Of a stretch of 64,000 nucleotides of DNA, positions 1 to 64,000 are shown piece after piece (the first letter of the stretch is position 1; each line of letters starts with the position of its first letter). The stretch covers positions 124,001 through 188,000 of the forward strand of contig JAJFGN010000028.1 of the NCBI GenBank assembly GCA_021776115.1, read 5' to 3'. Below the pieces are notes generated by a model that searched no databases, was not told where the DNA came from, and saw nothing but the letters and a program-made list of their open reading frames with translations. This DNA comes from Kiloniellaceae bacterium (GTDB lineage Bacteria; Pseudomonadota; Alphaproteobacteria; Kiloniellales; J153). Made by a program: the position numbers and the translations under genes.

Positions 1-355
1 TAAAAAACGGCTTGCAGAGGTAGTCGTAAGCACCTTCCTGGATCGCCTGAACAGCGGTGTCGACCGAAACGTAGGCAGTCATCATGATCGCGATGACCTC
101 GGGCCGATATGCGCGCAGTTCGCGGATTAGCTGCACACCGCTGCCCCGGCCGAGTCTAATGTCGATAAGCGCGATCGCCACGCTGTGCCGCTTGAGCACC
201 TTGATAGCGTCGTTTGCCGAATAGGCAGTTTCAACCGCGAAGCCTTCTAGGCGCAAAAGCTGCGCCAGGCTGTCCGCGAAGTCCCGATCATCGTCGATGA
301 CCAGTATGTCGCGTGTCGGGTCCGTATCGGCCGCCAAGTCACTTCCTTCTCTCAT
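1..355 (-). CDS. Two-component response regulator, receiver domain (partial, cut by window start)
   Basis: Reading the minus strand from the ATG at 355 gives a CheY-type receiver domain: an acidic pocket in DILVIDDDRDF, a phospho-acceptor Asp in ALIDIRL, the conserved Thr in IMMTAY and Lys in CKPF. The frame runs off the left edge, so the output domain is unseen. It begins 32 bp after the stop of the permease-kinase fusion on the same strand and is almost certainly its cognate regulator. The receiver style recalls NtrC-type regulators, but without the rest of the gene the effector class cannot be named. Confidence 0.85.
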   Translation of the reverse strand, partial: MREGSDLAADTDPTRDILVIDDDRDFADSLAQLLRLEGFAVETAYSANDAIKVLKRHSVAIALIDIRLGRGSGVQLIRELRAYRPEVIAIMMTAYVSVDTAVQAIQEGAYDYLCKPFF

Positions 356-386
356 TACTCCAATCCAGGCCCGTTTTGAGTATCGG

Positions 387-3077
387 TCAAACCGACTCCC
401 GCAACTCCGCTGTCACCGGCGAGTCGCCTTGGTGCTCGGGCGCGAATGGCAGCATAACGGTTACCGTCGTACCCTTGCCTACTTCACTGTCGACGTCGAC
501 GCTGCCACCGTGCTGATCAGCGATGCGCTTGATCAGTGGCATGCCGAGGCCGACGCCGAACGCCTTCGTGCTGAACAGGGGCTCGAACATGTGGCGCTTG
601 ACCTCGGCGCTCATGCCGGGTCCTGTGTCGCTGATCGAGATCGCCACCATGCGTTCCAGGTTGCGCGTGCGCACGATCACTTCCTGCGGGCGGCCCGTAT
701 GCTCTTCCATGGACTGGGTCGCATGAAATGCGTTTTGCAGGATGTTAACGAAGGCCTGGCGGAGCTTCTCGCTGTCGATCAGCAATTTGGCGCCCGACTT
801 CAGGTCGAAACAAACCTTCACCCCACTTGGGTCTCGCATCTCCCTAATCTGCTGTTCGATCCAGTCATCGATCGCGACCGGTCGAAGAGTTGCCTCGCGC
901 TTGCGCGAAAATTCCAGTAAATCCTCGATGATCCGGACGCAACGCCATACGTTTCTCTGGATCCGTTGCAGCTCCTCGCGAACATGAGGCTCAGTGCCGT
1001 CGAGATACCGGGTCAGAACCGACACCGACGTCATCAGGGTGCCCAAAGGATTGCGCAGTTCGTGGCTGACCGTTGCCGTCAGTTGTCCGATCGTCGCAAG
1101 CCGCTCTGTCTGCGCTAGTTCATGCTGGGTTTCGCGCAGTTTTTCGAGCGAAGTGACGAGGTCGCGCTCCGCCAGCTCCCGGCTTTCGTGCGACAATACG
1201 ATCCACCAGGACCCGATGCAAAGTAGCGGCAGGAGCGCCAAGTAGACCCGCATGAGGAGCGTACCGCTGTCCAAGGCCGCGGCATCCACGTCGAGATCCA
1301 TCATCCGATAGACCAACAGGAAGAGACCTGCGATCACGACGGCGAGCGACAAGAGAATGCCCAGGAACTTCGCCAAGCGCTGGATCGTGTTTGGCGCCAG
1401 CTTCCGGGTGAAAGACCGGCCGACGTAGCTGGATTTCTTCTTTAGCAGGTCGGAAATCGGCTTCTTGCAGCTGTCGTGACAGTGTGCGTCGAGGCTGCAG
1501 CACAGCGAGCAGATCGGCCCATCGTAGAAGGGGCAGCCCGCCATGTCGTTCGGCTCGTAGGAATACGCGCAGATGCTGCAGCGCACGGTGCTTTGCCCCT
1601 GCGGCAGCAGGTCCGAAGCCGCCTCTGGCTCCCTTGCCAGGTAGTATTTGCCCTTGGTCAAAACGCCGAGCAGGATTGCCACCGCGAAGGCGACGGTAAA
1701 GGAGATAGGGGCCGAATAGGCTTCCGCGACGGGACCGAAAGCGCCAGCGAAGCTTGAAACCGATATGACCGATGCGACCGCCATCGCGCCGCAGCCCACG
1801 GGATTGACGTTGTAGAGATGGGCGCGCTTGAACTCGATGAAGGACGGGCTGATCCGCATCGGCTTGAGCACGACAAGATCGGCGAAAATGGCGGCGATCC
1901 AGGCAATCGCGATGTTGGAGTATACCGCCAGAACAATCTCCAGGGTCTCGAAGATGCCGAGCAGCATGAGCAGAAGTGAGATCAGGATATTGAAGACAAG
2001 CCAGACGACCCGGCCCGGATGATAGTGGGTCACCCGCGAGTAGAAGTTCGACCACGCCAGCGATCCCGCGTAGGCATTGGTCACATTGATCTTAACCTGG
2101 GAGATGAGGACGAAGACGGTCGCTGCGGCTAGCACGATGGAAGGATCGGAACTGACATATTTGTAGGCCGTTATGTACATATGAATTGGCTCTACCGCAT
2201 CGCTTTGAGCAACGCCGGCACTGACCGCGAGAACCGCGAGGAGACTGCCGGCGATAATCTTCAGGCCGCCGATCAGAATCCATCCGGGCCCGGCCGCGAC
2301 GACCGCCGCCCACCAGGAAAACCTATTGCTCTTCGTCTTATCGGGCAGGAATCGCAGATAGTCGACCTGCTCGCCAATCTGCACGACGAGGGAAAAGACC
2401 ACCCCAGTCGCGGCACCGAACGCCAGATAGTTAAAGTCGCTCGACCCGTCGGCGGCTTTCGAGAAAGCAAGCCAGTCACGGAGCACCTGCGGTTCCTCGA
2501 TGAAAATGAAGACGAAAGGCGTCACCAGCATAAGCGCCCAAAGCGGCTGCGTGAGGATCTGAAGCCGACTGATCATGGTAATGCCCATGAAGGCGATCGG
2601 GATGATCACGAGCGAGGACACGATATAGCCGATCACCAGCGGGATATCGGCGTATATTCTGAGCGCCTGCGCCATGATCGCCGCCTCGAGGGCGAAGAAG
2701 ATGAAGGTGAAGGACGCGTAGATGAGCGACGTCACCGTCGACCCGATATAGCCGAACCCGGCCCCGCGGGTCAGAAGGTCCATGTCGATATTGTACTTGC
2801 TGGAATAGTACGCGATCGGAAAACTGGTCACGAATATGCAAAGGCAAACGACCAGAATCGCGGCGAAAGCGTTGCTGAAGCCATAGCTCAGGGTAATCGC
2901 GCCGCCGATCGCCTCCAAGGCGAGGAAGGAAATTCCGCCCAAAGCCGTGTTAGAGATCGTAAAGGGCGACCAGCGCCTGAAGGACTTGGCAGCGTAACGG
3001 AGCGAATAATCCTCAAGCGTCTCATTCGCGATCCACGATTGATAAGAGCGCTTGGCTGGAACCGTCGCCGAAGTCAT
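387..3077 (-). CDS. NCS1-family permease fused to a sensor histidine kinase
   Basis: About 896 aa. Residues ~1-475 resemble the nucleobase:cation symporter-1 family (purine/cytosine/allantoin permeases) with about 12 hydrophobic segments. Residues ~499-545 form a cysteine-rich block (CSIC, then CPF, CSLCC, HCHDSC) that could bind metal. Two more hydrophobic segments follow, then a HisKA domain (phospho-His in TVSHELRNPLG, near residue 669) and an HATPase domain with N box (NILQNAFHA), G1 (DTGPGM) and G2 (GVGLG). The ATG at 3077 is preferred over an in-frame TTG 48 codons upstream because NCS1 homology begins just after it. Fusion of a transporter to a kinase parallels CbrA (an SSS symporter-kinase). 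The likely role is to sense an N-containing solute, and the amide cluster nearby makes a nitrogen compound plausible; both points are inference. Confidence 0.85.
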   Translation of the reverse strand: MTSATVPAKRSYQSWIANETLEDYSLRYAAKSFRRWSPFTISNTALGGISFLALEAIGGAITLSYGFSNAFAAILVVCLCIFVTSFPIAYYSSKYNIDMDLLTRGAGFGYIGSTVTSLIYASFTFIFFALEAAIMAQALRIYADIPLVIGYIVSSLVIIPIAFMGITMISRLQILTQPLWALMLVTPFVFIFIEEPQVLRDWLAFSKAADGSSDFNYLAFGAATGVVFSLVVQIGEQVDYLRFLPDKTKSNRFSWWAAVVAAGPGWILIGGLKIIAGSLLAVLAVSAGVAQSDAVEPIHMYITAYKYVSSDPSIVLAAATVFVLISQVKINVTNAYAGSLAWSNFYSRVTHYHPGRVVWLVFNILISLLLMLLGIFETLEIVLAVYSNIAIAWIAAIFADLVVLKPMRISPSFIEFKRAHLYNVNPVGCGAMAVASVISVSSFAGAFGPVAEAYSAPISFTVAFAVAILLGVLTKGKYYLAREPEAASDLLPQGQSTVRCSICAYSYEPNDMAGCPFYDGPICSLCCSLDAHCHDSCKKPISDLLKKKSSYVGRSFTRKLAPNTIQRLAKFLGILLSLAVVIAGLFLLVYRMMDLDVDAAALDSGTLLMRVYLALLPLLCIGSWWIVLSHESRELAERDLVTSLEKLRETQHELAQTERLATIGQLTATVSHELRNPLGTLMTSVSVLTRYLDGTEPHVREELQRIQRNVWRCVRIIEDLLEFSRKREATLRPVAIDDWIEQQIREMRDPSGVKVCFDLKSGAKLLIDSEKLRQAFVNILQNAFHATQSMEEHTGRPQEVIVRTRNLERMVAISISDTGPGMSAEVKRHMFEPLFSTKAFGVGLGMPLIKRIADQHGGSVDVDSEVGKGTTVTVMLPFAPEHQGDSPVTAELRESV

Positions 3078-3268
3078 TGCTATGAATCTCAGCGTTTTTG
3101 TTCGGGCACCGTTCACCGGTCTACTTCGAGCCGTGCGGGGACGAATGAACAGCTTAGCCGCGGCGCCAAATTCGATCACGACCCCGGGTGGAAGCCTAGG
3201 CCGGTCCACGAGAGGGCGCAAGATGGTGATGTCAGGTTAAAGCGAACCGGTCTTCAAATTCGCCTGTT

Positions 3269-3982
3269 TTACACGCAGCAGGCCGCAAGCTGACGCCACT
3301 CGGCCAAGGCGTCGGAGCGATTTTTCTTGAAAATGTCGCGGCGGTTGAGGTGACGGTCCTGACTAAAATGGCTGCGGATTGACGAGTGGATCGAAACGAA
3401 TTTCTGTAGCGCTTTCGCGCTCCTGCATTTCGCCATCGCCCGCTCCCGTCGCCGGAAAGGCTGGTGTGAGATTTCGGCTCTGTTGTTGAGCCAGCGGCCC
3501 GCCTCCTGACGTTCGGCATTTCCGATGGCCTTCATCGCCGCACGATAGAACCGGCGCCGGCCCATCACGATCGCTACTGGATGGCCGTATCGTTTTATCG
3601 CTTTACGCAAAAACCTCAGTGCAGCCATGCGATCCCGCTGATTCGTAACGTAGCCTCCAGAATCTCGCTCTCGTGGTCAACCGTGCGCCAGAGATAGTAG
3701 GTTTCGCCATTTATACGACGAAAGCCTCTTCCAGATGCCAGCCCCATTGCATCCTGGCCAGTATTTGTGCGGAACGCTTCTTCCTGATCTCGGCTGCGAA
3801 CATCGGTCCGAACCGATCTCACCAAGCTCTGACGTTTCATGGCTGATGTCGGTCCCGCGTTCGTGGAGGAGGTCCTCCACCTGTCGTAGCGACAGCGGGA
3901 AGCGGACATACATCATCACCGCCAAGCGGATAGTCTCGAGCGACGTCTTAAAATAACAGAACGGAATGGATTTCTCATCCAC
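3269..3982 (-). pseudogene. IS6-family transposase pseudogene (multiple frameshifts)
   Basis: Pieces of an IS6-like DDE transposase lie in two minus-strand frames. The N-terminus (frame from a GTG at 3982) carries RLAVMMYVRFPLSLRQVEDL. A middle part carrying RINGETYYLWRTVDHESE is in another frame around 3650-3760. The C-terminus (3269-3628) carries RWLNNRAEISHQPFRRRER. At least two frameshifts separate them. The second catalytic Asp, expected in an IVTD-like context, is replaced (IVMGRRR), so even a repaired protein would be inactive. I could not recognise terminal inverted repeats. Compare the copy at 20557-21252. Confidence 0.85.
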
Positions 3983-4049
3983 GGAGGTTACGGGGCGCGC
4001 CTCACCAGCTCAAGTTAGTTTCCCCCGACACTGCCTGCCCGCGGCTCTC

Positions 4050-4934
4050 TCAATACCAGCCGCGCTTGATGTCCGCGCCCAGGTTCTCGGCGTAGAGATC
4101 AATGCGCCTGTCGCGTAACACCTGGTTGAAGTCGTTCCAGCTACGCCTACGCCGCGCGTCCGAAAGGTTAGCGTCGGCGATCACCATTTCCTCGCGGTCC
4201 TCGCTGGCCGGTCCGGCAATCGGCCATCCAGTGTAGCTAACCACCAGGCTGTTGCCGATAAAAGGCTGGCCGCGTTCGGTGCCTATCCGGTCGGCAGCGG
4301 CCACGAACATAGAATTGGAATGGGCCCCGCCCATGGCCAGGATAGTGGACATCTTCGGCTGGTTGGCGGGCTGCGACTGCATGGGGACCCAGTTGGTCGG
4401 CACGCAGAGGATATCGGCACCCTGCAGCGCCGCAAGCCGGAACACTTCGGGGAACCAGATGTCATAACAGACCGCCATCGCGATGCGGCCAATGTCGGTG
4501 TGGAACACCGGTACCCCCAGATTGCCCGGCTCGAAGAACAGATTTTCGGCCGCCCAGAGGTGGTTCTTGCGGTAGGTGCCGATCACGCCTTGTGCATCGA
4601 TTAGCACGGCGGAATTATAGAGCGCACGCCCCTCGCGCTCCGCGATGCCGGCAACGATATGTATCTTGTGGCGCGCCGCGGCATCCGCCCAGGCCCGGCA
4701 GGTCGGTCCGCCGGGGATCTCCTCGGCCATGGCTAAGGCTTCTTCGCGGGTGTTGAAAACGTAACCGCTGTTACACAGCTCGGGCATCACCACCAGGTTG
4801 GCGCCAGCTTCCGCGGCCTGGTCGATCATCTCCAGACTGTGGGCTAGATTCCGATCTTTCTCACCAACATTGGGCTCCATTTGAAGGCAGGCAATTCGGA
4901 CTTTGCTTTCGGGTTCGGATTCGCTCGTCGTCAT
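4050..4934 (-). CDS. Nitrilase-superfamily amidohydrolase
   Basis: 294 aa carbon-nitrogen hydrolase. The Glu-Lys-Cys triad is visible: E52 in MPELCNSGY, K123 in YRKNHLW and C156 in VCYDIWFPE. Members hydrolyse amides, N-carbamoyl compounds or nitriles in the cytoplasm; the exact substrate cannot be read from sequence. The ATG at 4934 is chosen because homology starts at VRIACLQME just after it; a longer in-frame extension upstream overlaps the amidase gene. It is the last gene of a minus-strand operon, 25 bp behind the amidase, which supports a role in stepwise release of ammonia from imported amides. Confidence 0.88.
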   Translation of the reverse strand: MTTSESEPESKVRIACLQMEPNVGEKDRNLAHSLEMIDQAAEAGANLVVMPELCNSGYVFNTREEALAMAEEIPGGPTCRAWADAAARHKIHIVAGIAEREGRALYNSAVLIDAQGVIGTYRKNHLWAAENLFFEPGNLGVPVFHTDIGRIAMAVCYDIWFPEVFRLAALQGADILCVPTNWVPMQSQPANQPKMSTILAMGGAHSNSMFVAAADRIGTERGQPFIGNSLVVSYTGWPIAGPASEDREEMVIADANLSDARRRRSWNDFNQVLRDRRIDLYAENLGADIKRGWY

Positions 4935-4959
4935 GGCGGGGCCTCGATCAGGTTTCGGT

Positions 4960-6354
4960 TCAAAGTTGCGGTCGTCGCGTCCACCAGTCGTGGCTTTGCT
5001 CGTAGGCGTGGGCGACGCGCAGCGCCATCGCCTCGTCAAAGGGTTTCGCGGTAATCTGCATGCCGATCGGCAAGCCATCGCGATCAAAGCCGCAGGGGAT
5101 CGAGATCGCTGGCAGGCCGGTCAGGTTGAAGGGATAGGTCAGGCGCCAGGATGCGGCCAGGACGCTTTCCGGTCCACCGGCGATCTCAACCGTCGTGGCG
5201 TCGTGGGCCCAGGCGGTCAATGGGGTGGTCGGCGTGACGATTGCATCCAGGTCCTCAAATGCCTCGTGGAAGTCCTGGATCAGCACCCGGCGGAACTGCT
5301 CCGCCTTCAGGTAGTCCGGCCCGGTCACCAGGCGGCCCATCTCGACCAAGGTGCGAACGTCCGGCTCAAACTGCGCTGTCAAGCCGGCGCGCAGCGAGGC
5401 GTCGTGATAGGCAGTTGAGGACGACAGCTCGATCGCAAAGATCGCGCCCAGGCCGTATTCCAGGTTCGGGACCTCGAAGTCGCGGATCGTGGCGCCGATT
5501 GAGGCGAGATCGCCGATCGCCGTTTCGATTGCCTCCGCCACCACCACCTGGTTACGCCCGAAAAAATGATTCCGGCACACCCCGATGCGCAAACCCTGCA
5601 GGGATTGGCCCAAGGCCGCCGTGTAGTCGGGGACCAGGCGGTCCTGACAGGAGGGGTCGCCTGGATCGGGGCCGGAAAGCGCGCGGAGCAGGAGCGCGGC
5701 GTCGCCGACCGTGCGGGTCAAGGGGCCGGCATGATCGAGCGACCAGCTATGAGGCACGATACCGCTGCGCCCAATGCGGCCGAAGGTCGGCTTGAGTCCA
5801 ACCGTACCGCAGAGGCTGGCGGGGATGCGGATCGAGCCGCCGGTATCTGAGCCCAAGGCCGCCGAGGCAAGCCCAGCCATTACCGCCGCGGCCGAGCCAC
5901 CGCTCGAACCACCGGGCACGCGCTCTAGATCCCAAGGGTTACGGGTCGGCGGCGTCACCGTGCCCCAGGCAAACTCGTGCAGCCGGGTCTTGCCGATCAC
6001 TATCGCCCCGGCCGCGCGCAGTTGCGCGACCGCATGGGAATCTTTCATGGGAAAGGTGATGTCCGGCACCGCCGTGCCCGCCTTGGTAGGCATGTCGCGG
6101 GTCAGATAGTTGTCTTTGATCGCGATTGGGACACCGTGCAACGGTCCTTTCCAGCGGCCCTGGCGAATTTCCCGCGCCGCCTCCCGGGCATCGTCGAGCG
6201 CGCTTTGCGAGACTTGGACAAAGCTTTTCAGCATCTCATCGTGCCGCCGAATTCGGTCGAGCGCGGCTTCGACCAGCGCGACCGGCGACAGCCGCCCGGC
6301 GTGAAGTTCCGGGGCCAGCGCTTCGATGGGCCGGTCCAGGGGCTCGGCGCTCAC
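4960..6354 (-). CDS. Amidase-signature family amidase (AtzE/GatA-like)
   Basis: 464 aa. The Ser-cisSer-Lys machinery is visible: K80 (IAIKDNY), the GGSSGG loop around residues 148-153, and nucleophile S174 in DTGGSIRIP. The GTG at 6354 is preferred: GAGGAGA lies about 7-10 nt upstream and the GTG overlaps the previous stop as GTGA. An ATG 21 nt further upstream has no visible ribosome site. Its partner just upstream is a 70-aa AtzG/GatC-like protein, so the enzyme may act as a heteromeric amidase like AtzE-AtzG. Plausible substrates are small amides or carbamoyl compounds taken up by the linked ABC system; this is inference. Confidence 0.88.
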   Translation of the reverse strand: MSAEPLDRPIEALAPELHAGRLSPVALVEAALDRIRRHDEMLKSFVQVSQSALDDAREAAREIRQGRWKGPLHGVPIAIKDNYLTRDMPTKAGTAVPDITFPMKDSHAVAQLRAAGAIVIGKTRLHEFAWGTVTPPTRNPWDLERVPGGSSGGSAAAVMAGLASAALGSDTGGSIRIPASLCGTVGLKPTFGRIGRSGIVPHSWSLDHAGPLTRTVGDAALLLRALSGPDPGDPSCQDRLVPDYTAALGQSLQGLRIGVCRNHFFGRNQVVVAEAIETAIGDLASIGATIRDFEVPNLEYGLGAIFAIELSSSTAYHDASLRAGLTAQFEPDVRTLVEMGRLVTGPDYLKAEQFRRVLIQDFHEAFEDLDAIVTPTTPLTAWAHDATTVEIAGGPESVLAASWRLTYPFNLTGLPAISIPCGFDRDGLPIGMQITAKPFDEAMALRVAHAYEQSHDWWTRRPQL

Positions 6355-6563
6355 CGCTCTGTCTCCTCGTCGCATGTGCCGCCGGTCGGATCGAAGACCA
6401 CCGCCGGATGTACGTCGGTGAGGTTGAGGTTGCGTAGCTTGCGTAACTCCACAAGAATATCGGAGAAGGCGGCTAGGTTTTCCTCAAGACGCTCCGGCGT
6501 GACCTCCAACCCCAGGACGTCCCGATAAGGATTCAAGGACGCGCCCGCCTTGGGCGCGGTCAT
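6351..6563 (-). CDS. Small AtzG/GatC-like amidase partner protein
   Basis: 70 aa, no membrane segment. The C-terminal part (KLRNLNLTDVHPAVVFDP) resembles the closing segment of AtzG/DUF4089 and GatC-type small subunits, which stabilise an amidase by wrapping around it. The helix-like N-terminal half (TPERLEENLAAFSDILVEL) fits the same fold. The assignment rests on size, motif and context: it sits directly between DUF1028 and amidase genes, coupled to both by ATGA and GTGA overlaps. It would be easily missed because of its length. Confidence 0.6.
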   Translation of the reverse strand: MTAPKAGASLNPYRDVLGLEVTPERLEENLAAFSDILVELRKLRNLNLTDVHPAVVFDPTGGTCDEETER

Positions 6564-7303
6564 GGCGCGCTGCCCCCGCCGCCGGGCCGCTCGGGCGGTG
6601 GGTTCAGCAGCATCTCGCTGACCGAATCCAGCAAGCCGCCCGCCGGCTTGCCGCGTTTAGGCATGCCCTCGACGAACGGCAGCAGTTGCAATCTGGCGAT
6701 GGTCGCGATGCGGCGCAGCTCGATGACCGGTTGCGGGTGCTCGTCGACGCGCAGATCGAGCCAGGGATAGTCCTCGGTGTAATGAACCCGAAGTGCCGCC
6801 GACTGCTTGCCGCGCTTGTCGCCGCCAGCGGTATTGCCGGCCTCGAGCGCCAGCAGCAAGCGTTCGGCCAGGTCCTCCGCCGCGTTGCCCTGGAACGCCT
6901 TGGCCATGGCGGTCAGGGTCGCCTCGCCGACCAACATGTTACCTTGAATCGCGAAGTCCGCCTCGGTGATGTGGCCGTACCACGGCGTGCAGCTCTCGCC
7001 CGACCAGGAAGCGCTGCGGCCCTGGGCGTCAACCACGCCGGCCTGGCGCAAGGCGGCGCCGTCGTCGTCGGCCATGACCCGATTAAGCGCTTCGGGCCCC
7101 GGTGTACCCTGCTCCATCAGGTGCAGCGCCTCGATGGCCAGGTAGGGATTGACCCAGGACTGCGTCGAAACCGCACCGACGCCGGCCTTCACATAAGGGC
7201 AGATCGCGCCCACCGCGGGTAACGCGGTACTGACTGCGACCCCCAGCATGCCGCTGCGTGGGCATCGGCCGACGATCGAGAAGGTTGTTAGATGTAAGCT
7301 CAT
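6560..7303 (-). CDS. DUF1028 family protein (Ntn-hydrolase-like fold)
   Basis: 247 aa. It starts with the typical TTFSIVGRCPRSGMLGVAVST, followed by a Gly/Ala-rich core (GAVSTQSWVNPYL) and the IQGNMLVG motif found across DUF1028. The family is predicted to have an Ntn-hydrolase-like fold and is often found with amidases and peptide or amide ABC transporters; the reaction is not established. It starts 16 bp after the LivF stop and is coupled by ATGA to the AtzG-like gene, so it belongs to the amide operon. Confidence 0.85.
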   Translation of the reverse strand: MSLHLTTFSIVGRCPRSGMLGVAVSTALPAVGAICPYVKAGVGAVSTQSWVNPYLAIEALHLMEQGTPGPEALNRVMADDDGAALRQAGVVDAQGRSASWSGESCTPWYGHITEADFAIQGNMLVGEATLTAMAKAFQGNAAEDLAERLLLALEAGNTAGGDKRGKQSAALRVHYTEDYPWLDLRVDEHPQPVIELRRIATIARLQLLPFVEGMPKRGKPAGGLLDSVSEMLLNPPPERPGGGGSAP

Positions 7304-7319
7304 GGCAGGCCTTCCTGCT

Positions 7320-8033
7320 TCAGACCGAAAGGTGATCGGCGATGCGTGCGGCGGCGCTAGGCGCGTCGCTCTTGCCCTCGTCGTCGATCTCGCCGAGTTT
7401 CACGACCACCCAGCGATCCGCGACCTCCAACGCGAAACGGACGTTCTGTTCAACCAGCAGCATGGCCACGCCGGTCCGCGCGCGCTCCGCCAATAGCGCC
7501 TTGGCGAGCCGTTCGATGATCGAAGGCTGCAGCCCCTCGGTGATCTCGTCGACCAGCATCATCTTGGGACGGGCCATTAGGGCGCGCGCGATCAACATCA
7601 TCTTTTGCTCGCCACCGGACAGCGTTCCAGCGCGCTGGCTAAGCCGTTCTCTGAGGAAGGGAAACACCTCGCCGACCCGTTCCAGTTCCTCATCGAACCA
7701 CTTCGCTTCGGGCTGACCGAGGCGCAGGTTGTCGCCCACACTCAGGTCCTGAAAGATGGCCTGCTCCTGCGGTGTGTAGGCAATGGCCTGGCGCGCGATG
7801 CGGTACGGTGGTTCACGGGTGACATCGCGCCCGTGCAGTGTGATCTGCCCCTCGCGCGCGGGCAGGAAGCCCATCACGGTCTTAAGCAGCGTGCTCTTAC
7901 CCATGCCGTTCTTGCCAAGCAGCGCGACAATTTCGCCCGGCGCCACGGTGAAGTTGATGCCGCGCACCACGATCGCCTCGCCATAGCCGCTGGTCAACCC
8001 GCTGACCGCCAGTGTAGCTGCTGCGCCGCTCAT
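7320..8033 (-). CDS. LivF/UrtE-type ABC transporter ATP-binding protein
   Basis: 237 aa ATPase of the branched-chain amino acid/urea/amide class. It has Walker A GKNGMGKST, signature LSGGEQKMM and Walker B MMLVDEITEGL with ITEGLQPSIIERL, which is UrtE/LivF-like. It overlaps the upstream permease-ATPase fusion by ATGA. With that fusion, LivH and the periplasmic binding protein it forms a complete importer (LivF, LivG domain, LivM domain, LivH). Confidence 0.9.
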   Translation of the reverse strand: MSGAAATLAVSGLTSGYGEAIVVRGINFTVAPGEIVALLGKNGMGKSTLLKTVMGFLPAREGQITLHGRDVTREPPYRIARQAIAYTPQEQAIFQDLSVGDNLRLGQPEAKWFDEELERVGEVFPFLRERLSQRAGTLSGGEQKMMLIARALMARPKMMLVDEITEGLQPSIIERLAKALLAERARTGVAMLLVEQNVRFALEVADRWVVVKLGEIDDEGKSDAPSAAARIADHLSV

Positions 8034-9856
8034 GGTTCGTTGCCTTTGCCGTCCATCGCCGTGCCGGCATAGATTTCGCGTACCAGCGCGGAGCCGACGA
8101 CCTCTTCCACGGAGCCGTCGAGCACGATCTGCCCCTGGTGCAGGACGATCACCCGCGAGCTGATCTCACGGACGAAGTCGAGGTCGTGCTCGACCAACAA
8201 AATGCTCAGGCGCTCACGCTCGGTCAGCGAGGTCAAGATCGCGCCAATCCGCTCGCGCTCGATCCGAGTCAGACCCGCGGTCGGCTCGTCGAGAAGCACG
8301 ATACGCGGCTCCAACGCCAACACCATGGCAAGTTCCAGGGCCTGTTTCTGGCCGTGAGCCAGATGACGCGCCTCAGTGTCGAGGCTCTGTGCCAGACCGG
8401 TCTCCTCGACGATGCGCAGCGCCGCCTCCGGCAGCTCGAGGGCGGTATCGCTGGTCCAGAGTGAAGGCGGTTCCAGGCGGTAGCGAGAGACCCGCAGGCA
8501 CTCGGCGACGGTCAGCGTGGCGAAAACATTGGCGGTCTGGAACTTGCGTCCGATGCCAAGCGCCACGCAGCGGTCCGGCGGCCAGCGGCCCAGCTCCCTG
8601 CCGAACACCGTAATGTCGCCGCCGGAGCGTTCGTAGCCATCGGCGAGGCAACGGATCAGCGTCGTCTTGCCGGCGCCGTTGGGTCCGACCAGACTCAAGA
8701 GCTCGCCTTCGTTGGCGACGAAGTCGATACCCTGGAGGACCTGAAGGCTACCGAAATGCCGATGCACACCGCTAACCGCGAGAGGCTTTTCCACGCCGCG
8801 CCTGACCTCGCGGACCGGGGCCCGCTCAAGCGCCGGCGTCTCGGCCGCGCGCTTCGCGCCCGGAACCAGCCGGCGCCAAAGTTTGGTCACCTCCGGCATC
8901 AGGCCCTGGGGCAGCGCCACGATGACCACGACGAAGAGGATGCCGACCAGAAGCTTCCAATAGAACGGCAGGCTGCCAGAGAGGTAGGAACTGGTCACAT
9001 CTATGAAGATCGCGCCGATCACAGGACCGATCAGCGTACCGCGGCCACCGAGCGCCACCCAGATCAACAATTCGGTGCCGAGCAGGAAGCCGGTCAACTC
9101 GGGCGCGACCACGTTGGTGAAGGCGGCGTAACCAAAGCCCGCGACCGCACCGATCGCGCCGGCGGCGACAAAAAGCAGTATCTTAATGCGCGATACCGGA
9201 ATGCCTAGGTAGGCGCAGCGAGTTTCGTTCTCCCGGATGGCGACCAGGACCCGTCCCATGTCGCTGCGCACGAAGAGCCAGGCGAGGGCCGTGACCACCA
9301 CCAGGAAGGCGCCGGCAATCCAAAACCAGGTCTCGATCGTCCAGTAGTAGGTGGGAAAGCCGGAGAGCCCGCTGCTGGAGCCGGTCGTGCGGCCGCCGGC
9401 GAAAACCACCTGGGTCACGACGATCGGCAGCGCCAGCGTGACGATGGAACCGTAAAGCGGCGAGGCCCCATGATAGAAGGCGAGCCAGCCGGCCAACCCG
9501 GCCACCGCCATGGCGGCCAGAACCCCGAGCGCGAGAGCAAGGATAGCCCAGCCGGCACCGAAGCCCCAATGAGTGAACACCAAGGCACAAGCATAGGCAC
9601 CAATACCGAAGAAGGCGGACTGCCCGAAGGTGAGGATACCGGTGTATCCCCACAGTAGATCGACGGTCAATGCGAGAGCGGCCAGCAGCAGCGCGCGGAT
9701 CAGGATGTTGACGGTGTAAATGTCCAAGAAGAATGGCGCCACACCGAGGACCACGAGCGCGGCCGCACTGACCTTAAGCACGGTTCCGAGGTCCGAGCGC
9801 TGCCGCGCGGCCGAGGGTTGCCCCTTGGCGGGACCGTTTTGCGCCTGCTCAACCAC
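8030..9856 (-). CDS. LivM-LivG fusion: ABC permease plus ATP-binding protein
   Basis: 608 aa. Residues ~20-330 are a LivM-type permease with about nine hydrophobic segments and the coupling region RENETRCAYLGIP. A ~30-residue basic linker leads to a LivG-type ATPase from ~residue 355 with Walker A GPNGAGKTT, a degenerate signature (LAHGQKQALE) and Walker B IVLLDEPTAGL. It overlaps LivH by 8 bp and LivF by ATGA. Such fusions fix permease:ATPase stoichiometry and recur in this class. The second amide transporter in the window (13148-16540) keeps the two as separate genes. Confidence 0.92.
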   Translation of the reverse strand: MVEQAQNGPAKGQPSAARQRSDLGTVLKVSAAALVVLGVAPFFLDIYTVNILIRALLLAALALTVDLLWGYTGILTFGQSAFFGIGAYACALVFTHWGFGAGWAILALALGVLAAMAVAGLAGWLAFYHGASPLYGSIVTLALPIVVTQVVFAGGRTTGSSSGLSGFPTYYWTIETWFWIAGAFLVVVTALAWLFVRSDMGRVLVAIRENETRCAYLGIPVSRIKILLFVAAGAIGAVAGFGYAAFTNVVAPELTGFLLGTELLIWVALGGRGTLIGPVIGAIFIDVTSSYLSGSLPFYWKLLVGILFVVVIVALPQGLMPEVTKLWRRLVPGAKRAAETPALERAPVREVRRGVEKPLAVSGVHRHFGSLQVLQGIDFVANEGELLSLVGPNGAGKTTLIRCLADGYERSGGDITVFGRELGRWPPDRCVALGIGRKFQTANVFATLTVAECLRVSRYRLEPPSLWTSDTALELPEAALRIVEETGLAQSLDTEARHLAHGQKQALELAMVLALEPRIVLLDEPTAGLTRIERERIGAILTSLTERERLSILLVEHDLDFVREISSRVIVLHQGQIVLDGSVEEVVGSALVREIYAGTAMDGKGNEP

Positions 9857-10685
9857 TGAACAGTCCCTGTGGACGGAGGCGTAGGATCACTGCGGCCAAA
9901 ACCACGATGGTCAAACCGCCGAGGATCGCGCTGACGTAGGTGCTGACCACGACCTGGGCACCGCCGAGAATCAGCGAGGCAACCATCAAGCCGGGTATGG
10001 ATATGCCTGAAACCAGAACCAGCATGAAAGAGTTGACCAACCAGGGCAGGCCAAGATTCGGGTCGACCGAAATAAGCGGCGTGACCAAAGCGCCCGCCAT
10101 GCTGGCGAGCGCCGCGCCGAGGCCGAATGTAGTTAGGCGAACCCGAGTGCTATCGATACCCAGACCGCGCGCCAGATCCTCGTTCATGATCACGGCGCGC
10201 GCGTTCAGCCCGAAACGCGTGAAGTAGAGCAGCGCCGTGAGTGCCACCGCCAAGAGAGCAGCCAGGGCGACCAGCACGAGCCGGTAGGTCGAATAGGACT
10301 GGCCGAGAAACTCGATCGCGCCCGAGATCGGGCTTTGCACGAACTGAACCTCGCGCCCGAAGACGATGGTGATGACCTGACCAATGATTATGCCCAGGCC
10401 CCAGGTCGCCAGGATTGCGTCCAGTGGCCGGGTATAGAGCGGCCGGACGATCGTGCGTTCGACAATCAGTCCCAGCACAAACCCGACCAGGGCCGCGAAA
10501 GGAACCGCCAACCAGGGATTCCAGCCCAGTTGAGTGGTGACAAAGGCGGCGTACCCGCCGATAGTAAGGAAGGCGCCATGGGCGAAGTTAATCAACTTCA
10601 TGACGCCCAGGATGATCATCAAGCCGCTTGCGACGGCGAACAGTATTGCCGCAGTTGTCAAAATATCGAGGAGCAGACCGCCCAA
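9849..10685 (-). CDS. LivH-type ABC permease
   Basis: 278 aa inner-membrane permease with about eight hydrophobic segments and the family motif MKLINFAHGAFLTIGGY near the N-terminus. The start is a TTG at 10685 with GGGAG about 10 nt upstream; a short truncation to a later start is possible. It follows the binding-protein gene after a 90-bp gap that contains a strong stem-loop. Confidence 0.88.
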   Translation of the reverse strand: MGGLLLDILTTAAILFAVASGLMIILGVMKLINFAHGAFLTIGGYAAFVTTQLGWNPWLAVPFAALVGFVLGLIVERTIVRPLYTRPLDAILATWGLGIIIGQVITIVFGREVQFVQSPISGAIEFLGQSYSTYRLVLVALAALLAVALTALLYFTRFGLNARAVIMNEDLARGLGIDSTRVRLTTFGLGAALASMAGALVTPLISVDPNLGLPWLVNSFMLVLVSGISIPGLMVASLILGGAQVVVSTYVSAILGGLTIVVLAAVILRLRPQGLFSG

Positions 10686-10719
10686 GGACCCAGATCTCCC
10701 GGCTTATTCGGCGTGAAAG

Positions 10720-10763
10720 TTCGGCCGGTCGCGCGCCCTTTTGCGACGACGAGACCGGCCGAA
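10720..10763 (-). terminator. Long stem-loop between binding protein and LivH (attenuator or mRNA-stabilising hairpin)
   Basis: Perfect 11-bp arms, TTCGGCCGGTC (10720-10730 on plus) and GACCGGCCGAA (10753-10763), with a ~22-nt loop. No clear U-run follows in the direction of transcription, so partial termination or 3'-end protection of the binding-protein message is likelier than full termination. Confidence 0.55.
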
Positions 10764-10775
10764 GACAGTTCCAGT

Positions 10776-11942
10776 TTACAGGTTAGGGCATTGCTCGCCC
10801 GGATCGACATCCTTGAAGCTGCTGATCAACCTGATGCCGCCATCCGCCTGGACTTGAGCGAGATACATGGTCAGCGGCGCGTGGCGTTGCTTGTTCATCT
10901 GGATCTTACCGCGCGGCCCCATGAAAGCGACATCGTCGAGCGCGTCGATCACCGCCTGGGAGTCAGTCGTGCCGGCCTTCTCGACCGCGAGCTTGTAGAG
11001 ATAGACGCCCTCGTACTGCGGCACCGAAAGGTCGTTCGGCGTCTTCAGATCGTCGCCGAAGTGGGCCTTCATGTTCCTCAGGAACGCCTGATTTTCCTGG
11101 CTTGGGATATCGGTGATGTAGGATGCGGAAATGTAAATGCCCGCGGCATCGGCACCCATATTCCGGGCCGTACCTTCGTCAACCGCGAGGTTTCCGTAGG
11201 GAATGTCGACACCCGCCGCGCGCAGCTGCTTGGTGAGCGTCACGTTCGGCGCGCCACCGGCGGTCGAGGTGATCAAGGCATCGGCCCCAGAAGACTTTAG
11301 CTTGCTGATAATCGCGGTCCAGTCGGTGCCGTCCATGGGCAGGTACTCATCGCCCAGAACCTTGCCGCCCTTCTGGGCGATATAGTCGGCCGTGAACTCG
11401 AGCATGCCGCGGCCAAAGGCGTAGTCACTGCCGACCAGAAAGAAGGTCTTGGCTCCCTCGGCGCTCATGAAATGGTCGACGATCGGGGCGACCTGCTGCT
11501 CCGGCACCCAAGCGTTGACGTAGAGCCAGGGGCTGCAGGAGCGGCCCTCGTAGAACGAGGTATAGATGAACGGCACACGGCCACGATTGACGATCGGTAG
11601 GCCCGCGTTGCGCGCGGCGCTGGTTTCCATCGAGATCAGCACGTCGACCTTCTTTTGGAACACCAAGGAATCGAAGGCCTTCTGCGCACCTTGGGCGCCG
11701 CTGCCGTCATCGGCGACGACCAGCTCGATCTGGCGGCCGAGTACGCCGCCGGCCTTGTTGATCTCTGCGGCCGCGAGTTCGGCGGCCTGAACCACCGAGG
11801 GTGCGACCACGCTGTTGGCGCCGCTCAAACCGACCGGAATGCCGATCTTGATGGTCTCGGCCGCCATGGCGCCGCCGCCGAGCCCGAGGACTGTTGCGAC
11901 CGCAAGTGCGCCCGCCAAGTTAGCAGTACGTGTCTTTGTCAT
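10776..11942 (-). CDS. Periplasmic amide/urea-type substrate-binding protein (Liv/Urt/AmiC fold)
   Basis: 388 aa with a Sec signal peptide (MTKTRTANLAGALAVATV..., predicted cleavage after GGGAMA-A). The mature part is a type-I periplasmic binding protein (TIKIGIPVGLSGANS... NKAGGVLGRQIELVVADD). ATG 11942 has GGGAGGGAG upstream. It is first in the operon leading to LivH, LivM-LivG, LivF, DUF1028, the small AtzG-like protein, amidase and nitrilase. The hydrolases suggest amides or carbamoyl compounds rather than amino acids as cargo. Confidence 0.88.
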   Translation of the reverse strand: MTKTRTANLAGALAVATVLGLGGGAMAAETIKIGIPVGLSGANSVVAPSVVQAAELAAAEINKAGGVLGRQIELVVADDGSGAQGAQKAFDSLVFQKKVDVLISMETSAARNAGLPIVNRGRVPFIYTSFYEGRSCSPWLYVNAWVPEQQVAPIVDHFMSAEGAKTFFLVGSDYAFGRGMLEFTADYIAQKGGKVLGDEYLPMDGTDWTAIISKLKSSGADALITSTAGGAPNVTLTKQLRAAGVDIPYGNLAVDEGTARNMGADAAGIYISASYITDIPSQENQAFLRNMKAHFGDDLKTPNDLSVPQYEGVYLYKLAVEKAGTTDSQAVIDALDDVAFMGPRGKIQMNKQRHAPLTMYLAQVQADGGIRLISSFKDVDPGEQCPNL

Positions 11943-12079
11943 GGGATCTCCCTCCCGTTAAACAGAACGATTAATGCGCCGTGGTTCGGCGCCGGATTGG
12001 GCTCGTGGATCGCGATAGGCCACGATCCCCGGGTGCCTGCTTGCCCAGGTAAATGCCGGGGACACTTCTACTTCCCTGC

Positions 12080-13093
12080 TCAGGCGAGATACTTTTTCGA
12101 AATAGCCGCGCCTATTGTGTACTTCGGATCAACGAAGTTGCCGAGCCGGACTTTGCCGCATTGGCTTAGCATCATGTATGCATCCCACCGGTCGTATCCG
12201 AACTCCGCCTCCATCCAATAGATCAATTCGCGGTAGGCAATTCTCGTCGCATCCTCCAGAGGCCGCGAACTGCCGATCGCCATGATGAAGTCATCCGCTT
12301 CGAGGCGCGGCCACTCAATCGTCCAGCCCTTTATAAGGTCCACGGTAATGGTCGTAGTTGTCGGAAACTCCACCGCCACTCCGCAGACTTCGCCGTCACC
12401 CTGGCACGCGTGAGCGTCGCCGATGAAGATCCGGGCACCGGGCGTCCGCACTGGTAAATAGGTCACCGTGCCGGGACCCATGTCCGGCAGGTCCATGTTT
12501 CCGCCATGATTATCGGGCGTCAAGGAGTTGATTGAATCGATTTCGGGCGAGCAGCTCAAAGTGCCGATGTGCGGCCGGTAGGGCAGAGTCACCCGATCGC
12601 TCCAATAGACGTTCTCTTCATCGACGCGAATTTTGCGGACCTTTTCTGGCAGCGGCTCGTTCAGGGTCGCCGTATAATAGGTTCCGGTCAGGGCGCCGAA
12701 CTCCTTGATCATGCAGCAAGTGCCACGCGGTTGCGGGCCGCGCGGTGCCATGGATTCAATATGAATGGCAACAGTGTCACCGTGCTCCGCGCCTTCGACC
12801 ATGATCGGCCCGCATTGTGGATTGAGGAATGGCATTTTCAGCAGCTCGGAAGGCTTATCGTCCTCGGACTTGATCACGCCCTCGAAAGCGTCATGTGTCT
12901 CGACCACGACACGGTCACCGGGCTTGATATGCAGAACCGGATCCGAATAGGGACCTATGGTGTACTGAAAGGTGCCTTGATCCTCGATCGTCAGTTGATG
13001 CGTTGCGCCACCTCCACCGCCCCCGACACCGCGTTTGCACATGATTGACTCCGAAACCCAGTCGTTCGGATACTGCCGCATCACAAGTTCCAT
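12080..13093 (-). CDS. fmdA: Formamidase/acetamidase (FmdA/AmdA family)
   Basis: 337 aa. It matches the FmdA_AmdA family: HIKPGDRVVVETHDAFEG, HGDTVAIHIESM, NHGGNMDLPDMGPGT and GDAHACQGDGEVCG. The enzyme releases ammonia from formamide or acetamide. ATG 13093 is preceded by AGGAGG with ideal spacing. The N-terminus carries an odd run of six glycines (GVGGGGGGATH). It closes the operon that begins with the 512-aa binding protein, the arrangement known for fmd-type short-chain-amide systems (FmdDEF transporter). Confidence 0.88.
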   Translation of the reverse strand: MELVMRQYPNDWVSESIMCKRGVGGGGGGATHQLTIEDQGTFQYTIGPYSDPVLHIKPGDRVVVETHDAFEGVIKSEDDKPSELLKMPFLNPQCGPIMVEGAEHGDTVAIHIESMAPRGPQPRGTCCMIKEFGALTGTYYTATLNEPLPEKVRKIRVDEENVYWSDRVTLPYRPHIGTLSCSPEIDSINSLTPDNHGGNMDLPDMGPGTVTYLPVRTPGARIFIGDAHACQGDGEVCGVAVEFPTTTTITVDLIKGWTIEWPRLEADDFIMAIGSSRPLEDATRIAYRELIYWMEAEFGYDRWDAYMMLSQCGKVRLGNFVDPKYTIGAAISKKYLA

Positions 13094-13147
13094 GGTGGCC
13101 TCCTGTTTGGCTTATTCAAATTTCTCGGCTCGCTCGCCGTGCTTCTC

Positions 13148-13852
13148 CTAAACAACGACATGTGTAGCCAGGATCATCTCGTCTTTTAAATCTTCTCCGC
13201 TTAACTCGCTTGTCACCTGCCCCTTGTCCATCGCGTAGGCGCGGTGCGCGGCGGTCTGCATGAGACCGATGTTCTGTTCGACCAGAAGAACTGAAATGCT
13301 GCGGGTCTTACTCAAGTCGACTAGAAACGCGCCGATCTCTTCCACGATACTGGGCTGCACTCCGTCGCTCGGTTCATCGAGCAGCAGGAGCGCAGGCTCG
13401 CAAATAAGGGCCCGGGCAATCGCCAGCATCGCTTGCTGTCCACCACTGAGCGTACCCCCGCGCTGGCTGAGGCGCTCCTTCAGAAAAGGGAAGTAGCCAA
13501 AGACCAAATCGAAGTTGGGCACGGGCTGGGCGTCGTTTATAAAACTTCCCATGCGCAGGTTTTCCTGCACCGTAAGATGCGGGAAAATGCCCCGACCCTG
13601 CGGAGCGTAGGCGATTCCCCGGCGCGCGCGCCGGTCCGCGCTTTCCCCGGATATATCCATGCCATTGAAAGTTATGCGCCCTTCGCGCAGCGGCAGAAGT
13701 CCGATCAAGGTGCGCATGAGCGTGGTCTTGCCAACGCCATTGCGACCGACAACCGCCACGATCTCACCGGGCTCGACCTCAATGCTGACGCCTCGTAGAA
13801 CGTTGGCGGTTTTATAGCCCGCGATAATCTTGGAGGTGGATAGGATTGCCAT
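13148..13852 (-). CDS. LivF/UrtE-type ABC ATP-binding protein
   Basis: 234 aa. Walker A GRNGVGKTT, signature LSGGQQAMLAIARAL, Walker B LLLLDEPSDGV with GVQPSIVEEIG, diagnostic of the UrtE/LivF group. ATG 13852 lies 8 bp past the LivG stop; 21 further codons are open upstream, but they run into livG and the family begins near MAILS. Second ATPase of the AmiCR-linked amide transporter. Confidence 0.9.
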   Translation of the reverse strand: MAILSTSKIIAGYKTANVLRGVSIEVEPGEIVAVVGRNGVGKTTLMRTLIGLLPLREGRITFNGMDISGESADRRARRGIAYAPQGRGIFPHLTVQENLRMGSFINDAQPVPNFDLVFGYFPFLKERLSQRGGTLSGGQQAMLAIARALICEPALLLLDEPSDGVQPSIVEEIGAFLVDLSKTRSISVLLVEQNIGLMQTAAHRAYAMDKGQVTSELSGEDLKDEMILATHVVV

Positions 13853-13859
13853 GGATCGC

Positions 13860-14585
13860 CTAGGCCCTTCCCAGGTAGATGCTCTTGACCTGCTCGCTAG
13901 AAGTGATTTCGGCAACCGTCCCCTCGGCGAAGATCTGTCCCTGGTGCAGCACAGTCACGGTCTGAGCGACTTCCTTGACGAAGGCCATGTCGTGTTCGAC
14001 GACGACGATGGTCAAGCCGGTCGAGTTCAGGTGCTTCAGAACCGCGGCTGTTCGCGAGGTTTCATCGGACGCCAACCCGGCGGTCGGCTCGTCCAACAGA
14101 ACTAGGATGGGGTGAGCCGCCAGTACCATTGCGATCTCCAGCCACTGAAGCTGGTTGTGAGAAAGTTCCGCTGCCCTGGTCTCATCTTTCGGGTCGAGAC
14201 CGAAAACTTCCAACGCGTACGCAAAACGCGCCGCGCCGGCTTCACTGCCGGCGGACTTTACCGGCGCGCGCGGAATGGCCAAGTTCTCGCGCACGCTTAG
14301 CTCGTGGAAGGCCCGGTTGGTCTGAAACGTGAGGCCGACCCCCAGCTTGACCCGCCGGAACGCCTGCATTCGAGTCACTTCGCGGCCGGCGATGAAGATC
14401 TGACCGCTATCCGCGCCCTGGATTCCGCAAAGCATCGAAAACAGGGTCGATTTGCCGGCCCCATTCGGCCCTATCATGCAGCGCAACTCACCGACGCGAA
14501 CCTTGAAGTTGATGTTCTCCGCCGCAGTCACACCACCGAAACGCTTGTTCAGCGAACATGTCTCAAGAATGATAGGAGTTTCCAT
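13860..14585 (-). CDS. LivG/UrtD-type ABC ATP-binding protein
   Basis: 241 aa. Walker A GPNGAGKST, a diverged signature LSHNQLQWLEIAMVL and Walker B ILVLLDEPTAGL; the C-terminus ends with the Liv-type SIYLGRA. The LSHNQ signature is typical of UrtD-like ATPases. It lies between the LivM permease gene (15-bp gap) and LivF (7-bp gap). Confidence 0.9.
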   Translation of the reverse strand: METPIILETCSLNKRFGGVTAAENINFKVRVGELRCMIGPNGAGKSTLFSMLCGIQGADSGQIFIAGREVTRMQAFRRVKLGVGLTFQTNRAFHELSVRENLAIPRAPVKSAGSEAGAARFAYALEVFGLDPKDETRAAELSHNQLQWLEIAMVLAAHPILVLLDEPTAGLASDETSRTAAVLKHLNSTGLTIVVVEHDMAFVKEVAQTVTVLHQGQIFAEGTVAEITSSEQVKSIYLGRA

Positions 14586-14600
14586 GCCCGGCGCGCCTTC

Positions 14601-15641
14601 TCAGGTTTCCGCCCGGGTGCGCCGTGGCATCCTTCGGCCGATCGTTTCGGCTAGCATCACGACAATACCTCGCGGGAAGAACATCATTGTGACCACCAAC
14701 AACGCGCCGATTATGACCATCGCGTATTGGTTGCCTTGCGACGACAAGGTGTAGGTCAGCCAATTTAGTACGAGCGTCGAAATCACAACTGCCAGAAGGC
14801 TGGTCCGACCGCCGACCGCCGTCCAGACGACTGGCAGCGCCGCCTGCAGCAGGCCGACCTGACTGGGCGTAATATAGTTGCCCCATTGGACATAAAGCAG
14901 CCCGCTGAGCCCGGCCAACATCGCGGACAAAACAAATATCGCGGCCTGCCGCGCTCGAATATCGTAGCCGAGCAATTCTGCGCGTAGTTCGTCCTCGCGG
15001 ATGGCGATGGTCACCTGACCGAACCTGGAATTCATCAACATCCGGAGGCCGAAATAGCAGGCAATGACGATCACGAGGCAAAAATAGTAGAAGGCGTAAC
15101 CCTCGAAAACCAAACCGCCCAACTGAAACCACGGTATTCCCGTCATACCGTTGTAGCCGCCGAGGAGAACCGAGCCGACGCGCCATTGATAACCCGCGGT
15201 CTGGCCGAGAAAGGTCTCAAGCAACAAGGTAAATACCAGCGTTAGAATCGGGATGATCCATTTCTGTACGCGGGCATAGAAAACGAAATAGCCAAAAATC
15301 GCTGCGACGAGACCGCATCCGACAAGCCCGCCGATCATCCCTGTAATGGGGCCCAGGGGGTTTCCCGGCATATTCCCCGCGATAATGCCGTAAAGGTAGC
15401 CGGCGATACCGAAGTATGCGACATGCCCGAAACTCAGAACCCCGCAGTATCCCCATAACAGCGCCATGCCCAAGCCCAGGGGAACGTTGAGCAAATAGAA
15501 GGCTACGTTGGACGCCCGAAACGAGGACACCTGAGTCGGGTAAAAGAAAAGCAGCACAATGGCGACCGCGAGGCCGATCCAGAACCACCGCGTGTGGCCA
15601 ATGTCGGCCTCACCGCCAATCAGGTGTACGATCGATTTCAT
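14601..15641 (-). CDS. LivM/UrtC-type ABC permease
   Basis: 346 aa with about ten hydrophobic segments and the LivM motif VLSFGHVAYFGIAGYLYG, plus the coupling segment REDELRAELLGYDIRARQ. The ATG at 15641 overlaps the LivH stop as ATGA and is chosen over a TTG two codons upstream. Confidence 0.88.
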   Translation of the reverse strand: MKSIVHLIGGEADIGHTRWFWIGLAVAIVLLFFYPTQVSSFRASNVAFYLLNVPLGLGMALLWGYCGVLSFGHVAYFGIAGYLYGIIAGNMPGNPLGPITGMIGGLVGCGLVAAIFGYFVFYARVQKWIIPILTLVFTLLLETFLGQTAGYQWRVGSVLLGGYNGMTGIPWFQLGGLVFEGYAFYYFCLVIVIACYFGLRMLMNSRFGQVTIAIREDELRAELLGYDIRARQAAIFVLSAMLAGLSGLLYVQWGNYITPSQVGLLQAALPVVWTAVGGRTSLLAVVISTLVLNWLTYTLSSQGNQYAMVIIGALLVVTMMFFPRGIVVMLAETIGRRMPRRTRAET

Positions 15642-16540
15642 CGCCAACCGCCCTGAGCCCGGCGGTCCAGGTATTTTTGCAGTTGTGCAGATATGCCGTT
15701 CGGCATGATACGAATGATAAAGAGAGCCGCCACCAACAGCGCAACGCTCCCGGAGAACGCGCCCAAGGCCATGCCAATGGGAGTCTTCACGGCAGCCAGG
15801 AGCACACTGCTGCCGATCGCGCCGCCGATCACGTTGGTGGCACCACCGACCACTACGGTAATGAAGGCCGGGGCCACGAACTGCTGCCCCATGAAAGGGG
15901 CGATCGTGGCCGTCGGCGCCAGCAAAGCTCCGCTCAAGCCGGCGAGTCCGGCTCCAAAGCTAAAGGTCAATGTATAAATCCGGCTGGTCGGCACACCGAG
16001 ACTCTTGGCCATCTCGGCGTTCTGCATCGTTGCTTTGGCCTGCAGCCCGTATGTTGTCCGGCTGTAGACAATCCAAAGGGCCAAAACTAGCAGCGCACAA
16101 GCCAACATTAAGATCAGCCAGTACACGGAATAGGAGAATACGCCGTAGGAAAACGAACCTCCGGGGATTTTGATCGACGGCATGAATGGCCCGAAGAAAA
16201 GTAACGCTCCCTGACCGAGGACCAAACTAATGCCCCAAGTCACGACCAGAGCGCCCAGTTCCCGTCCATAAAACCTTCGCACGATCACCAACTCCAACAC
16301 GGCCCCAAACGCGGCAACAAAGAAAAAACTTACGATCACCGCGATCGGAAAAGGAAGTCCGGCATGATGCGTGATGGTCGCCACGTAAGCGCCCATCATC
16401 ATTAACTCGCCATGCGCCAAATTGATGATGTTCATCATGCCGAGAATGATGATGAGGCCGACGGCCGCCAGGAATAGGAACGAGGCCGTCGCTCCCAGTT
16501 GGTAAAGCAGGCTGAGTGCCAGCGGCAATGACTCCGTCAC
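15638..16540 (-). CDS. LivH/UrtB-type ABC permease
   Basis: 300 aa with multiple hydrophobic segments and the motif NIINLAHGELMMMGAY. The GTG at 16540 is favoured because GGAGGGG lies just upstream; another GTG four codons earlier has no ribosome site. It follows the binding-protein gene after a 250-bp gap that contains a stem-loop, and is coupled to LivM by ATGA. Confidence 0.86.
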   Translation of the reverse strand: MTESLPLALSLLYQLGATASFLFLAAVGLIIILGMMNIINLAHGELMMMGAYVATITHHAGLPFPIAVIVSFFFVAAFGAVLELVIVRRFYGRELGALVVTWGISLVLGQGALLFFGPFMPSIKIPGGSFSYGVFSYSVYWLILMLACALLVLALWIVYSRTTYGLQAKATMQNAEMAKSLGVPTSRIYTLTFSFGAGLAGLSGALLAPTATIAPFMGQQFVAPAFITVVVGGATNVIGGAIGSSVLLAAVKTPIGMALGAFSGSVALLVAALFIIRIMPNGISAQLQKYLDRRAQGGWR

Positions 16541-16743
16541 AAACCCCTCCACCTACTTGCGGAGGCGCACGCCGATCTCACAACGTTACCGGCTGCCCAG
16601 AGAAGTCGTTGCTGGAATTGGTGAAAATCAGATCTCATGAGGCCGTCCCCTGCCCGCCCTTGTATGGGGCTACAATCGAAAGCACCGCGCCCGCATGCGC
16701 CAACACGATTCACATGAGCATCCGGGTAAACCGGAGGTCCGAA

Positions 16744-16778
16744 TTGTTCCGGCCGAACCACGAGTCCGACCGGAACAA
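16744..16778 (-). terminator. Stem-loop between binding protein and LivH
   Basis: Arms TTGTTCCGG (16744-16752 on plus) and CCGGAACAA (16770-16778), 9 bp perfect, loop ~17 nt, starting 15 bp after the binding-protein stop. No U-run is seen. It is probably a 3'-end stabiliser or weak attenuator that lets the binding protein be made in excess. The rest of the 250-bp gap shows nothing recognisable. Confidence 0.5.
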
Positions 16779-16792
16779 CGTCTGGACCATAT

Positions 16793-18331
16793 CTACTTGG
16801 CAAACATCTTGAAGAAGGGATCCTCACCCGGAATATATTGTTTGTATTCCTTGTGTTTCACTAGGTTGACCCCGACGCGCTGGAGCCACCATGGCTGAAT
16901 ACTCGGCCACTCGCGCACGAAGCTGACATTGTGGTTCGCATCCGCGGTCGCGAGGCGGATGTAGTGCGAGCAATGATGCGTTGAGGGTTCGAGGAATACG
17001 GCCCCCTCCGGCGCCTCGATACTGAGTCCGGACTCTAGAGCCTTTTTCACCACCTCCTGGTCTGTCGTGCCGGCAAGCCGTGCCGCCAGGGCATAGAGAT
17101 GGATCGAGAAATAGGTGTTCTGCGCCATCTGGCCGATATAGGGATCGTTGGGGAACATCTCGTACCACCGCTTGACGAAAGCCCTGTTCCGAGCCGTCGG
17201 AATTTCCTCGATGTAGTTGACGCAGTTGTACATGCGGTTCAGGGACGGCGGCTTGAACCGGCGATGCTCGTAGCCCTGGGCCATGTTGACCGTCGAGGCC
17301 ATCGGATATTCCAATCCGGCAGCCGCCGCCTGGGGATAATAGTTCGACTGATTCGATCCGACTAAAAGCGTGAAGACCCAATCGGGCTTCGCCGCCTGAA
17401 CACGTGCGATCGAGGTGGTGAAGTCCGAGACGCTGAGCGGCACAAACTCTTCCTCAATGATCTCACCGCCGACGAGCGGCGCGAAGGCCTTGGTCCAAGC
17501 CGCGGTCAACTGACCGAAGTTATAATCGGCCGCGATGGTATACACCCGCGGGCCGAACTTCTGAATCATATAGTCGACCACCGGTATGACCTGCTGCTCG
17601 ACGATCGCACCGGTGCAGAAGGTGTTGGAATCGGCGACGCCGCCCTCATACTGATTGGTGTAGATATAAAGCTGCTTGTGCTGATCGACGATCGGGCGGA
17701 TCGCTTCTCTCTCGGCGCTGGTAAAGCCCGCGACCAGACAGTCCACCTTGTCCTCCTGGATCAACCGCCGGGTCAGCTGTTGCCAGATGTTGTTGTTGGA
17801 CTGTCCGTCCGGCCCGATCAGTTCTACTTCTCGGCCGAGCAAGCCGGATTCTCCAGAGTCTACAAGCACATCGTCGTCCTCGACGAAGGCCATGCCTGCG
17901 CCCGTCAAGGCGCCACCGTCGTTTACGTACTTCAGATCCTTGTCGCCGGCTCCCATCACCGGCGGCGCGACCGCGAACTTGGCCATCGAGCCAAGCCCAC
18001 CGGAACCGACAGGCCCGCCTTTGAGGGTCTTTCCTTCGTTGATCTCTTTAACCGCAAGCTGAGCGGCATGATATTTTTGCACGCCGTACACGGCGAGATT
18101 GCCGGACAAGTCCTCGATGTGCCCGATCTTGACCGGATCGCCGGCGGCGCGAGCCACCTTCAATCCCGGCACCACCATAGGCGCGGCGAGCGCGACGGCA
18201 GCGGCACCGCTGCTTTGGATGAAGGTCCGCCGTTTGATTTTCGGGCCAAGACTCGAGGCCCGGTCCTGGGCATTGGCGGTGTCCGCACTATCTTCGATAT
18301 CGGTTTTCTTTTTGTCCTTACTCTCTGACAT
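16793..18331 (-). CDS. Tat-exported amide/urea-type substrate-binding protein (FmdD/UrtA-like)
   Basis: 512 aa. A hydrophilic N-terminus precedes a twin-arginine signal (KRRTFIQSSGAAAVALAAP, residues ~33-52), then a type-I binding-protein fold (PVKIGHIEDLSGNLAVYG ... LLGREVELIGPDGQSNN). It is longer than typical UrtA because of an insertion near residues 100-150 rich in Gly/Asp. ATG 18331 has GGGGAGGAAG upstream. As first structural gene behind the leader terminator, its expression should depend on AmiR-like antitermination. Inferred cargo is short-chain amides, given the formamidase at the operon end. Confidence 0.88.
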   Translation of the reverse strand: MSESKDKKKTDIEDSADTANAQDRASSLGPKIKRRTFIQSSGAAAVALAAPMVVPGLKVARAAGDPVKIGHIEDLSGNLAVYGVQKYHAAQLAVKEINEGKTLKGGPVGSGGLGSMAKFAVAPPVMGAGDKDLKYVNDGGALTGAGMAFVEDDDVLVDSGESGLLGREVELIGPDGQSNNNIWQQLTRRLIQEDKVDCLVAGFTSAEREAIRPIVDQHKQLYIYTNQYEGGVADSNTFCTGAIVEQQVIPVVDYMIQKFGPRVYTIAADYNFGQLTAAWTKAFAPLVGGEIIEEEFVPLSVSDFTTSIARVQAAKPDWVFTLLVGSNQSNYYPQAAAAGLEYPMASTVNMAQGYEHRRFKPPSLNRMYNCVNYIEEIPTARNRAFVKRWYEMFPNDPYIGQMAQNTYFSIHLYALAARLAGTTDQEVVKKALESGLSIEAPEGAVFLEPSTHHCSHYIRLATADANHNVSFVREWPSIQPWWLQRVGVNLVKHKEYKQYIPGEDPFFKMFAK

Positions 18332-18372
18332 TACTTCCTCCCCGGTTATGTTCAGGGCTGTGCACCAAACAA

Positions 18373-18403
18373 AAAAGGCCCCGCGCTGATCGCGCAGAGC
18401 CCC
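18373..18403 (-). terminator. Leader intrinsic terminator before the amide operon
   Basis: On the minus strand a 10-bp stem GGCTCTGCGC/GCGCGGGGCC (two G-U pairs, loop GATCA) is followed at once by six T. It lies 42 bp upstream of the binding-protein start, between amiR-like and the operon, which is the position of a regulated leader terminator. Confidence 0.85.
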
Positions 18404-18412
18404 GGTGCTCAG
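18399..18412 (-). promoter_or_regulatory. Putative ANTAR antiterminator hairpin overlapping the leader terminator
   Basis: Minus-strand hairpin GAGC-ACCGGG-GCTC. The hexanucleotide loop has A at position 1 and G at position 4, the signature recognised by ANTAR-domain antiterminators. Its 3' arm uses bases of the terminator's 5' arm, so the two structures exclude each other. The usual second hairpin upstream is not convincing here: a CGGCC/GGCCG stem is present but has the wrong loop. The AmiR-like ANTAR protein is encoded immediately upstream. Confidence 0.6.
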
Positions 18413-18601
18413 TCGGCCAAAGGGCCGTTATGTGTCACACGCCCATGGCGCGACAATGCAAGTCGTCACATTATGCCGTCACCAAATGCGCGATTTATGC
18501 TCGCTGGAATGGGCCTACAAGTCAATATGGAAAACGTCGTGCAGATTCTTCTGAACTTCCGTTTCGGAACATCCCGCCTTGATGCACGAAGTCGGGTGCG
18601 T

Positions 18602-19240
18602 TCAAACGGCTGTTTTTCTATTTCTCGCCCTGTTTCGCGCTAACCCCTGCTCTACCGCCTTCATGTAGCCGTCGGGGTCGCTTATTAACGAGAAGGCAAA
18701 AGCCTCGATCACAAGGTTTGCCGACATGCTTGCACTTCTGACTGCGGCAAAGGCTTCGTCATCGTCAATCCCGAAGCGGCGCATCACCAGAAGTATGGCC
18801 TTTGTAAGCAAGGGGCGGGCCCTTATCTGCTCATGCTGAAAGGCTACTCTTTCTTCCAGTTCGCGCTGGCGCTTTTGACTATGATAGGCGAACACCAGTG
18901 CTTTAAAAATTCCCTCCCGGCGTATCGGTTTATTCAGCATGGCGCTTGGGTTCACGGCAAGCATGGCTTCAAGCCGTCCCGGCGCTTCCGTGCCGGTGAT
19001 GGCGATTAGAGGTCGCGATCCAAAAGCGCGCACCTCCTCCGTCGATGAAGTGGCGCGCCGATCCGCATCGAAGAAGATAACATCGACGTTGTCGGGCATG
19101 ATATCCGGTATGGGCCACGTCGCGTCGCTCTCGATCCCCAAGCGCGCGAGCTGCGCGACCAACACCTCCCTATTCGCGTCGTTCGGGTGCAACACGAGGG
19201 CGCGGTGGCCCCGGAAATTGGGTATACGGGAAGCGATCAT
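18602..19240 (-). CDS. AmiR-like ANTAR-domain transcription antiterminator
   Basis: 212 aa. The N-terminal pseudo-receiver domain (HRALVLHPNDANREVL) is followed by a coiled-coil-like helix (KRQRELEERVAFQHEQIRA, ~120-140) and a C-terminal ANTAR RNA-binding domain (KAILLVMRRFGIDDDEAF, ~147-165). AmiR homologues bind leader RNA and prevent termination; they are held inactive by AmiC until an amide binds AmiC. It is coupled to the amiC-like gene by ATGA. The overlapping terminator/antiterminator at 18373-18412 is the obvious target. Confidence 0.87.
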   Translation of the reverse strand: MIASRIPNFRGHRALVLHPNDANREVLVAQLARLGIESDATWPIPDIMPDNVDVIFFDADRRATSSTEEVRAFGSRPLIAITGTEAPGRLEAMLAVNPSAMLNKPIRREGIFKALVFAYHSQKRQRELEERVAFQHEQIRARPLLTKAILLVMRRFGIDDDEAFAAVRSASMSANLVIEAFAFSLISDPDGYMKAVEQGLARNRARNRKTAV

Positions 19241-20457
19241 TTGACCAATCTCAGTCGGCTTCTAAGCGCCGGTATTTCCCTTCCAACCTGGCTGGATCCA
19301 TCCCCTTCGCCATCCGCTACCGGATCGAGCCAAACCAGATAAGGGTCGGGTTTTACCGGTTCGGGCGCCAAGGCGAAGATCTCGAATTGGCGGTCGTCCA
19401 GCGCCCGGGCCAGACGCGGTGTCAGATAACAGTGAGCATTGTCGGCATCGATCGTCACCCGTCCTTGCGGGGCATCGATACCACTGCCCAAGGCGGCATG
19501 ACGAATGGCATCAATGCCCGTAGTCCCCGCCCTTTGGATCGCATTTGCCAGCAAAAGAACCGAAATGTAGGACGCCTCGGCGTCCGCACAGGTTGTCGTT
19601 TGGGCGCCGAAGCGGGCTTGGTAGCTAGCAATGAACCCGTCGTTGCGCTCGGATTCGATGCTTTGGAAATAGACGCTCGATGCGATGAGCCCAGGGCTTG
19701 CAGTCGGCCCTATGCGCAACAGCTCCGGCTCCGATAGACTGCAGTCGGTAATCGGCACGCGGTTTGCCTGAAACGCTGAATTCTTCTCGCCCAGCTCTTG
19801 GTAGGCCCTGACAAAAGCGTAGCGAGAATCTCCGATCAGGGTACTGTAAATAAAATCCGGGCGATGGCGCACGATATCGGCGATCAAATGATCGACATCC
19901 TGCGAGCCCACCGGAATGTATCTTTCCGAGACGACGTCGCCGCCGTTCGCTGTCAGAATCTCTCTCAGAATTCGGTTGTTTTCCCAGGCCCAGATGTAAT
20001 TCGACCCGACGCAGAAGGCGCGTTTTCCATATGCCTTCATCATGAACTTGGTCAAGGGAATGATGTGCTGGTTGGGCGCTGCCCCTGTGTAGATGACGTT
20101 GCTGCTGGTCTCGAAACCCTCATAGTGCGAGGGGTACCAAAGGAGGCCATCATATTTCTCGAAACAAGGGATAACCTCTTTACGGCTACTGGAGGTGTAG
20201 CATCCGACTATGTGACGGACCTGGTCGTGCTTCAGCATGTGTTCGCAAGCGACGCGGTAATCGGCCACCTTTCCGGCAGGATCGACGAATTTGGGCTCTA
20301 GGGCAAAATCGTATGCTTTGCCCGAATTGACTTCATCGATCGCGAGGAGCGCGCCGTTCAACATGGCGCTCGACACGGCGCTATAGGGTCCGGTGACCGA
20401 AAACACCAAACCCACCGGAATCTTTTCCAGCACTCCTCGACCCACCCTTACTAGCAC
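19237..20457 (-). CDS. AmiC-like cytoplasmic amide sensor (negative regulator)
   Basis: 406 aa type-I binding-protein fold without a signal peptide (IPVGLVFSVTGPYSAVSS ... GLLWYPSHYEGFETSSNVIYTGA). Lack of a leader, adjacency and ATGA coupling to an ANTAR protein identify an AmiC-type sensor rather than an ABC receptor. It would sequester AmiR until an amide ligand binds. The start is uncertain: GTG codons at 20457, 20445 and 20433 are possible, none with a clear ribosome site. Confidence 0.85.
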   Translation of the reverse strand: MLVRVGRGVLEKIPVGLVFSVTGPYSAVSSAMLNGALLAIDEVNSGKAYDFALEPKFVDPAGKVADYRVACEHMLKHDQVRHIVGCYTSSSRKEVIPCFEKYDGLLWYPSHYEGFETSSNVIYTGAAPNQHIIPLTKFMMKAYGKRAFCVGSNYIWAWENNRILREILTANGGDVVSERYIPVGSQDVDHLIADIVRHRPDFIYSTLIGDSRYAFVRAYQELGEKNSAFQANRVPITDCSLSEPELLRIGPTASPGLIASSVYFQSIESERNDGFIASYQARFGAQTTTCADAEASYISVLLLANAIQRAGTTGIDAIRHAALGSGIDAPQGRVTIDADNAHCYLTPRLARALDDRQFEIFALAPEPVKPDPYLVWLDPVADGEGDGSSQVGREIPALRSRLRLVK

Positions 20458-20556
20458 GCCGCCGTAAAACTAGCGCAGTTTATTGGTTAGTATTACATTT
20501 AATGGTGCTGTCCGTCCAATGCGGACTAGTCTCCGATAGGCAGGGAGATGCTAGGT

Positions 20557-21252
20557 TCATGCGGCGAGTTCACGCCATTCCGCCAGCGCAGCGGAGCGGT
20601 TTTTCTTGAAGTCGTCGCGGCGGGTGAGGTGGCGGTCAAGGTTGAAGTGGTTGTGGATCGAGGCGTGGACGGCGGCGAACTTCTGCAGGGTCTTGGTGTC
20701 CCTGAATTTCGCCATCGCCCCTTCCCGTCTTCGGAACGGCTGATGTGAGTTTTCGGCTCGATTGTTGAGCCAGCGTCCGCACGCCTGACCCTCCATATTT
20801 CCAATCACATTCACCGCCGCTCGATACGACCGAAGACGGTCGGTGACGATCCTTCACGGTCGGCCATAGCATTTCATCGCACGCTTGATAAACTTGAGCG
20901 CAGCCTTGCGATCCTGGCGTTTCGTGGCAAAAACATCGAGCACTTCGCCTTCGTGATCAGCGGCCCGCAACAGGTAACGTGTCTCTCCATTGATCCGAAC
21001 AAAAACCTCGTCCAGGTGCCAGCGCCATTGGAAATAGGTCCGGTGCCCAACGCGTCGCTTTCTGATCTCCGGCGCAAACATCGGACCGAAACGGTTCCAC
21101 CAAAACCGCACCGTCTCGTGACAGATGTCGATGCCGCGCTCGAACAGTAGGTCCTCGACCTGACGGAGCGTCAGCGGATAACGGATGTGCATCATTACCG
21201 TGAGGCGGATCACTTCAGGGGAACTATTGAAATAGCGAAAGGAATTTTCCAT
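20557..21252 (-). pseudogene. IS6-family transposase, interrupted by one in-frame TGA
   Basis: Codons from ATG 21252 encode the IS6 N-terminus (MENSFRYFNSSPEVIRL), first catalytic Asp (D81 in WHLDEVFVRING) and KCYGRP. A TGA at 20854-20856 follows, and the same frame then continues with IVTDRLRSYRAA (second Asp) and RWLNNRAENSHQPFRRRE down to 20557. Only the nonsense codon breaks an otherwise full-length gene (~231 codons), so this copy is much younger than the one at 3269-3982. Terminal repeats were not recognised. Confidence 0.88.
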
Positions 21253-21696
21253 CCGCTGAGGCTAGGGACTGCTACTGCCTTCCTCAACCCGAATTGCTCT
21301 GACATTACCAGTTTTTATGCGATATCAATGACTTGCTGGCGGTGCAGGTAGTCTCGAGCGAACCGGTCTCCACCCAAATTCCCTGTTAAACAGGGAAAAA
21401 AACAGGGAAATTTCGCAAATATGGCCCATGAAGCGCCAATTAATATGGTCTAAGCCGCTATGTTTCCTAACTTTTTCCGCCAAATTCCCTAAACGGAATA
21501 ACAGGGAATTTCTTGAGCCAAACAGGGTATTTTCTCGCGATAACAGGGAAACGCATCTGCGGATCAGGGAACGTTTCAACAACCGTGCAGCAGGTTCAAA
21601 TCCCGGGCTCGCAACCGACGATATCAGCAGGGCCTTTTCCAAGCAGCGGCATGATGGTCCAAAGACATATAGGGTGGCTTTTCCTCATAGAGATCG
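21253..21696. other. Non-coding stretch with AACAGGGAA repeats
   Basis: No convincing gene. Copies of AACAGGGAA occur at 21389, 21401, 21500, 21521 (AACAGGGTA) and 21542, with a degenerate one near 21561 and inverted copies (TTCCCTGTT at 21379; AATTCCCTA near 21483). The first pair forms an almost perfect 19-bp palindrome (21379-21397). The unit spacing is irregular, so this is neither a CRISPR array nor a regular tandem repeat. Base composition is more AT-rich than neighbouring genes. Confidence 0.6.
21588..21618 (+). other. tRNA 3'-end-like fragment
   Basis: The stretch contains a canonical T-loop sequence GGTTCAAATCC followed by GGGCTCGCAACC, resembling the acceptor end of an initiator-type tRNA. 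The T-stem does not pair and nothing upstream forms a cloverleaf, so at most it is a short integration scar. Confidence 0.3.
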
Positions 21697-21900
21697 AGGG
21701 CGCGCAAGCACCGGAAATTGCGGTGTTATATTGAGCCATAGTATCTCGAACCTGAGCGAGGTTATGGATAGACGCGCTTCCTTGTTGATCGACTCCAAGA
21801 TTACGCGATAGAAACATCTCGGCAAAATTTCGTTAATATAATTCTGAATTTTTCTTTATATAACAAATAGATAGACGTATTTGCACTACAGAAAAATACA
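21696..21900 (+). repeat. Dispersed repeat, copy A (most diverged)
   Basis: Shares CCGGAAATTGCGGTGT, then TTGAGCCATAGTATC, a GATAGAAACATC-like block and TATATAACAnATAG with copies B and C, in the same order and spacing: the two anchors are 146 bp apart here and 148 bp in B and C. The first ~15 bp of the unit are diverged. It lies directly before the M20-dipeptide module. Confidence 0.6.
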
Positions 21901-21962
21901 ACAACACCTATTGAGCACTGGCGAAAAACACAGATTGCCCCACCTTCGACGTACTCAACGGA

Positions 21963-23240
21963 CTATCCCCGACACGGTGCTGAGGTCAGATTCATGGCTG
22001 TGTGCAACAATACATTTGCACCCAGAGCGATATCGTTCCAATCCGTACGCTCCTGCGGGGCGTGACTGATGCCCCCAACGCTGGGGACGAAAATCATTCC
22101 GGCGCGCGTGTGCGCGGCCATCACTTGGGTGTCGTGACCGGCGCCACTGGGCATAACCATCGTTTCAATGCCGAGTTGCCCGGCCGCCCGGTGAAATGCC
22201 GCAATGATGTCAGGATGGCAGGGCTGAGAGCGGAGCCAACTGATCTCTTCGATACTGCTGGCAACGCCGTGGGCGTTACCCGCCGTTTCAACACCGGATC
22301 GGCAGGCCACGCGCAGGCGTTCCATGACGGCGTTGTCCAGATCCTTGCCGACTAACGAGAATTCGACCAAACCCGGCACCGTGTGGGCAAAGCCGGGTTC
22401 CATTGTCACCTTGCCGATGGTGAGACGGCTGTGCCCACCGCCCGCCTTGTCAATGATATCCGGGATGGTATGGGCGAAATCGGCAAGCGCTAGAAAGGCA
22501 TCGTTGCGCATCTCCATGGGGGTGGTTCCGGCATGATTTGCCTGTCCCTTGAGCGTAACGGACCAATGAAACACGCCAGAGATGCCCTCAACGATGCCCA
22601 CCGGGATTTGCTTACGATCCAACACAGGGCCTTGTTCGATGTGCAGTTCTAAAAACGCACGGATCGAATCGGTTGGGCGACCCAGACGAAGGGTGTCCTC
22701 GGGACTAAGCCCCTGCGCGCGCATGCAGTCCACCAAGGCGATGCCCGTATCATCCTTGGCAGCATAAAGCCAATCTGCATCGACCTGGCCAGTCAAAGCT
22801 TGCGATCCAAGCATGCCACCGAAACGGCCCTCTTCTTCGCTGGTGGCGACAACTTCAATCGGGCACGTGGGCGTGAAACCAAAACTCATCATGGTGCGAA
22901 CGCATTCCAACCCCGCGATCACGCCAAGCGTTCCGTCAAGCACCCCGCCCCGAGGCACCGAGTCGAGATGAGAGCCGATCATTACCGCCGGACCGTCACC
23001 AGCCCCCCAGCGGCCAATCACATTTCCCGCGGCATCCATGTGCGGCATTAGGCCGCCCTCCGCCATCCGTCCCATGAGCCAACGCCGCGCATCCATATCC
23101 GCGTCGGAAAAACTAGGCCGATCAACACCGCCGTGTTCCAAGTTCCCGCCGATTTTGGCCAGCGCTTCTAAGTCGGTGCGCAAACGGTCCAGGTCGATTT
23201 CGGCGGTCTCGTGCGTCACGGCTGGGGTCGCGGGTTTCAT
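21963..23240 (-). CDS. M20-family amidohydrolase (allantoate/N-carbamoyl-amino-acid/ureidopropionase type)
   Basis: 425 aa. Binuclear-metal motifs are visible: H91 in GSHLDSVP, D102 in VLDGTLGV, E136-E137 in TSEEEGRF, H200 in LHIEQGP and the C-terminal SGAGHD. The group cleaves N-carbamoyl amino acids, ureidopropionate or allantoate, giving CO2 and ammonia. The precise substrate is not resolvable by eye. It is transcribed divergently from a dipeptide-type ABC importer and shares its operator region, so it probably processes the imported compound. Confidence 0.87.
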   Translation of the reverse strand: MKPATPAVTHETAEIDLDRLRTDLEALAKIGGNLEHGGVDRPSFSDADMDARRWLMGRMAEGGLMPHMDAAGNVIGRWGAGDGPAVMIGSHLDSVPRGGVLDGTLGVIAGLECVRTMMSFGFTPTCPIEVVATSEEEGRFGGMLGSQALTGQVDADWLYAAKDDTGIALVDCMRAQGLSPEDTLRLGRPTDSIRAFLELHIEQGPVLDRKQIPVGIVEGISGVFHWSVTLKGQANHAGTTPMEMRNDAFLALADFAHTIPDIIDKAGGGHSRLTIGKVTMEPGFAHTVPGLVEFSLVGKDLDNAVMERLRVACRSGVETAGNAHGVASSIEEISWLRSQPCHPDIIAAFHRAAGQLGIETMVMPSGAGHDTQVMAAHTRAGMIFVPSVGGISHAPQERTDWNDIALGANVLLHTAMNLTSAPCRG

Positions 23241-23286
23241 ATTTACTCGATTCAGACTCTGTTCAAGCGTGGGCGGTTTTGTTATT

Positions 23287-23329
23287 TTATCATGATTATT
23301 TTATGGATTACACTTAATTATCATGATAA
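23287..23329. promoter_or_regulatory. Twin ATCATGAT palindromic operators in the divergent promoter
   Basis: TTATCATGATTA (23287-23298) and the perfect palindrome TTATCATGATAA (23318-23329) lie 31 bp apart centre to centre, about three helical turns. They sit in AT-rich DNA between the M20 gene and the binding-protein gene. The GntR/FCD regulator at 28884-29657, last gene of the plus-strand operon, is the natural candidate to bind them. Confidence 0.6.
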
Positions 23330-23396
23330 ATTAGTCAACATCGGTCGTCATCTGAGCGCCGAGCGAATTAGAATCGATGACAGAGGAGAGCATTCC

Positions 23397-24977
23397 ATGA
23401 AATGCCTGTTGAGTAAGGCGAAGCACTTTTCCGCTGCAGCCCTGGCAGTACTGGCGCTTACATTCGCCGCAAATCAGAGCTTGGCGCAAACACCGCCGAA
23501 CGTCTTGGTGGTCGGGCAAATCGCCGAGCCGAAATCGCTTGATCCGCAAGCTGTTACGGCGGTGAACGACTTCCGCATCTTGATGAACGTATACGACGGA
23601 CTAGTGCGCTATAAGAACGGCACACTGGAAGTTGAGCCGGCACTGGCCAAGTCCTGGACCATCAGTGACGATGGCACGGTCTATTCATTCAAGCTGCGCG
23701 ACGGCATCAAATTCCATGATGGGACAAAGCTGACGGCCGAAGCGGTAAAGTTCAACTTCGACCGGATGCTGGACGACAAACACCCGTACTACGACACCGG
23801 GCCGTTCCCGCTATCGTTCTTCTTCAGCGCCGTGGACACGGTTACGGCCAAGGATGAGCTGACGGTGGAATTCAAGCTCAAGGAGCCGTATGCGCCCTTC
23901 CTGTCCAACTTGGCGTACCCGACCGGCCTCATCGTTTCCCCTTCGGCTGTGAAAAAACACGGCAAGGAATTTGGCCGCAACCCATCCGGCACCGGTGCGT
24001 TCAAGTTTGCCGAGTGGGAGAGTAACGCCAAGCTCGTGGTGACGCGCAACGATGACTACTGGGACGGAGCGCCCGAGTTGGAAGCGGTTGTGTTCCGGCC
24101 GATCACCGACGGCAACACTCGGGTCGCGGAAATGCTGTCCGGCGGCATCGACATGATGGTTGAGGTTCCCCCCGACAGCGTTGCCTCGTTCAGCGACAAT
24201 GCGGCCTACAAACTTTACGAACAGGCCGGACCGCACGTGTGGTTCCTGATCCTCAACGCCAAGGAAGGCCCGTTCGCCGACAAACGCGTGCGTCAAGCCG
24301 CCAACTACGCCATCGACAAGAAGGCGCTGGTGGAGAACGTCCTCCAAGGCACGGCGGAAGTTGCCGCCGGCCCGACCCCACCGGCATTTTCGTGGGCCTA
24401 TAACAACAACCTGCAGCCGTATCCCTATGACCCGGCAAAGGCCAAAGAGTTGATCAAGGCCGCGGGCGCGGACGGCGCTGAGGTGACTTTCTACGTCACA
24501 GAAGGCGGCTCCGGAATGCTCGACCCCATACCCATGGGCGCGGCCATTCAGGCCGACTTGGCCAAGGTTGGGTTGAACGTCAAGATCGAGACCTATGAGT
24601 GGAACACCTTCCTCGGCAAGGTCAACCCGGGCCTGGAAGGCAAAGCCGATATGGCGGAGATGGCGTGGATGACGAACGATCCCGACACCTTGCCGTACCT
24701 GGCCCTACGCACCGGCGCTTGGCCCGACAAGAAAGGGTTCAACTCGGGTTACTATTCCAATCCGGAAGTCGACAAGCTTCTGGAATCAGCCCGCAGTTCC
24801 ACGGATCAGGCCGAGCGCGCAAAGCTCTATAAGAAGATGCAGGTCATCGTCCAAGAGGACGCACCCTGGGTCTTCGTCGCCAACTGGAAGCAAAACGCCG
24901 TGACCAGCTCGGCAGTCAAAAACTTCGCTCTAGAGCCTTCGTTCTTCCTGATGCTGCACAAAACCGCTAAGCCGTAA
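23397..24977 (+). CDS. Dipeptide/oligopeptide-type periplasmic binding protein (SBP_bac_5)
   Basis: 526 aa with a Sec signal (MKCLLSKAKHFSAAALAVLA..., ending near SLAQ). The mature part has the family hallmarks EPKSLDPQAVTAVND, LAKSWTISDDGTVYSFKLRDG, KFHDG and PSGTGAFKFAEW. ATG 23397 is preceded by GAGGAGAG; an upstream in-frame extension crosses the operator and is rejected. First gene of an ABC importer operon whose neighbour hydrolase suggests N-acylated, N-carbamoylated or ureide-type cargo. Confidence 0.9.
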   Translation: MKCLLSKAKHFSAAALAVLALTFAANQSLAQTPPNVLVVGQIAEPKSLDPQAVTAVNDFRILMNVYDGLVRYKNGTLEVEPALAKSWTISDDGTVYSFKLRDGIKFHDGTKLTAEAVKFNFDRMLDDKHPYYDTGPFPLSFFFSAVDTVTAKDELTVEFKLKEPYAPFLSNLAYPTGLIVSPSAVKKHGKEFGRNPSGTGAFKFAEWESNAKLVVTRNDDYWDGAPELEAVVFRPITDGNTRVAEMLSGGIDMMVEVPPDSVASFSDNAAYKLYEQAGPHVWFLILNAKEGPFADKRVRQAANYAIDKKALVENVLQGTAEVAAGPTPPAFSWAYNNNLQPYPYDPAKAKELIKAAGADGAEVTFYVTEGGSGMLDPIPMGAAIQADLAKVGLNVKIETYEWNTFLGKVNPGLEGKADMAEMAWMTNDPDTLPYLALRTGAWPDKKGFNSGYYSNPEVDKLLESARSSTDQAERAKLYKKMQVIVQEDAPWVFVANWKQNAVTSSAVKNFALEPSFFLMLHKTAKP

Positions 24978-24981
24978 GGCG

Positions 24982-25017
24982 ATGGAGGTCGGGGGTGGAA
25001 ACGCCGCCGACCTCCAT
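24982..25017 (+). terminator. Stem-loop between binding protein and DppB
   Basis: Perfect 11-bp arms ATGGAGGTCGG (24982-24992) and CCGACCTCCAT (25007-25017), loop 14 nt, beginning 5 bp after the binding-protein stop. No U-run. Likely stabilises the upstream message or partially terminates. Confidence 0.6.
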
Positions 25018-25049
25018 CCCACGGTTCACCAATATCTATTGATCGCTTC

Positions 25050-25997
25050 ATGTCCGGTTACATCGTTAAGCGCCTGATCGCCATGGTTCCAGTCCTCTTC
25101 GGGCTTACGGTGATCGTCTTTACGATTATGGCGCTGATTCCCGGCGACCCGGCCTTGGCCATCCTTGGCAGTTACGGTACCGCAGAGAATATTGCCAAGC
25201 TCAACCGCGACTTGGGGCTCGACAAGCCACTCATCCAGCAATACCTGATTTGGCTCGGTAACCTGCTAAGCGGTGACCTCGGCCGTTCCTACACGCTTAA
25301 CCGGCCCGTCTTGGACGAGGTTCTGGAGCGCTTTCACGCCACACTTATTCTGGCCGGCGTGTCGCTGGTGCTGTGCTCGCTGTTCGGACTTCTCGCGGGC
25401 ATCGTATCCGCCGTACGCCAGTTCGGCTGGGCCGACCGCGTTATTACATTTCTAGTCCTGATCGGCATTTCCATGCCGTCGTTCTGGCTGGGGCTGTTGT
25501 TGATATTGGGATTCGCGGTAAACCTAAAATGGCTTCCCGCCAGTGGCATGTACGCCATCTACGGTGGCGGCGATATAGCCGATCTGCTATCGCACTTGCT
25601 GCTGCCCAGCGTGACCTTGGCGGTCGTTGCCACCGGCGTGATCGCGCGCTTGACCCGCGCCAGCATGCTGGAAGTTCTACGCCAAGATTATATCCGCACC
25701 GCGCGTGCCAAGGGGGTGAGCGAGCGCCGGGTCATTTACCGCCATGCGTTCAAGGCCGCACTGGTCAGCGTCATACCGGTGATCGGCATCCAGGCGGGTC
25801 TTGTTCTCGGTGGCGCGGTCTATATCGAAACCGTATTCCAGTGGCCCGGCATCGGGCGCATGCTGGTGAAGGCTATTTCCACCCGCGACATTCTGTTGGT
25901 GCAAGGCGGTGTGCTGGTTGTGGCGGCGAGTTACGTTGTCTTCAATCTGATCGCCGACGTGGTTCAGCATCTCCTGGACCCAAGGCTGAAGTCGTGA
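25050..25997 (+). CDS. DppB-type ABC permease
   Basis: 315 aa with six hydrophobic segments. It starts with the conserved VKRLIAMVPVLFGLTVIVF and has the binding-protein-dependent transport motif RASMLEVLRQDYIRTARAKG. It ends with a GTGA overlap onto the next gene. Confidence 0.92.
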   Translation: MSGYIVKRLIAMVPVLFGLTVIVFTIMALIPGDPALAILGSYGTAENIAKLNRDLGLDKPLIQQYLIWLGNLLSGDLGRSYTLNRPVLDEVLERFHATLILAGVSLVLCSLFGLLAGIVSAVRQFGWADRVITFLVLIGISMPSFWLGLLLILGFAVNLKWLPASGMYAIYGGGDIADLLSHLLLPSVTLAVVATGVIARLTRASMLEVLRQDYIRTARAKGVSERRVIYRHAFKAALVSVIPVIGIQAGLVLGGAVYIETVFQWPGIGRMLVKAISTRDILLVQGGVLVVAASYVVFNLIADVVQHLLDPRLKS

Positions 25998-27883
25998 GCG
26001 CGCGACCGGGAAGTTGGAAGCTTCTGCTCAACAACCGGCTCGCGGCCATCGGGCTCGGCGTGTTGGCCCTAACGTTGTTGTGCGCGCTAGCGGCGCCCAT
26101 TTTGCCTCTGATGCAACCCGATGCCACGGCGCTTGCCGACCGGCTGATGCGGCCGTTCGAAGGCGGGCACGTCCTTGGAACGGATCATCTGGGCCGGGAT
26201 CTGCTCTCGCGTCTGATATGGGGCACGCGCGTCAGCATTGCGGTGGGTGTGTCGGCCACGTTAATCGCCGCCGTGTTCGGTTCCGCCATTGGGCTCATCG
26301 CCGGATATGCCGGGGGCCGGACCGATAACTGGCTGATGCGCGGCATCGATATGCTGATGGCGTTCCCGTATATCTTGTTGGCGCTGGCCATCGTCGCCGT
26401 GTTGGGGCCGGGATTACTCAATGCGCTTTACGCCATCGCCCTGGTCAACATCCCGTTCTTCGCCCGCAACATCCGCGGCGTAACTCTGGGCCTGAGCCGG
26501 AGAGATTTCATTGATGCGGCACGCCTGTCGGGTAAGGGACATGTGCGCATTCTGCTCACGGAAGTGCTGCCCAATGTTCTGCCTATCATCGTCATCACCA
26601 TGTCCACGACGGTGGGCTGGATGATTTTGGAAACGGCGGGCTTGAGCTTCCTGGGCCTTGGCGCGCAGCCGCCACAGGCGGACCTAGGTTCCATGCTCGG
26701 CGAAGGCCGCAAGCTGCTGTTCAACGCACCGCATGTTTCGCTCGTTCCTGGACTGATGATCTTCATCCTGGTGATGAGCATCAACCTGTTGGGCGACGGT
26801 GTTCGCGATATCCTCGATCCACGTTTGAAATCCGGTGTCCTGAGCCGCCCGGCGGCCAGCACCAAAGTCGAACGCCAAGACACCTCGCCACTAACACCCG
26901 GCCCGGCCGGAACCGCGTTGGATGTGCGCGACCTGGCCACCGAATTCCGTCTTGGACCCGAGGTCTACAAGGCCGTCGGCGGGGTGAGCTTCCAATTAAA
27001 CGAACGAGAGTGTCTGGGCCTGGTGGGCGAGTCCGGCTCGGGCAAGTCCGTGACCGCGCTATCTTTGCTGGGCTTGGCGCCGACACCGCCCGGCACCATA
27101 ACCGGCGGCCGCGTGATCTATGACGGCCGCGACTTGCTTGAAGCGAATTTGGGCGAGTTGCGCCACCTGCGCGGCAATCGCATCGCCTATATTTTCCAGG
27201 ATCCGCTGAGCACGCTCCACCCCCTGTTCTCGGTCGGCGATCAGATCGCGGAAGCCGTCCGCGCTCACCATCCCGTATCGTACCGAGAGGCCTGGGCCAA
27301 GGCGGTGCGGCTGCTCGACATGGTACGGATCCCGAACGCCGAGAACCGGGCCCGCGCCTATCCTCACCAGCTTTCGGGCGGCATGCGCCAGCGCGTCGGC
27401 ATCGCCATGGCGTTGGCCAACGACGCCGACATTCTCATCGCGGATGAGCCGACCACGGCGCTGGACGTGACGGTTCAGGCGGAGGTTCTCAAGCTGCTCA
27501 ATCACCTGCGCGCCGACAAACAAGCCGCGCTGCTGTTCATCACCCATGATTTCGGCGTGGTATCAGAACTGTGTGACCGCGTCGCGGTCATGTATGCCGG
27601 ACGCATCGTTGAGATGGGCACAACAAGGGAGGTGCTCGAAAGCCCCGCGCATCCATATACGAGAAAACTGATCGCCTGCGTGCCGGTATTGGGCCAGCCC
27701 GACCGGCGCCTGGACACCATCGAAGGCTTGCCGCCGACTATGAACCGTCTACCCGCCGGTTGCGCCTTCGCGCCCCGATGCCCGCATGTTGCCGATAGCT
27801 GTACCAAGGGCGACATGCGCCTTGAAGACATGGGCGGCGGCCACTTAGTGCGGTGCATCCGAACCCAAGAGGTGGCGGCATGA
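25994..27883 (+). CDS. DppC-DppD fusion: ABC permease plus ATP-binding protein
   Basis: 629 aa from a GTG at 25994 overlapping the DppB stop. Residues ~1-280 are a DppC permease ([16 protein letters not shown] ... [16 protein letters not shown] ... [19 protein letters not shown]). After a ~35-residue Pro/Ser/Thr-rich linker comes a DppD-type ATPase with Walker A GESGSGKS, signature LSGGMRQRV, Walker [13 protein letters not shown] and the C-terminal oligopeptide_HPY cysteine region ([11 protein letters not shown]). There is no stop or frameshift between the halves, so this is a true fusion. Confidence 0.92.
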
Positions 27884-28887
27884 GCCCGCCCCTGCTTCGC
27901 GTCAACGATCTGGTTCGCACCTTCGGTGGCGGGCGCCCGTGGTTTGGTCTTGGCCGCCCCAAGCCCGCCGTACATGCGGTGCGGGGCGTGAATTTCGAGC
28001 TAGGTGCGGGCGAAACGCTGGGCATCGTGGGTGAGTCCGGGTGCGGCAAGTCCACCCTGGCGCGGATGTTATCTGGGTTAGACATCCCGACCTCGGGCAC
28101 GATCGAGCTGGAAGGCGGCGACGTTACCGATTTGGCCCGCCGCGATATCCGCAAGCTGGCGCGGTCCATCCAGTATGTGTTCCAGGACCCGGTCGGTGCC
28201 CTCAACCCGCGAAAGACGATCCGCACTATTTTGGAAACACCCATGGTGCTGTTGCTTGGATACAGCAAGGATCAATGCGCAGAAGCCATTACCGAACTGA
28301 TGGAAGCGGTGAACCTGCACCCGGAATTCCTGGAGCGCTACCCGCATGAATTTTCCGGCGGCCAGGCGCAGCGGATCGGCACCGCGCGAGCCTTGGCCAC
28401 CCGCGCCCGGATTCTAATTTTGGACGAGCCGGTCTCCGCCTTGGATGTATCCGTCCAGGCGCAGGTTCTGAATCTGCTTGAAAACCTGAAATCCCGCTTC
28501 GGCCTGACCTATGTATTTATCAGCCACGATCTCTCCGTGGTGGAAGGGGTCAGCGACCGGGTCGCCGTCATGTACTTCGGCCGGATCGTTGAAATCGGCA
28601 ATGCACGGACACTGTTCAAGACGCCGCGTCATCCCTACACCCGTCTCTTGTTGGATTCCGCGCCGGTGCCCGGCAAACGGACCTTGGATGTTTCCGAGGA
28701 AACATCAGAACTGCCTGATCCCCTCGCCCCGCCGCCGGGTTGTGCCTTCGCGCCCCGTTGCCCGCACGCCCGGCCCGAATGCCTGTGCGAGGAACCTGCC
28801 CTCCTGCCCTCAACCGAAGTCGGGCATCAGGCCGCATGTCATTTCCCGTTGACGGCAGCAGATACATCGGGAGATGAAAGGCGATGA
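27880..28887 (+). CDS. DppF-type ABC ATP-binding protein
   Basis: 335 aa. Walker [10 protein letters not shown], signature FSGGQAQRIGTARAL, Walker B ILILDEPVSALD and the C-terminal [11 protein letters not shown] cysteine motif. ATG 27880 overlaps the previous stop (ATGA); nine upstream codons are excluded. It completes the importer as partner of the fused DppD domain. Confidence 0.92.
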   Translation: MSPPLLRVNDLVRTFGGGRPWFGLGRPKPAVHAVRGVNFELGAGETLGIVGESGCGKSTLARMLSGLDIPTSGTIELEGGDVTDLARRDIRKLARSIQYVFQDPVGALNPRKTIRTILETPMVLLLGYSKDQCAEAITELMEAVNLHPEFLERYPHEFSGGQAQRIGTARALATRARILILDEPVSALDVSVQAQVLNLLENLKSRFGLTYVFISHDLSVVEGVSDRVAVMYFGRIVEIGNARTLFKTPRHPYTRLLLDSAPVPGKRTLDVSEETSELPDPLAPPPGCAFAPRCPHARPECLCEEPALLPSTEVGHQAACHFPLTAADTSGDERR

Positions 28888-29657
28888 ATATCCAGCCCGC
28901 GCCCGCCCCGCGCCAACCGAAGCGCCCGGATGAGATATGCGAGCGCATCAAGGATTGGATCGTCGAGCGCAGTCTTCAACCCGGCGACCGCCTGCCGCAG
29001 GAACGCGAACTAATCGACTTGTTCAAGGCCTCCAAAAGTACGGTGCGCGAGGCCATGCGGGTGTTACAGACCCAGGGGTTAATCACAACGCGCACCGGCC
29101 CGGGGGGCGGAGCGTTCATCGCCGCCCTCAATGCCACGCGGGCGATGGGACTGCTCAGCAATCACTTCTTTTTCAAGCAACCCACACTGCATAACATCTA
29201 TACCCTGCGCAAAGTGCTGGAACCGGAGTTGGCCGCCAGCTTGGCCGGCCGATTGAAACCGGAAGATATCGAACGCCTGCACGCGACCATCCGCCTTTAC
29301 GACCATCCGGCGGAAAACCTGGGCGAGGAATACGCCCAGCGTCTCGCCGAATTGAATTTCCACAGCGTCCTGGCCGAGGTTTGTCCCAATCCGATTTTGG
29401 GATTCATGTGCGGCTTTTTGCAAAATTTGTTACGCGACCTCGCCATTTGCCGGCGGATCTATGACAAGCCCAACCCTGAACTGCGCGAAACGGGGCTGCA
29501 TTACCAAGTACGCTTGCTCAAGGCCCTGAAAGCGGGAGATGCGAAAGCCGCCCGGGACATCATGTATCAGCATATGTGCGTGGCGCAGGAATACATGGAA
29601 ACCTGCGAAGCGGAATTGACCAGCGGGTTCTTGAAACTCGACACTGGCTCTTCTTGA
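28884..29657 (+). CDS. GntR/FadR-type (FCD) transcriptional regulator
   Basis: 257 aa. N-terminal winged helix (IKDWIVERSLQPGDRLPQER, ... SKSTVREAMRVLQTQGL) and a C-terminal all-helical FCD ligand domain (LRKVLEPELAASLAGRL ... DAKAARDIMYQHM). Coupled to DppF by ATGA. Probably represses the M20/ABC module by binding the paired palindromes at 23287-23329, with the imported solute or its product as inducer (inference). Confidence 0.88.
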   Translation: MNIQPAPAPRQPKRPDEICERIKDWIVERSLQPGDRLPQERELIDLFKASKSTVREAMRVLQTQGLITTRTGPGGGAFIAALNATRAMGLLSNHFFFKQPTLHNIYTLRKVLEPELAASLAGRLKPEDIERLHATIRLYDHPAENLGEEYAQRLAELNFHSVLAEVCPNPILGFMCGFLQNLLRDLAICRRIYDKPNPELRETGLHYQVRLLKALKAGDAKAARDIMYQHMCVAQEYMETCEAELTSGFLKLDTGSS

Positions 29658-29802
29658 GGGATCGTTGGGATGGGTGCTGGTTCTGGCTTGAGCTTTAGAT
29701 GAACCTCTGTTGTGCGAACGATGGCTGAAAACCCATTGGCAAGCGATTAGTCATCCTACACGATATTATCTTACATTAGAAAACGTTGGCCAAAATTGGA
29801 GT

Positions 29803-30037
29803 TGGTTGCGGGGGCACGCAACCATCGGAAATTGCGGTGTTGCTTTGAGCCATAGCATCACGGATTCAGGCAAAGTTTTGGGTGAACTGGGCTCTTTACC
29901 GACAAATTCCAGGACTAGCTAACTGAAACATCATAGCCACAATTCGGCAACCCTATTTTGATTATTAGTTGATATATAACAGTGAGATGAGTATTGATGC
30001 GATACCACGAAGCACGATGATATCTGTCGAACACAGG
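29803..30037 (+). repeat. Dispersed repeat, copy B (left boundary of arsenic island)
   Basis: 235 bp. It opens with the hairpin TGGTTGCG-GGGGCA-CGCAACCA, continues with CGGAAATTGCGGTGT, TTGAGCCATAGCATCAC and TATATAACA, and ends near TGTCGAACACAGG. Copy C (38099-38333) has the same landmarks at identical distances. The first 11 bases equal the reverse complement of the 3' end of initiator tRNA including CCA. It abuts the broken aquaporin gene. The preceding 29658-29802 holds nothing I recognise. Confidence 0.75.
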
Positions 30038-30041
30038 CAAA

Positions 30042-30317
30042 AGCCCAGATCGACACCCCGTCGCCGTCGGACTCTTTATCACCGCCGGCTACTGGTTCAC
30101 GGCCTCGACCTCTTTTGCCAATCCGGCGGTTACCATCGCCCGCGCGCTTACCGATTCCTTCTCCGGCATCGATCCCGCACTCGTTCCTGCCTTCATAGTG
30201 GCGCAATGTCTCGGCGCGCTCCTGGCAACCGGACTATTCGCCTGGCTTCTCCACCCCGCCGGAAAGCAGTTCAATGATGAGGGTGTGCCTGAAATTGAAC
30301 TCAAACTGGCAGAGTAG
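30042..30317 (+). pseudogene. 5'-truncated aquaporin/MIP channel (AqpS-like) remnant
   Basis: An open frame without a start codon encodes the C-terminal third of an MIP channel: HPVAVGLFITAGYWFTASTS, the second NPA motif in SFANPAVTIARAL, then FSGIDPALVPAFIVAQCLGA, ending at TAG 30317. The sequence begins abruptly 5 bp after repeat copy B, so the N-terminal two thirds and promoter are lost. MIP channels next to arsC (as aqpS in Sinorhizobium) export arsenite; this one is dead. Confidence 0.8.
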
Positions 30318-30322
30318 ATAAC

Positions 30323-30751
30323 ATGACCGAGATTACGATCTATCACAATCCGGATTGCGGGACCTCACGGAACGTCTTGGCATTGATCCGAAATAGCGGT
30401 GTTGAACCCACGATCATCGAGTACCTGAATACACCGCCGACCCGCGAGCAATTGGTTTCGCTTATCGAGGGAATGGGGATCGCGCCGCGCGAGCTGCTTC
30501 GCCGAAAGGGAACCCCCTATGAAGACCTCGGACTCGACGATCCGAAATGGACTAACGATCGGTTGATCGATTTCATGATGGAGCATCCTATCCTGATCAA
30601 TCGGCCGATTGTCTTGACGCCGCTGGGCGTCAAGCTCTGCCGGCCGTCCGAAGCGGTCTTGGATATCTTGCCAAATCGGCAGACGGGCGCCTTTGCAAAG
30701 GAGGACGGCACCGCCGTCGTGGATGAGCAAGGTCGTCAAGTTACGGGATGA
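30323..30751 (+). CDS. arsC: Arsenate reductase ArsC (glutaredoxin-dependent type)
   Basis: 142 aa. Active-site C12 in NPDCGTSRNVL and the conserved RPIV (NRPIVLTPLG) Arg motif define the ArsC thioredoxin-fold family that reduces arsenate to arsenite with glutathione/glutaredoxin. ATG 30323 lies 5 bp after the aquaporin remnant, from which it was presumably once co-transcribed. With the upstream part deleted, its present promoter is unclear and may come from the repeat. It converges on aioA, with a shared terminator between them. Confidence 0.92.
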   Translation: MTEITIYHNPDCGTSRNVLALIRNSGVEPTIIEYLNTPPTREQLVSLIEGMGIAPRELLRRKGTPYEDLGLDDPKWTNDRLIDFMMEHPILINRPIVLTPLGVKLCRPSEAVLDILPNRQTGAFAKEDGTAVVDEQGRQVTG

Positions 30752-30798
30752 CGCACCGCTTCCGGTCTCGCAAGAGACTTCTCTTGTTGAAATGAAAA

Positions 30799-30820
30799 GC
30801 GGCGGCCCGAGGGCCGCCGC
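30799..30820. terminator. Bidirectional terminator between arsC and aioA
   Basis: Ten-base inverted arms GCGGCGGCCC/GGGCCGCCGC around a 2-base centre (effective loop CGAG or larger), flanked by AAAA on the left and ATTCTTT on the right. It serves both convergent genes. Confidence 0.8.
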
Positions 30821-30845
30821 ATTCTTTGTGTAGTTGGCCGGATCT

Positions 30846-33311
30846 CTAAGAGTCTTGAGGATATTCGAGATCCTTGAAGCTGATGGTATCCGCATCCGGC
30901 ACGCGTCCGATCCTGCGGATATTCGCCCAGACATTCTTGTAATTGGGGATTCTCAGCTCGTTGACGCCGCGGCTTACGATATTGCCGTGCTGTCCGACAG
31001 GTGCGGCGAAGATCATAAAGCATTGCCCCGATTGGGCCGCCGCGGTGGGGTAGACCATGGCTTGTGTCGAGCCAACATCGTTATAGACCTCAACGAGATC
31101 GCCCCCTTCGAGCCCGAGCTTCTTCATGTCACCGGGGCTCATCTCAATCGGCGGCATCTTGAAACGTTCCCAGACAAACGGCGACCGTTGATCGTAGAAC
31201 GCATTCTGCCAGATCATGTTCTTGCGCCCGCTATTGATCAGGAAGGGGAATTCTTCCTGTTGCGCACCACGGTCGGCTGGATCGAACCCACGCCACTGCG
31301 CGGGGAAGAAGCGCGCTCGGCCGTCTTCGGTGCCGAACTTGCCGTCGGTATAGAGGCGCGGTGTGCCGATGAGCTTGCCGTTCTCATAGCCGACAACAGG
31401 CTCCTGAACGCCATTGGTGCCCATGGCGCGGAGGCGGTCGTAGGTGACGAACTCGCCGCCCTTGGCATTCTTGCGGTAGCCGTCGTTGAAGGCGTCCTCT
31501 TCCGTCTTCCAGTCGAAGCCCTTGAACTTGTCCGCCCAATCGTCATGACCGGCCTTGCGGAAGGACGCCTCGAGCGCATTGGCGAGCCGCGCGGCGATCA
31601 GACAATCCGGCATGGCCTCGCCCGGCGGATCCATGTACTTCTCGGTCAGACGCAGACGCCGCTCTCCGTTCATCGAGGTCAGGTTCATCTCGCCGGTCGT
31701 CGCCGCCGGCAGGACGACGTGGGCCGCCTCGCCGATCTGCGTCGGCAGGATGTCGACATCGACGCTGAACAGACCGCCGCGTCGGATGGCATTGATGATG
31801 GTATCGAGCTGGGCTTCCCGATCGCCGTAAGGAATGGCCGACATCGCCTCCTTGACGATGTTCGTGCGCCGGCGATATTCCCGACGGAACTTGCTCGCAT
31901 TCAGACCCGATTTGAAGGTATCGGTAGCCCAAATAAAGTGAATGCCGCCGCCACCCGAGAGGATTATTTCGTCGAGATAAGGTGCCGGCCGGCCGATGAA
32001 GGCATCCGACGGGCGCACATAGCCTTCCTGGTGACCACCGAGACGGACACAGCCCGTGCCCTTGCGGCCCACGTTCTGTGTAGCAAAGCTCAGATTGGCG
32101 ATCGCCGAATTGGTGCGGTAGTTGTCGTTGCCCCAGATGAGCCCCTTCTCGTAGCACAACATGGTGCGTCGTGCCTTGCCACCGGCCTTGGGTTCGGCGA
32201 TCCAACGCGCGGCCTTCCTAATATCGGCAGCCTTTAGGCCAGTAGCACTGGCGGCCTCGTCAATAGAGGTCTTGTTGGCGGCCAGGGCCGCATCGAAGCC
32301 GCTGGTGTTCCGGCCAATGAAATCCTGGGCATGCCATCCTTGGGCAACCACTTCGGTGAGCAAGGCATTTAGGAGCACCAGATCCGTCCCAGGTTTGATC
32401 GGGAGGTGGAGGACGTTGTCCTTGCCGGCTTCCGCCTCGCAGGCGTTGATACTCACCGTGCGTCGCGGATCGACGAAGACGATCTTCGCCGGCGCGTGCT
32501 CCTCGCCCGGTATCATCGCCTTCTTCTTGTCCATCGAGGTGCCGCGCAGGTTGGGCACCCAATGGGCCAGGAAGTAGTTGGTTTGGGTCTCCAGCGGGTT
32601 GGCGCCGACGCAGAAGATCGTGTCGGCGAGCTCGGCATCCTCGTAGGCATTGTTGAGCTCGCCCATGCCCATGTCCCGGGTCGCGTGGACTTCCGAGTTA
32701 TAGGCCGGACGATTGTGGATCCGGCAATTGCGGATCTTCATGGCCTCGAAGTAGAGCTTACCGGTACCCCAGGTGTTCTCGTATCCGCCGGCGGCGCCAC
32801 CGTGATCGAACATGGTGACCAGCACACCGTCTTCGCCCCATTCCTCGATCACCCGCCGGGTAACGTCGGCGGTCAAGGACAGGGCGTCGTCCCATGAGCT
32901 CGGCAGCATTTGCGAATAGCGCCAGACCATCGGGCTGGTCAGGCGGTCCGTCATGGTGCCCATCTGTCCGGAAAAGCGAGTTTCGGCCATGCGGCCGCCA
33001 CGGACCGAATTGAGCCCCTCGTTCACGACGCAGTCCTTATCGGGCATTACAACCAAGTGGATCGGCTTGCCGTCCTGCTCCACGATGTTGTACATGGCCG
33101 GGTTGTACCATTCGCCCGAGAGCGCGCCCTGCTGTTCGGAGAGATCGACGCCGAAGGCATTTTCGCCGGGAGCCGTGCCGCCTTGTGTGTTGATTGGCCA
33201 GGTGTAGGCCTTGTAGCCACAACCCACGATGCAGAAGTCGCAGGTGACGTTCTTGACGGTGGCGTTCTTCGGCGGAATGGGAAGCTGGTCCGTCGCGCGT
33301 TTGTAGGTCAT
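30846..33311 (-). CDS. aioA: Arsenite oxidase large (molybdopterin) subunit AioA
   Basis: 821 aa. The N-terminus has C24-x2-C27-x3-C31 (VTCDFCIVGCGY), the [3Fe-4S]-binding pattern specific to AioA in the DMSO-reductase family, followed by molybdopterin-domain motifs (GANPLETQTNYF, FVDPRRTVS) and a C-terminal MGD-binding domain (NSGRKNMIWQNAFYDQ). It oxidises arsenite to arsenate in the periplasm and passes electrons to the Rieske subunit; it has no own signal and is co-exported with AioB. ATG 33311 has GAGGGAGG upstream. Electron acceptors could include the nitrate pathway encoded at 55-64 kb. Confidence 0.95.
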   Translation of the reverse strand: MTYKRATDQLPIPPKNATVKNVTCDFCIVGCGYKAYTWPINTQGGTAPGENAFGVDLSEQQGALSGEWYNPAMYNIVEQDGKPIHLVVMPDKDCVVNEGLNSVRGGRMAETRFSGQMGTMTDRLTSPMVWRYSQMLPSSWDDALSLTADVTRRVIEEWGEDGVLVTMFDHGGAAGGYENTWGTGKLYFEAMKIRNCRIHNRPAYNSEVHATRDMGMGELNNAYEDAELADTIFCVGANPLETQTNYFLAHWVPNLRGTSMDKKKAMIPGEEHAPAKIVFVDPRRTVSINACEAEAGKDNVLHLPIKPGTDLVLLNALLTEVVAQGWHAQDFIGRNTSGFDAALAANKTSIDEAASATGLKAADIRKAARWIAEPKAGGKARRTMLCYEKGLIWGNDNYRTNSAIANLSFATQNVGRKGTGCVRLGGHQEGYVRPSDAFIGRPAPYLDEIILSGGGGIHFIWATDTFKSGLNASKFRREYRRRTNIVKEAMSAIPYGDREAQLDTIINAIRRGGLFSVDVDILPTQIGEAAHVVLPAATTGEMNLTSMNGERRLRLTEKYMDPPGEAMPDCLIAARLANALEASFRKAGHDDWADKFKGFDWKTEEDAFNDGYRKNAKGGEFVTYDRLRAMGTNGVQEPVVGYENGKLIGTPRLYTDGKFGTEDGRARFFPAQWRGFDPADRGAQQEEFPFLINSGRKNMIWQNAFYDQRSPFVWERFKMPPIEMSPGDMKKLGLEGGDLVEVYNDVGSTQAMVYPTAAAQSGQCFMIFAAPVGQHGNIVSRGVNELRIPNYKNVWANIRRIGRVPDADTISFKDLEYPQDS

Positions 33312-33322
33312 TTTTTCCTCCC

Positions 33323-33850
33323 TCAGCCCTTTATCACGTTGCTGGTGCGGCCGTAGATCAGCTCATCGACGCCTTCCCCGTGGATGTCGCCCTTGTCGTC
33401 GATCCGCAAGGTGAACATCGGCAGGTTCTGGTTGGAGTGACCCCAGATCTGCTGCCCCTCCATCTCCGCGTCGAAGCGGGAATAGTGGCCGGGGCAATTG
33501 AGCGTTTTGTCGGCGGCGCTATAGGTGAGACCGAAGCCCTTGTGCGGGCACAGTGTGGAATAGGCCACGATGTCGCCATCCGGTCCCACGCCGCCGGGAA
33601 CGCGCTGGCCCAGCTTCAGCAGCACCCCAGGCGAATCGGCATCCGGATATTCGATATCCAGCGGCACGTCGACCTTCAGATCCTTCACGTTCGCCAAGCG
33701 TGTCGACGGATAGTCTACGCGCGCGCGGGATGCGGCCTTGGCTGGTCCCGACGGCGCTACGGTTGTCGCCGCGGCGCCGGCGGCCGCGACGGCACCCCCG
33801 CGCAAAAACTGACGCCGACCGACGTCGACGAGGCGATCACATTTGGGCAT
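33323..33850 (-). CDS. aioB: Arsenite oxidase small Rieske subunit AioB
   Basis: 175 aa with a Tat signal (GRRQFLRGGAVAAAGAA, residues 11-27). Rieske ligands are C101-P-H103 and C119-P-G-H122. The positions that form a disulfide in classical Rieske proteins are Phe (CPHKGF) and Gly (CPGH) here, as reported for alphaproteobacterial AioB such as Rhizobium NT-26. ATG 33850 is preceded by GGGAGGGAG. The Tat signal carries the folded AioAB complex to the periplasm. First gene behind the sigma-54 promoter. Confidence 0.95.
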   Translation of the reverse strand: MPKCDRLVDVGRRQFLRGGAVAAAGAAATTVAPSGPAKAASRARVDYPSTRLANVKDLKVDVPLDIEYPDADSPGVLLKLGQRVPGGVGPDGDIVAYSTLCPHKGFGLTYSAADKTLNCPGHYSRFDAEMEGQQIWGHSNQNLPMFTLRIDDKGDIHGEGVDELIYGRTSNVIKG

Positions 33851-33887
33851 GACTCCCTCCCTGGTTTCTTATCGCTCCCATGCCAAA

Positions 33888-33903
33888 AGCAAAGGGCGTG
33901 CCA
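33888..33903 (-). promoter_or_regulatory. Sigma-54 (-24/-12) promoter of aioBA
   Basis: Minus strand TGGCACGCCCTTTGCT matches the RpoN consensus, with GG and GC separated by exactly 10 bases. The predicted start lies ~12 bp downstream, leaving a ~27-nt leader before aioB. It fits activation by the sigma-54-dependent AioR. Confidence 0.9.
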
Positions 33904-33967
33904 GTTCAGGATTTGCCAGTCATTCCTTTGACTTCAACCGTTTGGAATCGAGCAACGGGGATGGCGC

Positions 33968-34015
33968 GTTCGGGAAATCCGACGGGGCTTCGAGGATAGG
34001 TTCGGAAATCCGAAC
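33968..34015. promoter_or_regulatory. Two inverted repeats, putative AioR upstream activating sites
   Basis: GTTCGGAAATCCGAAC (34000-34015) is a perfect 7-bp-arm inverted repeat; GTTCGGGAAATCCGAC (33968-33983) is an imperfect copy 32 bp away, three helical turns. They lie 65-112 bp upstream of the -24 element, the usual position for enhancer-type sites. Confidence 0.72.
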
Positions 34016-34024
34016 GTCTAGCGA

Positions 34025-35353
34025 CTAGGCGCCAGCCTCGATATTCAGGCGCTTCATCTTTTCCCACAGGGTCGTCCGCGAGACGCCGAGCATGACGGCA
34101 GCCCTGGCCACCTGTCCCTCGGTTTGCTCAAGGGCGCGTAAAATCTGCCGCCGCTCCGCCGCATCCCGCACCTCTGCCAGAGTGGATAGGGCGCCGGCTG
34201 CGTTGTCGGTTACGGCCCGAGCCTCCGGGAACAAGTCGGCAGGGGATACCAATTCGCCATTCACCAGGGCCACCGCGCGCTCGACGCGGTTGCACAACTC
34301 CCGCACGTTGCCCGGCCAATCATGCGCCAGGGCGGCTTCCTCGGCGTGCGGTGCAATGCCGCGCAGCGATCGAGACATGGCCGAAGCATAGTGCTCCGTG
34401 TAATGGTGCAGCAATGGCAGGACGTCATCGGGCCGCTCGCGCAACGGCGCGACATGAACGGGGATCACATTAATTCGATAGAAGAGGTCTTCGCGGAACC
34501 GCCCCTCCTTGACCGCGACCTCAAGGTCTTGGTTGGTTGAACATATGATGCGCGCGCCGAAGGGAACCGCCGCCTCGCCACCGACCCGCTCGAACGTACG
34601 CTCCTGGATGAGACGCAGGAGTTTGGCCTGCAGAGCGGGCGGCAGATCGCCGATCTCGTCCAAGAAGAGGACGCCATCCCGCGCCCGCTCGGCATAGCCT
34701 AGATGACGCGTGTGGGCGCCAGTGAAGGCGCCTTTCTCGTGCCCGAACAGTTCGCTTTCCAAAAGCTCGGTCGGAATGGCGGCGCAGTTCACGGCAACGA
34801 AGGGCCGCTCGGCCGCGGCCGACACGTCATGAACAAATTGTGCGCAAACTTCCTTACCAACACCGGTCTCGCCGGTGATGAGCAGCGAGCTGTCGAGATC
34901 GGCAACGCGGCGCAGCAACTGTTCAACACCGCGCATGGCCGCCGATACACCAAGGACCGGCGTCCGGCCGGGAAGCGGCGGGCGCCGGCTCAACAGGTCC
35001 TCCACGCGCCCCAGGAAATCGTCCATGACAAAGGGCTTGGTCAGATAGTCTCCGGCCCCGGACCGCATCAAGCGTACCGCCTCATCAATCTCCCCGTAGG
35101 CCGTAATGAAGAGAAACGGCGGTGTTTCGGCGTGGTCGATCGCCTTTTGATACAACTCCTCGCCGTGCATGTCCGGCAAACGGAGATCGCAGACAACCAG
35201 GTCATGCTCCCGCTCACCGATACCGACAACCGCATCGCGACCGCATGTCCACCAGTCGACATCGTAGCCTTCAAGCGTCAGCCGCTGCAGCAGCGATTCG
35301 CCCATGACCGGATCGTCCTCGATGACGCCAATCTTTCGACCATCAAGCAACAT
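34025..35353 (-). CDS. aioR: Sigma-54-dependent response regulator AioR
   Basis: 442 aa: receiver domain (phospho-Asp D56 in VVCDLRLPD), AAA+ domain with Walker A GETGVGKE (161-168), the sigma-54 contact loop GAFTGA (208-213) and Walker B LFLDEIGD, and a C-terminal Fis-type helix-turn-helix (AVMLGVSRTTLWEKMKRL). The ATG at 35353 overlaps aioS by 11 bp; an upstream extension within aioS is rejected. It should activate aioBA from the -24/-12 promoter 120 bp downstream of its own stop. Confidence 0.93.
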   Translation of the reverse strand: MLLDGRKIGVIEDDPVMGESLLQRLTLEGYDVDWWTCGRDAVVGIGEREHDLVVCDLRLPDMHGEELYQKAIDHAETPPFLFITAYGEIDEAVRLMRSGAGDYLTKPFVMDDFLGRVEDLLSRRPPLPGRTPVLGVSAAMRGVEQLLRRVADLDSSLLITGETGVGKEVCAQFVHDVSAAAERPFVAVNCAAIPTELLESELFGHEKGAFTGAHTRHLGYAERARDGVLFLDEIGDLPPALQAKLLRLIQERTFERVGGEAAVPFGARIICSTNQDLEVAVKEGRFREDLFYRINVIPVHVAPLRERPDDVLPLLHHYTEHYASAMSRSLRGIAPHAEEAALAHDWPGNVRELCNRVERAVALVNGELVSPADLFPEARAVTDNAAGALSTLAEVRDAAERRQILRALEQTEGQVARAAVMLGVSRTTLWEKMKRLNIEAGA

Positions 35354-36803
35354 GGCGCAGCCCCTTGTTCCCCTCCGTCGAAACAGCAATCCGAACCAAA
35401 GTCCCGCCAGCCGGCAACTGTGTTGCGTGCACCGCTCCACCGAGTTGACGAACCAACCGGTTGACCATCCACGCACCGAGCCCGGTTCCATGCATGGGTG
35501 GCGGCGGATCCGCCTTGGTTGCATTCATGATGCTCGCAACCTCCGGCGGGATGCCCGGACCCTGATCAGTGATTTCAATGACGAGCTCGCCATCGCGAGC
35601 GCCCGCTTCCAGACAGACTCGCCCACCCACGGGCGAGGCGGCACACGCGTTTAGAAGCAAGTTCAGGACAGCCTGGCGGACCGGACCGGCGGCGAGCGTA
35701 AAGTCATCTGGCAAATCGTTGCGCCATTCCAGAGTAAGCCGTCGCCGACCGACCTCCGGCTGTATCAGGGCGCGAAGATCATCCAGGTCCCGGGCGCGTA
35801 GCCGCGTGGTCTCGCCGCCCGCCTTGTAGGTCACAAGCGTGGCGCGAACCACATCCCGAATACCAACTAGTCCCCGTTTCAGGATCTGCAGTGACGAGTT
35901 GCGGACCAGTGGGTTGTCATTGTGCCGTTCCATTGTATCGATGGCGTTGAACATGCCGCCCAGCGGGTTGTTGATTTCGTGCGCCATGCCCGAGGCCAGG
36001 CGCCCTAGGCTACCCATCCTCTCCTCCTCCGCCAAGCGAGCCGCCAAAGTCTCGCGCTCGCTCAAAGCTCGAACCAAAGCATTGTACCGCCGAAACAATC
36101 GGCCGAACTCGCTGTTCTTGGGGCCGATTTGGGCCCTCGGCACCGGCTCGATACGGCCGCCCCGCCCGCGCTCCAGATGCGCCGCCAGTATGTCGATGGG
36201 TCGGACCATGCGGCGCACCGCCAAGTAACCGAACCCGGCAAAGACCAATGTGAGAGCGGCATTGGTTGCGATCAGTGTCAGCAGCACCTGCCGGCGTTCG
36301 GCCAGCAGCGCCTGGATATCGATCTCGGCATAGATGGCACCGATCGGCCGATCCTGGTACGACAGCGGCCGTCGCACAAAAGCTCGGCCCTCGTCTTCCG
36401 CGAGGACGAGGGTATTGGTTCCCACGAATCTCTCGGATAACGCCTCTGGCACCGGCTCTTGCGACGGGAACTCGTGCGGATCGGAGGCCGCCAGTATGCT
36501 GCCGTCTTGCCCCGCGACAATGGTGTAGACGGCGCTTAAGCCGGCGTAGCGTTCACGGCTGCGATCCAACTGATCGAAGATCTCCCAAATGTCGTCGCGC
36601 AGCACGTACGGGACTAGCGAAGACGACAACCCATCCAGATAGGCACTGGCCAACTGCTCCAGATGCCGCTGTTGGGTCTGTGACAAGCGGACCAGGATCT
36701 GATTCGACAAGACGGCGCTGATCGCCACCATGAGGACGGCAACGACCAAAGGGACCTTAACGGCCACCGGCCAGGCGCCGATCCGGCGCAGGGAGCGTTT
36801 CAT
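35343..36803 (-). CDS. aioS: Sensor histidine kinase AioS
   Basis: 486 aa. Transmembrane segments near 17-37 and 176-196 enclose a ~140-residue periplasmic sensor, followed by a HAMP-like region, HisKA (H275 in GMAHEINNPLGG) and HATPase (NLLLNACAAS, DQGPGIPP, HGTGLGAWM). Starts with ATGA overlap on aioX. Together with AioX it senses arsenite and phosphorylates AioR. Confidence 0.93.
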   Translation of the reverse strand: MKRSLRRIGAWPVAVKVPLVVAVLMVAISAVLSNQILVRLSQTQQRHLEQLASAYLDGLSSSLVPYVLRDDIWEIFDQLDRSRERYAGLSAVYTIVAGQDGSILAASDPHEFPSQEPVPEALSERFVGTNTLVLAEDEGRAFVRRPLSYQDRPIGAIYAEIDIQALLAERRQVLLTLIATNAALTLVFAGFGYLAVRRMVRPIDILAAHLERGRGGRIEPVPRAQIGPKNSEFGRLFRRYNALVRALSERETLAARLAEEERMGSLGRLASGMAHEINNPLGGMFNAIDTMERHNDNPLVRNSSLQILKRGLVGIRDVVRATLVTYKAGGETTRLRARDLDDLRALIQPEVGRRRLTLEWRNDLPDDFTLAAGPVRQAVLNLLLNACAASPVGGRVCLEAGARDGELVIEITDQGPGIPPEVASIMNATKADPPPPMHGTGLGAWMVNRLVRQLGGAVHATQLPAGGTLVRIAVSTEGNKGLRHVA

Positions 36804-37714
36804 CCCAGCCTCCGAACCTGGTCGTACTTCTGCGCGATACCGCGAAACAGGTTGTCATCTCCGGGGGTAAAGCCGTCGAGACGGAGAATATCGAGAACTT
36901 GCCGACCATCCGTATCGTCGCCCATGGTGAGCAGGGCCTGGGCGATGCGCTCAGTCGTCGGTTTGCCGCGCAGAGCCTTGGCGCACGCAATCGGCGGAAA
37001 CCCCAGCCATTCGGATTTTCGAACGATGCGTGTCATCGACGTTAGATCAGGTTCGATCTCGGACATCACCTCCCAGACATAGCCATCCACGCTGCCGCTT
37101 TCCGCCAGGCCCGAGGCCACCGCGCGCACCACATCCCGGTGCGAATAGGTGAAAAACGTCTTGCGGAAATACGTGTTCGGCACTTCCCCGGCGTCCGTCA
37201 GCAGGGCCTGAGTCACCAGATAGCCCGAGTTGCTGTCCGGATCGGAGAAGGCATGGATATCGCCGCGCAAATCAGACACACCGGCAACCGGCCTTTTCCG
37301 GTCCACGATCAGGTAGGATTGATATAGCGGCTGCCCTCGCCAAACGGGGACGGCGACGAGGCTCAGGCGGTCCTGATACTGAATGAACGGATAGCCGCAG
37401 ATCCAGGCCGCATCCAAGTATCCGGACAACAATAGGGCGGTGATCTCCTGATAGGTCCGGCGCATCACCAACTCGACTGGTTGCCCAACGGATGCCGTCA
37501 GGTACGCCTTGAGGCGCGTCAAAAGCTCGAGATCGGAATTGAGAAAGACAGGAGTCAGGCCGAAACGCACCTCGCGGCCATCGGCCCGCGGTCTCCTCGG
37601 CAGAAGCGCGAGCGAGCCCACACCCACCAAGCTCGCCAGAAAGTGCCGGCGGCGAAGCAGTCTGCCACCTTCTGGAGATATTTGTGCGGTACCGGACACA
37701 ATCCGTCTCGGCAT
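36800..37714 (-). CDS. aioX: Periplasmic arsenite-sensing protein AioX
   Basis: 304 aa PhnD-like periplasmic protein with a twin-arginine signal (RRRHFLASLVGVGSLALL, ~21-38). C106 in AAWICGYPF corresponds in position to the Cys shown to be needed for arsenite sensing in Agrobacterium AioX; the equivalence is my inference. The ATG at 37714 is preceded by GGGGAGGAAGAG and is preferred to an upstream ATG 13 codons earlier. First gene of aioXSR. Confidence 0.9.
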   Translation of the reverse strand: MPRRIVSGTAQISPEGGRLLRRRHFLASLVGVGSLALLPRRPRADGREVRFGLTPVFLNSDLELLTRLKAYLTASVGQPVELVMRRTYQEITALLLSGYLDAAWICGYPFIQYQDRLSLVAVPVWRGQPLYQSYLIVDRKRPVAGVSDLRGDIHAFSDPDSNSGYLVTQALLTDAGEVPNTYFRKTFFTYSHRDVVRAVASGLAESGSVDGYVWEVMSEIEPDLTSMTRIVRKSEWLGFPPIACAKALRGKPTTERIAQALLTMGDDTDGRQVLDILRLDGFTPGDDNLFRGIAQKYDQVRRLG

Positions 37715-37853
37715 CTCTTCCTCCCCAACGACAGCCCCTTCCGGGCCGATCATTCTTATTTGGGGAAAAGGCTACACCTCAGGCGGCCCGCTTGACCAGC
37801 AAACATCGGCAGTGGCGCAGTCGACCAGAGCCTTTGAATCACATGCAACCGAT

Positions 37854-37940
37854 GCGGACGTGGCAGAATCAGTAGACGTATTAGGTTTAAAATCCAGTGG
37901 CTTAGAAGTCGTGTGGGTTCTACTCCCACCGCCCGCACCA
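37854..37940 (+). pseudogene. Degenerate tRNA-Leu (anticodon UAA)
   Basis: 87 bases from GCGGACG to an encoded CCA with class-II length, anticodon loop TTTAAAA (UAA) and a perfect T-stem GTGGG/CCCAC. Decay signs: an A-C mismatch in the acceptor stem, A-C and weak G-T pairs in the anticodon stem, loss of the D-loop GG (CAGTAGA instead of GGTAGA), a disturbed D-stem and a T-loop TTCTACT instead of TTCRA. It is probably non-functional and marks an old integration point beside aioX. Confidence 0.75.
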
Positions 37941-38098
37941 CCCTCTGGCAGCCAAATAGGAGCCGCAAGGAAATTAGCCAGTCACCCTAACAGGTTTAAA
38001 TCTGGCGCGTGCCACACGCATATTTTCGGGGCTGAGTGATGTCCGATTTCTTTGGATCTGACCTGATATTACCTGATTTTACCCAATATCATCGGAAA

Positions 38099-38333
38099 TG
38101 GTTGCGGGGGCACGCAACCACCGGAAATTGCGGTGTAGTTTTGAGCCGTAGTATCACTAATCAGGGCAAGGTTTTGAATGGACTCGCCTCTCTATCGGTG
38201 AGCCTCAGAACTAAACAATTGAAGCATCACAGCAAGAAACGGTCAAGCCATTTACGGTATTTCTCTATTATATAACAATAGGATAGATACAGATGCAATG
38301 GAACAAGGTAAGATGATCTCTGTTGAATGCAGG
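38099..38333 (+). repeat. Dispersed repeat, copy C (right boundary of arsenic island)
   Basis: 235 bp, same orientation and length as copy B, starting TGGTTGCGGGGGCACGCAAC and ending TGTTGAATGCAGG. Close at both ends and diverged in the middle. Stretch 37941-38098 between the tRNA remnant and this copy shows no gene. Confidence 0.75.
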
Positions 38334-38353
38334 TAGAAACGCCCTGCTTTTGC

Positions 38354-38983
38354 TCAATCGTTGTTGGAAAACGGCTGCCCCAGACCTAATCCATGCTCTC
38401 GTGCGATGGCAAGCAGGGCCTGGCTTACCGGTCCGTCCTGCGGTCCGGCCACCCGGTACCACTCGAATAGCACCTGCCGCCAGGTGACCGGCACAACACC
38501 CGATTGGACCATGCGATCAACGGCCACCTCGTGCGAGGAGGCCGTCATTCCCGCTACGGCGTCTGTCACGACGTAAACCTGATAACCGAGTTCGAGACCG
38601 GACAGCGCGGCAAAGGTGATGGCGGCCTCTGTCCAGAGGCCGGCCAGAAGCAGGCGATCCTTCTTAAGCGCCCTCACCTCGCCGGCGAAGCCCGGGTCGT
38701 CCCAGCAGTTTATGTGCTCACGCCGGACTTCCGGCGCCTTGGGAAAGAGATCGCGTAACGGCGGCCAAGTTTGCCCATGAAAGGCCTCCGAGGCCAGGCT
38801 GCTGAACAGGACCGGCACACTGCAGGCTTTGGCGATCTTGCCCAAGGCAAGTGCGCTTACCGCTAACTCGTCACGGGTGGCGACCGGTAACGTGTTTAGA
38901 AGATCGTCCTGATAATCCAGTACGACGAGAACCGTGGCGCTCGGCTTCAGGAGAAGCCCAAATTCGCCCGCACCATCACTCAC
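38354..38983 (-). CDS. Isochorismatase-family cysteine hydrolase
   Basis: 209 aa. It has an isochorismatase fold: early Asp in VLVVLDYQDD, KIAKACSVPVLFSSL, and LLLAGLWTEAAITFAALS, where the usual nucleophilic Cys of the VEACV/TDVCV motif is Thr-Glu-Ala-Ala. The position normally holding Cys therefore appears substituted and the activity is doubtful or different. GTG 38983 is chosen for AGGGA 7 nt upstream. It lies downstream of the terminator at 39050-39079 on the same strand and ends 20 bp from repeat copy C. Confidence 0.8.
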   Translation of the reverse strand: MSDGAGEFGLLLKPSATVLVVLDYQDDLLNTLPVATRDELAVSALALGKIAKACSVPVLFSSLASEAFHGQTWPPLRDLFPKAPEVRREHINCWDDPGFAGEVRALKKDRLLLAGLWTEAAITFAALSGLELGYQVYVVTDAVAGMTASSHEVAVDRMVQSGVVPVTWRQVLFEWYRVAGPQDGPVSQALLAIAREHGLGLGQPFSNND

Positions 38984-39049
38984 TGTCTTGTCCCTGCCAG
39001 GCAAACTCTCTGCCCGACAGAAGGCCCGCAGCACTGCACTATAGGCCAG

Positions 39050-39079
39050 AAAAAAGCGGCCCGGCGCGAGGCCGGGCCG
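39050..39079 (-). terminator. Intrinsic terminator of the 52.4-39.2 kb operon
   Basis: Nine-bp stem CGGCCCGGC/GCCGGGCCG, loop of 5, followed on the minus strand by C and TTTTTT. It lies 144 bp after the ThDP-enzyme stop and before the isochorismatase start. Confidence 0.85.
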
Positions 39080-39222
39080 GAGGCGCAGGGAGCAAGGTCA
39101 CGGGTAAAAGATATTCCAACAACGGGAATGCTCATTCTGAATCCCTGGTAACAGCGTGTCGCCAAAACGGAAGAGCTAACTTTTCGTCATGAACTATTTG
39201 TTCGATTACAGAGCCTGGTCCC

Positions 39223-40986
39223 TCATACCGGCCGATCGCCCTTCTTGATCTGGAGCGTCCGATTGTCGACCCCTGGCAGCATCCTTGCCGGATTACGCGT
39301 CACGATGACGTCGATAACTGTGGGCATATCGCGGTTTGCAGTACCAGTGGCGATAGCCGCGGCCAAGTCAGCGGGATCCTCGACCCGGATACCCTGACAA
39401 CCGAAGTCTTCAGCGATCTTGGCGTAGTTCATCTCGATCAGATCGGAAGACTGATAATTCCCGCCGAAGACAGCGTGCTGTAGGGCTTTGACATAGCCCG
39501 ACGCCGCGTTATTCACGACGATCACGGTCAAGCCCGCGTTCGCCCGGCGCGCTGTTTCCAGTTCGCCGATCGTCATGTTGAAACCGCCGTCGCCCGTGAT
39601 GCCGACAACCGGTTTATCGGGCGCCGCGAGCTGCGCACCTAAGGCGCCCGGCAGGCCGTATCCGATTGAAGCAAAGCCACGGTCGGCTATGAAGTGTCGT
39701 CCCGCTTTCTTGGTATCGTAGAGGAGCCCGCCCCAATGGCCAGCGAAACCACCGTCGACCACGAGAATCGAATCCGCCGGCATGGCGTGGTTGAGTTCGT
39801 TCATGAGCCGCGCCATGTGGACCGGCCGTTCGTCTGAATCAAGCTTGTCGCTGGCATCTTGGCGCCATATGGCCATGCGGGTTGGCACTTCTTCGATCCA
39901 CTCAGACCGAGTTGCCTTGGCGGTTTTTTGTTCTCCAGAAAGAGCCTCGGACAGATCGAGCAATCCCAAGCCGGCATCTCCCACGAGAGCAACATCGGCT
40001 CTCGTTGTCCGGCCGATCTCCTCGGGTAGAACGTCGAGATGAATTACCGGCAAGCCTGGGCCGATGAGCCCGAAACGCTTCGTCGCGATCTCACCGAGCT
40101 TACATCCGACGACCAGTAAGCAGTCGGCAGTCTCGATCAAGTCGTTGGCGATGCGGGAATAGCGGCCGAATATTCCCGCAGACAGCGGATGGCTGCAGGC
40201 CAAGCTCCCCTTCCCCGAGATGGTATGGGCCACCGGAATATTCTGCGCCTCGGCAAGGCTGCGTAAGGCCTCATGAGCTCCGGATAGGTGGATGCCGCCG
40301 CCGGCAAGCAAAAGTGGCCGTTTGGACCCGGCGATAATCGCCGCGGCACGCTTGACTGATTCAGGATCGGGCCGCGAACGGCGGGCCGGGATACTTGCCG
40401 TTTCCTCGTCACACCAGAAATCGGCTGGATCGAACTCGAAAACCTCGTGCGCGACATCCTCCGGAACATCCAGCACGACGGGTCCCGGACGGCCGGAGGT
40501 CGCCACGGCAAAGGCGCGCCGAACCAACTCGGGGATGCGATGAACGCGCTCAACTCGGATGATCTCCTTAACGGTGGGACGCAAAATCTCGATCTGCCGT
40601 GCTTCCTGGGTCATGTTCTTCCAGGAGTGATCGCGATGCGTATCGCCGATACACACGACCTGCGGGATGCCGGCATTGAGGGATTCGATCAGGCTGGTGA
40701 CCAGATTGGTGGCGCCCGGGCCCAAGGTGGCGTCGCAGACACCGGGACGGTTGGTGATGCGCGCATAGGCGTCCGCCGCAAAGGCGCCGCAGCGCTCATC
40801 GTTGATCAAAAAATGAGTCATGCCCTTTTCACGAATCGCCTCGTAAAACGGCAGGAGTTGGAACCCGCCCATGCCAAACATCGGTCCAACACGGTGGAGC
40901 TTAAGCATCTCGGCAAGCGCCGCGCCGCCGGACAATTCCATCTTGGTGTTCGGTAATGCCCCGGACGGCGCTGTCGCTACAGTCAT
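39223..40986 (-). CDS. Acetolactate-synthase-like thiamine-diphosphate enzyme
   Basis: 587 aa three-domain ThDP enzyme. Cofactor-activating Glu E64 in NDERCGAFAADAYAR, LGPGATNL, a central Rossmann-like domain (KRPLLLAGGGIHLSGA), and the metal/ThDP motif GDGGFNM...NN in the C-terminal third. Substrate class (acetolactate synthase, decarboxylase, sulfoacetaldehyde acetyltransferase-like) is not resolved; context argues for catabolic C-C bond chemistry on an aminotransferase product. ATG 40986 has AAGGAAAAGAGAG upstream. Last gene of the operon, 15 bp behind the duplicated protein. Confidence 0.85.
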   Translation of the reverse strand: MTVATAPSGALPNTKMELSGGAALAEMLKLHRVGPMFGMGGFQLLPFYEAIREKGMTHFLINDERCGAFAADAYARITNRPGVCDATLGPGATNLVTSLIESLNAGIPQVVCIGDTHRDHSWKNMTQEARQIEILRPTVKEIIRVERVHRIPELVRRAFAVATSGRPGPVVLDVPEDVAHEVFEFDPADFWCDEETASIPARRSRPDPESVKRAAAIIAGSKRPLLLAGGGIHLSGAHEALRSLAEAQNIPVAHTISGKGSLACSHPLSAGIFGRYSRIANDLIETADCLLVVGCKLGEIATKRFGLIGPGLPVIHLDVLPEEIGRTTRADVALVGDAGLGLLDLSEALSGEQKTAKATRSEWIEEVPTRMAIWRQDASDKLDSDERPVHMARLMNELNHAMPADSILVVDGGFAGHWGGLLYDTKKAGRHFIADRGFASIGYGLPGALGAQLAAPDKPVVGITGDGGFNMTIGELETARRANAGLTVIVVNNAASGYVKALQHAVFGGNYQSSDLIEMNYAKIAEDFGCQGIRVEDPADLAAAIATGTANRDMPTVIDVIVTRNPARMLPGVDNRTLQIKKGDRPV

Positions 40987-41001
40987 TCTCTCTTTTCCTT
41001 C

Positions 41002-41874
41002 TTACGCGGGTGATTTGGCGGCAAGTTCAACGAAGGCGCGGGCAGTCATTCCCACTTTGGCGCCAATTCTCGCGGCCGTTTCATTGACGTGCGAAAGCAC
41101 GCCCTCTTCATATGTCGACCGAGCGTCGCCGATCCGAGCGGACCAGGCATCCACTGTCGCGGCGGCAATTCGGCGGGCACCAAGCGCGGGCAGGCGGGAA
41201 ATTCCGGCATTATCGGCGCCGACGCCGGCATCATTAAACAAGGCGGCAAAGACATCGGCTTTCATCGCTGTCTCCGGACGGCCACCAAGAAGGCCGCCAT
41301 GGGAGCCCGTTACTACGACAGCCCCCTTATCCCCCGGTCCAACAAGCGAAGCGGAATCGGTAATTATGACAGTCCGAGAGGCGCCAGCGATGGTTATATT
41401 GTGCCGAGATTCTTGCTCAACATGCTGCTCTGTGCGAGGCAGCGCTTGGCTACCACGAAGATAACCTATGGCTTGGCGAGCAGGCATATCGATTGTCACG
41501 CCCAGGTCCGATGCCAAACCGTTGCAGTGGGAAATGACGCCCCTCGCTAGGCAGTCCCCACCATCTCCGATGCGCGCCGAAAGATGCGAGATCGCAGCGG
41601 CCGGAATACCGGCTTGACCTAATATTCCCAAACCACTGATGCCGGCCCGGTCTTTGCCGACGCCGGCATCGTTTAGGATAATCGCGCTGATCTGAAACTG
41701 CAGAGCGTAACGGGCGCTGTAGGCACCACAATGGGACGCTGCGAGTACAACAACCTCGCCACTGTCACGCGTGAGATGCGTGATGCTGTCGAGTACACAG
41801 CAATCTTGCAGACGGACTGATTGGGATAACTTGGACACCTGGATTCTAGAACCTGCTTTAAGGAGGTGCGACAC
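41002..41874 (-). CDS. Internally duplicated protein of unknown family
   Basis: 290 aa, no signal or obvious membrane segment; family not recognised. Two halves repeat with a period of ~146 residues: ASHCG/TGSHGG (46/189), NDAGVGKDRAGI/NDAGVGADNAGI (68/214), SARIGD in both (99/245), GVISH/GVLSH (112/258) and MPARQA/MTARAF. Invariant His, Asp and Asn suggest a paired active or metal site. The GTG start at 41874 shares a base with the aminotransferase stop (TAGTG), so it is tightly coupled. Its place between a class-III aminotransferase and a ThDP enzyme suggests an enzymatic step on the same carbon skeleton (inference). Confidence 0.7.
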   Translation of the reverse strand: MSHLLKAGSRIQVSKLSQSVRLQDCCVLDSITHLTRDSGEVVVLAASHCGAYSARYALQFQISAIILNDAGVGKDRAGISGLGILGQAGIPAAAISHLSARIGDGGDCLARGVISHCNGLASDLGVTIDMPARQAIGYLRGSQALPRTEQHVEQESRHNITIAGASRTVIITDSASLVGPGDKGAVVVTGSHGGLLGGRPETAMKADVFAALFNDAGVGADNAGISRLPALGARRIAAATVDAWSARIGDARSTYEEGVLSHVNETAARIGAKVGMTARAFVELAAKSPA

Positions 41875-43229
41875 TAAATTTGATCTTCTTTCCGAATTGA
41901 TGCCGTTACTTCTGCTAAGGATTCGTCTAATGTATTCACAATGGTATCAATGTCCCGCTCACTGATAATAAACGGCGGACTGATCTGGATATGGTCGCCA
42001 TCCTTGCCAAAATTCGCCAAAGGAATGCCAATGCCAACGATCACGCCGCGTTGGCGCATGGCAGCTGCGACGCGGGCCGCAAATCCAGATTCTTTCATAA
42101 ATGGCTCTCGGGTTTCCTGGTTCGTCACGAACTCGATTCCCACGAGCAAACCCTTGCCACGGATTTCACCGATAACGCGGTGCCGTTGGGCCAGTGATTG
42201 CAGCTTTTCGAAGAGGGTGCGACCAACCACAGCAGCCCGTTCGAATAAGCCTTCACGCTCCATAATCTCGAAAACCTTGAGCCCCACGAAGCAGGACATG
42301 GGCATGCCGCTATAGGTGAACCCATGGACGAAGCGGCCCGAGCCTTTCCGGAAAGGCTCAAGGACTTTCTCCGATACAACCATGGCCCCGAGCGGCGCAT
42401 AACCGCTGCCGATACCCTTGCCGAGGGTCATGATATCCGGTTCGACGTTCCAATGCTGGATGGCAAAGGGCCGGCCACAGCGTCCGTAGCCGCAAAGGAC
42501 CTCATCGGCGACGAAAAGGACATCGCAGCGATCGCAGATTTCGCGCACGCGCGCGTAATAGTCCGGGTGTGGCACGATACCTGTGGCCGATGTGCCGCCG
42601 ATTGGCTCGGCGAAGAACGCGGCGACAGTCTCTGGCCCTTCGAGCAAGATGGCTCGCTCCAGGTCATCGGCGCAGGCGAGCGAACAGCCGCCTTTCCCGA
42701 CACATAGTGGGCAACGGTACTCGTAGGGCGGAAAGATATGCTTGACCTGCAACAGGTAAGGTGAATAGAGACTTCGCCAGCTCGTTCGGCCGGAGAGCGA
42801 CAGGGTTGCCAGGGTGACTCCGTGGAAGCTTTGCCAGCGGGCGATCACTTTGTATTTCTGGGACTTTCCGCACTCCACGAAGTATTGTCGCGCCAGTTTC
42901 AAGGCGGACTCGTTGGCCTCCGACCCACCGGAAACGAAATAAACCGCCTCCATATTGTGTGGAGCAATTCCTAGAATTGCCTTGGCCAAATCCTCCTGCC
43001 AGGGGTGTGTGAAGGTGCCGCCGTAGACGAAAGTGATTTTTTCGCCGGCCTCGGCGATCGCCTGAGTGATCTCCGTGCGGCCATGACCAATTCCGACGAC
43101 GCCTGCGCTGGCATTGCCGTCGAGATATCGCCGACCCGTTGCGTCTTCCAGGTAGACGCCCGCCCCTCGAACGATCAACGAAGGTGCTGAATTGATATCC
43201 CGATAGAATACTGCCGACTGATTCTTCAC
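41874..43229 (-). CDS. Class-III PLP aminotransferase
   Basis: 451 aa. PLP Lys in MTLGKGIGSGYAPLGAM, Asp in VLFVADEVLCGYGRCG, and FVSGGSEANESALKLAR for the phosphate-binding loop. A cysteine-rich insertion near residue 170 (YRCPLCVGKGGCSLACADD) could bind metal. The family transfers amino groups from omega- or alpha-amino substrates such as beta-alanine or taurine-like compounds; the donor is unknown. ATGA overlap with the upstream ABC ATPase gene. Confidence 0.88.
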   Translation of the reverse strand: MKNQSAVFYRDINSAPSLIVRGAGVYLEDATGRRYLDGNASAGVVGIGHGRTEITQAIAEAGEKITFVYGGTFTHPWQEDLAKAILGIAPHNMEAVYFVSGGSEANESALKLARQYFVECGKSQKYKVIARWQSFHGVTLATLSLSGRTSWRSLYSPYLLQVKHIFPPYEYRCPLCVGKGGCSLACADDLERAILLEGPETVAAFFAEPIGGTSATGIVPHPDYYARVREICDRCDVLFVADEVLCGYGRCGRPFAIQHWNVEPDIMTLGKGIGSGYAPLGAMVVSEKVLEPFRKGSGRFVHGFTYSGMPMSCFVGLKVFEIMEREGLFERAAVVGRTLFEKLQSLAQRHRVIGEIRGKGLLVGIEFVTNQETREPFMKESGFAARVAAAMRQRGVIVGIGIPLANFGKDGDHIQISPPFIISERDIDTIVNTLDESLAEVTASIRKEDQI

Positions 43230-45124
43230 GCCTGCTCATCCTCCCGCACGAAGTGCCCGGGGGAAGCTTCGCGATAAGGACGCAAGTCCACTGCATCATC
43301 AACAGGCCTTATCGGGCTTGGAATCTCGTCCGTCGAAAGGCGAATCTCACGTCGATGCCTTTTCACTGCGGGCACCGGAACCGCCAATAGGAGCTTCTTT
43401 GTGTAGGGATGTTGGGGATCGTCAAAGACAGCCGCGCGTGGACCAATTTCGACGATTTGGCCAAGATACATGACCGCAACACGATGGCTTACGCGCTCGA
43501 TCACGGCCATGTCATGAGAGATGAAGATGTAACCCAGGCCGAGGTCTTGCTGAAGCTCAAGCATCAGGTTTATCACCTGGGCTTGCACCGTCACGTCCAA
43601 GGCCGAGACGGCTTCATCTGCAACGATGAGCTTCGGGTTGAGCGCAAGACATCGCGCTATACAGAGCCGCTGACGTTGCCCACCGGAAAATTCGTGCGGA
43701 TAGCGAAGTGCGTGTTCCCCATCAAGGCCAACGCGCCGAAGCAGTTCGACCACGCGATCATCGGCGGTCTGCCAATCCGCTATGCCATGGACCAACATCG
43801 GCTCTGCGATAGCCGCCCCAACCATTTTCCTTGGATTGAGAGACGCATAAGGGTCCTGGAAGATCATCTGCATGTCGCGACGCACCGCGCGCAGCCCGAC
43901 CCTGTCGAGGGCTAGGAGATCCCGGCCCTCAAACGCGATCGTGCCGCTGGTCGGCTCTATGAGACGCAGAATGCTACGGCCAACTGTCGACTTCCCGCAG
44001 CCGCTCTCACCCACCAAGCCTAGCGTCTCTCCCGTCGATAACGCGAAGGACACGTTCTCGACCGCATGAACGTTGGCCGTATGGCGACGCAATACGCCGG
44101 AACGGATCGGAAAGCGCGTTGTCAACCCCGCGACCTTGAGGAGCGAGATGCGCTCTAAATCTGCGTTCCGGCCCTCGAGCCGCGCCTTTGGTTCTTGCAC
44201 GGTTCTGACCGTGGGAAGCTCTGCCGTAGCAAGTTCGGCGGCTGACACATCAAGGACCTCGAAGCGTTCGGGAGCGGACTTTCCGCGCATGCTGCCAAGG
44301 CGGGGAACGGCGGCAAGCAGGGATCTCGTGTAACTGTGTTCGGGACTCTCGAAAATCTGGCGAGCGGTTCCTTCCTCCACCTTGTCGCCGCGATACATGA
44401 CGACCACACGATCAGCGACTTCGGCAACAACTCCCATGTCGTGGGTGATGAACATGACCGACATGGCGAGATCCCGCTGCAACATCCGGATCAAATCGAG
44501 GATCTGCGCCTGGATGGTCACATCAAGGGCGGTTGTAGGCTCATCGGCAATCAAAAGGCTCGGCTCGCAGGCGAGAGCCATCGCGATCATCACGCGCTGG
44601 CGCATGCCACCCGAAAAGTGATGGGGATAGTCATCAAAGCGGCTACGGGCTTTCGGGATCCGAACCAAGTCGAGGAGACGAAGGGCCTCTTTATTGGCCT
44701 GCATCCGGTCCATGCCGCGATGGTACCGCAACACTTCAGCAACCTGGAAGCCGATCGTCAGAACCGGGTTGAGGCTTGTCATCGGCTCCTGGAAGATCAT
44801 CGCCACGTCATTACCGCGGACACGGCGCATCTCATAATCCGGGAGGTCAAGCAGCTTGCGGCCGTTGAGCTCGATCGTCCCATCGACCCGGCTATTGGCC
44901 GCCGGCAGGAGTTGCATGACTGAGAGTGCCGTTACACTCTTTCCCGACCCCGATTCACCTACGATTGCGACAGTCTCCTGGCGATCGATTTCAAAGCTGA
45001 GATCGCGGACGACAGGAGTCCAAACGCCGTCGGTCCTGAACGATGTAGTTAGTCCCTCGACCCTCAGTACGGTAGGCGCGCGACTCGCCTCCTCACGGGC
45101 GTTCAATTGTGAGACGCCGCTCAT
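43226..45124 (-). CDS. Dual ABC ATPase (DppD-DppF fusion, GsiA-like)
   Basis: 632 aa with two complete ATPase domains. The first has Walker A GESGSGKS, signature FSGGMRQRV and Walker [13 protein letters not shown]; the second, from ~residue 325, has [18 protein letters not shown] and [12 protein letters not shown] (Ala-Val in place of the usual Pro-Val). The ATG at 45124 overlaps the DppC stop by ATGA. Energises import by the two permeases upstream. Confidence 0.92.
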
Positions 45125-46032
45125 TCCGCGCCTTCGCCGCGTAGCTTTGGATCGATCGCATCCCTCAGCCCATCGCCAAGCAGATTCAGCGAGAAAACGA
45201 CGACAAGGATGGCAAGGCCCGGCCAAACCGCGAGCCATGGACCGTCAAGAATGTTCTCGAAGCCCTCCCGGATCATACCGCCCCAGGTCGGCGTCGGCGG
45301 TTTGACGCCCAGACCGATAAAGGCAAGAGACGCTTCGACTCTGATCGCCGTCGCCATCCAGAGCGATCCCATGACCAGAATCTCCGGAAGGATGTTCGGC
45401 AAGATGTGCAAGCCCATAAGCCGCGCATCCGAATATCCAAGGGAGCGACCGGCTTCGATAAACTCGCGTTCCTTTATGATGAGCGTTGGTGACCGAGCGA
45501 TGCGCGCGAAGGGCGGGACCGCTGTCAGGGCGATTGCGATCACAAGGTTGGTGATGCTCGGCCCCAGCATCGCAACAATGATCAGACCGAGAATGAGAGA
45601 CGGGAACGCCAGAAGGATGTCCATTGTCTGCATCAAGACGAGATCGACCCGACCGCCAAAGTAGCCGGCAACGACGCCGATGAAGGAGCCAACGACAATG
45701 GCGACGGTGATGGACAGCAAACCGATCAAGAGGGAAATACGAGCCCCATAGAAGAGGCGTGAAAGGATGTCGCGACCGAAATAGTCGGTTCCCAGCAAGA
45801 AGTCGTCCGACGGCCCCTGGAGACGATTGGAGATGTGCTGATCGATTGGGTCGTAGGGAGAAATCCAAGATGCTAGAAGCGCCACCACGACGACGATCAT
45901 AAAGAGGCCGAGGCCAACCCATGACGTTTTGTTAGAATTGAAAGCTTTGATTGTTTCCCGGAGGCCATTCGACAACAGAATCGCGACCTTACGTTTCCGA
46001 GTCAGCACCCTGAAGTCCGTCGACACAGTCAT
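45121..46032 (-). CDS. DppC-type ABC permease
   Basis: 303 aa with six hydrophobic segments; GTDYFGRDILSRLFYGARIS and the cytoplasmic EAGRSLGYSDARLMGLHILPN coupling loop are typical. ATGA overlaps at both ends place it firmly within the operon. Confidence 0.92.
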   Translation of the reverse strand: MTVSTDFRVLTRKRKVAILLSNGLRETIKAFNSNKTSWVGLGLFMIVVVVALLASWISPYDPIDQHISNRLQGPSDDFLLGTDYFGRDILSRLFYGARISLLIGLLSITVAIVVGSFIGVVAGYFGGRVDLVLMQTMDILLAFPSLILGLIIVAMLGPSITNLVIAIALTAVPPFARIARSPTLIIKEREFIEAGRSLGYSDARLMGLHILPNILPEILVMGSLWMATAIRVEASLAFIGLGVKPPTPTWGGMIREGFENILDGPWLAVWPGLAILVVVFSLNLLGDGLRDAIDPKLRGEGAE

Positions 46033-46967
46033 TCGTACTTCACCCTCGGATCAATGAGGCCGTAGGTCAGGTCTGTGATGATGTTCACAATGACGACAAT
46101 AAAGGTGTAGACGACCATCAGTCCCTGCAACATGGTATAGTCGCGTTGGCTCAACGCCCCGATGATCAGCTTTCCGAGACCTGGCCTATTGAAGACGATC
46201 TCGGTGAGAACCGAATTGCCAATTTGAACGCCCAGGAAGAGACCGACCACCGTCACAATGGGAATGAGGGCGTTGCGCAGCGTATGGCGCCAGATGATCT
46301 CCGAAGCCGGGACACCTTTCGCCTTGGCGGTGCGGACGTAATCTTGCCCGAGCGCCTCCAGCATAGATGAGCGGGTTACGCGCGTAACATAGGCTGCCAT
46401 GATCAGACCGAGACTAAGAGCCGGCAACACCAGACTTCGAAAGTGATTGCCCAGCCCCGTCCCGGCAAAACTGATGACGGGGAACCAGGCGAGCTGAATG
46501 GAGAAGATCAGCAGCAACAGAATCGCCGAAACAAATGCCGGAAACGAAAGGCCGAGGAGCGAGACGACGCGGATGGCGTAGTCGGCCAAGCGATTGCGGC
46601 GGACAGCGGCCCAGGTTCCGAGTGGCACGCCAACGACAATGCCGATTGCGAGTGCGACTACGGTAAGTTCTATCGTCAACGGCAGGACCCGCACGATTTC
46701 GTCGAATACGGGTGTCCCCTTGACCATGGAGACACCCCAATCGCCGACCAACGCGTTGGAAACGAAATCCCAGTACTGTTGGTAGAGCGGCTGGTTCAGG
46801 CCCAACCGATTGCGCAGCGCCTCGATCGCTTGCTGAGTTGCGTGATCGCCAAGGATAACCTGTGCGGGATCACCCGGAACAATGCGCACCAGAAAAAAGA
46901 CCAGTGTCAGCACCGCCAGGAGCGTTACCACGGAAAGAAGCAAACGTCTGATTATATAGCTGTACAT
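46029..46967 (-). CDS. DppB-type ABC permease
   Basis: 312 aa. Opens with YIIRRLLLSVVTLLAVLTLV and has the RSSMLEALGQDYVRTAKAKG loop. ATG 46967 is preferred over a TTG two codons upstream; only a weak ribosome site (TTGAAG) is visible. It follows the binding-protein gene after a gap containing a terminator-like hairpin. Confidence 0.9.
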   Translation of the reverse strand: MYSYIIRRLLLSVVTLLAVLTLVFFLVRIVPGDPAQVILGDHATQQAIEALRNRLGLNQPLYQQYWDFVSNALVGDWGVSMVKGTPVFDEIVRVLPLTIELTVVALAIGIVVGVPLGTWAAVRRNRLADYAIRVVSLLGLSFPAFVSAILLLLIFSIQLAWFPVISFAGTGLGNHFRSLVLPALSLGLIMAAYVTRVTRSSMLEALGQDYVRTAKAKGVPASEIIWRHTLRNALIPIVTVVGLFLGVQIGNSVLTEIVFNRPGLGKLIIGALSQRDYTMLQGLMVVYTFIVVIVNIITDLTYGLIDPRVKYE

Positions 46968-47034
46968 CTTCAAATTATGAAATTGTGGTCAGGAGTGCAG
47001 AATTGGTGGTGTCTTTCGGCGAAAGCACAGAGCC

Positions 47035-47080
47035 AAAAAAGTGCAGGCGGGTAATGTTGTTACAATGCACTACCCGCCTG
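47035..47080 (-). terminator. Terminator/attenuator between binding protein and DppB
   Basis: Ten-bp perfect arms CAGGCGGGTA/TACCCGCCTG with a 17-nt loop, followed on the minus strand by CAC and six T. It begins 20 bp after the binding-protein stop. It probably terminates most transcripts, giving excess binding protein over permeases. Confidence 0.7.
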
Positions 47081-47100
47081 TTGACTTCCATTCGTGACGA

Positions 47101-48657
47101 TCAGTTCTTAAAATGTGACGCTTCCGTAAGCGTTGGCGCTAAGTTGAGGTTTCCCTTGAGTTCATACCCGAGATCCAGGTTGTCTTTATAAGCCCAGACT
47201 TGAAGGGCCTCTATCATCGGGATGCCACACACGTCCGCCATAATCTTTTCCTGGGCGGTCTGCCAGAGCGCCTTCTGCTTGTTGACGTCAGGCTCGGCTC
47301 GCGCTGCATCGATTTCCGCGTCTGCTGCCGAGCAGTGCGAAAAGTTCGTTATCGCCGTCGGGGTATTGACGGTGCTTCTCGAGTGGAAGAAGTTTGTGAG
47401 ATATACATCAGCCACCGGGAATCGTGCCGCCGCATAGTGAACCACGGGCGATAGGTCCTCCCGGATCTTGCTGTGGAAGGTCGCGTGCTCAACCGGTTCG
47501 ATCTCCAGATTGATACCCGACTCTCGAAGCTGTGCCTGCACGACCTCCATTGTTGTCGCCATAATTGGCAATGTCGTATGGATGGTCTTGATCGTGATTC
47601 CATCCGGATATCCGGCTTCAGTGAGCAGTTTCCTGGCTTTGTCGGGGTCGTACGGCAGGAGCGGTACATCTTCGGAAAAGCCGAGGTATCCAATCGGCAC
47701 AATTGACTTCGCTTCACGATTTGCCGCCTTACCCTTGAGCTTGACGAGCCCGGCTCGATCGATTGCATGCGCAATTGCTTTGCGAACACGAATGTCATCG
47801 AGTGGTTTCACGGTTACATTGAGATAGAGTGTCGAAAGCTCCGCTGGTTCCATCACAGCGACAACCGCACCAGGTACCTTCGCAGTCCGCTCGATCCACT
47901 TGGAGTCTTGCTTCCCGAAGATCATATCGACTTCGCCAGAAGCGAAGGCTAGATCTCGGCTGGCATCTGACGGGATATAGCGATAGACGATCTCTCGGAT
48001 CTTCGGCTTACCGCGGAAATAGTCGTCATTAGCCTTCAGGCGAACCAACTGCTGGGACTGATACTCTTCAAACATGAAGGGACCGGTACCAACCGGTTTC
48101 TTGTTAAAGTCTTCGCCCATCTCCTCTGCCGCCTTCTTACAGACGATATTCCCGCCGTGATAGTTGGACAATAGGCCGAGAAGACTCGGAATCGGGTTCT
48201 TGAGCGAAACCCGGACAGTATACTTATCGAGTGCTTCGATGGATTTCAGTGCTTTGAAGCTGCCGGCGAAACCCGAGCGATCGGGATCCGCCGCCCGGTT
48301 GATCGAGTATACGATGTCGTCCGATGTCAACTCACCGTATCCGTGATGGCATTGCACCCCTTCCCGCAGATTGAAGGTCCATTCGGTTCCATCCGCGTTG
48401 GATGCCCAGCTTTGTGCCAGATCCGGCTCGATGAATTCGGGGTTGGCTTGGCCTGGTTTGATCCTCACTAGGCCATTGAACATCCAGTTGAACAATGCCT
48501 TATCAACTACCGATGGAGACTGGTGGGGATCCAGGTTGTTGGCGTCTTGAAAGCCGATGCCAACCACCAATGTTGTCTTCTCTTCCGCCAGGAGACTGCT
48601 GGCAAAACTGACGGCAGCAAAGGCCGCTGCCATTGTGGTTATCAAAAACTTCTTCAT
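47101..48657 (-). CDS. Dipeptide-type periplasmic binding protein (SBP_bac_5)
   Basis: 518 aa with a Sec signal (MKKFLITTMAAAFAAVSFA..., cleavage near LLA-E). Family features: ANNLDPHQSPSVVDKALFN, LAQSWASNADGTEWTFNLREG and KKPVGTGPFMFEEY. ATG 48657 has GGGAGGTAAC upstream; 14 upstream codons are rejected. Cargo unknown; the neighbouring flavoenzyme and aminotransferases suggest an N-methylated or other modified amino compound. Confidence 0.9.
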   Translation of the reverse strand: MKKFLITTMAAAFAAVSFASSLLAEEKTTLVVGIGFQDANNLDPHQSPSVVDKALFNWMFNGLVRIKPGQANPEFIEPDLAQSWASNADGTEWTFNLREGVQCHHGYGELTSDDIVYSINRAADPDRSGFAGSFKALKSIEALDKYTVRVSLKNPIPSLLGLLSNYHGGNIVCKKAAEEMGEDFNKKPVGTGPFMFEEYQSQQLVRLKANDDYFRGKPKIREIVYRYIPSDASRDLAFASGEVDMIFGKQDSKWIERTAKVPGAVVAVMEPAELSTLYLNVTVKPLDDIRVRKAIAHAIDRAGLVKLKGKAANREAKSIVPIGYLGFSEDVPLLPYDPDKARKLLTEAGYPDGITIKTIHTTLPIMATTMEVVQAQLRESGINLEIEPVEHATFHSKIREDLSPVVHYAAARFPVADVYLTNFFHSRSTVNTPTAITNFSHCSAADAEIDAARAEPDVNKQKALWQTAQEKIMADVCGIPMIEALQVWAYKDNLDLGYELKGNLNLAPTLTEASHFKN

Positions 48658-48731
48658 GATTGTTACCTCCCTTTCACACTGGTTCAAATAGCTACACATT
48701 CGCCCATTCAGATTTCTATCCGTCGTGGAAA

Positions 48732-51152
48732 CTACATATGGAAACGCCGGTTCTCGGGGTCGTAGGCCGGCGCTGGAAGCACGCGTGCATCGCGAATTTT
48801 GCCAAGAGCCATGACTTGAAGCTCCGTGCCTGGCGCCGCGTAGTCCGCATCAATGTATGCAAATGCTAGGGTTTGACCGAGATGCGGCCCGTACGCGCAT
48901 GATGTAATCGAACCGATGAGGCGACTGTCGACAAGTACGGCTTCAGAGCCGTGGCAATCGGCGTCCTCGACATCAACCGTCAAGTAGACAAACGTCTGTA
49001 GCGGGTCCTCTTCAGCTTGGATTTGGACGGCATCGCGACCGACGAACCGATTCTTCTCAAGTTTGACAAAAGCCATCATGTTGGCTTCTCGAAGATTGCT
49101 TGTTGTGTTGAGCTCTCTCGTGCCCTTGATAGCTTTCTCCAGACGCATGGCGGTCAAAGCGGCTATGCCGAAGTTGTCAATTCCATCGGCCTGTCCGGCT
49201 TGCCACAGAGCGTTGTAGACCGCTAACAAGTCGGTCATGAGCACGTGAAGTTCCCAACCCAGTTCGCCGACAACAGACAGCCGTAGCGCTCTCACACGTT
49301 TTCCCGCGACCGTGATTTCTTGGGCGGTGAACCAGGGGAAGTGCTCATTTGATAGACCGGCGGTGGTAACAGCCTGCAGGACGCTTCGAGACAAAGGTCC
49401 AGCAATCGCAATGACCCCAAACTCGTCGGACACATTGGAGATATCGACCGTTTCTCCTGGTGCTTTATGTTGGTGTAACCAATCCAACACTCTGATCTCG
49501 TCAAACGAGGAGAAGAGAAGATAGAACCTCTCCTGAGTAAGGCGCGTACAGGTGAGCTCTGATTCGATAGTGCCCTTGTCATTGAGCAGGTATGTGAGCG
49601 TTACGCCTCCGATGTTTCGAGGAAGGTGGTTCGTCGTAAGACGATCAAGAAAACTCTCAGCGCCGACGCCGGACACTTCCAATTTTGCAAAGCCCGACAG
49701 ATCAAGAAGACCGACTTTCTCCCGAACCACTTGAGTCTCATGCTCGATCATCTGAACTGCTGGCGTTCTTCGAAAACTTTCGAAATGCCGCTGTGGTACA
49801 CCATTACGGGCGAACCAAGCAGGCCGCTCCCAGCCGAACATCTGTTCGAATACAGCTCCACTGCTCCTTAGACGCTCAAAGAGCGTGCTTTGCCTCACGG
49901 GACGCCCAACCGGGCGATCGCGTCCAGGAAAGGGCACCTGGTGGCGGATGACATAGTCTTCTTTGACTTTTTCGATGGCGTAATCGTAGCCAGCCCAACG
50001 CCCAAAGCGTCGAGGATCGAACTGGCGCATGTTGATCTGTGCGGAACCATGCACGATCCACTGAGCCAGATATTTGCCGATTCCTGGTCCCCAACCGACC
50101 CCAATAGGTACACCACAAGCGCACCAGAAATTCTTCAAGCCTGGCGCCGGCCCTAAAAGCATCGACCCATCTGGAACGTAGGTAATTGCACCGTTAACAA
50201 CTTGCTTGATGCCCTTATCAGCAACTAGCGGGAAGCGTTCGAGAGCGACCTCAAGCGACGGCATAATGCTGTCGTAGTCTGCTTCAAAGAGTTCGTTTTC
50301 CGACTCCCAAGGAGTCCCCTCCAGCCAGACCGGATGAGGGTCCCGGTAAATCCCCATTAGAACAGAGCCTTGCTCCTGGCGGCTATATACGGAGATCTCG
50401 TGGTCATCCCGGAGTATGGGAAGCTCCCGGGTCAGCTCGGCCAGTTCGGGTACCGCCTCGGTAATAAGATACTCGTGCGCGGAACATACGATCGGCAGAT
50501 CCAATCCAACCCACTTGCCGATCTGTCGTGCGAAGGTTCCTCCAGCATTGACGACAAACTCGCAGGTAATCGCTCCTTGTTCCGTTAGCACGCACCATTC
50601 GCCGTTGGGCTGCGCCTCGATATTGAGTACCCGATTATGTCGGATAACCTTTGCGCCGCGCTGTCGAGCACCTTTTGCGAGCGCCGCTGTCGCGCCTGCA
50701 GGGTCGACATGCCCGTCGGCTGGTGTTGAAAGCGCCGCCTTTACGCCGTCGAGCTTATAGAAGGGGTGTAGTGCACGGATCTCATTAGGGCCGATGATGT
50801 CCATCGGGTGGTCAAGCGCTCGGCCTACGCTCAGGATGTAGAGAAGGTAATCCAATTCATCATCAGTATAGGCCAGACGTAGACTCCCACAGCCGTGCCA
50901 CGTTACAGATTGGCCCGTTTCCTGTTCGAGTTTCTGGAAAAGATCAATGCTGTACCCGCCCATCCTGGCGATGGCTTCATTGGCAATACAATGCGTTGTC
51001 AAACCTGCGGCATGCCAAGTTGATCCGGACGTGAGTTCCGATTTCTCGATAAGAACGCAATCCGCCCAACCCTCCTTGGACAGATGATAAAGCAGGCTGC
51101 ATCCGACGCTTCCGCCGCCTACGATCACGACACGGGCATGGCTAGGCAGCAT
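48732..51152 (-). CDS. FAD-dependent dimethylglycine/sarcosine-dehydrogenase-like enzyme with aminomethyltransferase domain
   Basis: 806 aa. An N-terminal DAO domain has the FAD dinucleotide motif VVIVGGGSVGCSLLYHL and H47 in GSTWHAAGL, the residue that holds FAD covalently in dimethylglycine dehydrogenase. Around residue 430 a GcvT-type folate-binding domain begins (REKVGLLDLSGFAKLEVSG) and continues with a C-terminal barrel (FVGRDAVQIQ). The pair oxidatively demethylates N-methyl amines and passes the C1 unit to tetrahydrofolate. The true substrate here is unknown. Confidence 0.88.
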   Translation of the reverse strand: MLPSHARVVIVGGGSVGCSLLYHLSKEGWADCVLIEKSELTSGSTWHAAGLTTHCIANEAIARMGGYSIDLFQKLEQETGQSVTWHGCGSLRLAYTDDELDYLLYILSVGRALDHPMDIIGPNEIRALHPFYKLDGVKAALSTPADGHVDPAGATAALAKGARQRGAKVIRHNRVLNIEAQPNGEWCVLTEQGAITCEFVVNAGGTFARQIGKWVGLDLPIVCSAHEYLITEAVPELAELTRELPILRDDHEISVYSRQEQGSVLMGIYRDPHPVWLEGTPWESENELFEADYDSIMPSLEVALERFPLVADKGIKQVVNGAITYVPDGSMLLGPAPGLKNFWCACGVPIGVGWGPGIGKYLAQWIVHGSAQINMRQFDPRRFGRWAGYDYAIEKVKEDYVIRHQVPFPGRDRPVGRPVRQSTLFERLRSSGAVFEQMFGWERPAWFARNGVPQRHFESFRRTPAVQMIEHETQVVREKVGLLDLSGFAKLEVSGVGAESFLDRLTTNHLPRNIGGVTLTYLLNDKGTIESELTCTRLTQERFYLLFSSFDEIRVLDWLHQHKAPGETVDISNVSDEFGVIAIAGPLSRSVLQAVTTAGLSNEHFPWFTAQEITVAGKRVRALRLSVVGELGWELHVLMTDLLAVYNALWQAGQADGIDNFGIAALTAMRLEKAIKGTRELNTTSNLREANMMAFVKLEKNRFVGRDAVQIQAEEDPLQTFVYLTVDVEDADCHGSEAVLVDSRLIGSITSCAYGPHLGQTLAFAYIDADYAAPGTELQVMALGKIRDARVLPAPAYDPENRRFHM

Positions 51153-51384
51153 GCGAACATTCTCCCGGGGACATTCTCAGCAATTTCCTTAGCCGGTGAA
51201 CGGTGGTCTGGACATCTCTGGAGCTGACAAAAACTCGGCCGATATTGGATCGCCAAATGAGAACCGGGCCTACAGGAGAACCATGTCCGCCAGCAACAAC
51301 GGTTACCGCGAACGCATTGGGCGCGCGCGTTGTCAGTGCTGCCGTCACGAAGCCGGCCACAACGGCTGTATTTGGTCCTTTCAT
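51142..51384 (-). CDS. Possible small hydrophobic protein (80 aa), unrecognised
   Basis: An open frame between the class-IV aminotransferase and the flavoenzyme starts at ATG 51384 with GAGGAG 10 nt upstream and overlaps the flavoenzyme start by 11 bp. The N-terminal half (AVVAGFVTAALTTRAPNAFAV) could be one membrane segment; the C-terminal half is basic. No family recognised. The ribosome site and coupling favour translation, but it may only be a leader that couples translation, or a chance frame. Confidence 0.3.
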   Translation of the reverse strand: MKGPNTAVVAGFVTAALTTRAPNAFAVTVVAGGHGSPVGPVLIWRSNIGRVFVSSRDVQTTVHRLRKLLRMSPGECSHAA

Positions 51385-51412
51385 TGCTTTGGTTCTCCTC
51401 TATTGAAACGGT

Positions 51413-52387
51413 TTAGTTTTCTTGCTCTCCATGGATAGAAACGCCAAAGTCCGGTGAGGCGATCATCTCCTGATAGGCTGCGGAGAATTGTGCGAAGAAC
51501 GGACCCGGCTGGCCGTCTCCGATGATGCGGCCATCGATTTCGACGACGGGAACGAGACCACCGGCGGTGCTCGTCAGAAACACCTCCTCGGCGGCGTAGG
51601 CGTGGTAAAGCTCGAAGTCGCAAACGCGCAGCGGCACGCCGTGTTTGGCGGCGATCTCCATCACCGAGGCGCGGGTGATGCCCTCGAGAATGTCGTGCTG
51701 CGGCGTCAGGAGGGTGCCACGCGAAGCGATGAAGACGTTGTAGCCCGGCGCCTCGCAGACCCGACCGTGGATATCAAGCAGTAAGGCCTCGTCGGCCTGT
51801 GCCGCCTTGGCCTCGATCTTCGCCAGGATGAGGTTAAGGTAGTTCAGGCTCTTGATCTGCGGCGCCAGAACTTGGCCCGGCGGGCGTCGGATCGCGGTGG
51901 TCTTGAGCCGAAGGCCGGAGCGGCTATCCGGCGTGTAGCGATGTATGTAAGGCCTGACCAGGATGATCAGGTTAGGTTCGCAGCCGGCCGGATCCATTAG
52001 CGGTGTGTTGTTGGACCCACGCGTAACCACCCATTTGATGTAAGCATTGCCCAACTTGTTGGCGCGCACAGCGCGGATTGTCAGATCGCGCAGCTCCTCG
52101 CGGCCGACCGGTGGCACGATGGCAACCGCCGCCATCGAGCGGAACAGCCGGTCGATGTGGTCGTCAAGACGGAAGAGGCGCCCGTCCCAGGCGATCACCG
52201 TGTCGAAGACGCCATCGCCGTAGAGAAGAGCATGGTCGAAGATAGAGATGCGCGCCTCGGACTCCGGAACCAAGCCGCCGTTGACATAACAAACTGGCTC
52301 TGCGGCGCTTTCCTGTGCATCCCGACCGGCCCGCTGGCCGCGGTCCTCGCCCTTGTCGATCTCCTGGCCGTAGTCTGCCGAAGACAT
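51413..52387 (-). CDS. Class-IV PLP aminotransferase (IlvE/D-amino-acid transaminase type)
   Basis: 324 aa. VCYVNGGLVPESEARISIFDHALLYGDGVFDTV start block, PLP Lys in APQIKSLNYLNLILAK, and LDIHGRVCEAPGYNVFI plus EVFLTSTAGGLVPV loops. A charged ~28-residue N-terminal extension precedes the domain. Acts on branched-chain or D-amino acids, or as a 4-amino-4-deoxychorismate-lyase-like lyase; the operon context favours an amino-acid catabolic role. First gene after the IclR-controlled promoter. Confidence 0.87.
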   Translation of the reverse strand: MSSADYGQEIDKGEDRGQRAGRDAQESAAEPVCYVNGGLVPESEARISIFDHALLYGDGVFDTVIAWDGRLFRLDDHIDRLFRSMAAVAIVPPVGREELRDLTIRAVRANKLGNAYIKWVVTRGSNNTPLMDPAGCEPNLIILVRPYIHRYTPDSRSGLRLKTTAIRRPPGQVLAPQIKSLNYLNLILAKIEAKAAQADEALLLDIHGRVCEAPGYNVFIASRGTLLTPQHDILEGITRASVMEIAAKHGVPLRVCDFELYHAYAAEEVFLTSTAGGLVPVVEIDGRIIGDGQPGPFFAQFSAAYQEMIASPDFGVSIHGEQEN

Positions 52388-52414
52388 TATTGCAGCTAAC
52401 TCCCTGATTCTCGT

Positions 52415-52583
52415 TGTTCCATTTTTTTTATTTTATTATGTTATTTTGGAACATGTCAATCTCTGAATCAGCTCCGGAAAATCTCCAGATGGCATGGTAA
52501 TAGGCTGACTCTGATGGAGGCCTTGACAAGGCAGTGCCAACGGCTAAAACCAAAAATGGTTATCGATAGAATGAAAATGGAAC
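52415..52583. promoter_or_regulatory. Putative IclR operator region
   Basis: An inverted repeat TGTTCCA (52415-52421) / TGGAACA (52447-52453) flanks a very AT-rich 25-bp spacer, and a third half-site TGGAAC (52578-52583) lies just before the IclR start codon. The arrangement suggests that the divergent IclR protein controls both itself and the minus-strand operon. Confidence 0.55.
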
Positions 52584-52586
52584 TTC

Positions 52587-53414
52587 ATGGCGATTGAGCA
52601 AAGTGGGGACTCCCCCCGCAGTGTCGAGCGGCTGCTGACCATCATTGAGGCGCTGTCCAATGCCTCGGCCAATGGCCTCAGGCTCACCGACGTGGTCGAG
52701 GCCACGGGGCTCGGCAAGACCACAGCGCACCGCCTGTTGAACGGCCTGGCCGAGCAGGGCCTGGTTGACTACGACGGCGAAACTGGGCGCTACTTTGTCG
52801 GCATCAAGATCCTGTCTTGGGCCTCGGCCGCGCGAAACCGTTTCGGCGTTGCCCGACTAGCAGAGCCGGCACTGATCCGCTTGGCGCGCCGCATGCAAGA
52901 CACGGTCTATCTCATCGGACGGGCAGGCGACGAGGCGGTCTGCCTCGACTGCCGTGAGGGCAGCTTTCCAATTAAGGCCCTGACGCTCAATATCGGCGAT
53001 CGTCGGCCGCTCGGCATCGGTGCCGGCAGTCTCGCCATCCTCGCCGCTATGCCGGACGACGAGATTGAGCGCATTCTCGTGCAACAGGCCGAAGCCAGAT
53101 CGGGCTATTCCTTCGGCGAAGCGAAGCTGCGCGAGATGATCGAGGCAACACGCCGTAACGGCTACAGCTACAATGACATCCATATCTCTGAGCACATGAA
53201 GGATCTGACCGGCATGGCCGCAATCGCAGTCGCAATCCGGCGCTCCGACGGCACGCCTGTGGCGGCCCTGCACATAACCTCAGTTACCTCGCGCATGGTA
53301 CCGCCGCGACGCGAGAATATCGTCGCCACCTTGATGCAAGAACGTGCTCAGCTCGAAGAGGAACTGCAGCCCGCGCTGGACGCAGCACAGCCCCTACGCC
53401 GGACCCTCGCATAG
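52587..53414 (+). CDS. IclR-family transcriptional regulator
   Basis: 275 aa. N-terminal winged helix (RSVERLLTIIEALSNAS ... LTDVVEATGLGKTTAHRLLNGL) and a C-terminal IclR effector domain (GRAGDEAVCLDCREGSFPI, RRPLGIGAGSLAILA, PVAALHITS). ATG 52587 lacks a clear ribosome site. Divergent from the aminotransferase-flavoenzyme-ABC operon and likely its regulator. Confidence 0.9.
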   Translation: MAIEQSGDSPRSVERLLTIIEALSNASANGLRLTDVVEATGLGKTTAHRLLNGLAEQGLVDYDGETGRYFVGIKILSWASAARNRFGVARLAEPALIRLARRMQDTVYLIGRAGDEAVCLDCREGSFPIKALTLNIGDRRPLGIGAGSLAILAAMPDDEIERILVQQAEARSGYSFGEAKLREMIEATRRNGYSYNDIHISEHMKDLTGMAAIAVAIRRSDGTPVAALHITSVTSRMVPPRRENIVATLMQERAQLEEELQPALDAAQPLRRTLA

Positions 53415-53450
53415 GTCACCTCGGAAGAGAGGGCGTGTACGGGTTTTAAG

Positions 53451-53489
53451 GCCGGGTAGGATTTGAACCTACGGCCTTCAAGTTATGAG
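53451..53489 (-). other. tRNA-fMet-like 3' fragment (integration scar)
   Basis: On the minus strand the sequence reads CTCATAACTTGAAGG, then a perfect T-arm GTAGG-TTCAAAT-CCTAC, then CCGGC. This is the 3' half of a CAU-anticodon tRNA without anticodon-stem partners or a 5' half. Such 3' ends are typical attachment-site remnants of integrating elements. Confidence 0.65.
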
Positions 53490-53681
53490 GGTTTTCATTT
53501 CTTCTATCCTGAGTGGGATGCAGGGAACTTTGAACCACCGTCGTATAACTGAAATTGCCATTAGGCTTGATCGTTGGCTAACGAGAACATTCCAACTTCG
53601 TCCAACAGCAGCCTAAATGCGCCATCTGGAGCCTGGCATAGAGTTCGATACGTATCCACGAAGGGGAGCCAATAAAAAGAA

Positions 53682-53718
53682 GGGCTTAGCTGGAAACGGC
53701 TAGGCCCTTTTTCTTTTT
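53682..53718 (+). terminator. Intrinsic terminator
   Basis: Nine-bp stem GGGCTTAGC/GCTAGGCCC, loop TGGAAACG, followed by TTTTTCTTTTT; an A-rich tract (AATAAAAAG) on the other side could make it work in both directions. No intact gene lies directly upstream on plus, other than IclR 270 bp away. Confidence 0.8.
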
Positions 53719-53791
53719 AAGTCACCACCAAGTCATCAGTGAGGCCTATTTCTGGGCCATCTCGACCTCTTTTCGTCAGTCTCCGTCGTCA

Positions 53792-54184
53792 TCATTGGGC
53801 ATGGTGTTTCGATCCCCCGCATTGGTCTTCCAAGCCCTTGATGGCACTAAGAGCGAGCTTAGAGAGTGTCGCTTTGAGTATGTCGAACGTTAGGACGCCC
53901 GCCTTTTCCATCGAAATCGTTTTAGTCTTCTCCCAAAGGGAATCGTTTTTAGCCGCTTCAAGAAAGTCTTGACCTTCCCATATGAGGCGTTTGGGCTTCC
54001 AGTTATGGCCTCCCATCGTTGTGCAATCGTCCGCCTCGATTACCGCCGCGTCGTCCTGGCGAGATAGGGTCCGACCGGCGGCAAAAGGTTGCGTCCCACC
54101 GAATGGTGCAATACCCAGGAGCACGGCTTCCGGCCGCAGGGTCATAGGAGGCAAAGTCACCCAAATAAATCCGATTTTCCCCAC
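53792..54184 (-). pseudogene. Decayed DUF2513-like gene (C-terminal part readable)
   Basis: The C-terminal two thirds (AVIEADDCTTMGGHNWKPKR, LIWEGQDFLEAAKNDSLW, LTFDILKATLSKLA) resemble the end of DUF2513 proteins, small proteins often found in prophages and islands. The N-terminal part of this frame does not fit, while a GDFASYDP-like piece of the expected N-terminus appears in another frame (54120-54170). A frameshift or decay is likely. Recognition of the family is moderate. Confidence 0.45.
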
Positions 54185-54229
54185 CGTTCCCAGCCAGCCA
54201 TGATCGCGGGCGCGACATCAACTTTATTT

Positions 54230-54292
54230 GCTTCTAAGCATGAGGCGGATAATCACGGGCGATTTCTTGTGGTGTCGAAACGGATTTCTCAT
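54230..54292 (-). pseudogene. IS6 transposase N-terminal fragment
   Basis: About 20 codons from ATG 54292 (MRNPFRHHKKSPVIIRLML) align with the start of the IS6 protein at 21252 (MENSFRYFNSSPEVIRLTV), and the bases GGATTTCTCATCCA are shared with the start of the copy at 3982. Nothing further of the transposase remains. Third IS6 relic in the window. Confidence 0.55.
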
Positions 54293-54359
54293 CCAAGGAC
54301 GCGACGAGACGTGCTTTCGGCTTCTGCACCGGCACTGCCCTGGCGACGCCCTGGCACCC

Positions 54360-55169
54360 TCATGAGGCGGCCCCGACGGAATTGCCAAGCTCGATCCCTT
54401 CAATGTTGGCCCGATCGACAAGCTTTTGTGTCAGCGCGTTTGCGGCCTTAACCCAGGCAATCTGTTCCAGCCTCTCCTTGATCCGGGCTTTCACGGCATC
54501 GAAGGGCAACAGGGCTCCTTCAGATTTTTCATCCATGCGGATGACATGAAATCCAAAGCGCGTTTCGACCGGTTCGGGATGCACTTTTCCGACCGGAAGA
54601 ATTACAAGGACCGCTTCGAATTCGGGAACGGTATCGCCGCTTCCGACCTGCCCCAAGGCGCCGCCATTATCCTTGGATGGGCAGTCAGAGTTGGCTTTTG
54701 CGATCCTGGCGAAGGCCTTTGGATCGTTTGCCAAGGTTGCGAGAGCGGCGGCCGCACTCTGCTTGGCCGTCTGCCGGGCCTGTTTATTGGTCGGTTGGGC
54801 GGCGAACAGGATATGAGCGGGCTGGAACAAGCTGGGGGAGCGGAAGGTTTCCGGGCTGTTCTCATAGAGGGCCTTGCAAGCCGTTTCGGAAACTTCCAGC
54901 GGCTCGATCTCCTGCTCCAGCAAGGCGCGGATTAGCGCCTCATCGTCCGTCTCCCATTTGTCATCCGCGACGGCTTGCGGATCGCTCGCCACGTGAAGGC
55001 GGCGCGCTTCCTGCAACAGAAGGGTACGCACGGCCATAGCTTTAGCGGCCGCGCGCCACGCCAAACCAGGCTTTCCCACGGGTACTTTATGGTGCTGCGC
55101 TTCGGCGGCGATGGCTGCCGAAGCAATGGTTTCCCCATTCACAACGATCTCGGGAAACAATGGTTTCAC
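54360..55169 (-). CDS. Parvulin-type peptidyl-prolyl isomerase of the nar operon
   Basis: 269 aa. A PPIC/rotamase core (FQPAHILFAAQ ... DNGGALGQVGSGDTVPEFEAVL ... FGFHVIRMDEKSEG) follows a helical N-terminal region similar to NifM/SurA-like proteins. The start is a GTG at 55169 with AGGAGAG 6 nt upstream, 11 bp after narI. No signal peptide, so it is probably cytoplasmic and may help mature the NarGH complex; parvulins at this position are common in alphaproteobacterial nar operons. Confidence 0.87.
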   Translation of the reverse strand: MKPLFPEIVVNGETIASAAIAAEAQHHKVPVGKPGLAWRAAAKAMAVRTLLLQEARRLHVASDPQAVADDKWETDDEALIRALLEQEIEPLEVSETACKALYENSPETFRSPSLFQPAHILFAAQPTNKQARQTAKQSAAAALATLANDPKAFARIAKANSDCPSKDNGGALGQVGSGDTVPEFEAVLVILPVGKVHPEPVETRFGFHVIRMDEKSEGALLPFDAVKARIKERLEQIAWVKAANALTQKLVDRANIEGIELGNSVGAAS

Positions 55170-55179
55170 GTCAGCTCTC

Positions 55180-55872
55180 CTACCCCTTGACCGGGTTTTG
55201 TTTGCGCGTGCGCACAATCTGGTAGCCGGGGCGCCAGAGATAACGCACCGGCGCCGACAGCATGTGGACAAGCCGGGTGAAGGGGAACAGGAGGAAGATC
55301 GTCAGGCCGAGCACGATGTGCGCCTTGAAGATGATATTGACCTCTTCGATATAGCTGGCGGCATTGCCGTCAAAGATGAAAATGCCATTGGCCCAGGCCA
55401 TCAGTTTGGCCATTTCCACGCCATCCAGATGCTCGAAGCTGATCGGAACCGTGGCTAGGCCAAGGATCAGCTGCAGAATCAGGATCAGGATAATGGCGGT
55501 ATCGGCAAAGGTGGTCCTGGCCCGAACCCGGGGGTCCGACAATCTGCGGTGGGCCAGCATGAGGCCCCCGATCAGGGCCATGACACCGGCAATGCCGCCG
55601 CCGACCGCGGCCATCAACTGTTTCTCGCTGTGGCCAACCCCAAGGGCATCGAAAACCGCGATCGGGGTCAGCAGGCCGAAAAAGTGGCCGGCGAAAATGA
55701 TCAGCACACCAACATGGAACAGAATCGAGCCCAGGATCAGCTGCTTGCGGCGCAACAACTGGCTGGAACTTGATTTCCAGGTGAAGGGGTCGCGTTCGTA
55801 GCGCGCGATCGAGCCAATGGCCAGCACCGTCAGCGCGATGTAAGGGTAGGTTCCGAAAAGAAACTCGTGCAT
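55180..55872 (-). CDS. narI: Respiratory nitrate reductase gamma subunit NarI
   Basis: 230 aa membrane cytochrome b (E. coli 225 aa) with five hydrophobic segments and the haem-ligand histidines in FHVGVLIIFAGHFFGL and KAHIVLGLTIFLLFPFTRLVHM. It oxidises quinol at the periplasmic side and passes electrons to NarH. Confidence 0.95.
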   Translation of the reverse strand: MHEFLFGTYPYIALTVLAIGSIARYERDPFTWKSSSSQLLRRKQLILGSILFHVGVLIIFAGHFFGLLTPIAVFDALGVGHSEKQLMAAVGGGIAGVMALIGGLMLAHRRLSDPRVRARTTFADTAIILILILQLILGLATVPISFEHLDGVEMAKLMAWANGIFIFDGNAASYIEEVNIIFKAHIVLGLTIFLLFPFTRLVHMLSAPVRYLWRPGYQIVRTRKQNPVKG

Positions 55873-55881
55873 GGTCGCCTC

Positions 55882-56598
55882 TTATTTGTTGGCGGCAGCG
55901 GCGGTGGCCGGCGGCGCTTTCGGCGGAATTGAGTCCATTCGCGCCAGCATGTCCCGTGTCGCGGGGCAACCGGCGTTCGGGTCGGGGCCGAAGGTGACTT
56001 CGGCCTCTTCCCAGATACCATCGAGCGCCTTCAAGTCTTCGGGATCGTCATCCTTGACGGCAAGAAGCTCCCGCACCCTTTCGCTCGACGCCTTGACGCC
56101 GGCCAGTTCCGCCAGCCCAACCAGAACGGCGGCATAGGGGCTGTCACGCCGTTGCAGGCGCTCGGCGAGAGCGGCCAGAATATGCCCGGCATCGGCGAGA
56201 ATTTCCCTGGCCTCGGCGAGGGGCTGCGTGGACAGGTATTCCAGCAGGATCGGCAAGTGATCCGGCAGTTCCGTGCTGGCCAGATCGAAACCGCCGGCAC
56301 GGTAGGTTTCCAACAGGTCAAGCATCGCCGGACCACGTTCGCGGCTTTCGCCGTGCACATGTTCGAACAGATTGAGCGACAGCGTCCGCGAACGGTCGAA
56401 CAGCAGCACATAAATTTCCTGAAGATCATAGAGATCACGCTGCGCCATATCCGCCAGCAGGGGCTGGATCGCTTTTTGTGCCTGCCGCGAGAGAACCCCC
56501 TCTCCCTCCAGCACAATGGCGATTTCCCCGGCCGCGCGCTTCAGGTCCGCGTTCGGATAAGACAGCAGGGCCGAGAGGGCTTTGAATGTCTTGGTCAT
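55882..56598 (-). CDS. narJ: Nitrate reductase molybdenum-cofactor assembly chaperone NarJ
   Basis: 238 aa, all-helical TorD/NarJ family: LSALLSYPNADLKRA at the start and the conserved YVLLFDRSRTLSLNLFEHVH. Start ATG 56598 shares one base with the narH stop (TGATG). It binds apo-NarG during cofactor insertion. Confidence 0.95.
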   Translation of the reverse strand: MTKTFKALSALLSYPNADLKRAAGEIAIVLEGEGVLSRQAQKAIQPLLADMAQRDLYDLQEIYVLLFDRSRTLSLNLFEHVHGESRERGPAMLDLLETYRAGGFDLASTELPDHLPILLEYLSTQPLAEAREILADAGHILAALAERLQRRDSPYAAVLVGLAELAGVKASSERVRELLAVKDDDPEDLKALDGIWEEAEVTFGPDPNAGCPATRDMLARMDSIPPKAPPATAAAANK

Positions 56599-58115
56599 CA
56601 GAAAGCCTCCGTCGGCGTTACGGCTTTGCGCGAGCCAAACAACTTGCCGCCGCTGGACCCGCTGGAACATCCATTGCCATCGGTAAAGCCGCAGCCACTG
56701 CGCAGGTCATAGGCATCTTCGACAGCTTCGCGGTGCGCCGTGGGCACAACGAAACGATCTTCGTAGTCGGCAATCGCCATGATTTTGTACATCTCTTCGA
56801 TGTCGAGGGGGTCTAGCCCGACCCGCTTGGCGATGCCAAGATCAATCACACCGTCCACGGTTTTGGCGCGCATGTACCCGCGCATCGCCAGCATCCGTTC
56901 CAGTGCCTTGATAACCGGGGCTTCGTCCCCAGCGGTCAGCATGTTGGCCAGGTAGCGCACTGGAATACGCAGTGACTTCACATCCGGCATCTCGCGATCG
57001 ACCCCGATCTTGCCGGCTTCCGCCGCGTTCTGGATCGGCGAGAGCGGCGGGATATACCAAACCATTGGCAAGGTGCGGTATTCCGGGTGGAGCGGGAAGG
57101 CGATCTTCCAGTCCATTGCCATTTTCCAGACCGGGCTTTTTTTGGCCGCTTCGATCCAGTCGTGCGGCACGCCTTCCTTGCAGGCCGCTGCCTGAACCTC
57201 GGGATCGTTGGGATCGAGGAACAAACCCAGTTGCGCATCGTAGAGATCTTGCTCACCGGCCGCCGAAGCAGCCTCTTGGATCTTGTCTGCATCGTAAAGC
57301 ATCACGCCCAGATAGCGGATGCGCCCCACACAGGTTTCGGAACAGACCGTCGGCAGGCCACTTTCGATACGAGGATAGCAGAAAGTACATTTCTCCGACT
57401 TGCCGCTTTCCCAGTTGTAGTAAATCTTTTTGTACGGGCAGCCAGAGACGCACATGCGCCAGCCACGGCATTTTTCCTGATCGATCAGGACGATGCCGTC
57501 TTCCTCACGCTTATAGATCGCACCGGACGGGCAAGAGGCCACGCAGGTCGGGTTCAGGCAGTGCTCGCACAGGCGCGGCAGATACATCATGAAAGTGTTT
57601 TCATACTCACCATAGATGTCTTTCTGGATGCCTTCGAAGTTGTAATCCTTCGAGCGCTTCTCGAACTCGCCGCCCAGAATTTCTTCCCAGTTCGGACCCC
57701 ATTCGATTTTTTCCATCCGTTGCCCGGAAATTCTGGAGCGGGGGCGCGCCGTCGGAAAGGCCTCCATCTCCGGCGCCGATTTCAGATGGTCATAGTCGAA
57801 GTCGAAGGGTTCGTAGAAATCGTCGATCTCCGGCAAGTCGGGGTTGCCGAAAATATTGGCCAGAATGCGCCACTTCGCCCCCTGCTTGGGTTGCAGCTTG
57901 CCCGATTTGGTCCGGACCCAGCCGCCATTCCAGCGTTTCTGGTTTTCCCAGTCCTTCGGGTAACCGATCCCGGGTTTGGTCTCGACGTTGTTAAACCAGG
58001 CATATTCAACGCCATCGCGGCTGGTCCAGACATTTTTACAGGTGACCGAGCAAGTGTGGCACCCGATACATTTATCAAGGTTCAACACCATGCCGATTTG
58101 TGCACGTACTTTCAT
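56598..58115 (-). CDS. narH: Respiratory nitrate reductase beta subunit NarH
   Basis: 505 aa iron-sulfur protein (E. coli 512). Four cysteine clusters: CIGCHTCSVTC, CEHCLNPTCVASCP, CRGWRMCVSGCP (Trp in place of a Cys, as expected for the [3Fe-4S] centre) and CTFC...CSETCVGR. It wires NarI to NarG. Confidence 0.97.
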   Translation of the reverse strand: MKVRAQIGMVLNLDKCIGCHTCSVTCKNVWTSRDGVEYAWFNNVETKPGIGYPKDWENQKRWNGGWVRTKSGKLQPKQGAKWRILANIFGNPDLPEIDDFYEPFDFDYDHLKSAPEMEAFPTARPRSRISGQRMEKIEWGPNWEEILGGEFEKRSKDYNFEGIQKDIYGEYENTFMMYLPRLCEHCLNPTCVASCPSGAIYKREEDGIVLIDQEKCRGWRMCVSGCPYKKIYYNWESGKSEKCTFCYPRIESGLPTVCSETCVGRIRYLGVMLYDADKIQEAASAAGEQDLYDAQLGLFLDPNDPEVQAAACKEGVPHDWIEAAKKSPVWKMAMDWKIAFPLHPEYRTLPMVWYIPPLSPIQNAAEAGKIGVDREMPDVKSLRIPVRYLANMLTAGDEAPVIKALERMLAMRGYMRAKTVDGVIDLGIAKRVGLDPLDIEEMYKIMAIADYEDRFVVPTAHREAVEDAYDLRSGCGFTDGNGCSSGSSGGKLFGSRKAVTPTEAF

Positions 58116-58118
58116 TGA

Positions 58119-61100
58119 TCAGGCCTCCTTCTTGCTGGCAGGCCGGTCGAGCCAATCGATGTTTTTCATTTTCCGGACGATGACAAACTCGTCACGGTTG
58201 GAGCCGACGGTTCCGTAGTAGTTGAACCCGTAGGACTGCTGAGCATAACCACCGATCATATGGGTTGGCTTCAGTGTTGTCCGCGTGACCGAGTTGTGAA
58301 TACCGCCACGTTTTCCGGTCTGTTCAGAGCCCGGCGTGTTGATGATTTTTTCTTGCGCGTGGTACATGAACAAGGTGCCTTCCTTCATCCGCTGGGAAAC
58401 AACCACGCGGGCGGTCAGCGCCCCGTTCACGTTGTAAGCCTCGACCCAGTCGTTATCGACAAGGCCCACCTTTCTCGCATCCGTTTCGGACATCCAGACA
58501 ACCGGACCACCCCGGTTCAGGGTCAGCATCAGAAGATTGTCGGAATAGGTGGAGTGGATGCCCCACTTTTGGTGTGGCGTGATGAAGTTAAGCACGACAT
58601 GCGGCTCATTATCCCGCGCCGAGGCGTTCACGTCCCGCGTGATGGTTTTCAAATCGACCGGCGGGCGATAGGTGCAGAACCCTTCACCAAAGGCACGCAT
58701 CCAAAGATGATCCTGATAAAGCTGCTGGCGACCGGACAGAGTCCGCCAGGGGATCAGTTCGTGCACGTTGGTGTAACCGGCGCTATAGCAAACTTCCTCG
58801 CTTTCAATCCCGGACCAGGTGGGCGAGCTAATGATCTTGCGCGGCTGTGCGGCGATATCGTGGAAGCGAATTTTTTCGCCCTCTTTCGATTTAGCCAGGT
58901 GAGCGTGTTCGCGGCCCGTCGCCTTGGAAAGGGCATTCCACGCCTTCACCGCAACCTCGCCGTTTGTTTCCGGCGCGAGCATCAGAATCACCTCCGAGGC
59001 GTCGATGGCGGTCTCGATCCTCGCCATGTTCTTGGTAACGCCGTCCTCGGTCACAACACCATTGAGATCCTTCAGGTGCTGAACCTCTTGCTTGGTATCC
59101 CAGGCAATCCCCTTACCACCGTTGCCGACCTTTTCCATCAAAGGACCAAGCGCGGTAAAACGTTTGTAAAGGTTCGGGTAATCCCGCTCGACCGCGACGA
59201 AATTCGGCGCGGTTTTGCCAGGGATCAGCGCGCATTCGCCTTTCTTCCAGTCCTTCACCTGATCCTGCGCGATCTCGGCAGGGGTGTCGTGAAGGATCGG
59301 CAGGCATACGATATCTGTTTCCTGTCCCAGAATTTCCGGCGCAACTTCGGAAAACTTCTTGGCGATGGTTTTAAAGATGTCCCAATCTGATTTGGACTCG
59401 TAAGCCGGATCAACCGCCGCCTGCAGCGGGTGGATGAACGGGTGCATGTCCGAGGTGTTGAGGTCGTCCTTTTCATACCAACTGGCCGTTGGCAGAACGA
59501 TGTCGGAATAGACCGCCGTGGTGGACATACGAAAGTCGATGCAGACCAGCAGGTCCAGTTTGCCTTGCGGTGCCTCGTCGTGCCATTTGGCTTCGATCGG
59601 CTTTTGTCCGCCCTCCTCGCCTAACTCCTTACCCAAAACACCGTGATCGGTGCCGAGTAGGTGCTTGAGGAAATACTCATGCCCCTTGCCCGAGGACCCC
59701 AGAAGATTGGAGCGCCAGACAAACAGGTTCCGCGGCCAGTTTTCCGGCGCATCCGGGTCCTCGCAGGACATTTCCAGCGCGCCGGATTTCAGCTGCTCGG
59801 CGACATAGACAGGGATTTCCTTGCCGGCCTGTTTTGCTGCCTTGGCAACCGCCAACGGGTTGGTCTTCAGCGCCGGCGCGGACGGCAGCCAGCCCATGCG
59901 TTCGGCGCGAATGTTGTAGTCAATCAGGCTCGCGTCCTTCCAATCCCCCTCGGGTGCCGTCGGCGAGAGGATTTCTTCAGCCCGCAAGGTTTCGTACCGC
60001 CACTGGTCCGTATGGGCGTACCACGCGGAGGTCGAGTTCATGTGCCGCGGCGGACGCGCCCAGTCGAGCGCGAAGGCAAGCGGCTGCCAACCGGTTTGCG
60101 GGCGCAGTTTTTCCTGACCCACATAGTGGCTCCAGCCGCCGCCCGATTGCCCGACACAACCGCACATCACCAGCATGTTGATGATGCCGCGATAATTCAT
60201 ATCCATGTGGTACCAGTGGTTCAGACCGGCCCCGAGGATGACCATCGACTTGCCGTTGGTCTTCTCGGCGTTTAGGGCGAACTCACGGGCGACCGTGATG
60301 ATCTTGTCCTGCGAAACACCGGTGATTTTCTCGGCCCAGGCCGGCGTAAACGGCAGGTCTTCGTTGAAATCCTTGGAGACCCAGTCACCGCCCAGCCCCC
60401 GATCAAGGCCGTAGTTGCCGCAGAACAGGTCAAAAACGGTGGCGACATAGACCTCGCCATCCACCAGTTTCAATTTCTTCACCGGAATGTTGCGGGTTAG
60501 GACATCGGGATGCTGGCACTTGACGAAATTCTCCGTGGCCTCTCCGCCAAAATAGGGGAAGTCCACCCCGACAATATCATCATGGTGCTCTTCCAGAATC
60601 AGCGACAGGCGCAGTTCGGTTTCATGCCCGCTGGATTTCTCTTCAAGGTTCCAATGACCCTTCTCACCCCAACGGAACCCAATGGAGCCGTTCGGCGCCA
60701 CAAGATCGTTGGAGCTTTTATCGACTGCGATGGTTTTCCATTCCGAATTGTTGGACTCACCCAGCTTGTCATCAAAATCATCGGCGCGCAGAAGACGGCC
60801 GGGAACCAGTTTGCCGTTCTGCTCGTCCAAACGGACCAGCATCGGCATGTCGGAATAACGCCGCGCGTAGTCTTCAAAATACGGCGCCTGACGGTCCAGG
60901 TGGAATTCGCGCAGGATCACATGGCCCATGGCCATGGCAAGCGCGCTGTCGGTGCCTTGTTTCGGGGCCAACCAGATGTCGCCGAATTTAGCCGCCTCGG
61001 AATAGTCCGGGCAGATGACGGCGGATTTGGTGCCGCGATAACGGGCCTCGGTATAAAAATGCGCATCCGGTGTCCGCGTCTGCGGGACGTTGGACCCCCA

Positions 61101-61856
61101 CAGCAGCAGGAAGCCGGCGTTATACCAGTCGGCGGATTCAGGCACGTCGGTCTGCTCGCCCCAAGTCATGGGCGAGGCTGGCGGCAAGTCGCAATACCAG
61201 TCATAGAAGCTCATGCAGGTGCCGCCCATAAGCGACAGGTAGCGGGAACCGGCGGCGTAGGAAACCATGGACATGGCGGGAATGGGCGAGAAACCGAAAA
61301 CCCGGTCCGGACCATATTTTTTGGCGGTGTAGGCGTTGGCGGCGGCGATAATTTCGGTCGCCTCATCCCAATCGGCGCGCACAAACCCGCCTTTGCCCCT
61401 AATGGCGGTGTAATCGGCGCGCAGGATCGGGTCCTGCTGCAGTTTTGCCCAAGCTTCGGTCGGTGAATTTTCTTCGCGCAAGCGGCGATAGCTTTTCAGC
61501 AGACGCGAACGGATCAGCGGGTTTTTCACCCGGTTGGCGGAATAAAGATACCAACTGTAAGAAGCACCACGGGAGCAGCCGCGCGGCTCGTGGTTGGGCA
61601 ACCCGGCCCGGGTGCGCGGGTAATCGGTTTGCTGAGTCTCCCAGGTGACAATGCCGGATTTGACGTAAATTTTCCAGCTACAGGAACCGGTGCAGTTCAC
61701 TCCATGGGTAGAGCGCACGATTTTGTCATGCCGCCAGCGGTTGCGATAGGTTTCTTCCCAGTCGCGGTTCTCGGCCGTTGTGTCGCCGTGACCGTCAGCA
61801 AATGTCCCGACACTCCTTGGCTTCAAAAAATTCAGCCGGTCCAGTAAATGGCTCAT
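58119..61856 (-). CDS. narG: Respiratory nitrate reductase alpha subunit NarG
   Basis: 1245 aa (E. coli 1247). H51-x3-C55-x3-C59 with C94 binds the FS0 cluster, with His as first ligand as in true NarG. Molybdenum-domain regions include SFYDWYCDLPPASPMTWGEQ and LLWGSNVPQTRTPDAHF. Catalyses cytoplasmic nitrate reduction to nitrite. It follows narK2 after a 62-bp gap that contains a long hairpin. Confidence 0.97.
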   Translation of the reverse strand: MSHLLDRLNFLKPRSVGTFADGHGDTTAENRDWEETYRNRWRHDKIVRSTHGVNCTGSCSWKIYVKSGIVTWETQQTDYPRTRAGLPNHEPRGCSRGASYSWYLYSANRVKNPLIRSRLLKSYRRLREENSPTEAWAKLQQDPILRADYTAIRGKGGFVRADWDEATEIIAAANAYTAKKYGPDRVFGFSPIPAMSMVSYAAGSRYLSLMGGTCMSFYDWYCDLPPASPMTWGEQTDVPESADWYNAGFLLLWGSNVPQTRTPDAHFYTEARYRGTKSAVICPDYSEAAKFGDIWLAPKQGTDSALAMAMGHVILREFHLDRQAPYFEDYARRYSDMPMLVRLDEQNGKLVPGRLLRADDFDDKLGESNNSEWKTIAVDKSSNDLVAPNGSIGFRWGEKGHWNLEEKSSGHETELRLSLILEEHHDDIVGVDFPYFGGEATENFVKCQHPDVLTRNIPVKKLKLVDGEVYVATVFDLFCGNYGLDRGLGGDWVSKDFNEDLPFTPAWAEKITGVSQDKIITVAREFALNAEKTNGKSMVILGAGLNHWYHMDMNYRGIINMLVMCGCVGQSGGGWSHYVGQEKLRPQTGWQPLAFALDWARPPRHMNSTSAWYAHTDQWRYETLRAEEILSPTAPEGDWKDASLIDYNIRAERMGWLPSAPALKTNPLAVAKAAKQAGKEIPVYVAEQLKSGALEMSCEDPDAPENWPRNLFVWRSNLLGSSGKGHEYFLKHLLGTDHGVLGKELGEEGGQKPIEAKWHDEAPQGKLDLLVCIDFRMSTTAVYSDIVLPTASWYEKDDLNTSDMHPFIHPLQAAVDPAYESKSDWDIFKTIAKKFSEVAPEILGQETDIVCLPILHDTPAEIAQDQVKDWKKGECALIPGKTAPNFVAVERDYPNLYKRFTALGPLMEKVGNGGKGIAWDTKQEVQHLKDLNGVVTEDGVTKNMARIETAIDASEVILMLAPETNGEVAVKAWNALSKATGREHAHLAKSKEGEKIRFHDIAAQPRKIISSPTWSGIESEEVCYSAGYTNVHELIPWRTLSGRQQLYQDHLWMRAFGEGFCTYRPPVDLKTITRDVNASARDNEPHVVLNFITPHQKWGIHSTYSDNLLMLTLNRGGPVVWMSETDARKVGLVDNDWVEAYNVNGALTARVVVSQRMKEGTLFMYHAQEKIINTPGSEQTGKRGGIHNSVTRTTLKPTHMIGGYAQQSYGFNYYGTVGSNRDEFVIVRKMKNIDWLDRPASKKEA

Positions 61857-61877
61857 ATTATTTTTCCATTATGTTGG

Positions 61878-61906
61878 CGTACCAGCGCGGGACCCGCGCT
61901 GGTACG
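61878..61906 (-). other. 14-bp near-perfect hairpin between narK2 and narG
   Basis: CGTACCAGCGCGGG (61878-61891) and CCCGCGCTGGTACG (61893-61906) are exact inverted copies separated by one base. There is no T-run, so RNA processing or stabilisation between narK and narG messages fits better than termination. Confidence 0.7.
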
Positions 61907-61918
61907 AGTGTTCAGGGC

Positions 61919-63526
61919 TCAGGGGTTTTTCACGTAAGCGCCGGGGCGCATATAGAACCACCAGTTGATGACGATGCAAACGGCGTAGAAGATCGCAAAG
62001 CCATAGAGCGCGTATTCAGGCGTGCCCGCAGACATCTGTTCGCCAAACACTTTCGGGATGATGAAAGCGCCATAGGCGGCGACGGCAGAGGTCCAGCCCA
62101 GAACCGGCCCGGCCTGTTCCCTATCAAACACCACAGCGATTGTGCGGAAGGTCGAACCATTGCCGATGCCCGTGGCCGCGAACAGGATCAGAAACAGACC
62201 CATGAAGGGGTAGAAATACTGTTCCGGCGCGGCCGAGGAATAGGCCTGTTGCAAGAAGTAGGCGACCGCTAGGGCCGAGCCAACCATGATGAACGAAATG
62301 ATCTGGGTTACTTTCGCACCCCCCATCTTGTCCGCCATCATGCCGCCAATCGGGCGGATCAGAGCGCCGATAAAGGGCCCCATCCAGGCAAACATCAGCG
62401 CGCTCGGCCCGCTCGGGTTCACCGTGCCATGGGTCATCACCCCGTCAACCATCAAATGCTGGAAACCAAAGACGACTTTGATCGCCAGCGCGAAGGCTGC
62501 CGAATAACCGATGAAAGAGCCGAAGGTCATGGTGTAGATCACGGTCATCGCCCAGGTGTGTTTGTTGCCGAAGATCTTGTACTGGCGAGTCAGGTTCTGA
62601 CCGACCTGCCCGGGAATCAGCTTCAGCAGGAACACCGTCAGCGCGATAACAATGGGCAGAACGATCCATTTGGAAACGCCAAAGCCCGAACCGCCGACTT
62701 TCTCCGGCAGCATCAGCCACAACCCGAAGGCCGCCGCGACAAAACCAATGATCAGCATGAAGCTGATGATGCCAAAGGCGCCGAAGGGGCCTGGGATGTC
62801 CGGCGAGACGTGCTCAGTCCGAATGTTGTTCATACCGAACCAGCCGGCAAAGGCCAGCGGCACCAGCGCCAGCAGCCACACAAAACCCGCGTTGTGGATG
62901 AATGTCTCTGTTCCGGCCGGGATTTTACCGATCAACGTCCCGGAGGTGTTTTCAAGGATCATCGGTTCGCCGCCGAACAGACCGAAGGTCATCACCAGCG
63001 GGATCACGATTTGCATGGTGGTCACGCCGAAGTTGCCAAGGCCCGCGTTCATTCCCAGCGCATAACCTTGCACCTTTTTAGGAAAGAAGAAGCTGATGTT
63101 GGACATCGAAGAGGCAAAGTTGCCGCCACCGATACCCGACAGGAAGGCCAGAATCTGGAATTGCCAGAGTGGCGTATCCGGATCCTGCAGCGCAATACCC
63201 GCGCCGATTGCCGGGATCATCAGAAGCGCGGTGGTGAAGAAGATGGTGTTCCGCCCGCCGGCGATGCGGATAAAGAAGGTTGACGGGATGCGCAACGTTG
63301 CGCCGGTCAGGCCGGCGATGGCGGCGAGTGTGAACAGATCGGCTTTTGCAAACGGAAAACCGAGGTTGATCATCTGCACCGTGATGATGCCCCAATAAAG
63401 CCAGACGGCAAAGCCGCACAACAGGCTGGGGATCGAAATCCACAGGTTCCTTGTGGCGATGGACTTGCCCTCGGAAGTCCAGAAAGCTTCGTCTTCCGGT
63501 ACCCAGTTTTTCAGATCTTTTGCCAA
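61919..63526 (-). CDS. narK: Nitrate/nitrite MFS transporter NarK2 type
   Basis: 535 aa with about 12 hydrophobic segments; NNP-family motifs GIGGGNFASSMSNISFFFPK and GMNAGLGNFGVTTMQ, plus GIGNGSTFRTIAVVF. The TTG at 63526 is chosen for GGAG 6 nt upstream; a GTG at 63538 without ribosome site is the alternative. Length and the long loop near 200-240 suggest the NarK2 nitrate/nitrite antiporter type. Confidence 0.9.
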   Translation of the reverse strand: MAKDLKNWVPEDEAFWTSEGKSIATRNLWISIPSLLCGFAVWLYWGIITVQMINLGFPFAKADLFTLAAIAGLTGATLRIPSTFFIRIAGGRNTIFFTTALLMIPAIGAGIALQDPDTPLWQFQILAFLSGIGGGNFASSMSNISFFFPKKVQGYALGMNAGLGNFGVTTMQIVIPLVMTFGLFGGEPMILENTSGTLIGKIPAGTETFIHNAGFVWLLALVPLAFAGWFGMNNIRTEHVSPDIPGPFGAFGIISFMLIIGFVAAAFGLWLMLPEKVGGSGFGVSKWIVLPIVIALTVFLLKLIPGQVGQNLTRQYKIFGNKHTWAMTVIYTMTFGSFIGYSAAFALAIKVVFGFQHLMVDGVMTHGTVNPSGPSALMFAWMGPFIGALIRPIGGMMADKMGGAKVTQIISFIMVGSALAVAYFLQQAYSSAAPEQYFYPFMGLFLILFAATGIGNGSTFRTIAVVFDREQAGPVLGWTSAVAAYGAFIIPKVFGEQMSAGTPEYALYGFAIFYAVCIVINWWFYMRPGAYVKNP

Positions 63527-63552
63527 AGTTTTCTCCACTCGTTGTGGCTTGG

Positions 63553-63575
63553 GGCGGGCCGACCAGCGGCCCGCC
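63553..63575 (-). other. Hairpin between narK1 and narK2
   Basis: Nine-bp arms GGCGGGCCG/CGGCCCGCC with a 5-base loop, no T-run, in the 59-bp gap after the narK1 stop. Possible processing site separating the two transporter messages. Confidence 0.55.
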
Positions 63576-63585
63576 GACAAGTCGA

Positions 63586-64000
63586 TTAGTGAACTGGTTT
63601 CGGATGCGGAGCGTCCGGTACGTCAGAGAGATATTTCTCCGCAGCCAGTCCCGGATGGCGGCCGTATTCCATGCGACGGATCGCGATATGCATCCAGATG
63701 GTGGAGATCGCGACGACGACAAACATCAGCATGAAGGGCACGGTCCAAATGCCGGTGGCATCCAACAGTATCCCGAAAGTCACCGGCAGAACGAAACCAC
63801 CCAGTCCACCGATCATACCCACCAGGCCACCGACCGAGCCGACGTGATGCGGATAGTAAACCGGAATGTGCTTGTAAACGGCGGCCTTGCCGAGGCTCAT
63901 CACAAAACCCAGGACAATGGTCAGGGGAACGAAGACCATAACGCCCAGCGTGATGTTGAAGGTGATCGGCCCATTGATGCCGGCGACTGTATAGGTCGTC
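63586..64000 (-). CDS. narK: NarK1-type nitrate transporter, C-terminal part (cut by window end)
   Basis: The open frame continues past the right edge without a start; the visible C-terminal ~137 residues show PITFNITLGVMVFVPLTIVL, KAAVYKHIPVYYPHHVGSVGGLVGMIGGLGGFVLP and a basic-to-acidic tail ending PHPKPVH. This is the NarK1 (proton-nitrate symporter) type. In Paracoccus the two NarK domains are fused; here they are separate genes. Confidence 0.88.
   Translation of the reverse strand, partial: TTYTVAGINGPITFNITLGVMVFVPLTIVLGFVMSLGKAAVYKHIPVYYPHHVGSVGGLVGMIGGLGGFVLPVTFGILLDATGIWTVPFMLMFVVVAISTIWMHIAIRRMEYGRHPGLAAEKYLSDVPDAPHPKPVH

Follow-up and report, generated by a model that had tools for sequence, protein, structure and literature searches.

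The 896-residue protein encoded at positions 387 to 3,077 of the window (the whole stretch of 64,000 nucleotides from a Kiloniellaceae bacterium that was analysed) is probably a transceptor whose ligands are urea or short-chain amides, such as formamide and acetamide, and through which the cell would control its use of amides and urea. From the N- to the C-terminus it consists of an NCS1-like permease, an eight-Cys module, two hydrophobic segments, a HisKA domain and a HATPase domain. An earlier note on this DNA had described the reading frame as an NCS1 permease joined to a histidine kinase. Its coordinates proved right, as 3077–387 on the minus strand translates to 896 aa, and the ATG at 3077 agrees with the N-terminus in each of the two nearest relatives; the fusion of an NCS1-type permease with a kinase is likewise supported by the fold match of the model, by hhalign and by the Pfam kinase domains. 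The parts of the protein are as follows.

387–3077, minus strand: whole fusion protein, 896 aa (translation, Pfam, AlphaFold model and fold matches)
1632–3020, minus strand: permease domain, about aa 20–482, predicted NCS1-type fold (CodB/Mhp1 fold match, hhalign)
1467–1580, minus strand: eight-Cys module, aa 500–537, C-x2-C-x11-C-x7-C-x2-C-C-x5-C-x3-C (conserved spacing, quartet loss, model)
1191–1367, minus strand: hydrophobic segments, aa 571–589 and 611–629 (hydropathy scan; model helix 565–599)
897–1088, minus strand: HisKA dimerisation/phospho-acceptor domain, aa 664–727 (Pfam PF00512, E 2.9e-16)
441–776, minus strand: HATPase_c catalytic domain, aa 768–879 (Pfam PF02518, E 1.1e-22)

By Pfam, the protein has both elements of a sensor kinase, a HisKA domain with a phospho-acceptor His (putatively H672, in SHELRNP) and a HATPase_c domain. 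The two hydrophobic segments probably form a transmembrane hairpin between the module and the kinase.

The permease domain is predicted to have an NCS1-type fold. Its AlphaFold model matches the cytosine transporter CodB, the closest fold, with a Z of 30.1 over 398 residues, and Mhp1 with a Z of 23.1–25.4, while the next best structure reaches 21.7; the SLC5 structures among the fold matches lie at a Z of about 18–20, below the NCS1 structures (Z 23–30). Alignment with hhalign to four PF02133 proteins, used as a four-sequence template, gave a probability of 94.2 and an E of 1.1e-7 over 319 columns, and NCBIfam cytosine-permease models weakly matched the window protein (E 0.064) and a kinase-less relative (E 2.9e-4), far under their cut-off. 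The permease half (aa 1–514) has no Pfam match even at E 10, PF02133 included, the window's genome has no PF02133 match at E 1e-10, and a sequence-profile search with aa 1–600 retrieved no chain of the PDB at E 1. Because there is no direct PF02133 match, the permease is named NCS1-like here and is not placed in that family.

The linker that follows contains eight Cys (500, 503, 515, 523, 526, 527, 533 and 537) and two His (532 and 534), in agreement with the "about ten" Cys/His residues noted earlier. The exact spacing of the Cys is kept in all 80 relatives and in 145 of the 146 loci of a second set overlapping the first, which leaves out one 50-residue fragment match (G651) and two distant module-less proteins (G609 contig 40 and G610 contig 49); the sole miss is a frame ending before the linker. 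All eight Cys are invariant in the fused set, for which 136 distinct sequences were aligned. Loss of these residues among relatives had been named beforehand as the outcome that would count against the earlier note, and since they are conserved, this outcome did not occur. The conservation does not extend to the His, with H532 present in 8 and H534 in 60 of the 136 sequences. The linker had been called unusual for such fusions; within the family, every complete fusion examined has the module.

Judged from its sequence, the module likely binds metal, and it is probably a two-zinc module. Its model shows a hairpin and, after it, a helix, and the Cys pairs lie at the places expected for binuclear zinc fingers. 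FYVE chains superpose on it at 1.8–2.0 Å over 40–41 residues with a Z of only 2.8–3.3, which is not significant; with the module as query, Foldseek returned nothing at E 0.001 or better, and the top Z of VIA was 3.6, in a row with an rmsd of 11.5. The absence of a significant fold match was not counted as support for a new fold. Neither the module nor aa 500–600 has a Pfam match at E 10. A rubredoxin or iron-sulphur linker was rejected, as rubredoxin matches in phmmer appeared only at E 6–8; profile matches of the module to chains of classical zinc fingers (E 9e-4 to 8), which rest on the generic CxxC half of about 20 columns, were not counted as kinship. The spacing also differs from that of the binuclear fingers FYVE, RING, ZZ and PHD, and includes the adjacent pair C526–C527.

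Eleven kinase-less permeases related to the fusion, which form one group in the tree (support 97), possess 8, 5, 4 or 1 of the eight Cys. With a branch length of about 10 for each of its two outgroups, the tree is used for this grouping only and not for the direction, gain or loss, of the fusion. The Cys losses fall into two quartets, 500/503/523/526 and 515/527/533/537, as those of two metal sites would. The second quartet is gone or reduced to C515 in 10 of the 11, with C515 as its only remnant in two Streptomyces proteins, which links this quartet to signalling more than to transport; a kinase-less Methylovirgula permease retains all eight Cys, so that the link between full module and kinase has at least one exception. 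This pattern, together with the invariance of the eight Cys in every complete fusion examined, would also suit a module that is itself the sensor, of zinc or another metal, of redox state or of nitric oxide, in which case the kinase would integrate metal or redox state with the supply of amides. We regard this as improbable: fixed spacing and all-or-nothing loss of a quartet suit structural metal sites equally, the nearest fold matches, all insignificant, include the structural zinc fingers FYVE, RING, PHD and ZZ, and the leading neighbour-gene clusters of the relatives, each named from one representative, include no recurring metal- or redox-related family.

The reading as an amide or urea transceptor draws on the genes around the fusion. 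In the window and the adjoining contig these are as follows.

2–355, minus strand: start of the adjacent hybrid kinase gene, cut by the window edge; in the genome it reads as 804 aa, REC-PAS-HisKA-HATPase-REC
4050–5087, minus strand: carbon-nitrogen hydrolase gene, in amide-related surroundings (Pfam PF00795, E 4.6e-56)
4960–6375, minus strand: amidase gene, in amide-related surroundings (Pfam PF01425, E 4.3e-118)
7320–11942, minus strand: Liv/urea-type ABC transporter genes
12080–13093, minus strand: acetamidase/formamidase-family gene (Pfam PF03069, E 4.4e-34)

The substrate-binding protein of the ABC transporter (10776–11942) has UrtA as its best match, under the cut-off of that model, and the gene at 12080–13093 has no NCBIfam match at 1e-20. 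Genes for FmdA and AmiS/UreI lie within about 5 kb in this genome, and an OmpR-type regulator gene is divergent from fmdA-amiS. The gene 31 bases downstream of the fusion had been taken for the cognate regulator; it does begin with a receiver, but in full it encodes the hybrid kinase, with no DNA-binding domain by Pfam. A riboswitch check of the window and of loci L012, L148 and L149 gave a tRNA as the sole match.

Across the relatives, formamidase, urea-type ABC transporter, amidase or AmiS genes are found in the fetched flanks of 59 of 80, with at least two such gene clusters, each named from a single representative, at 49 loci and at least three at 35; complete divergent amide/urea clusters occur in a Burkholderia and on a Klebsiella plasmid. 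In a set of 385 genomes from the class, the fusion is present in 26, FmdA over its cut-off in 21 and the two together in 17 (Fisher p 9.7e-20, without correction for kinship), the two genes being no more than 7 kb apart in 12 of the 17. The association is incomplete: 9 of the 26 genomes with the fusion lack FmdA over the cut-off, and 21 of the 80 loci, several of them short, have no amide/urea cluster, including all five of Sulfurimonas, four of five from cyanobacteria, that of Polyangium and, in the window's own group, three of eight (L040, L041 and L043). In addition, urease, formamidase or amidase genes stand beside six of the eight annotated kinase-less relatives, and two lack such neighbours. 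On this context, the ligand is likely urea or short-chain amides, not the nucleobase or allantoin type of substrate proposed earlier. A nucleobase, hydantoin or allantoin as ligand appears highly improbable to us. It would accord with CodB as the closest fold and with the annotation of some relatives as "cytosine permease" or "allantoin permease", but these labels rest on similarity, the genes so labelled stand in urease or formamidase loci, and the named leading neighbour clusters contain no nucleobase family.

About as improbable is a protein that is mainly a permease, with a kinase that tunes transport or is a minor regulator. In its favour, fused and kinase-less forms share 83 near-invariant residue columns in the stretch aligned, so that transport may be intact, and the transporter domain of CbrA carries histidine without its kinase, according to PMC7918813. 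Against it, an H-box is detected by pattern in 72 of the 80 relatives, the next same-strand gene downstream falls in 45 of the 80 into a cluster with a REC-LuxR regulator as its representative, and two Sulfurimonas proteins have GGDEF or GGDEF-EAL as output on the same front end, which argues for this front end as a signalling module.

For the preferred transceptor, the following mechanism may be proposed. Substrate in the permease site would shift the permease between conformations. The module, on the cytoplasmic side of the permease C-terminus, would fold round two Zn(II), one at C500/C503/C523/C526 and the other at C515/C527/C533/C537, and, placed as STAC is in CbrA, would relay the change by way of the two-helix hairpin to the dimer of the kinase. 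The kinase would then switch on genes for uptake and hydrolysis. In many relatives it may do so through the REC-LuxR regulator, with divergent operons for urtABCDE-fmdA/B or an amidase as targets. For this organism, a phosphorelay that involves the neighbouring hybrid kinase, and perhaps the OmpR-type regulator divergent from fmdA-amiS, seems more likely. A broader picture, which we hold to be unlikely, is that the front end serves kinases both simple and hybrid and, in Sulfurimonas, enzymes of cyclic-di-GMP, that the module is a metal- or redox-gated switch between permease and output, and that this obligatory coupling module arose when a metal site in the tail of urea/amide permeases was extended by a second four-Cys site.

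The best reading by analogy is a transceptor comparable to CbrA and Ks-Amt5, with a coupling module of its own, and the likeness to CbrA drawn earlier is supported. Like the fusion, the SLC5-STAC kinases CbrA, CrbS (MxtR) and RpuS have an N-terminal transporter, a small coupling domain, which in them is cytoplasmic, and a histidine kinase, in some with a receiver, and they serve nutrient sensing. In the fusion, however, the transporter is NCS1-like, the eight-Cys module seems to take the place of STAC, and the context is amide and urea use instead of histidine, acetate or pyruvate. In CbrA, STAC docks beneath the transporter and is bound by a separate two-helix peptide, CbrX, as described in PMC13022988, whereas the probable hairpin of the fusion belongs to the same chain. 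Ks-Amt5 is also a transport protein turned nitrogen-source sensor and joined to a histidine kinase, but it has the Amt fold, is a trimer, and is described as lacking a PAS, HAMP or STAC-type linker domain and transport (PMC5764959). CodB and Mhp1 share with the fusion the predicted fold and weak profile similarity; unlike them, the fusion has no PF02133 match, bears a Cys tail and a kinase, and stands in an amide/urea context. The Methylophilus-type Fmd amide system and the Pseudomonas AmiC/AmiR system have the same enzymes and ABC transporter as found here, but a membrane kinase is proposed here as the sensor, in place of AmiC/AmiR antitermination. Pseudomonas veronii possesses amiECR plus a fmdAB-urtABCDE-amiE locus without amiC or amiR, as described in PMC13209695.

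The family is widespread. Of the 398 genomes in the phylum sample, 54 have profile matches, a few being fragments or kinase-less proteins. Matches also occur in 524 plasmid records; 342 of these are from Klebsiella, and at least two of the Klebsiella records hold a kinase-less relative. A single Klebsiella fusion locus (L149) was examined; there the fusion diverges from amiF-urtEDCBA, which equals in gene content the urea transport system of pKPN-307. UrtA, UrtB, UrtC and AmiF are the parts described for that system, which has been suggested to play a role in colonisation of the urinary tract (PMC5506382). The literature searched, which leaves out most subscription journals, yielded no fusion of an NCS1 permease and a kinase with a Cys module. 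The NCS1-like fusion joins the SLC5 and Amt fusions of transporter and kinase. For a sensor family that is widespread but without a description in that literature, the present reading provides target genes and a class of ligands that can be tested. The findings also suggest that some "cytosine" or "allantoin" permeases of urease loci are urea or amide carriers, and the natural series of tails with 8, 5, 4 or 1 Cys offers material for understanding how transporter motion reaches a kinase.

The fusion, whose 896 residues are encoded by the frame 3077-387 on the minus strand, has the following elements beyond its Cys module:

aa 571-589 and 611-629, two hydrophobic segments between the Cys module and the kinase
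aa 664-727, HisKA (Pfam)
aa 768-879, HATPase_c (Pfam)

The HATPase_c region also gives two weaker ATPase-type Pfam matches, and neither aa 1-514 nor aa 500-600 has a Pfam match, even at E 10. Residues 1-600, modelled by AlphaFold from a 27-sequence alignment (pLDDT 75, pTM 0.77), match the fold of CodB at Z 30.1 (398 residues, rmsd 3.3) and that of Mhp1 at Z 23.1-25.4, the next entry among the matches listed standing at 21.7. A profile alignment to four PF02133 proteins has a probability of 94.2 (E 1.1e-7). Therefore, the NCS1 permease named in the earlier note is correct for the predicted fold, the domain itself lying outside the Pfam family. Because this transporter domain is closest to NCS1, the fusion is set apart from the SLC5-STAC kinases.

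The linker holds eight cysteines within residues 500-537, with the spacing C-x2-C-x11-C-x7-C-x2-C-C-x5-C-x3-C. All eight are invariant in every one of the first 27 sequences, the window counted, as well as in 80 of 80 loci from named genomes, which are the best 80 by similarity to a query containing the linker and span Pseudomonadota, Cyanobacteriota, Campylobacterota and Myxococcota. In a second set, from four genome searches, the motif is found in 145 of 146 loci, and the sole miss, L037, is a 281-aa frame stopping short of the linker. This set overlaps the first and has repeats (135 distinct sequences carry the motif), omits one 50-residue fragment match and two distant proteins that lack the module, and takes in L259, whose frame is cut at a contig end ahead of any kinase; the fused state of all its proteins other than L037 and L259 was judged by frame length. 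The earlier note had pointed to Cys and His residues alike, and had named unconserved cysteines among orthologues as what would refute its reading; this refutation fails, since the eight cysteines are conserved in both sets. The two histidines are not conserved.

Among the best 80 relatives, 72 have an H-box by pattern, and 51 have both an H-box and more than 1,060 aa; in one relative, L149, Pfam confirms a receiver at the C-terminus. The window's own group of nine members has frames of ~880-915 aa, with L044 stopping early at 629 aa, and the frame of L094 likewise stops soon after the Cys module. In two Sulfurimonas proteins, the permease and eight-Cys front end is joined, with no kinase, to PAS-GGDEF (L074:9977-12814) or PAS-GGDEF-EAL (L085:9977-13960).

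Kinase-less relatives were found by tblastn on plasmid records, and eleven were read for cysteines. Exactly C500, C503, C523 and C526 are kept of the eight in two Acinetobacter permeases and those of Klebsiella and Moraxella, the same four plus C515 in two from Streptomyces, C500 alone in three from Arthrobacter and one from Tsukamurella, and all eight in that of Methylovirgula, so that the quartet 515/527/533/537 is missing or reduced to C515 in 10 of the 11. Thus, each quartet behaves almost as one block, kept or missing together, which is the pattern that two metal sites would give. In a model of the module alone, built on 66 sequences (pLDDT 82-88 over the first half), a beta-hairpin leads into a helix that begins beside C523, the arrangement of a treble clef. 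None of the fold matches to this model is significant; many are binuclear zinc fingers (FYVE, RING, PHD, ZZ), FYVE superposing at an insignificant Z of 2.8-3.3 (1.8-2.0 A over 40-41 residues). We infer zinc as the metal of the module, and consider it unlikely that the module acts as a metal or redox sensor.

The surroundings of the fusion in its own genome include the following genes:

3269-3628, minus strand, transposase remnant (DDE_Tnp_IS240, PF13610, E 2.2e-15)
3677-3982, minus strand, apparent N-terminal part of the same transposase (no Pfam match at 1e-4)
6560-7303, minus strand, DUF1028 gene between the amidase and ABC genes (E 3.3e-74)
12080-13093, minus strand, second acetamidase/formamidase-family gene (PF03069, E 4.4e-34)

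Starting 31 bases past the fusion, an 804-aa REC-PAS-HisKA-HATPase-REC protein is encoded, so the "cognate regulator" proposed earlier does have REC domains but no detected DNA-binding domain. Past this hybrid kinase lies an OmpR-type regulator on the opposite strand, divergent from which are fmdA (NCBIfam FmdA, 724 bits) and AmiS/UreI. A putative phosphorelay in which the fusion would signal through the hybrid kinase and the OmpR regulator to fmdA-amiS is plausible. On the other flank, transposase remains sit between the fusion and the amidase genes, followed by a C-N hydrolase, an amidase, DUF1028, ABC genes (best matches often Urt proteins, below curated cut-offs) and the second acetamidase-family gene. 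The latter stands between two Liv/urea-type ABC sets and, with the amidase and C-N hydrolase, forms an amide-rich island.

Amide/urea clusters (urea-type ABC parts, FmdA, FmdB, aliphatic amidase, AmiS) were scored in the fetched flanks of the best 80 loci, several of which are short, with cluster names taken from one representative each. At least one cluster is present in 59 of the 80, at least two in 49 and at least three in 35, and the next same-strand gene downstream is a member of the REC-LuxR regulator cluster in 45. The 21 loci with none in these flanks include every Sulfurimonas locus (five), four of the five cyanobacterial ones and Polyangium. They also include L040, L041 and L043, three of the window's eight fellow group members; the other five have FmdA. 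On a Burkholderia plasmid, the fusion and its LuxR regulator face away from a set made up of a nitrilase-family gene, fmdB, fmdA and five amide-type ABC genes; on a Klebsiella plasmid, the fusion is divergent from a formamidase gene and urtEDCBA; a Tistrella locus has a response regulator and no amide genes within 12 kb. Klebsiella accounts for 342 of the 524 plasmid records with a match, of which single records were read for the formamidase-urt-fusion locus.

Across 385 genomes of the class, the fusion occurs in 26 (its own genome counted), FmdA over the cut-off in 21 and both in 17, vs ~1.4 expected (Fisher p 9.7e-20, uncorrected for kinship). The two lie within 7 kb in 12 of these 17 genomes and on different contigs in five; eight further genomes have lower-scoring FmdA relatives alone, and none of them has the fusion. 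Within the order, the fusion turns up in just 3 of 61 genomes, so its distribution is scattered.

The kinase-less relatives point to the ligand of the fusion; their context was read in the eight records of the eleven that carry annotation. In Acinetobacter ursingii, the permease is followed by ureEFG, ureJ-type, ureD and ureABC genes. At the end of a Klebsiella pneumoniae urease group, L185:6956-8563 is annotated "cytosine permease" and, by family and place, may be a urea carrier; a nucleobase as the ligand of the fusion is improbable. In Moraxella, Tsukamurella and Methylovirgula, the kinase-less permease has fmdA and FmdB-type or zinc-ribbon genes nearby, and in Arthrobacter U41 it adjoins an aliphatic amidase and acetate-CoA ligase; the loci of Streptomyces angustmyceticus and Arthrobacter NicSoilB11 have no urease, formamidase or amidase neighbours. 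Within a 10-kb stretch of a Methylovirgula plasmid (L184:5320-15391) are fmdB, fmdA, the fusion kinase and regulator, the eight-Cys kinase-less permease and an aliphatic amidase, sensor and permease standing side by side. Fused and kinase-less forms share 88 near-invariant columns (83 residues, 5 gaps); the binding site is probably retained in the sensor. The kinase-less forms are one group in the tree (support 97). That the fusion is mainly a permease is improbable. Fourteen positions, including E55, Q177, H353, W359 and C533, consistently differ between the two forms and are candidates for residues separating sensor from permease.

In its proposed working, the fusion resembles Ks-Amt5 (PMC5764959) and CbrA, the latter having a STAC domain docked beneath its transporter and a two-helix peptide that binds STAC (PMC13022988). 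A P. veronii fmdAB-urtABCDE-amiE locus, at which amiC and amiR were not found (PMC13209695), and Klebsiella UrtABC/AmiF (PMC5506382, PMC13060141) are described in terms of transporters and enzymes, and a urtABCDE operon is accompanied by LuxR-type two-component genes, with an HK listed in a figure legend (PMC13296017). The portions available of these four papers describe neither the fusion nor the Cys module. The most likely reading, with good though not full confidence, is that the permease would bind its ligand and that the Cys module and the probable transmembrane hairpin of the two hydrophobic segments would pass the signal on to the kinase, with the amide/urea genes as targets.
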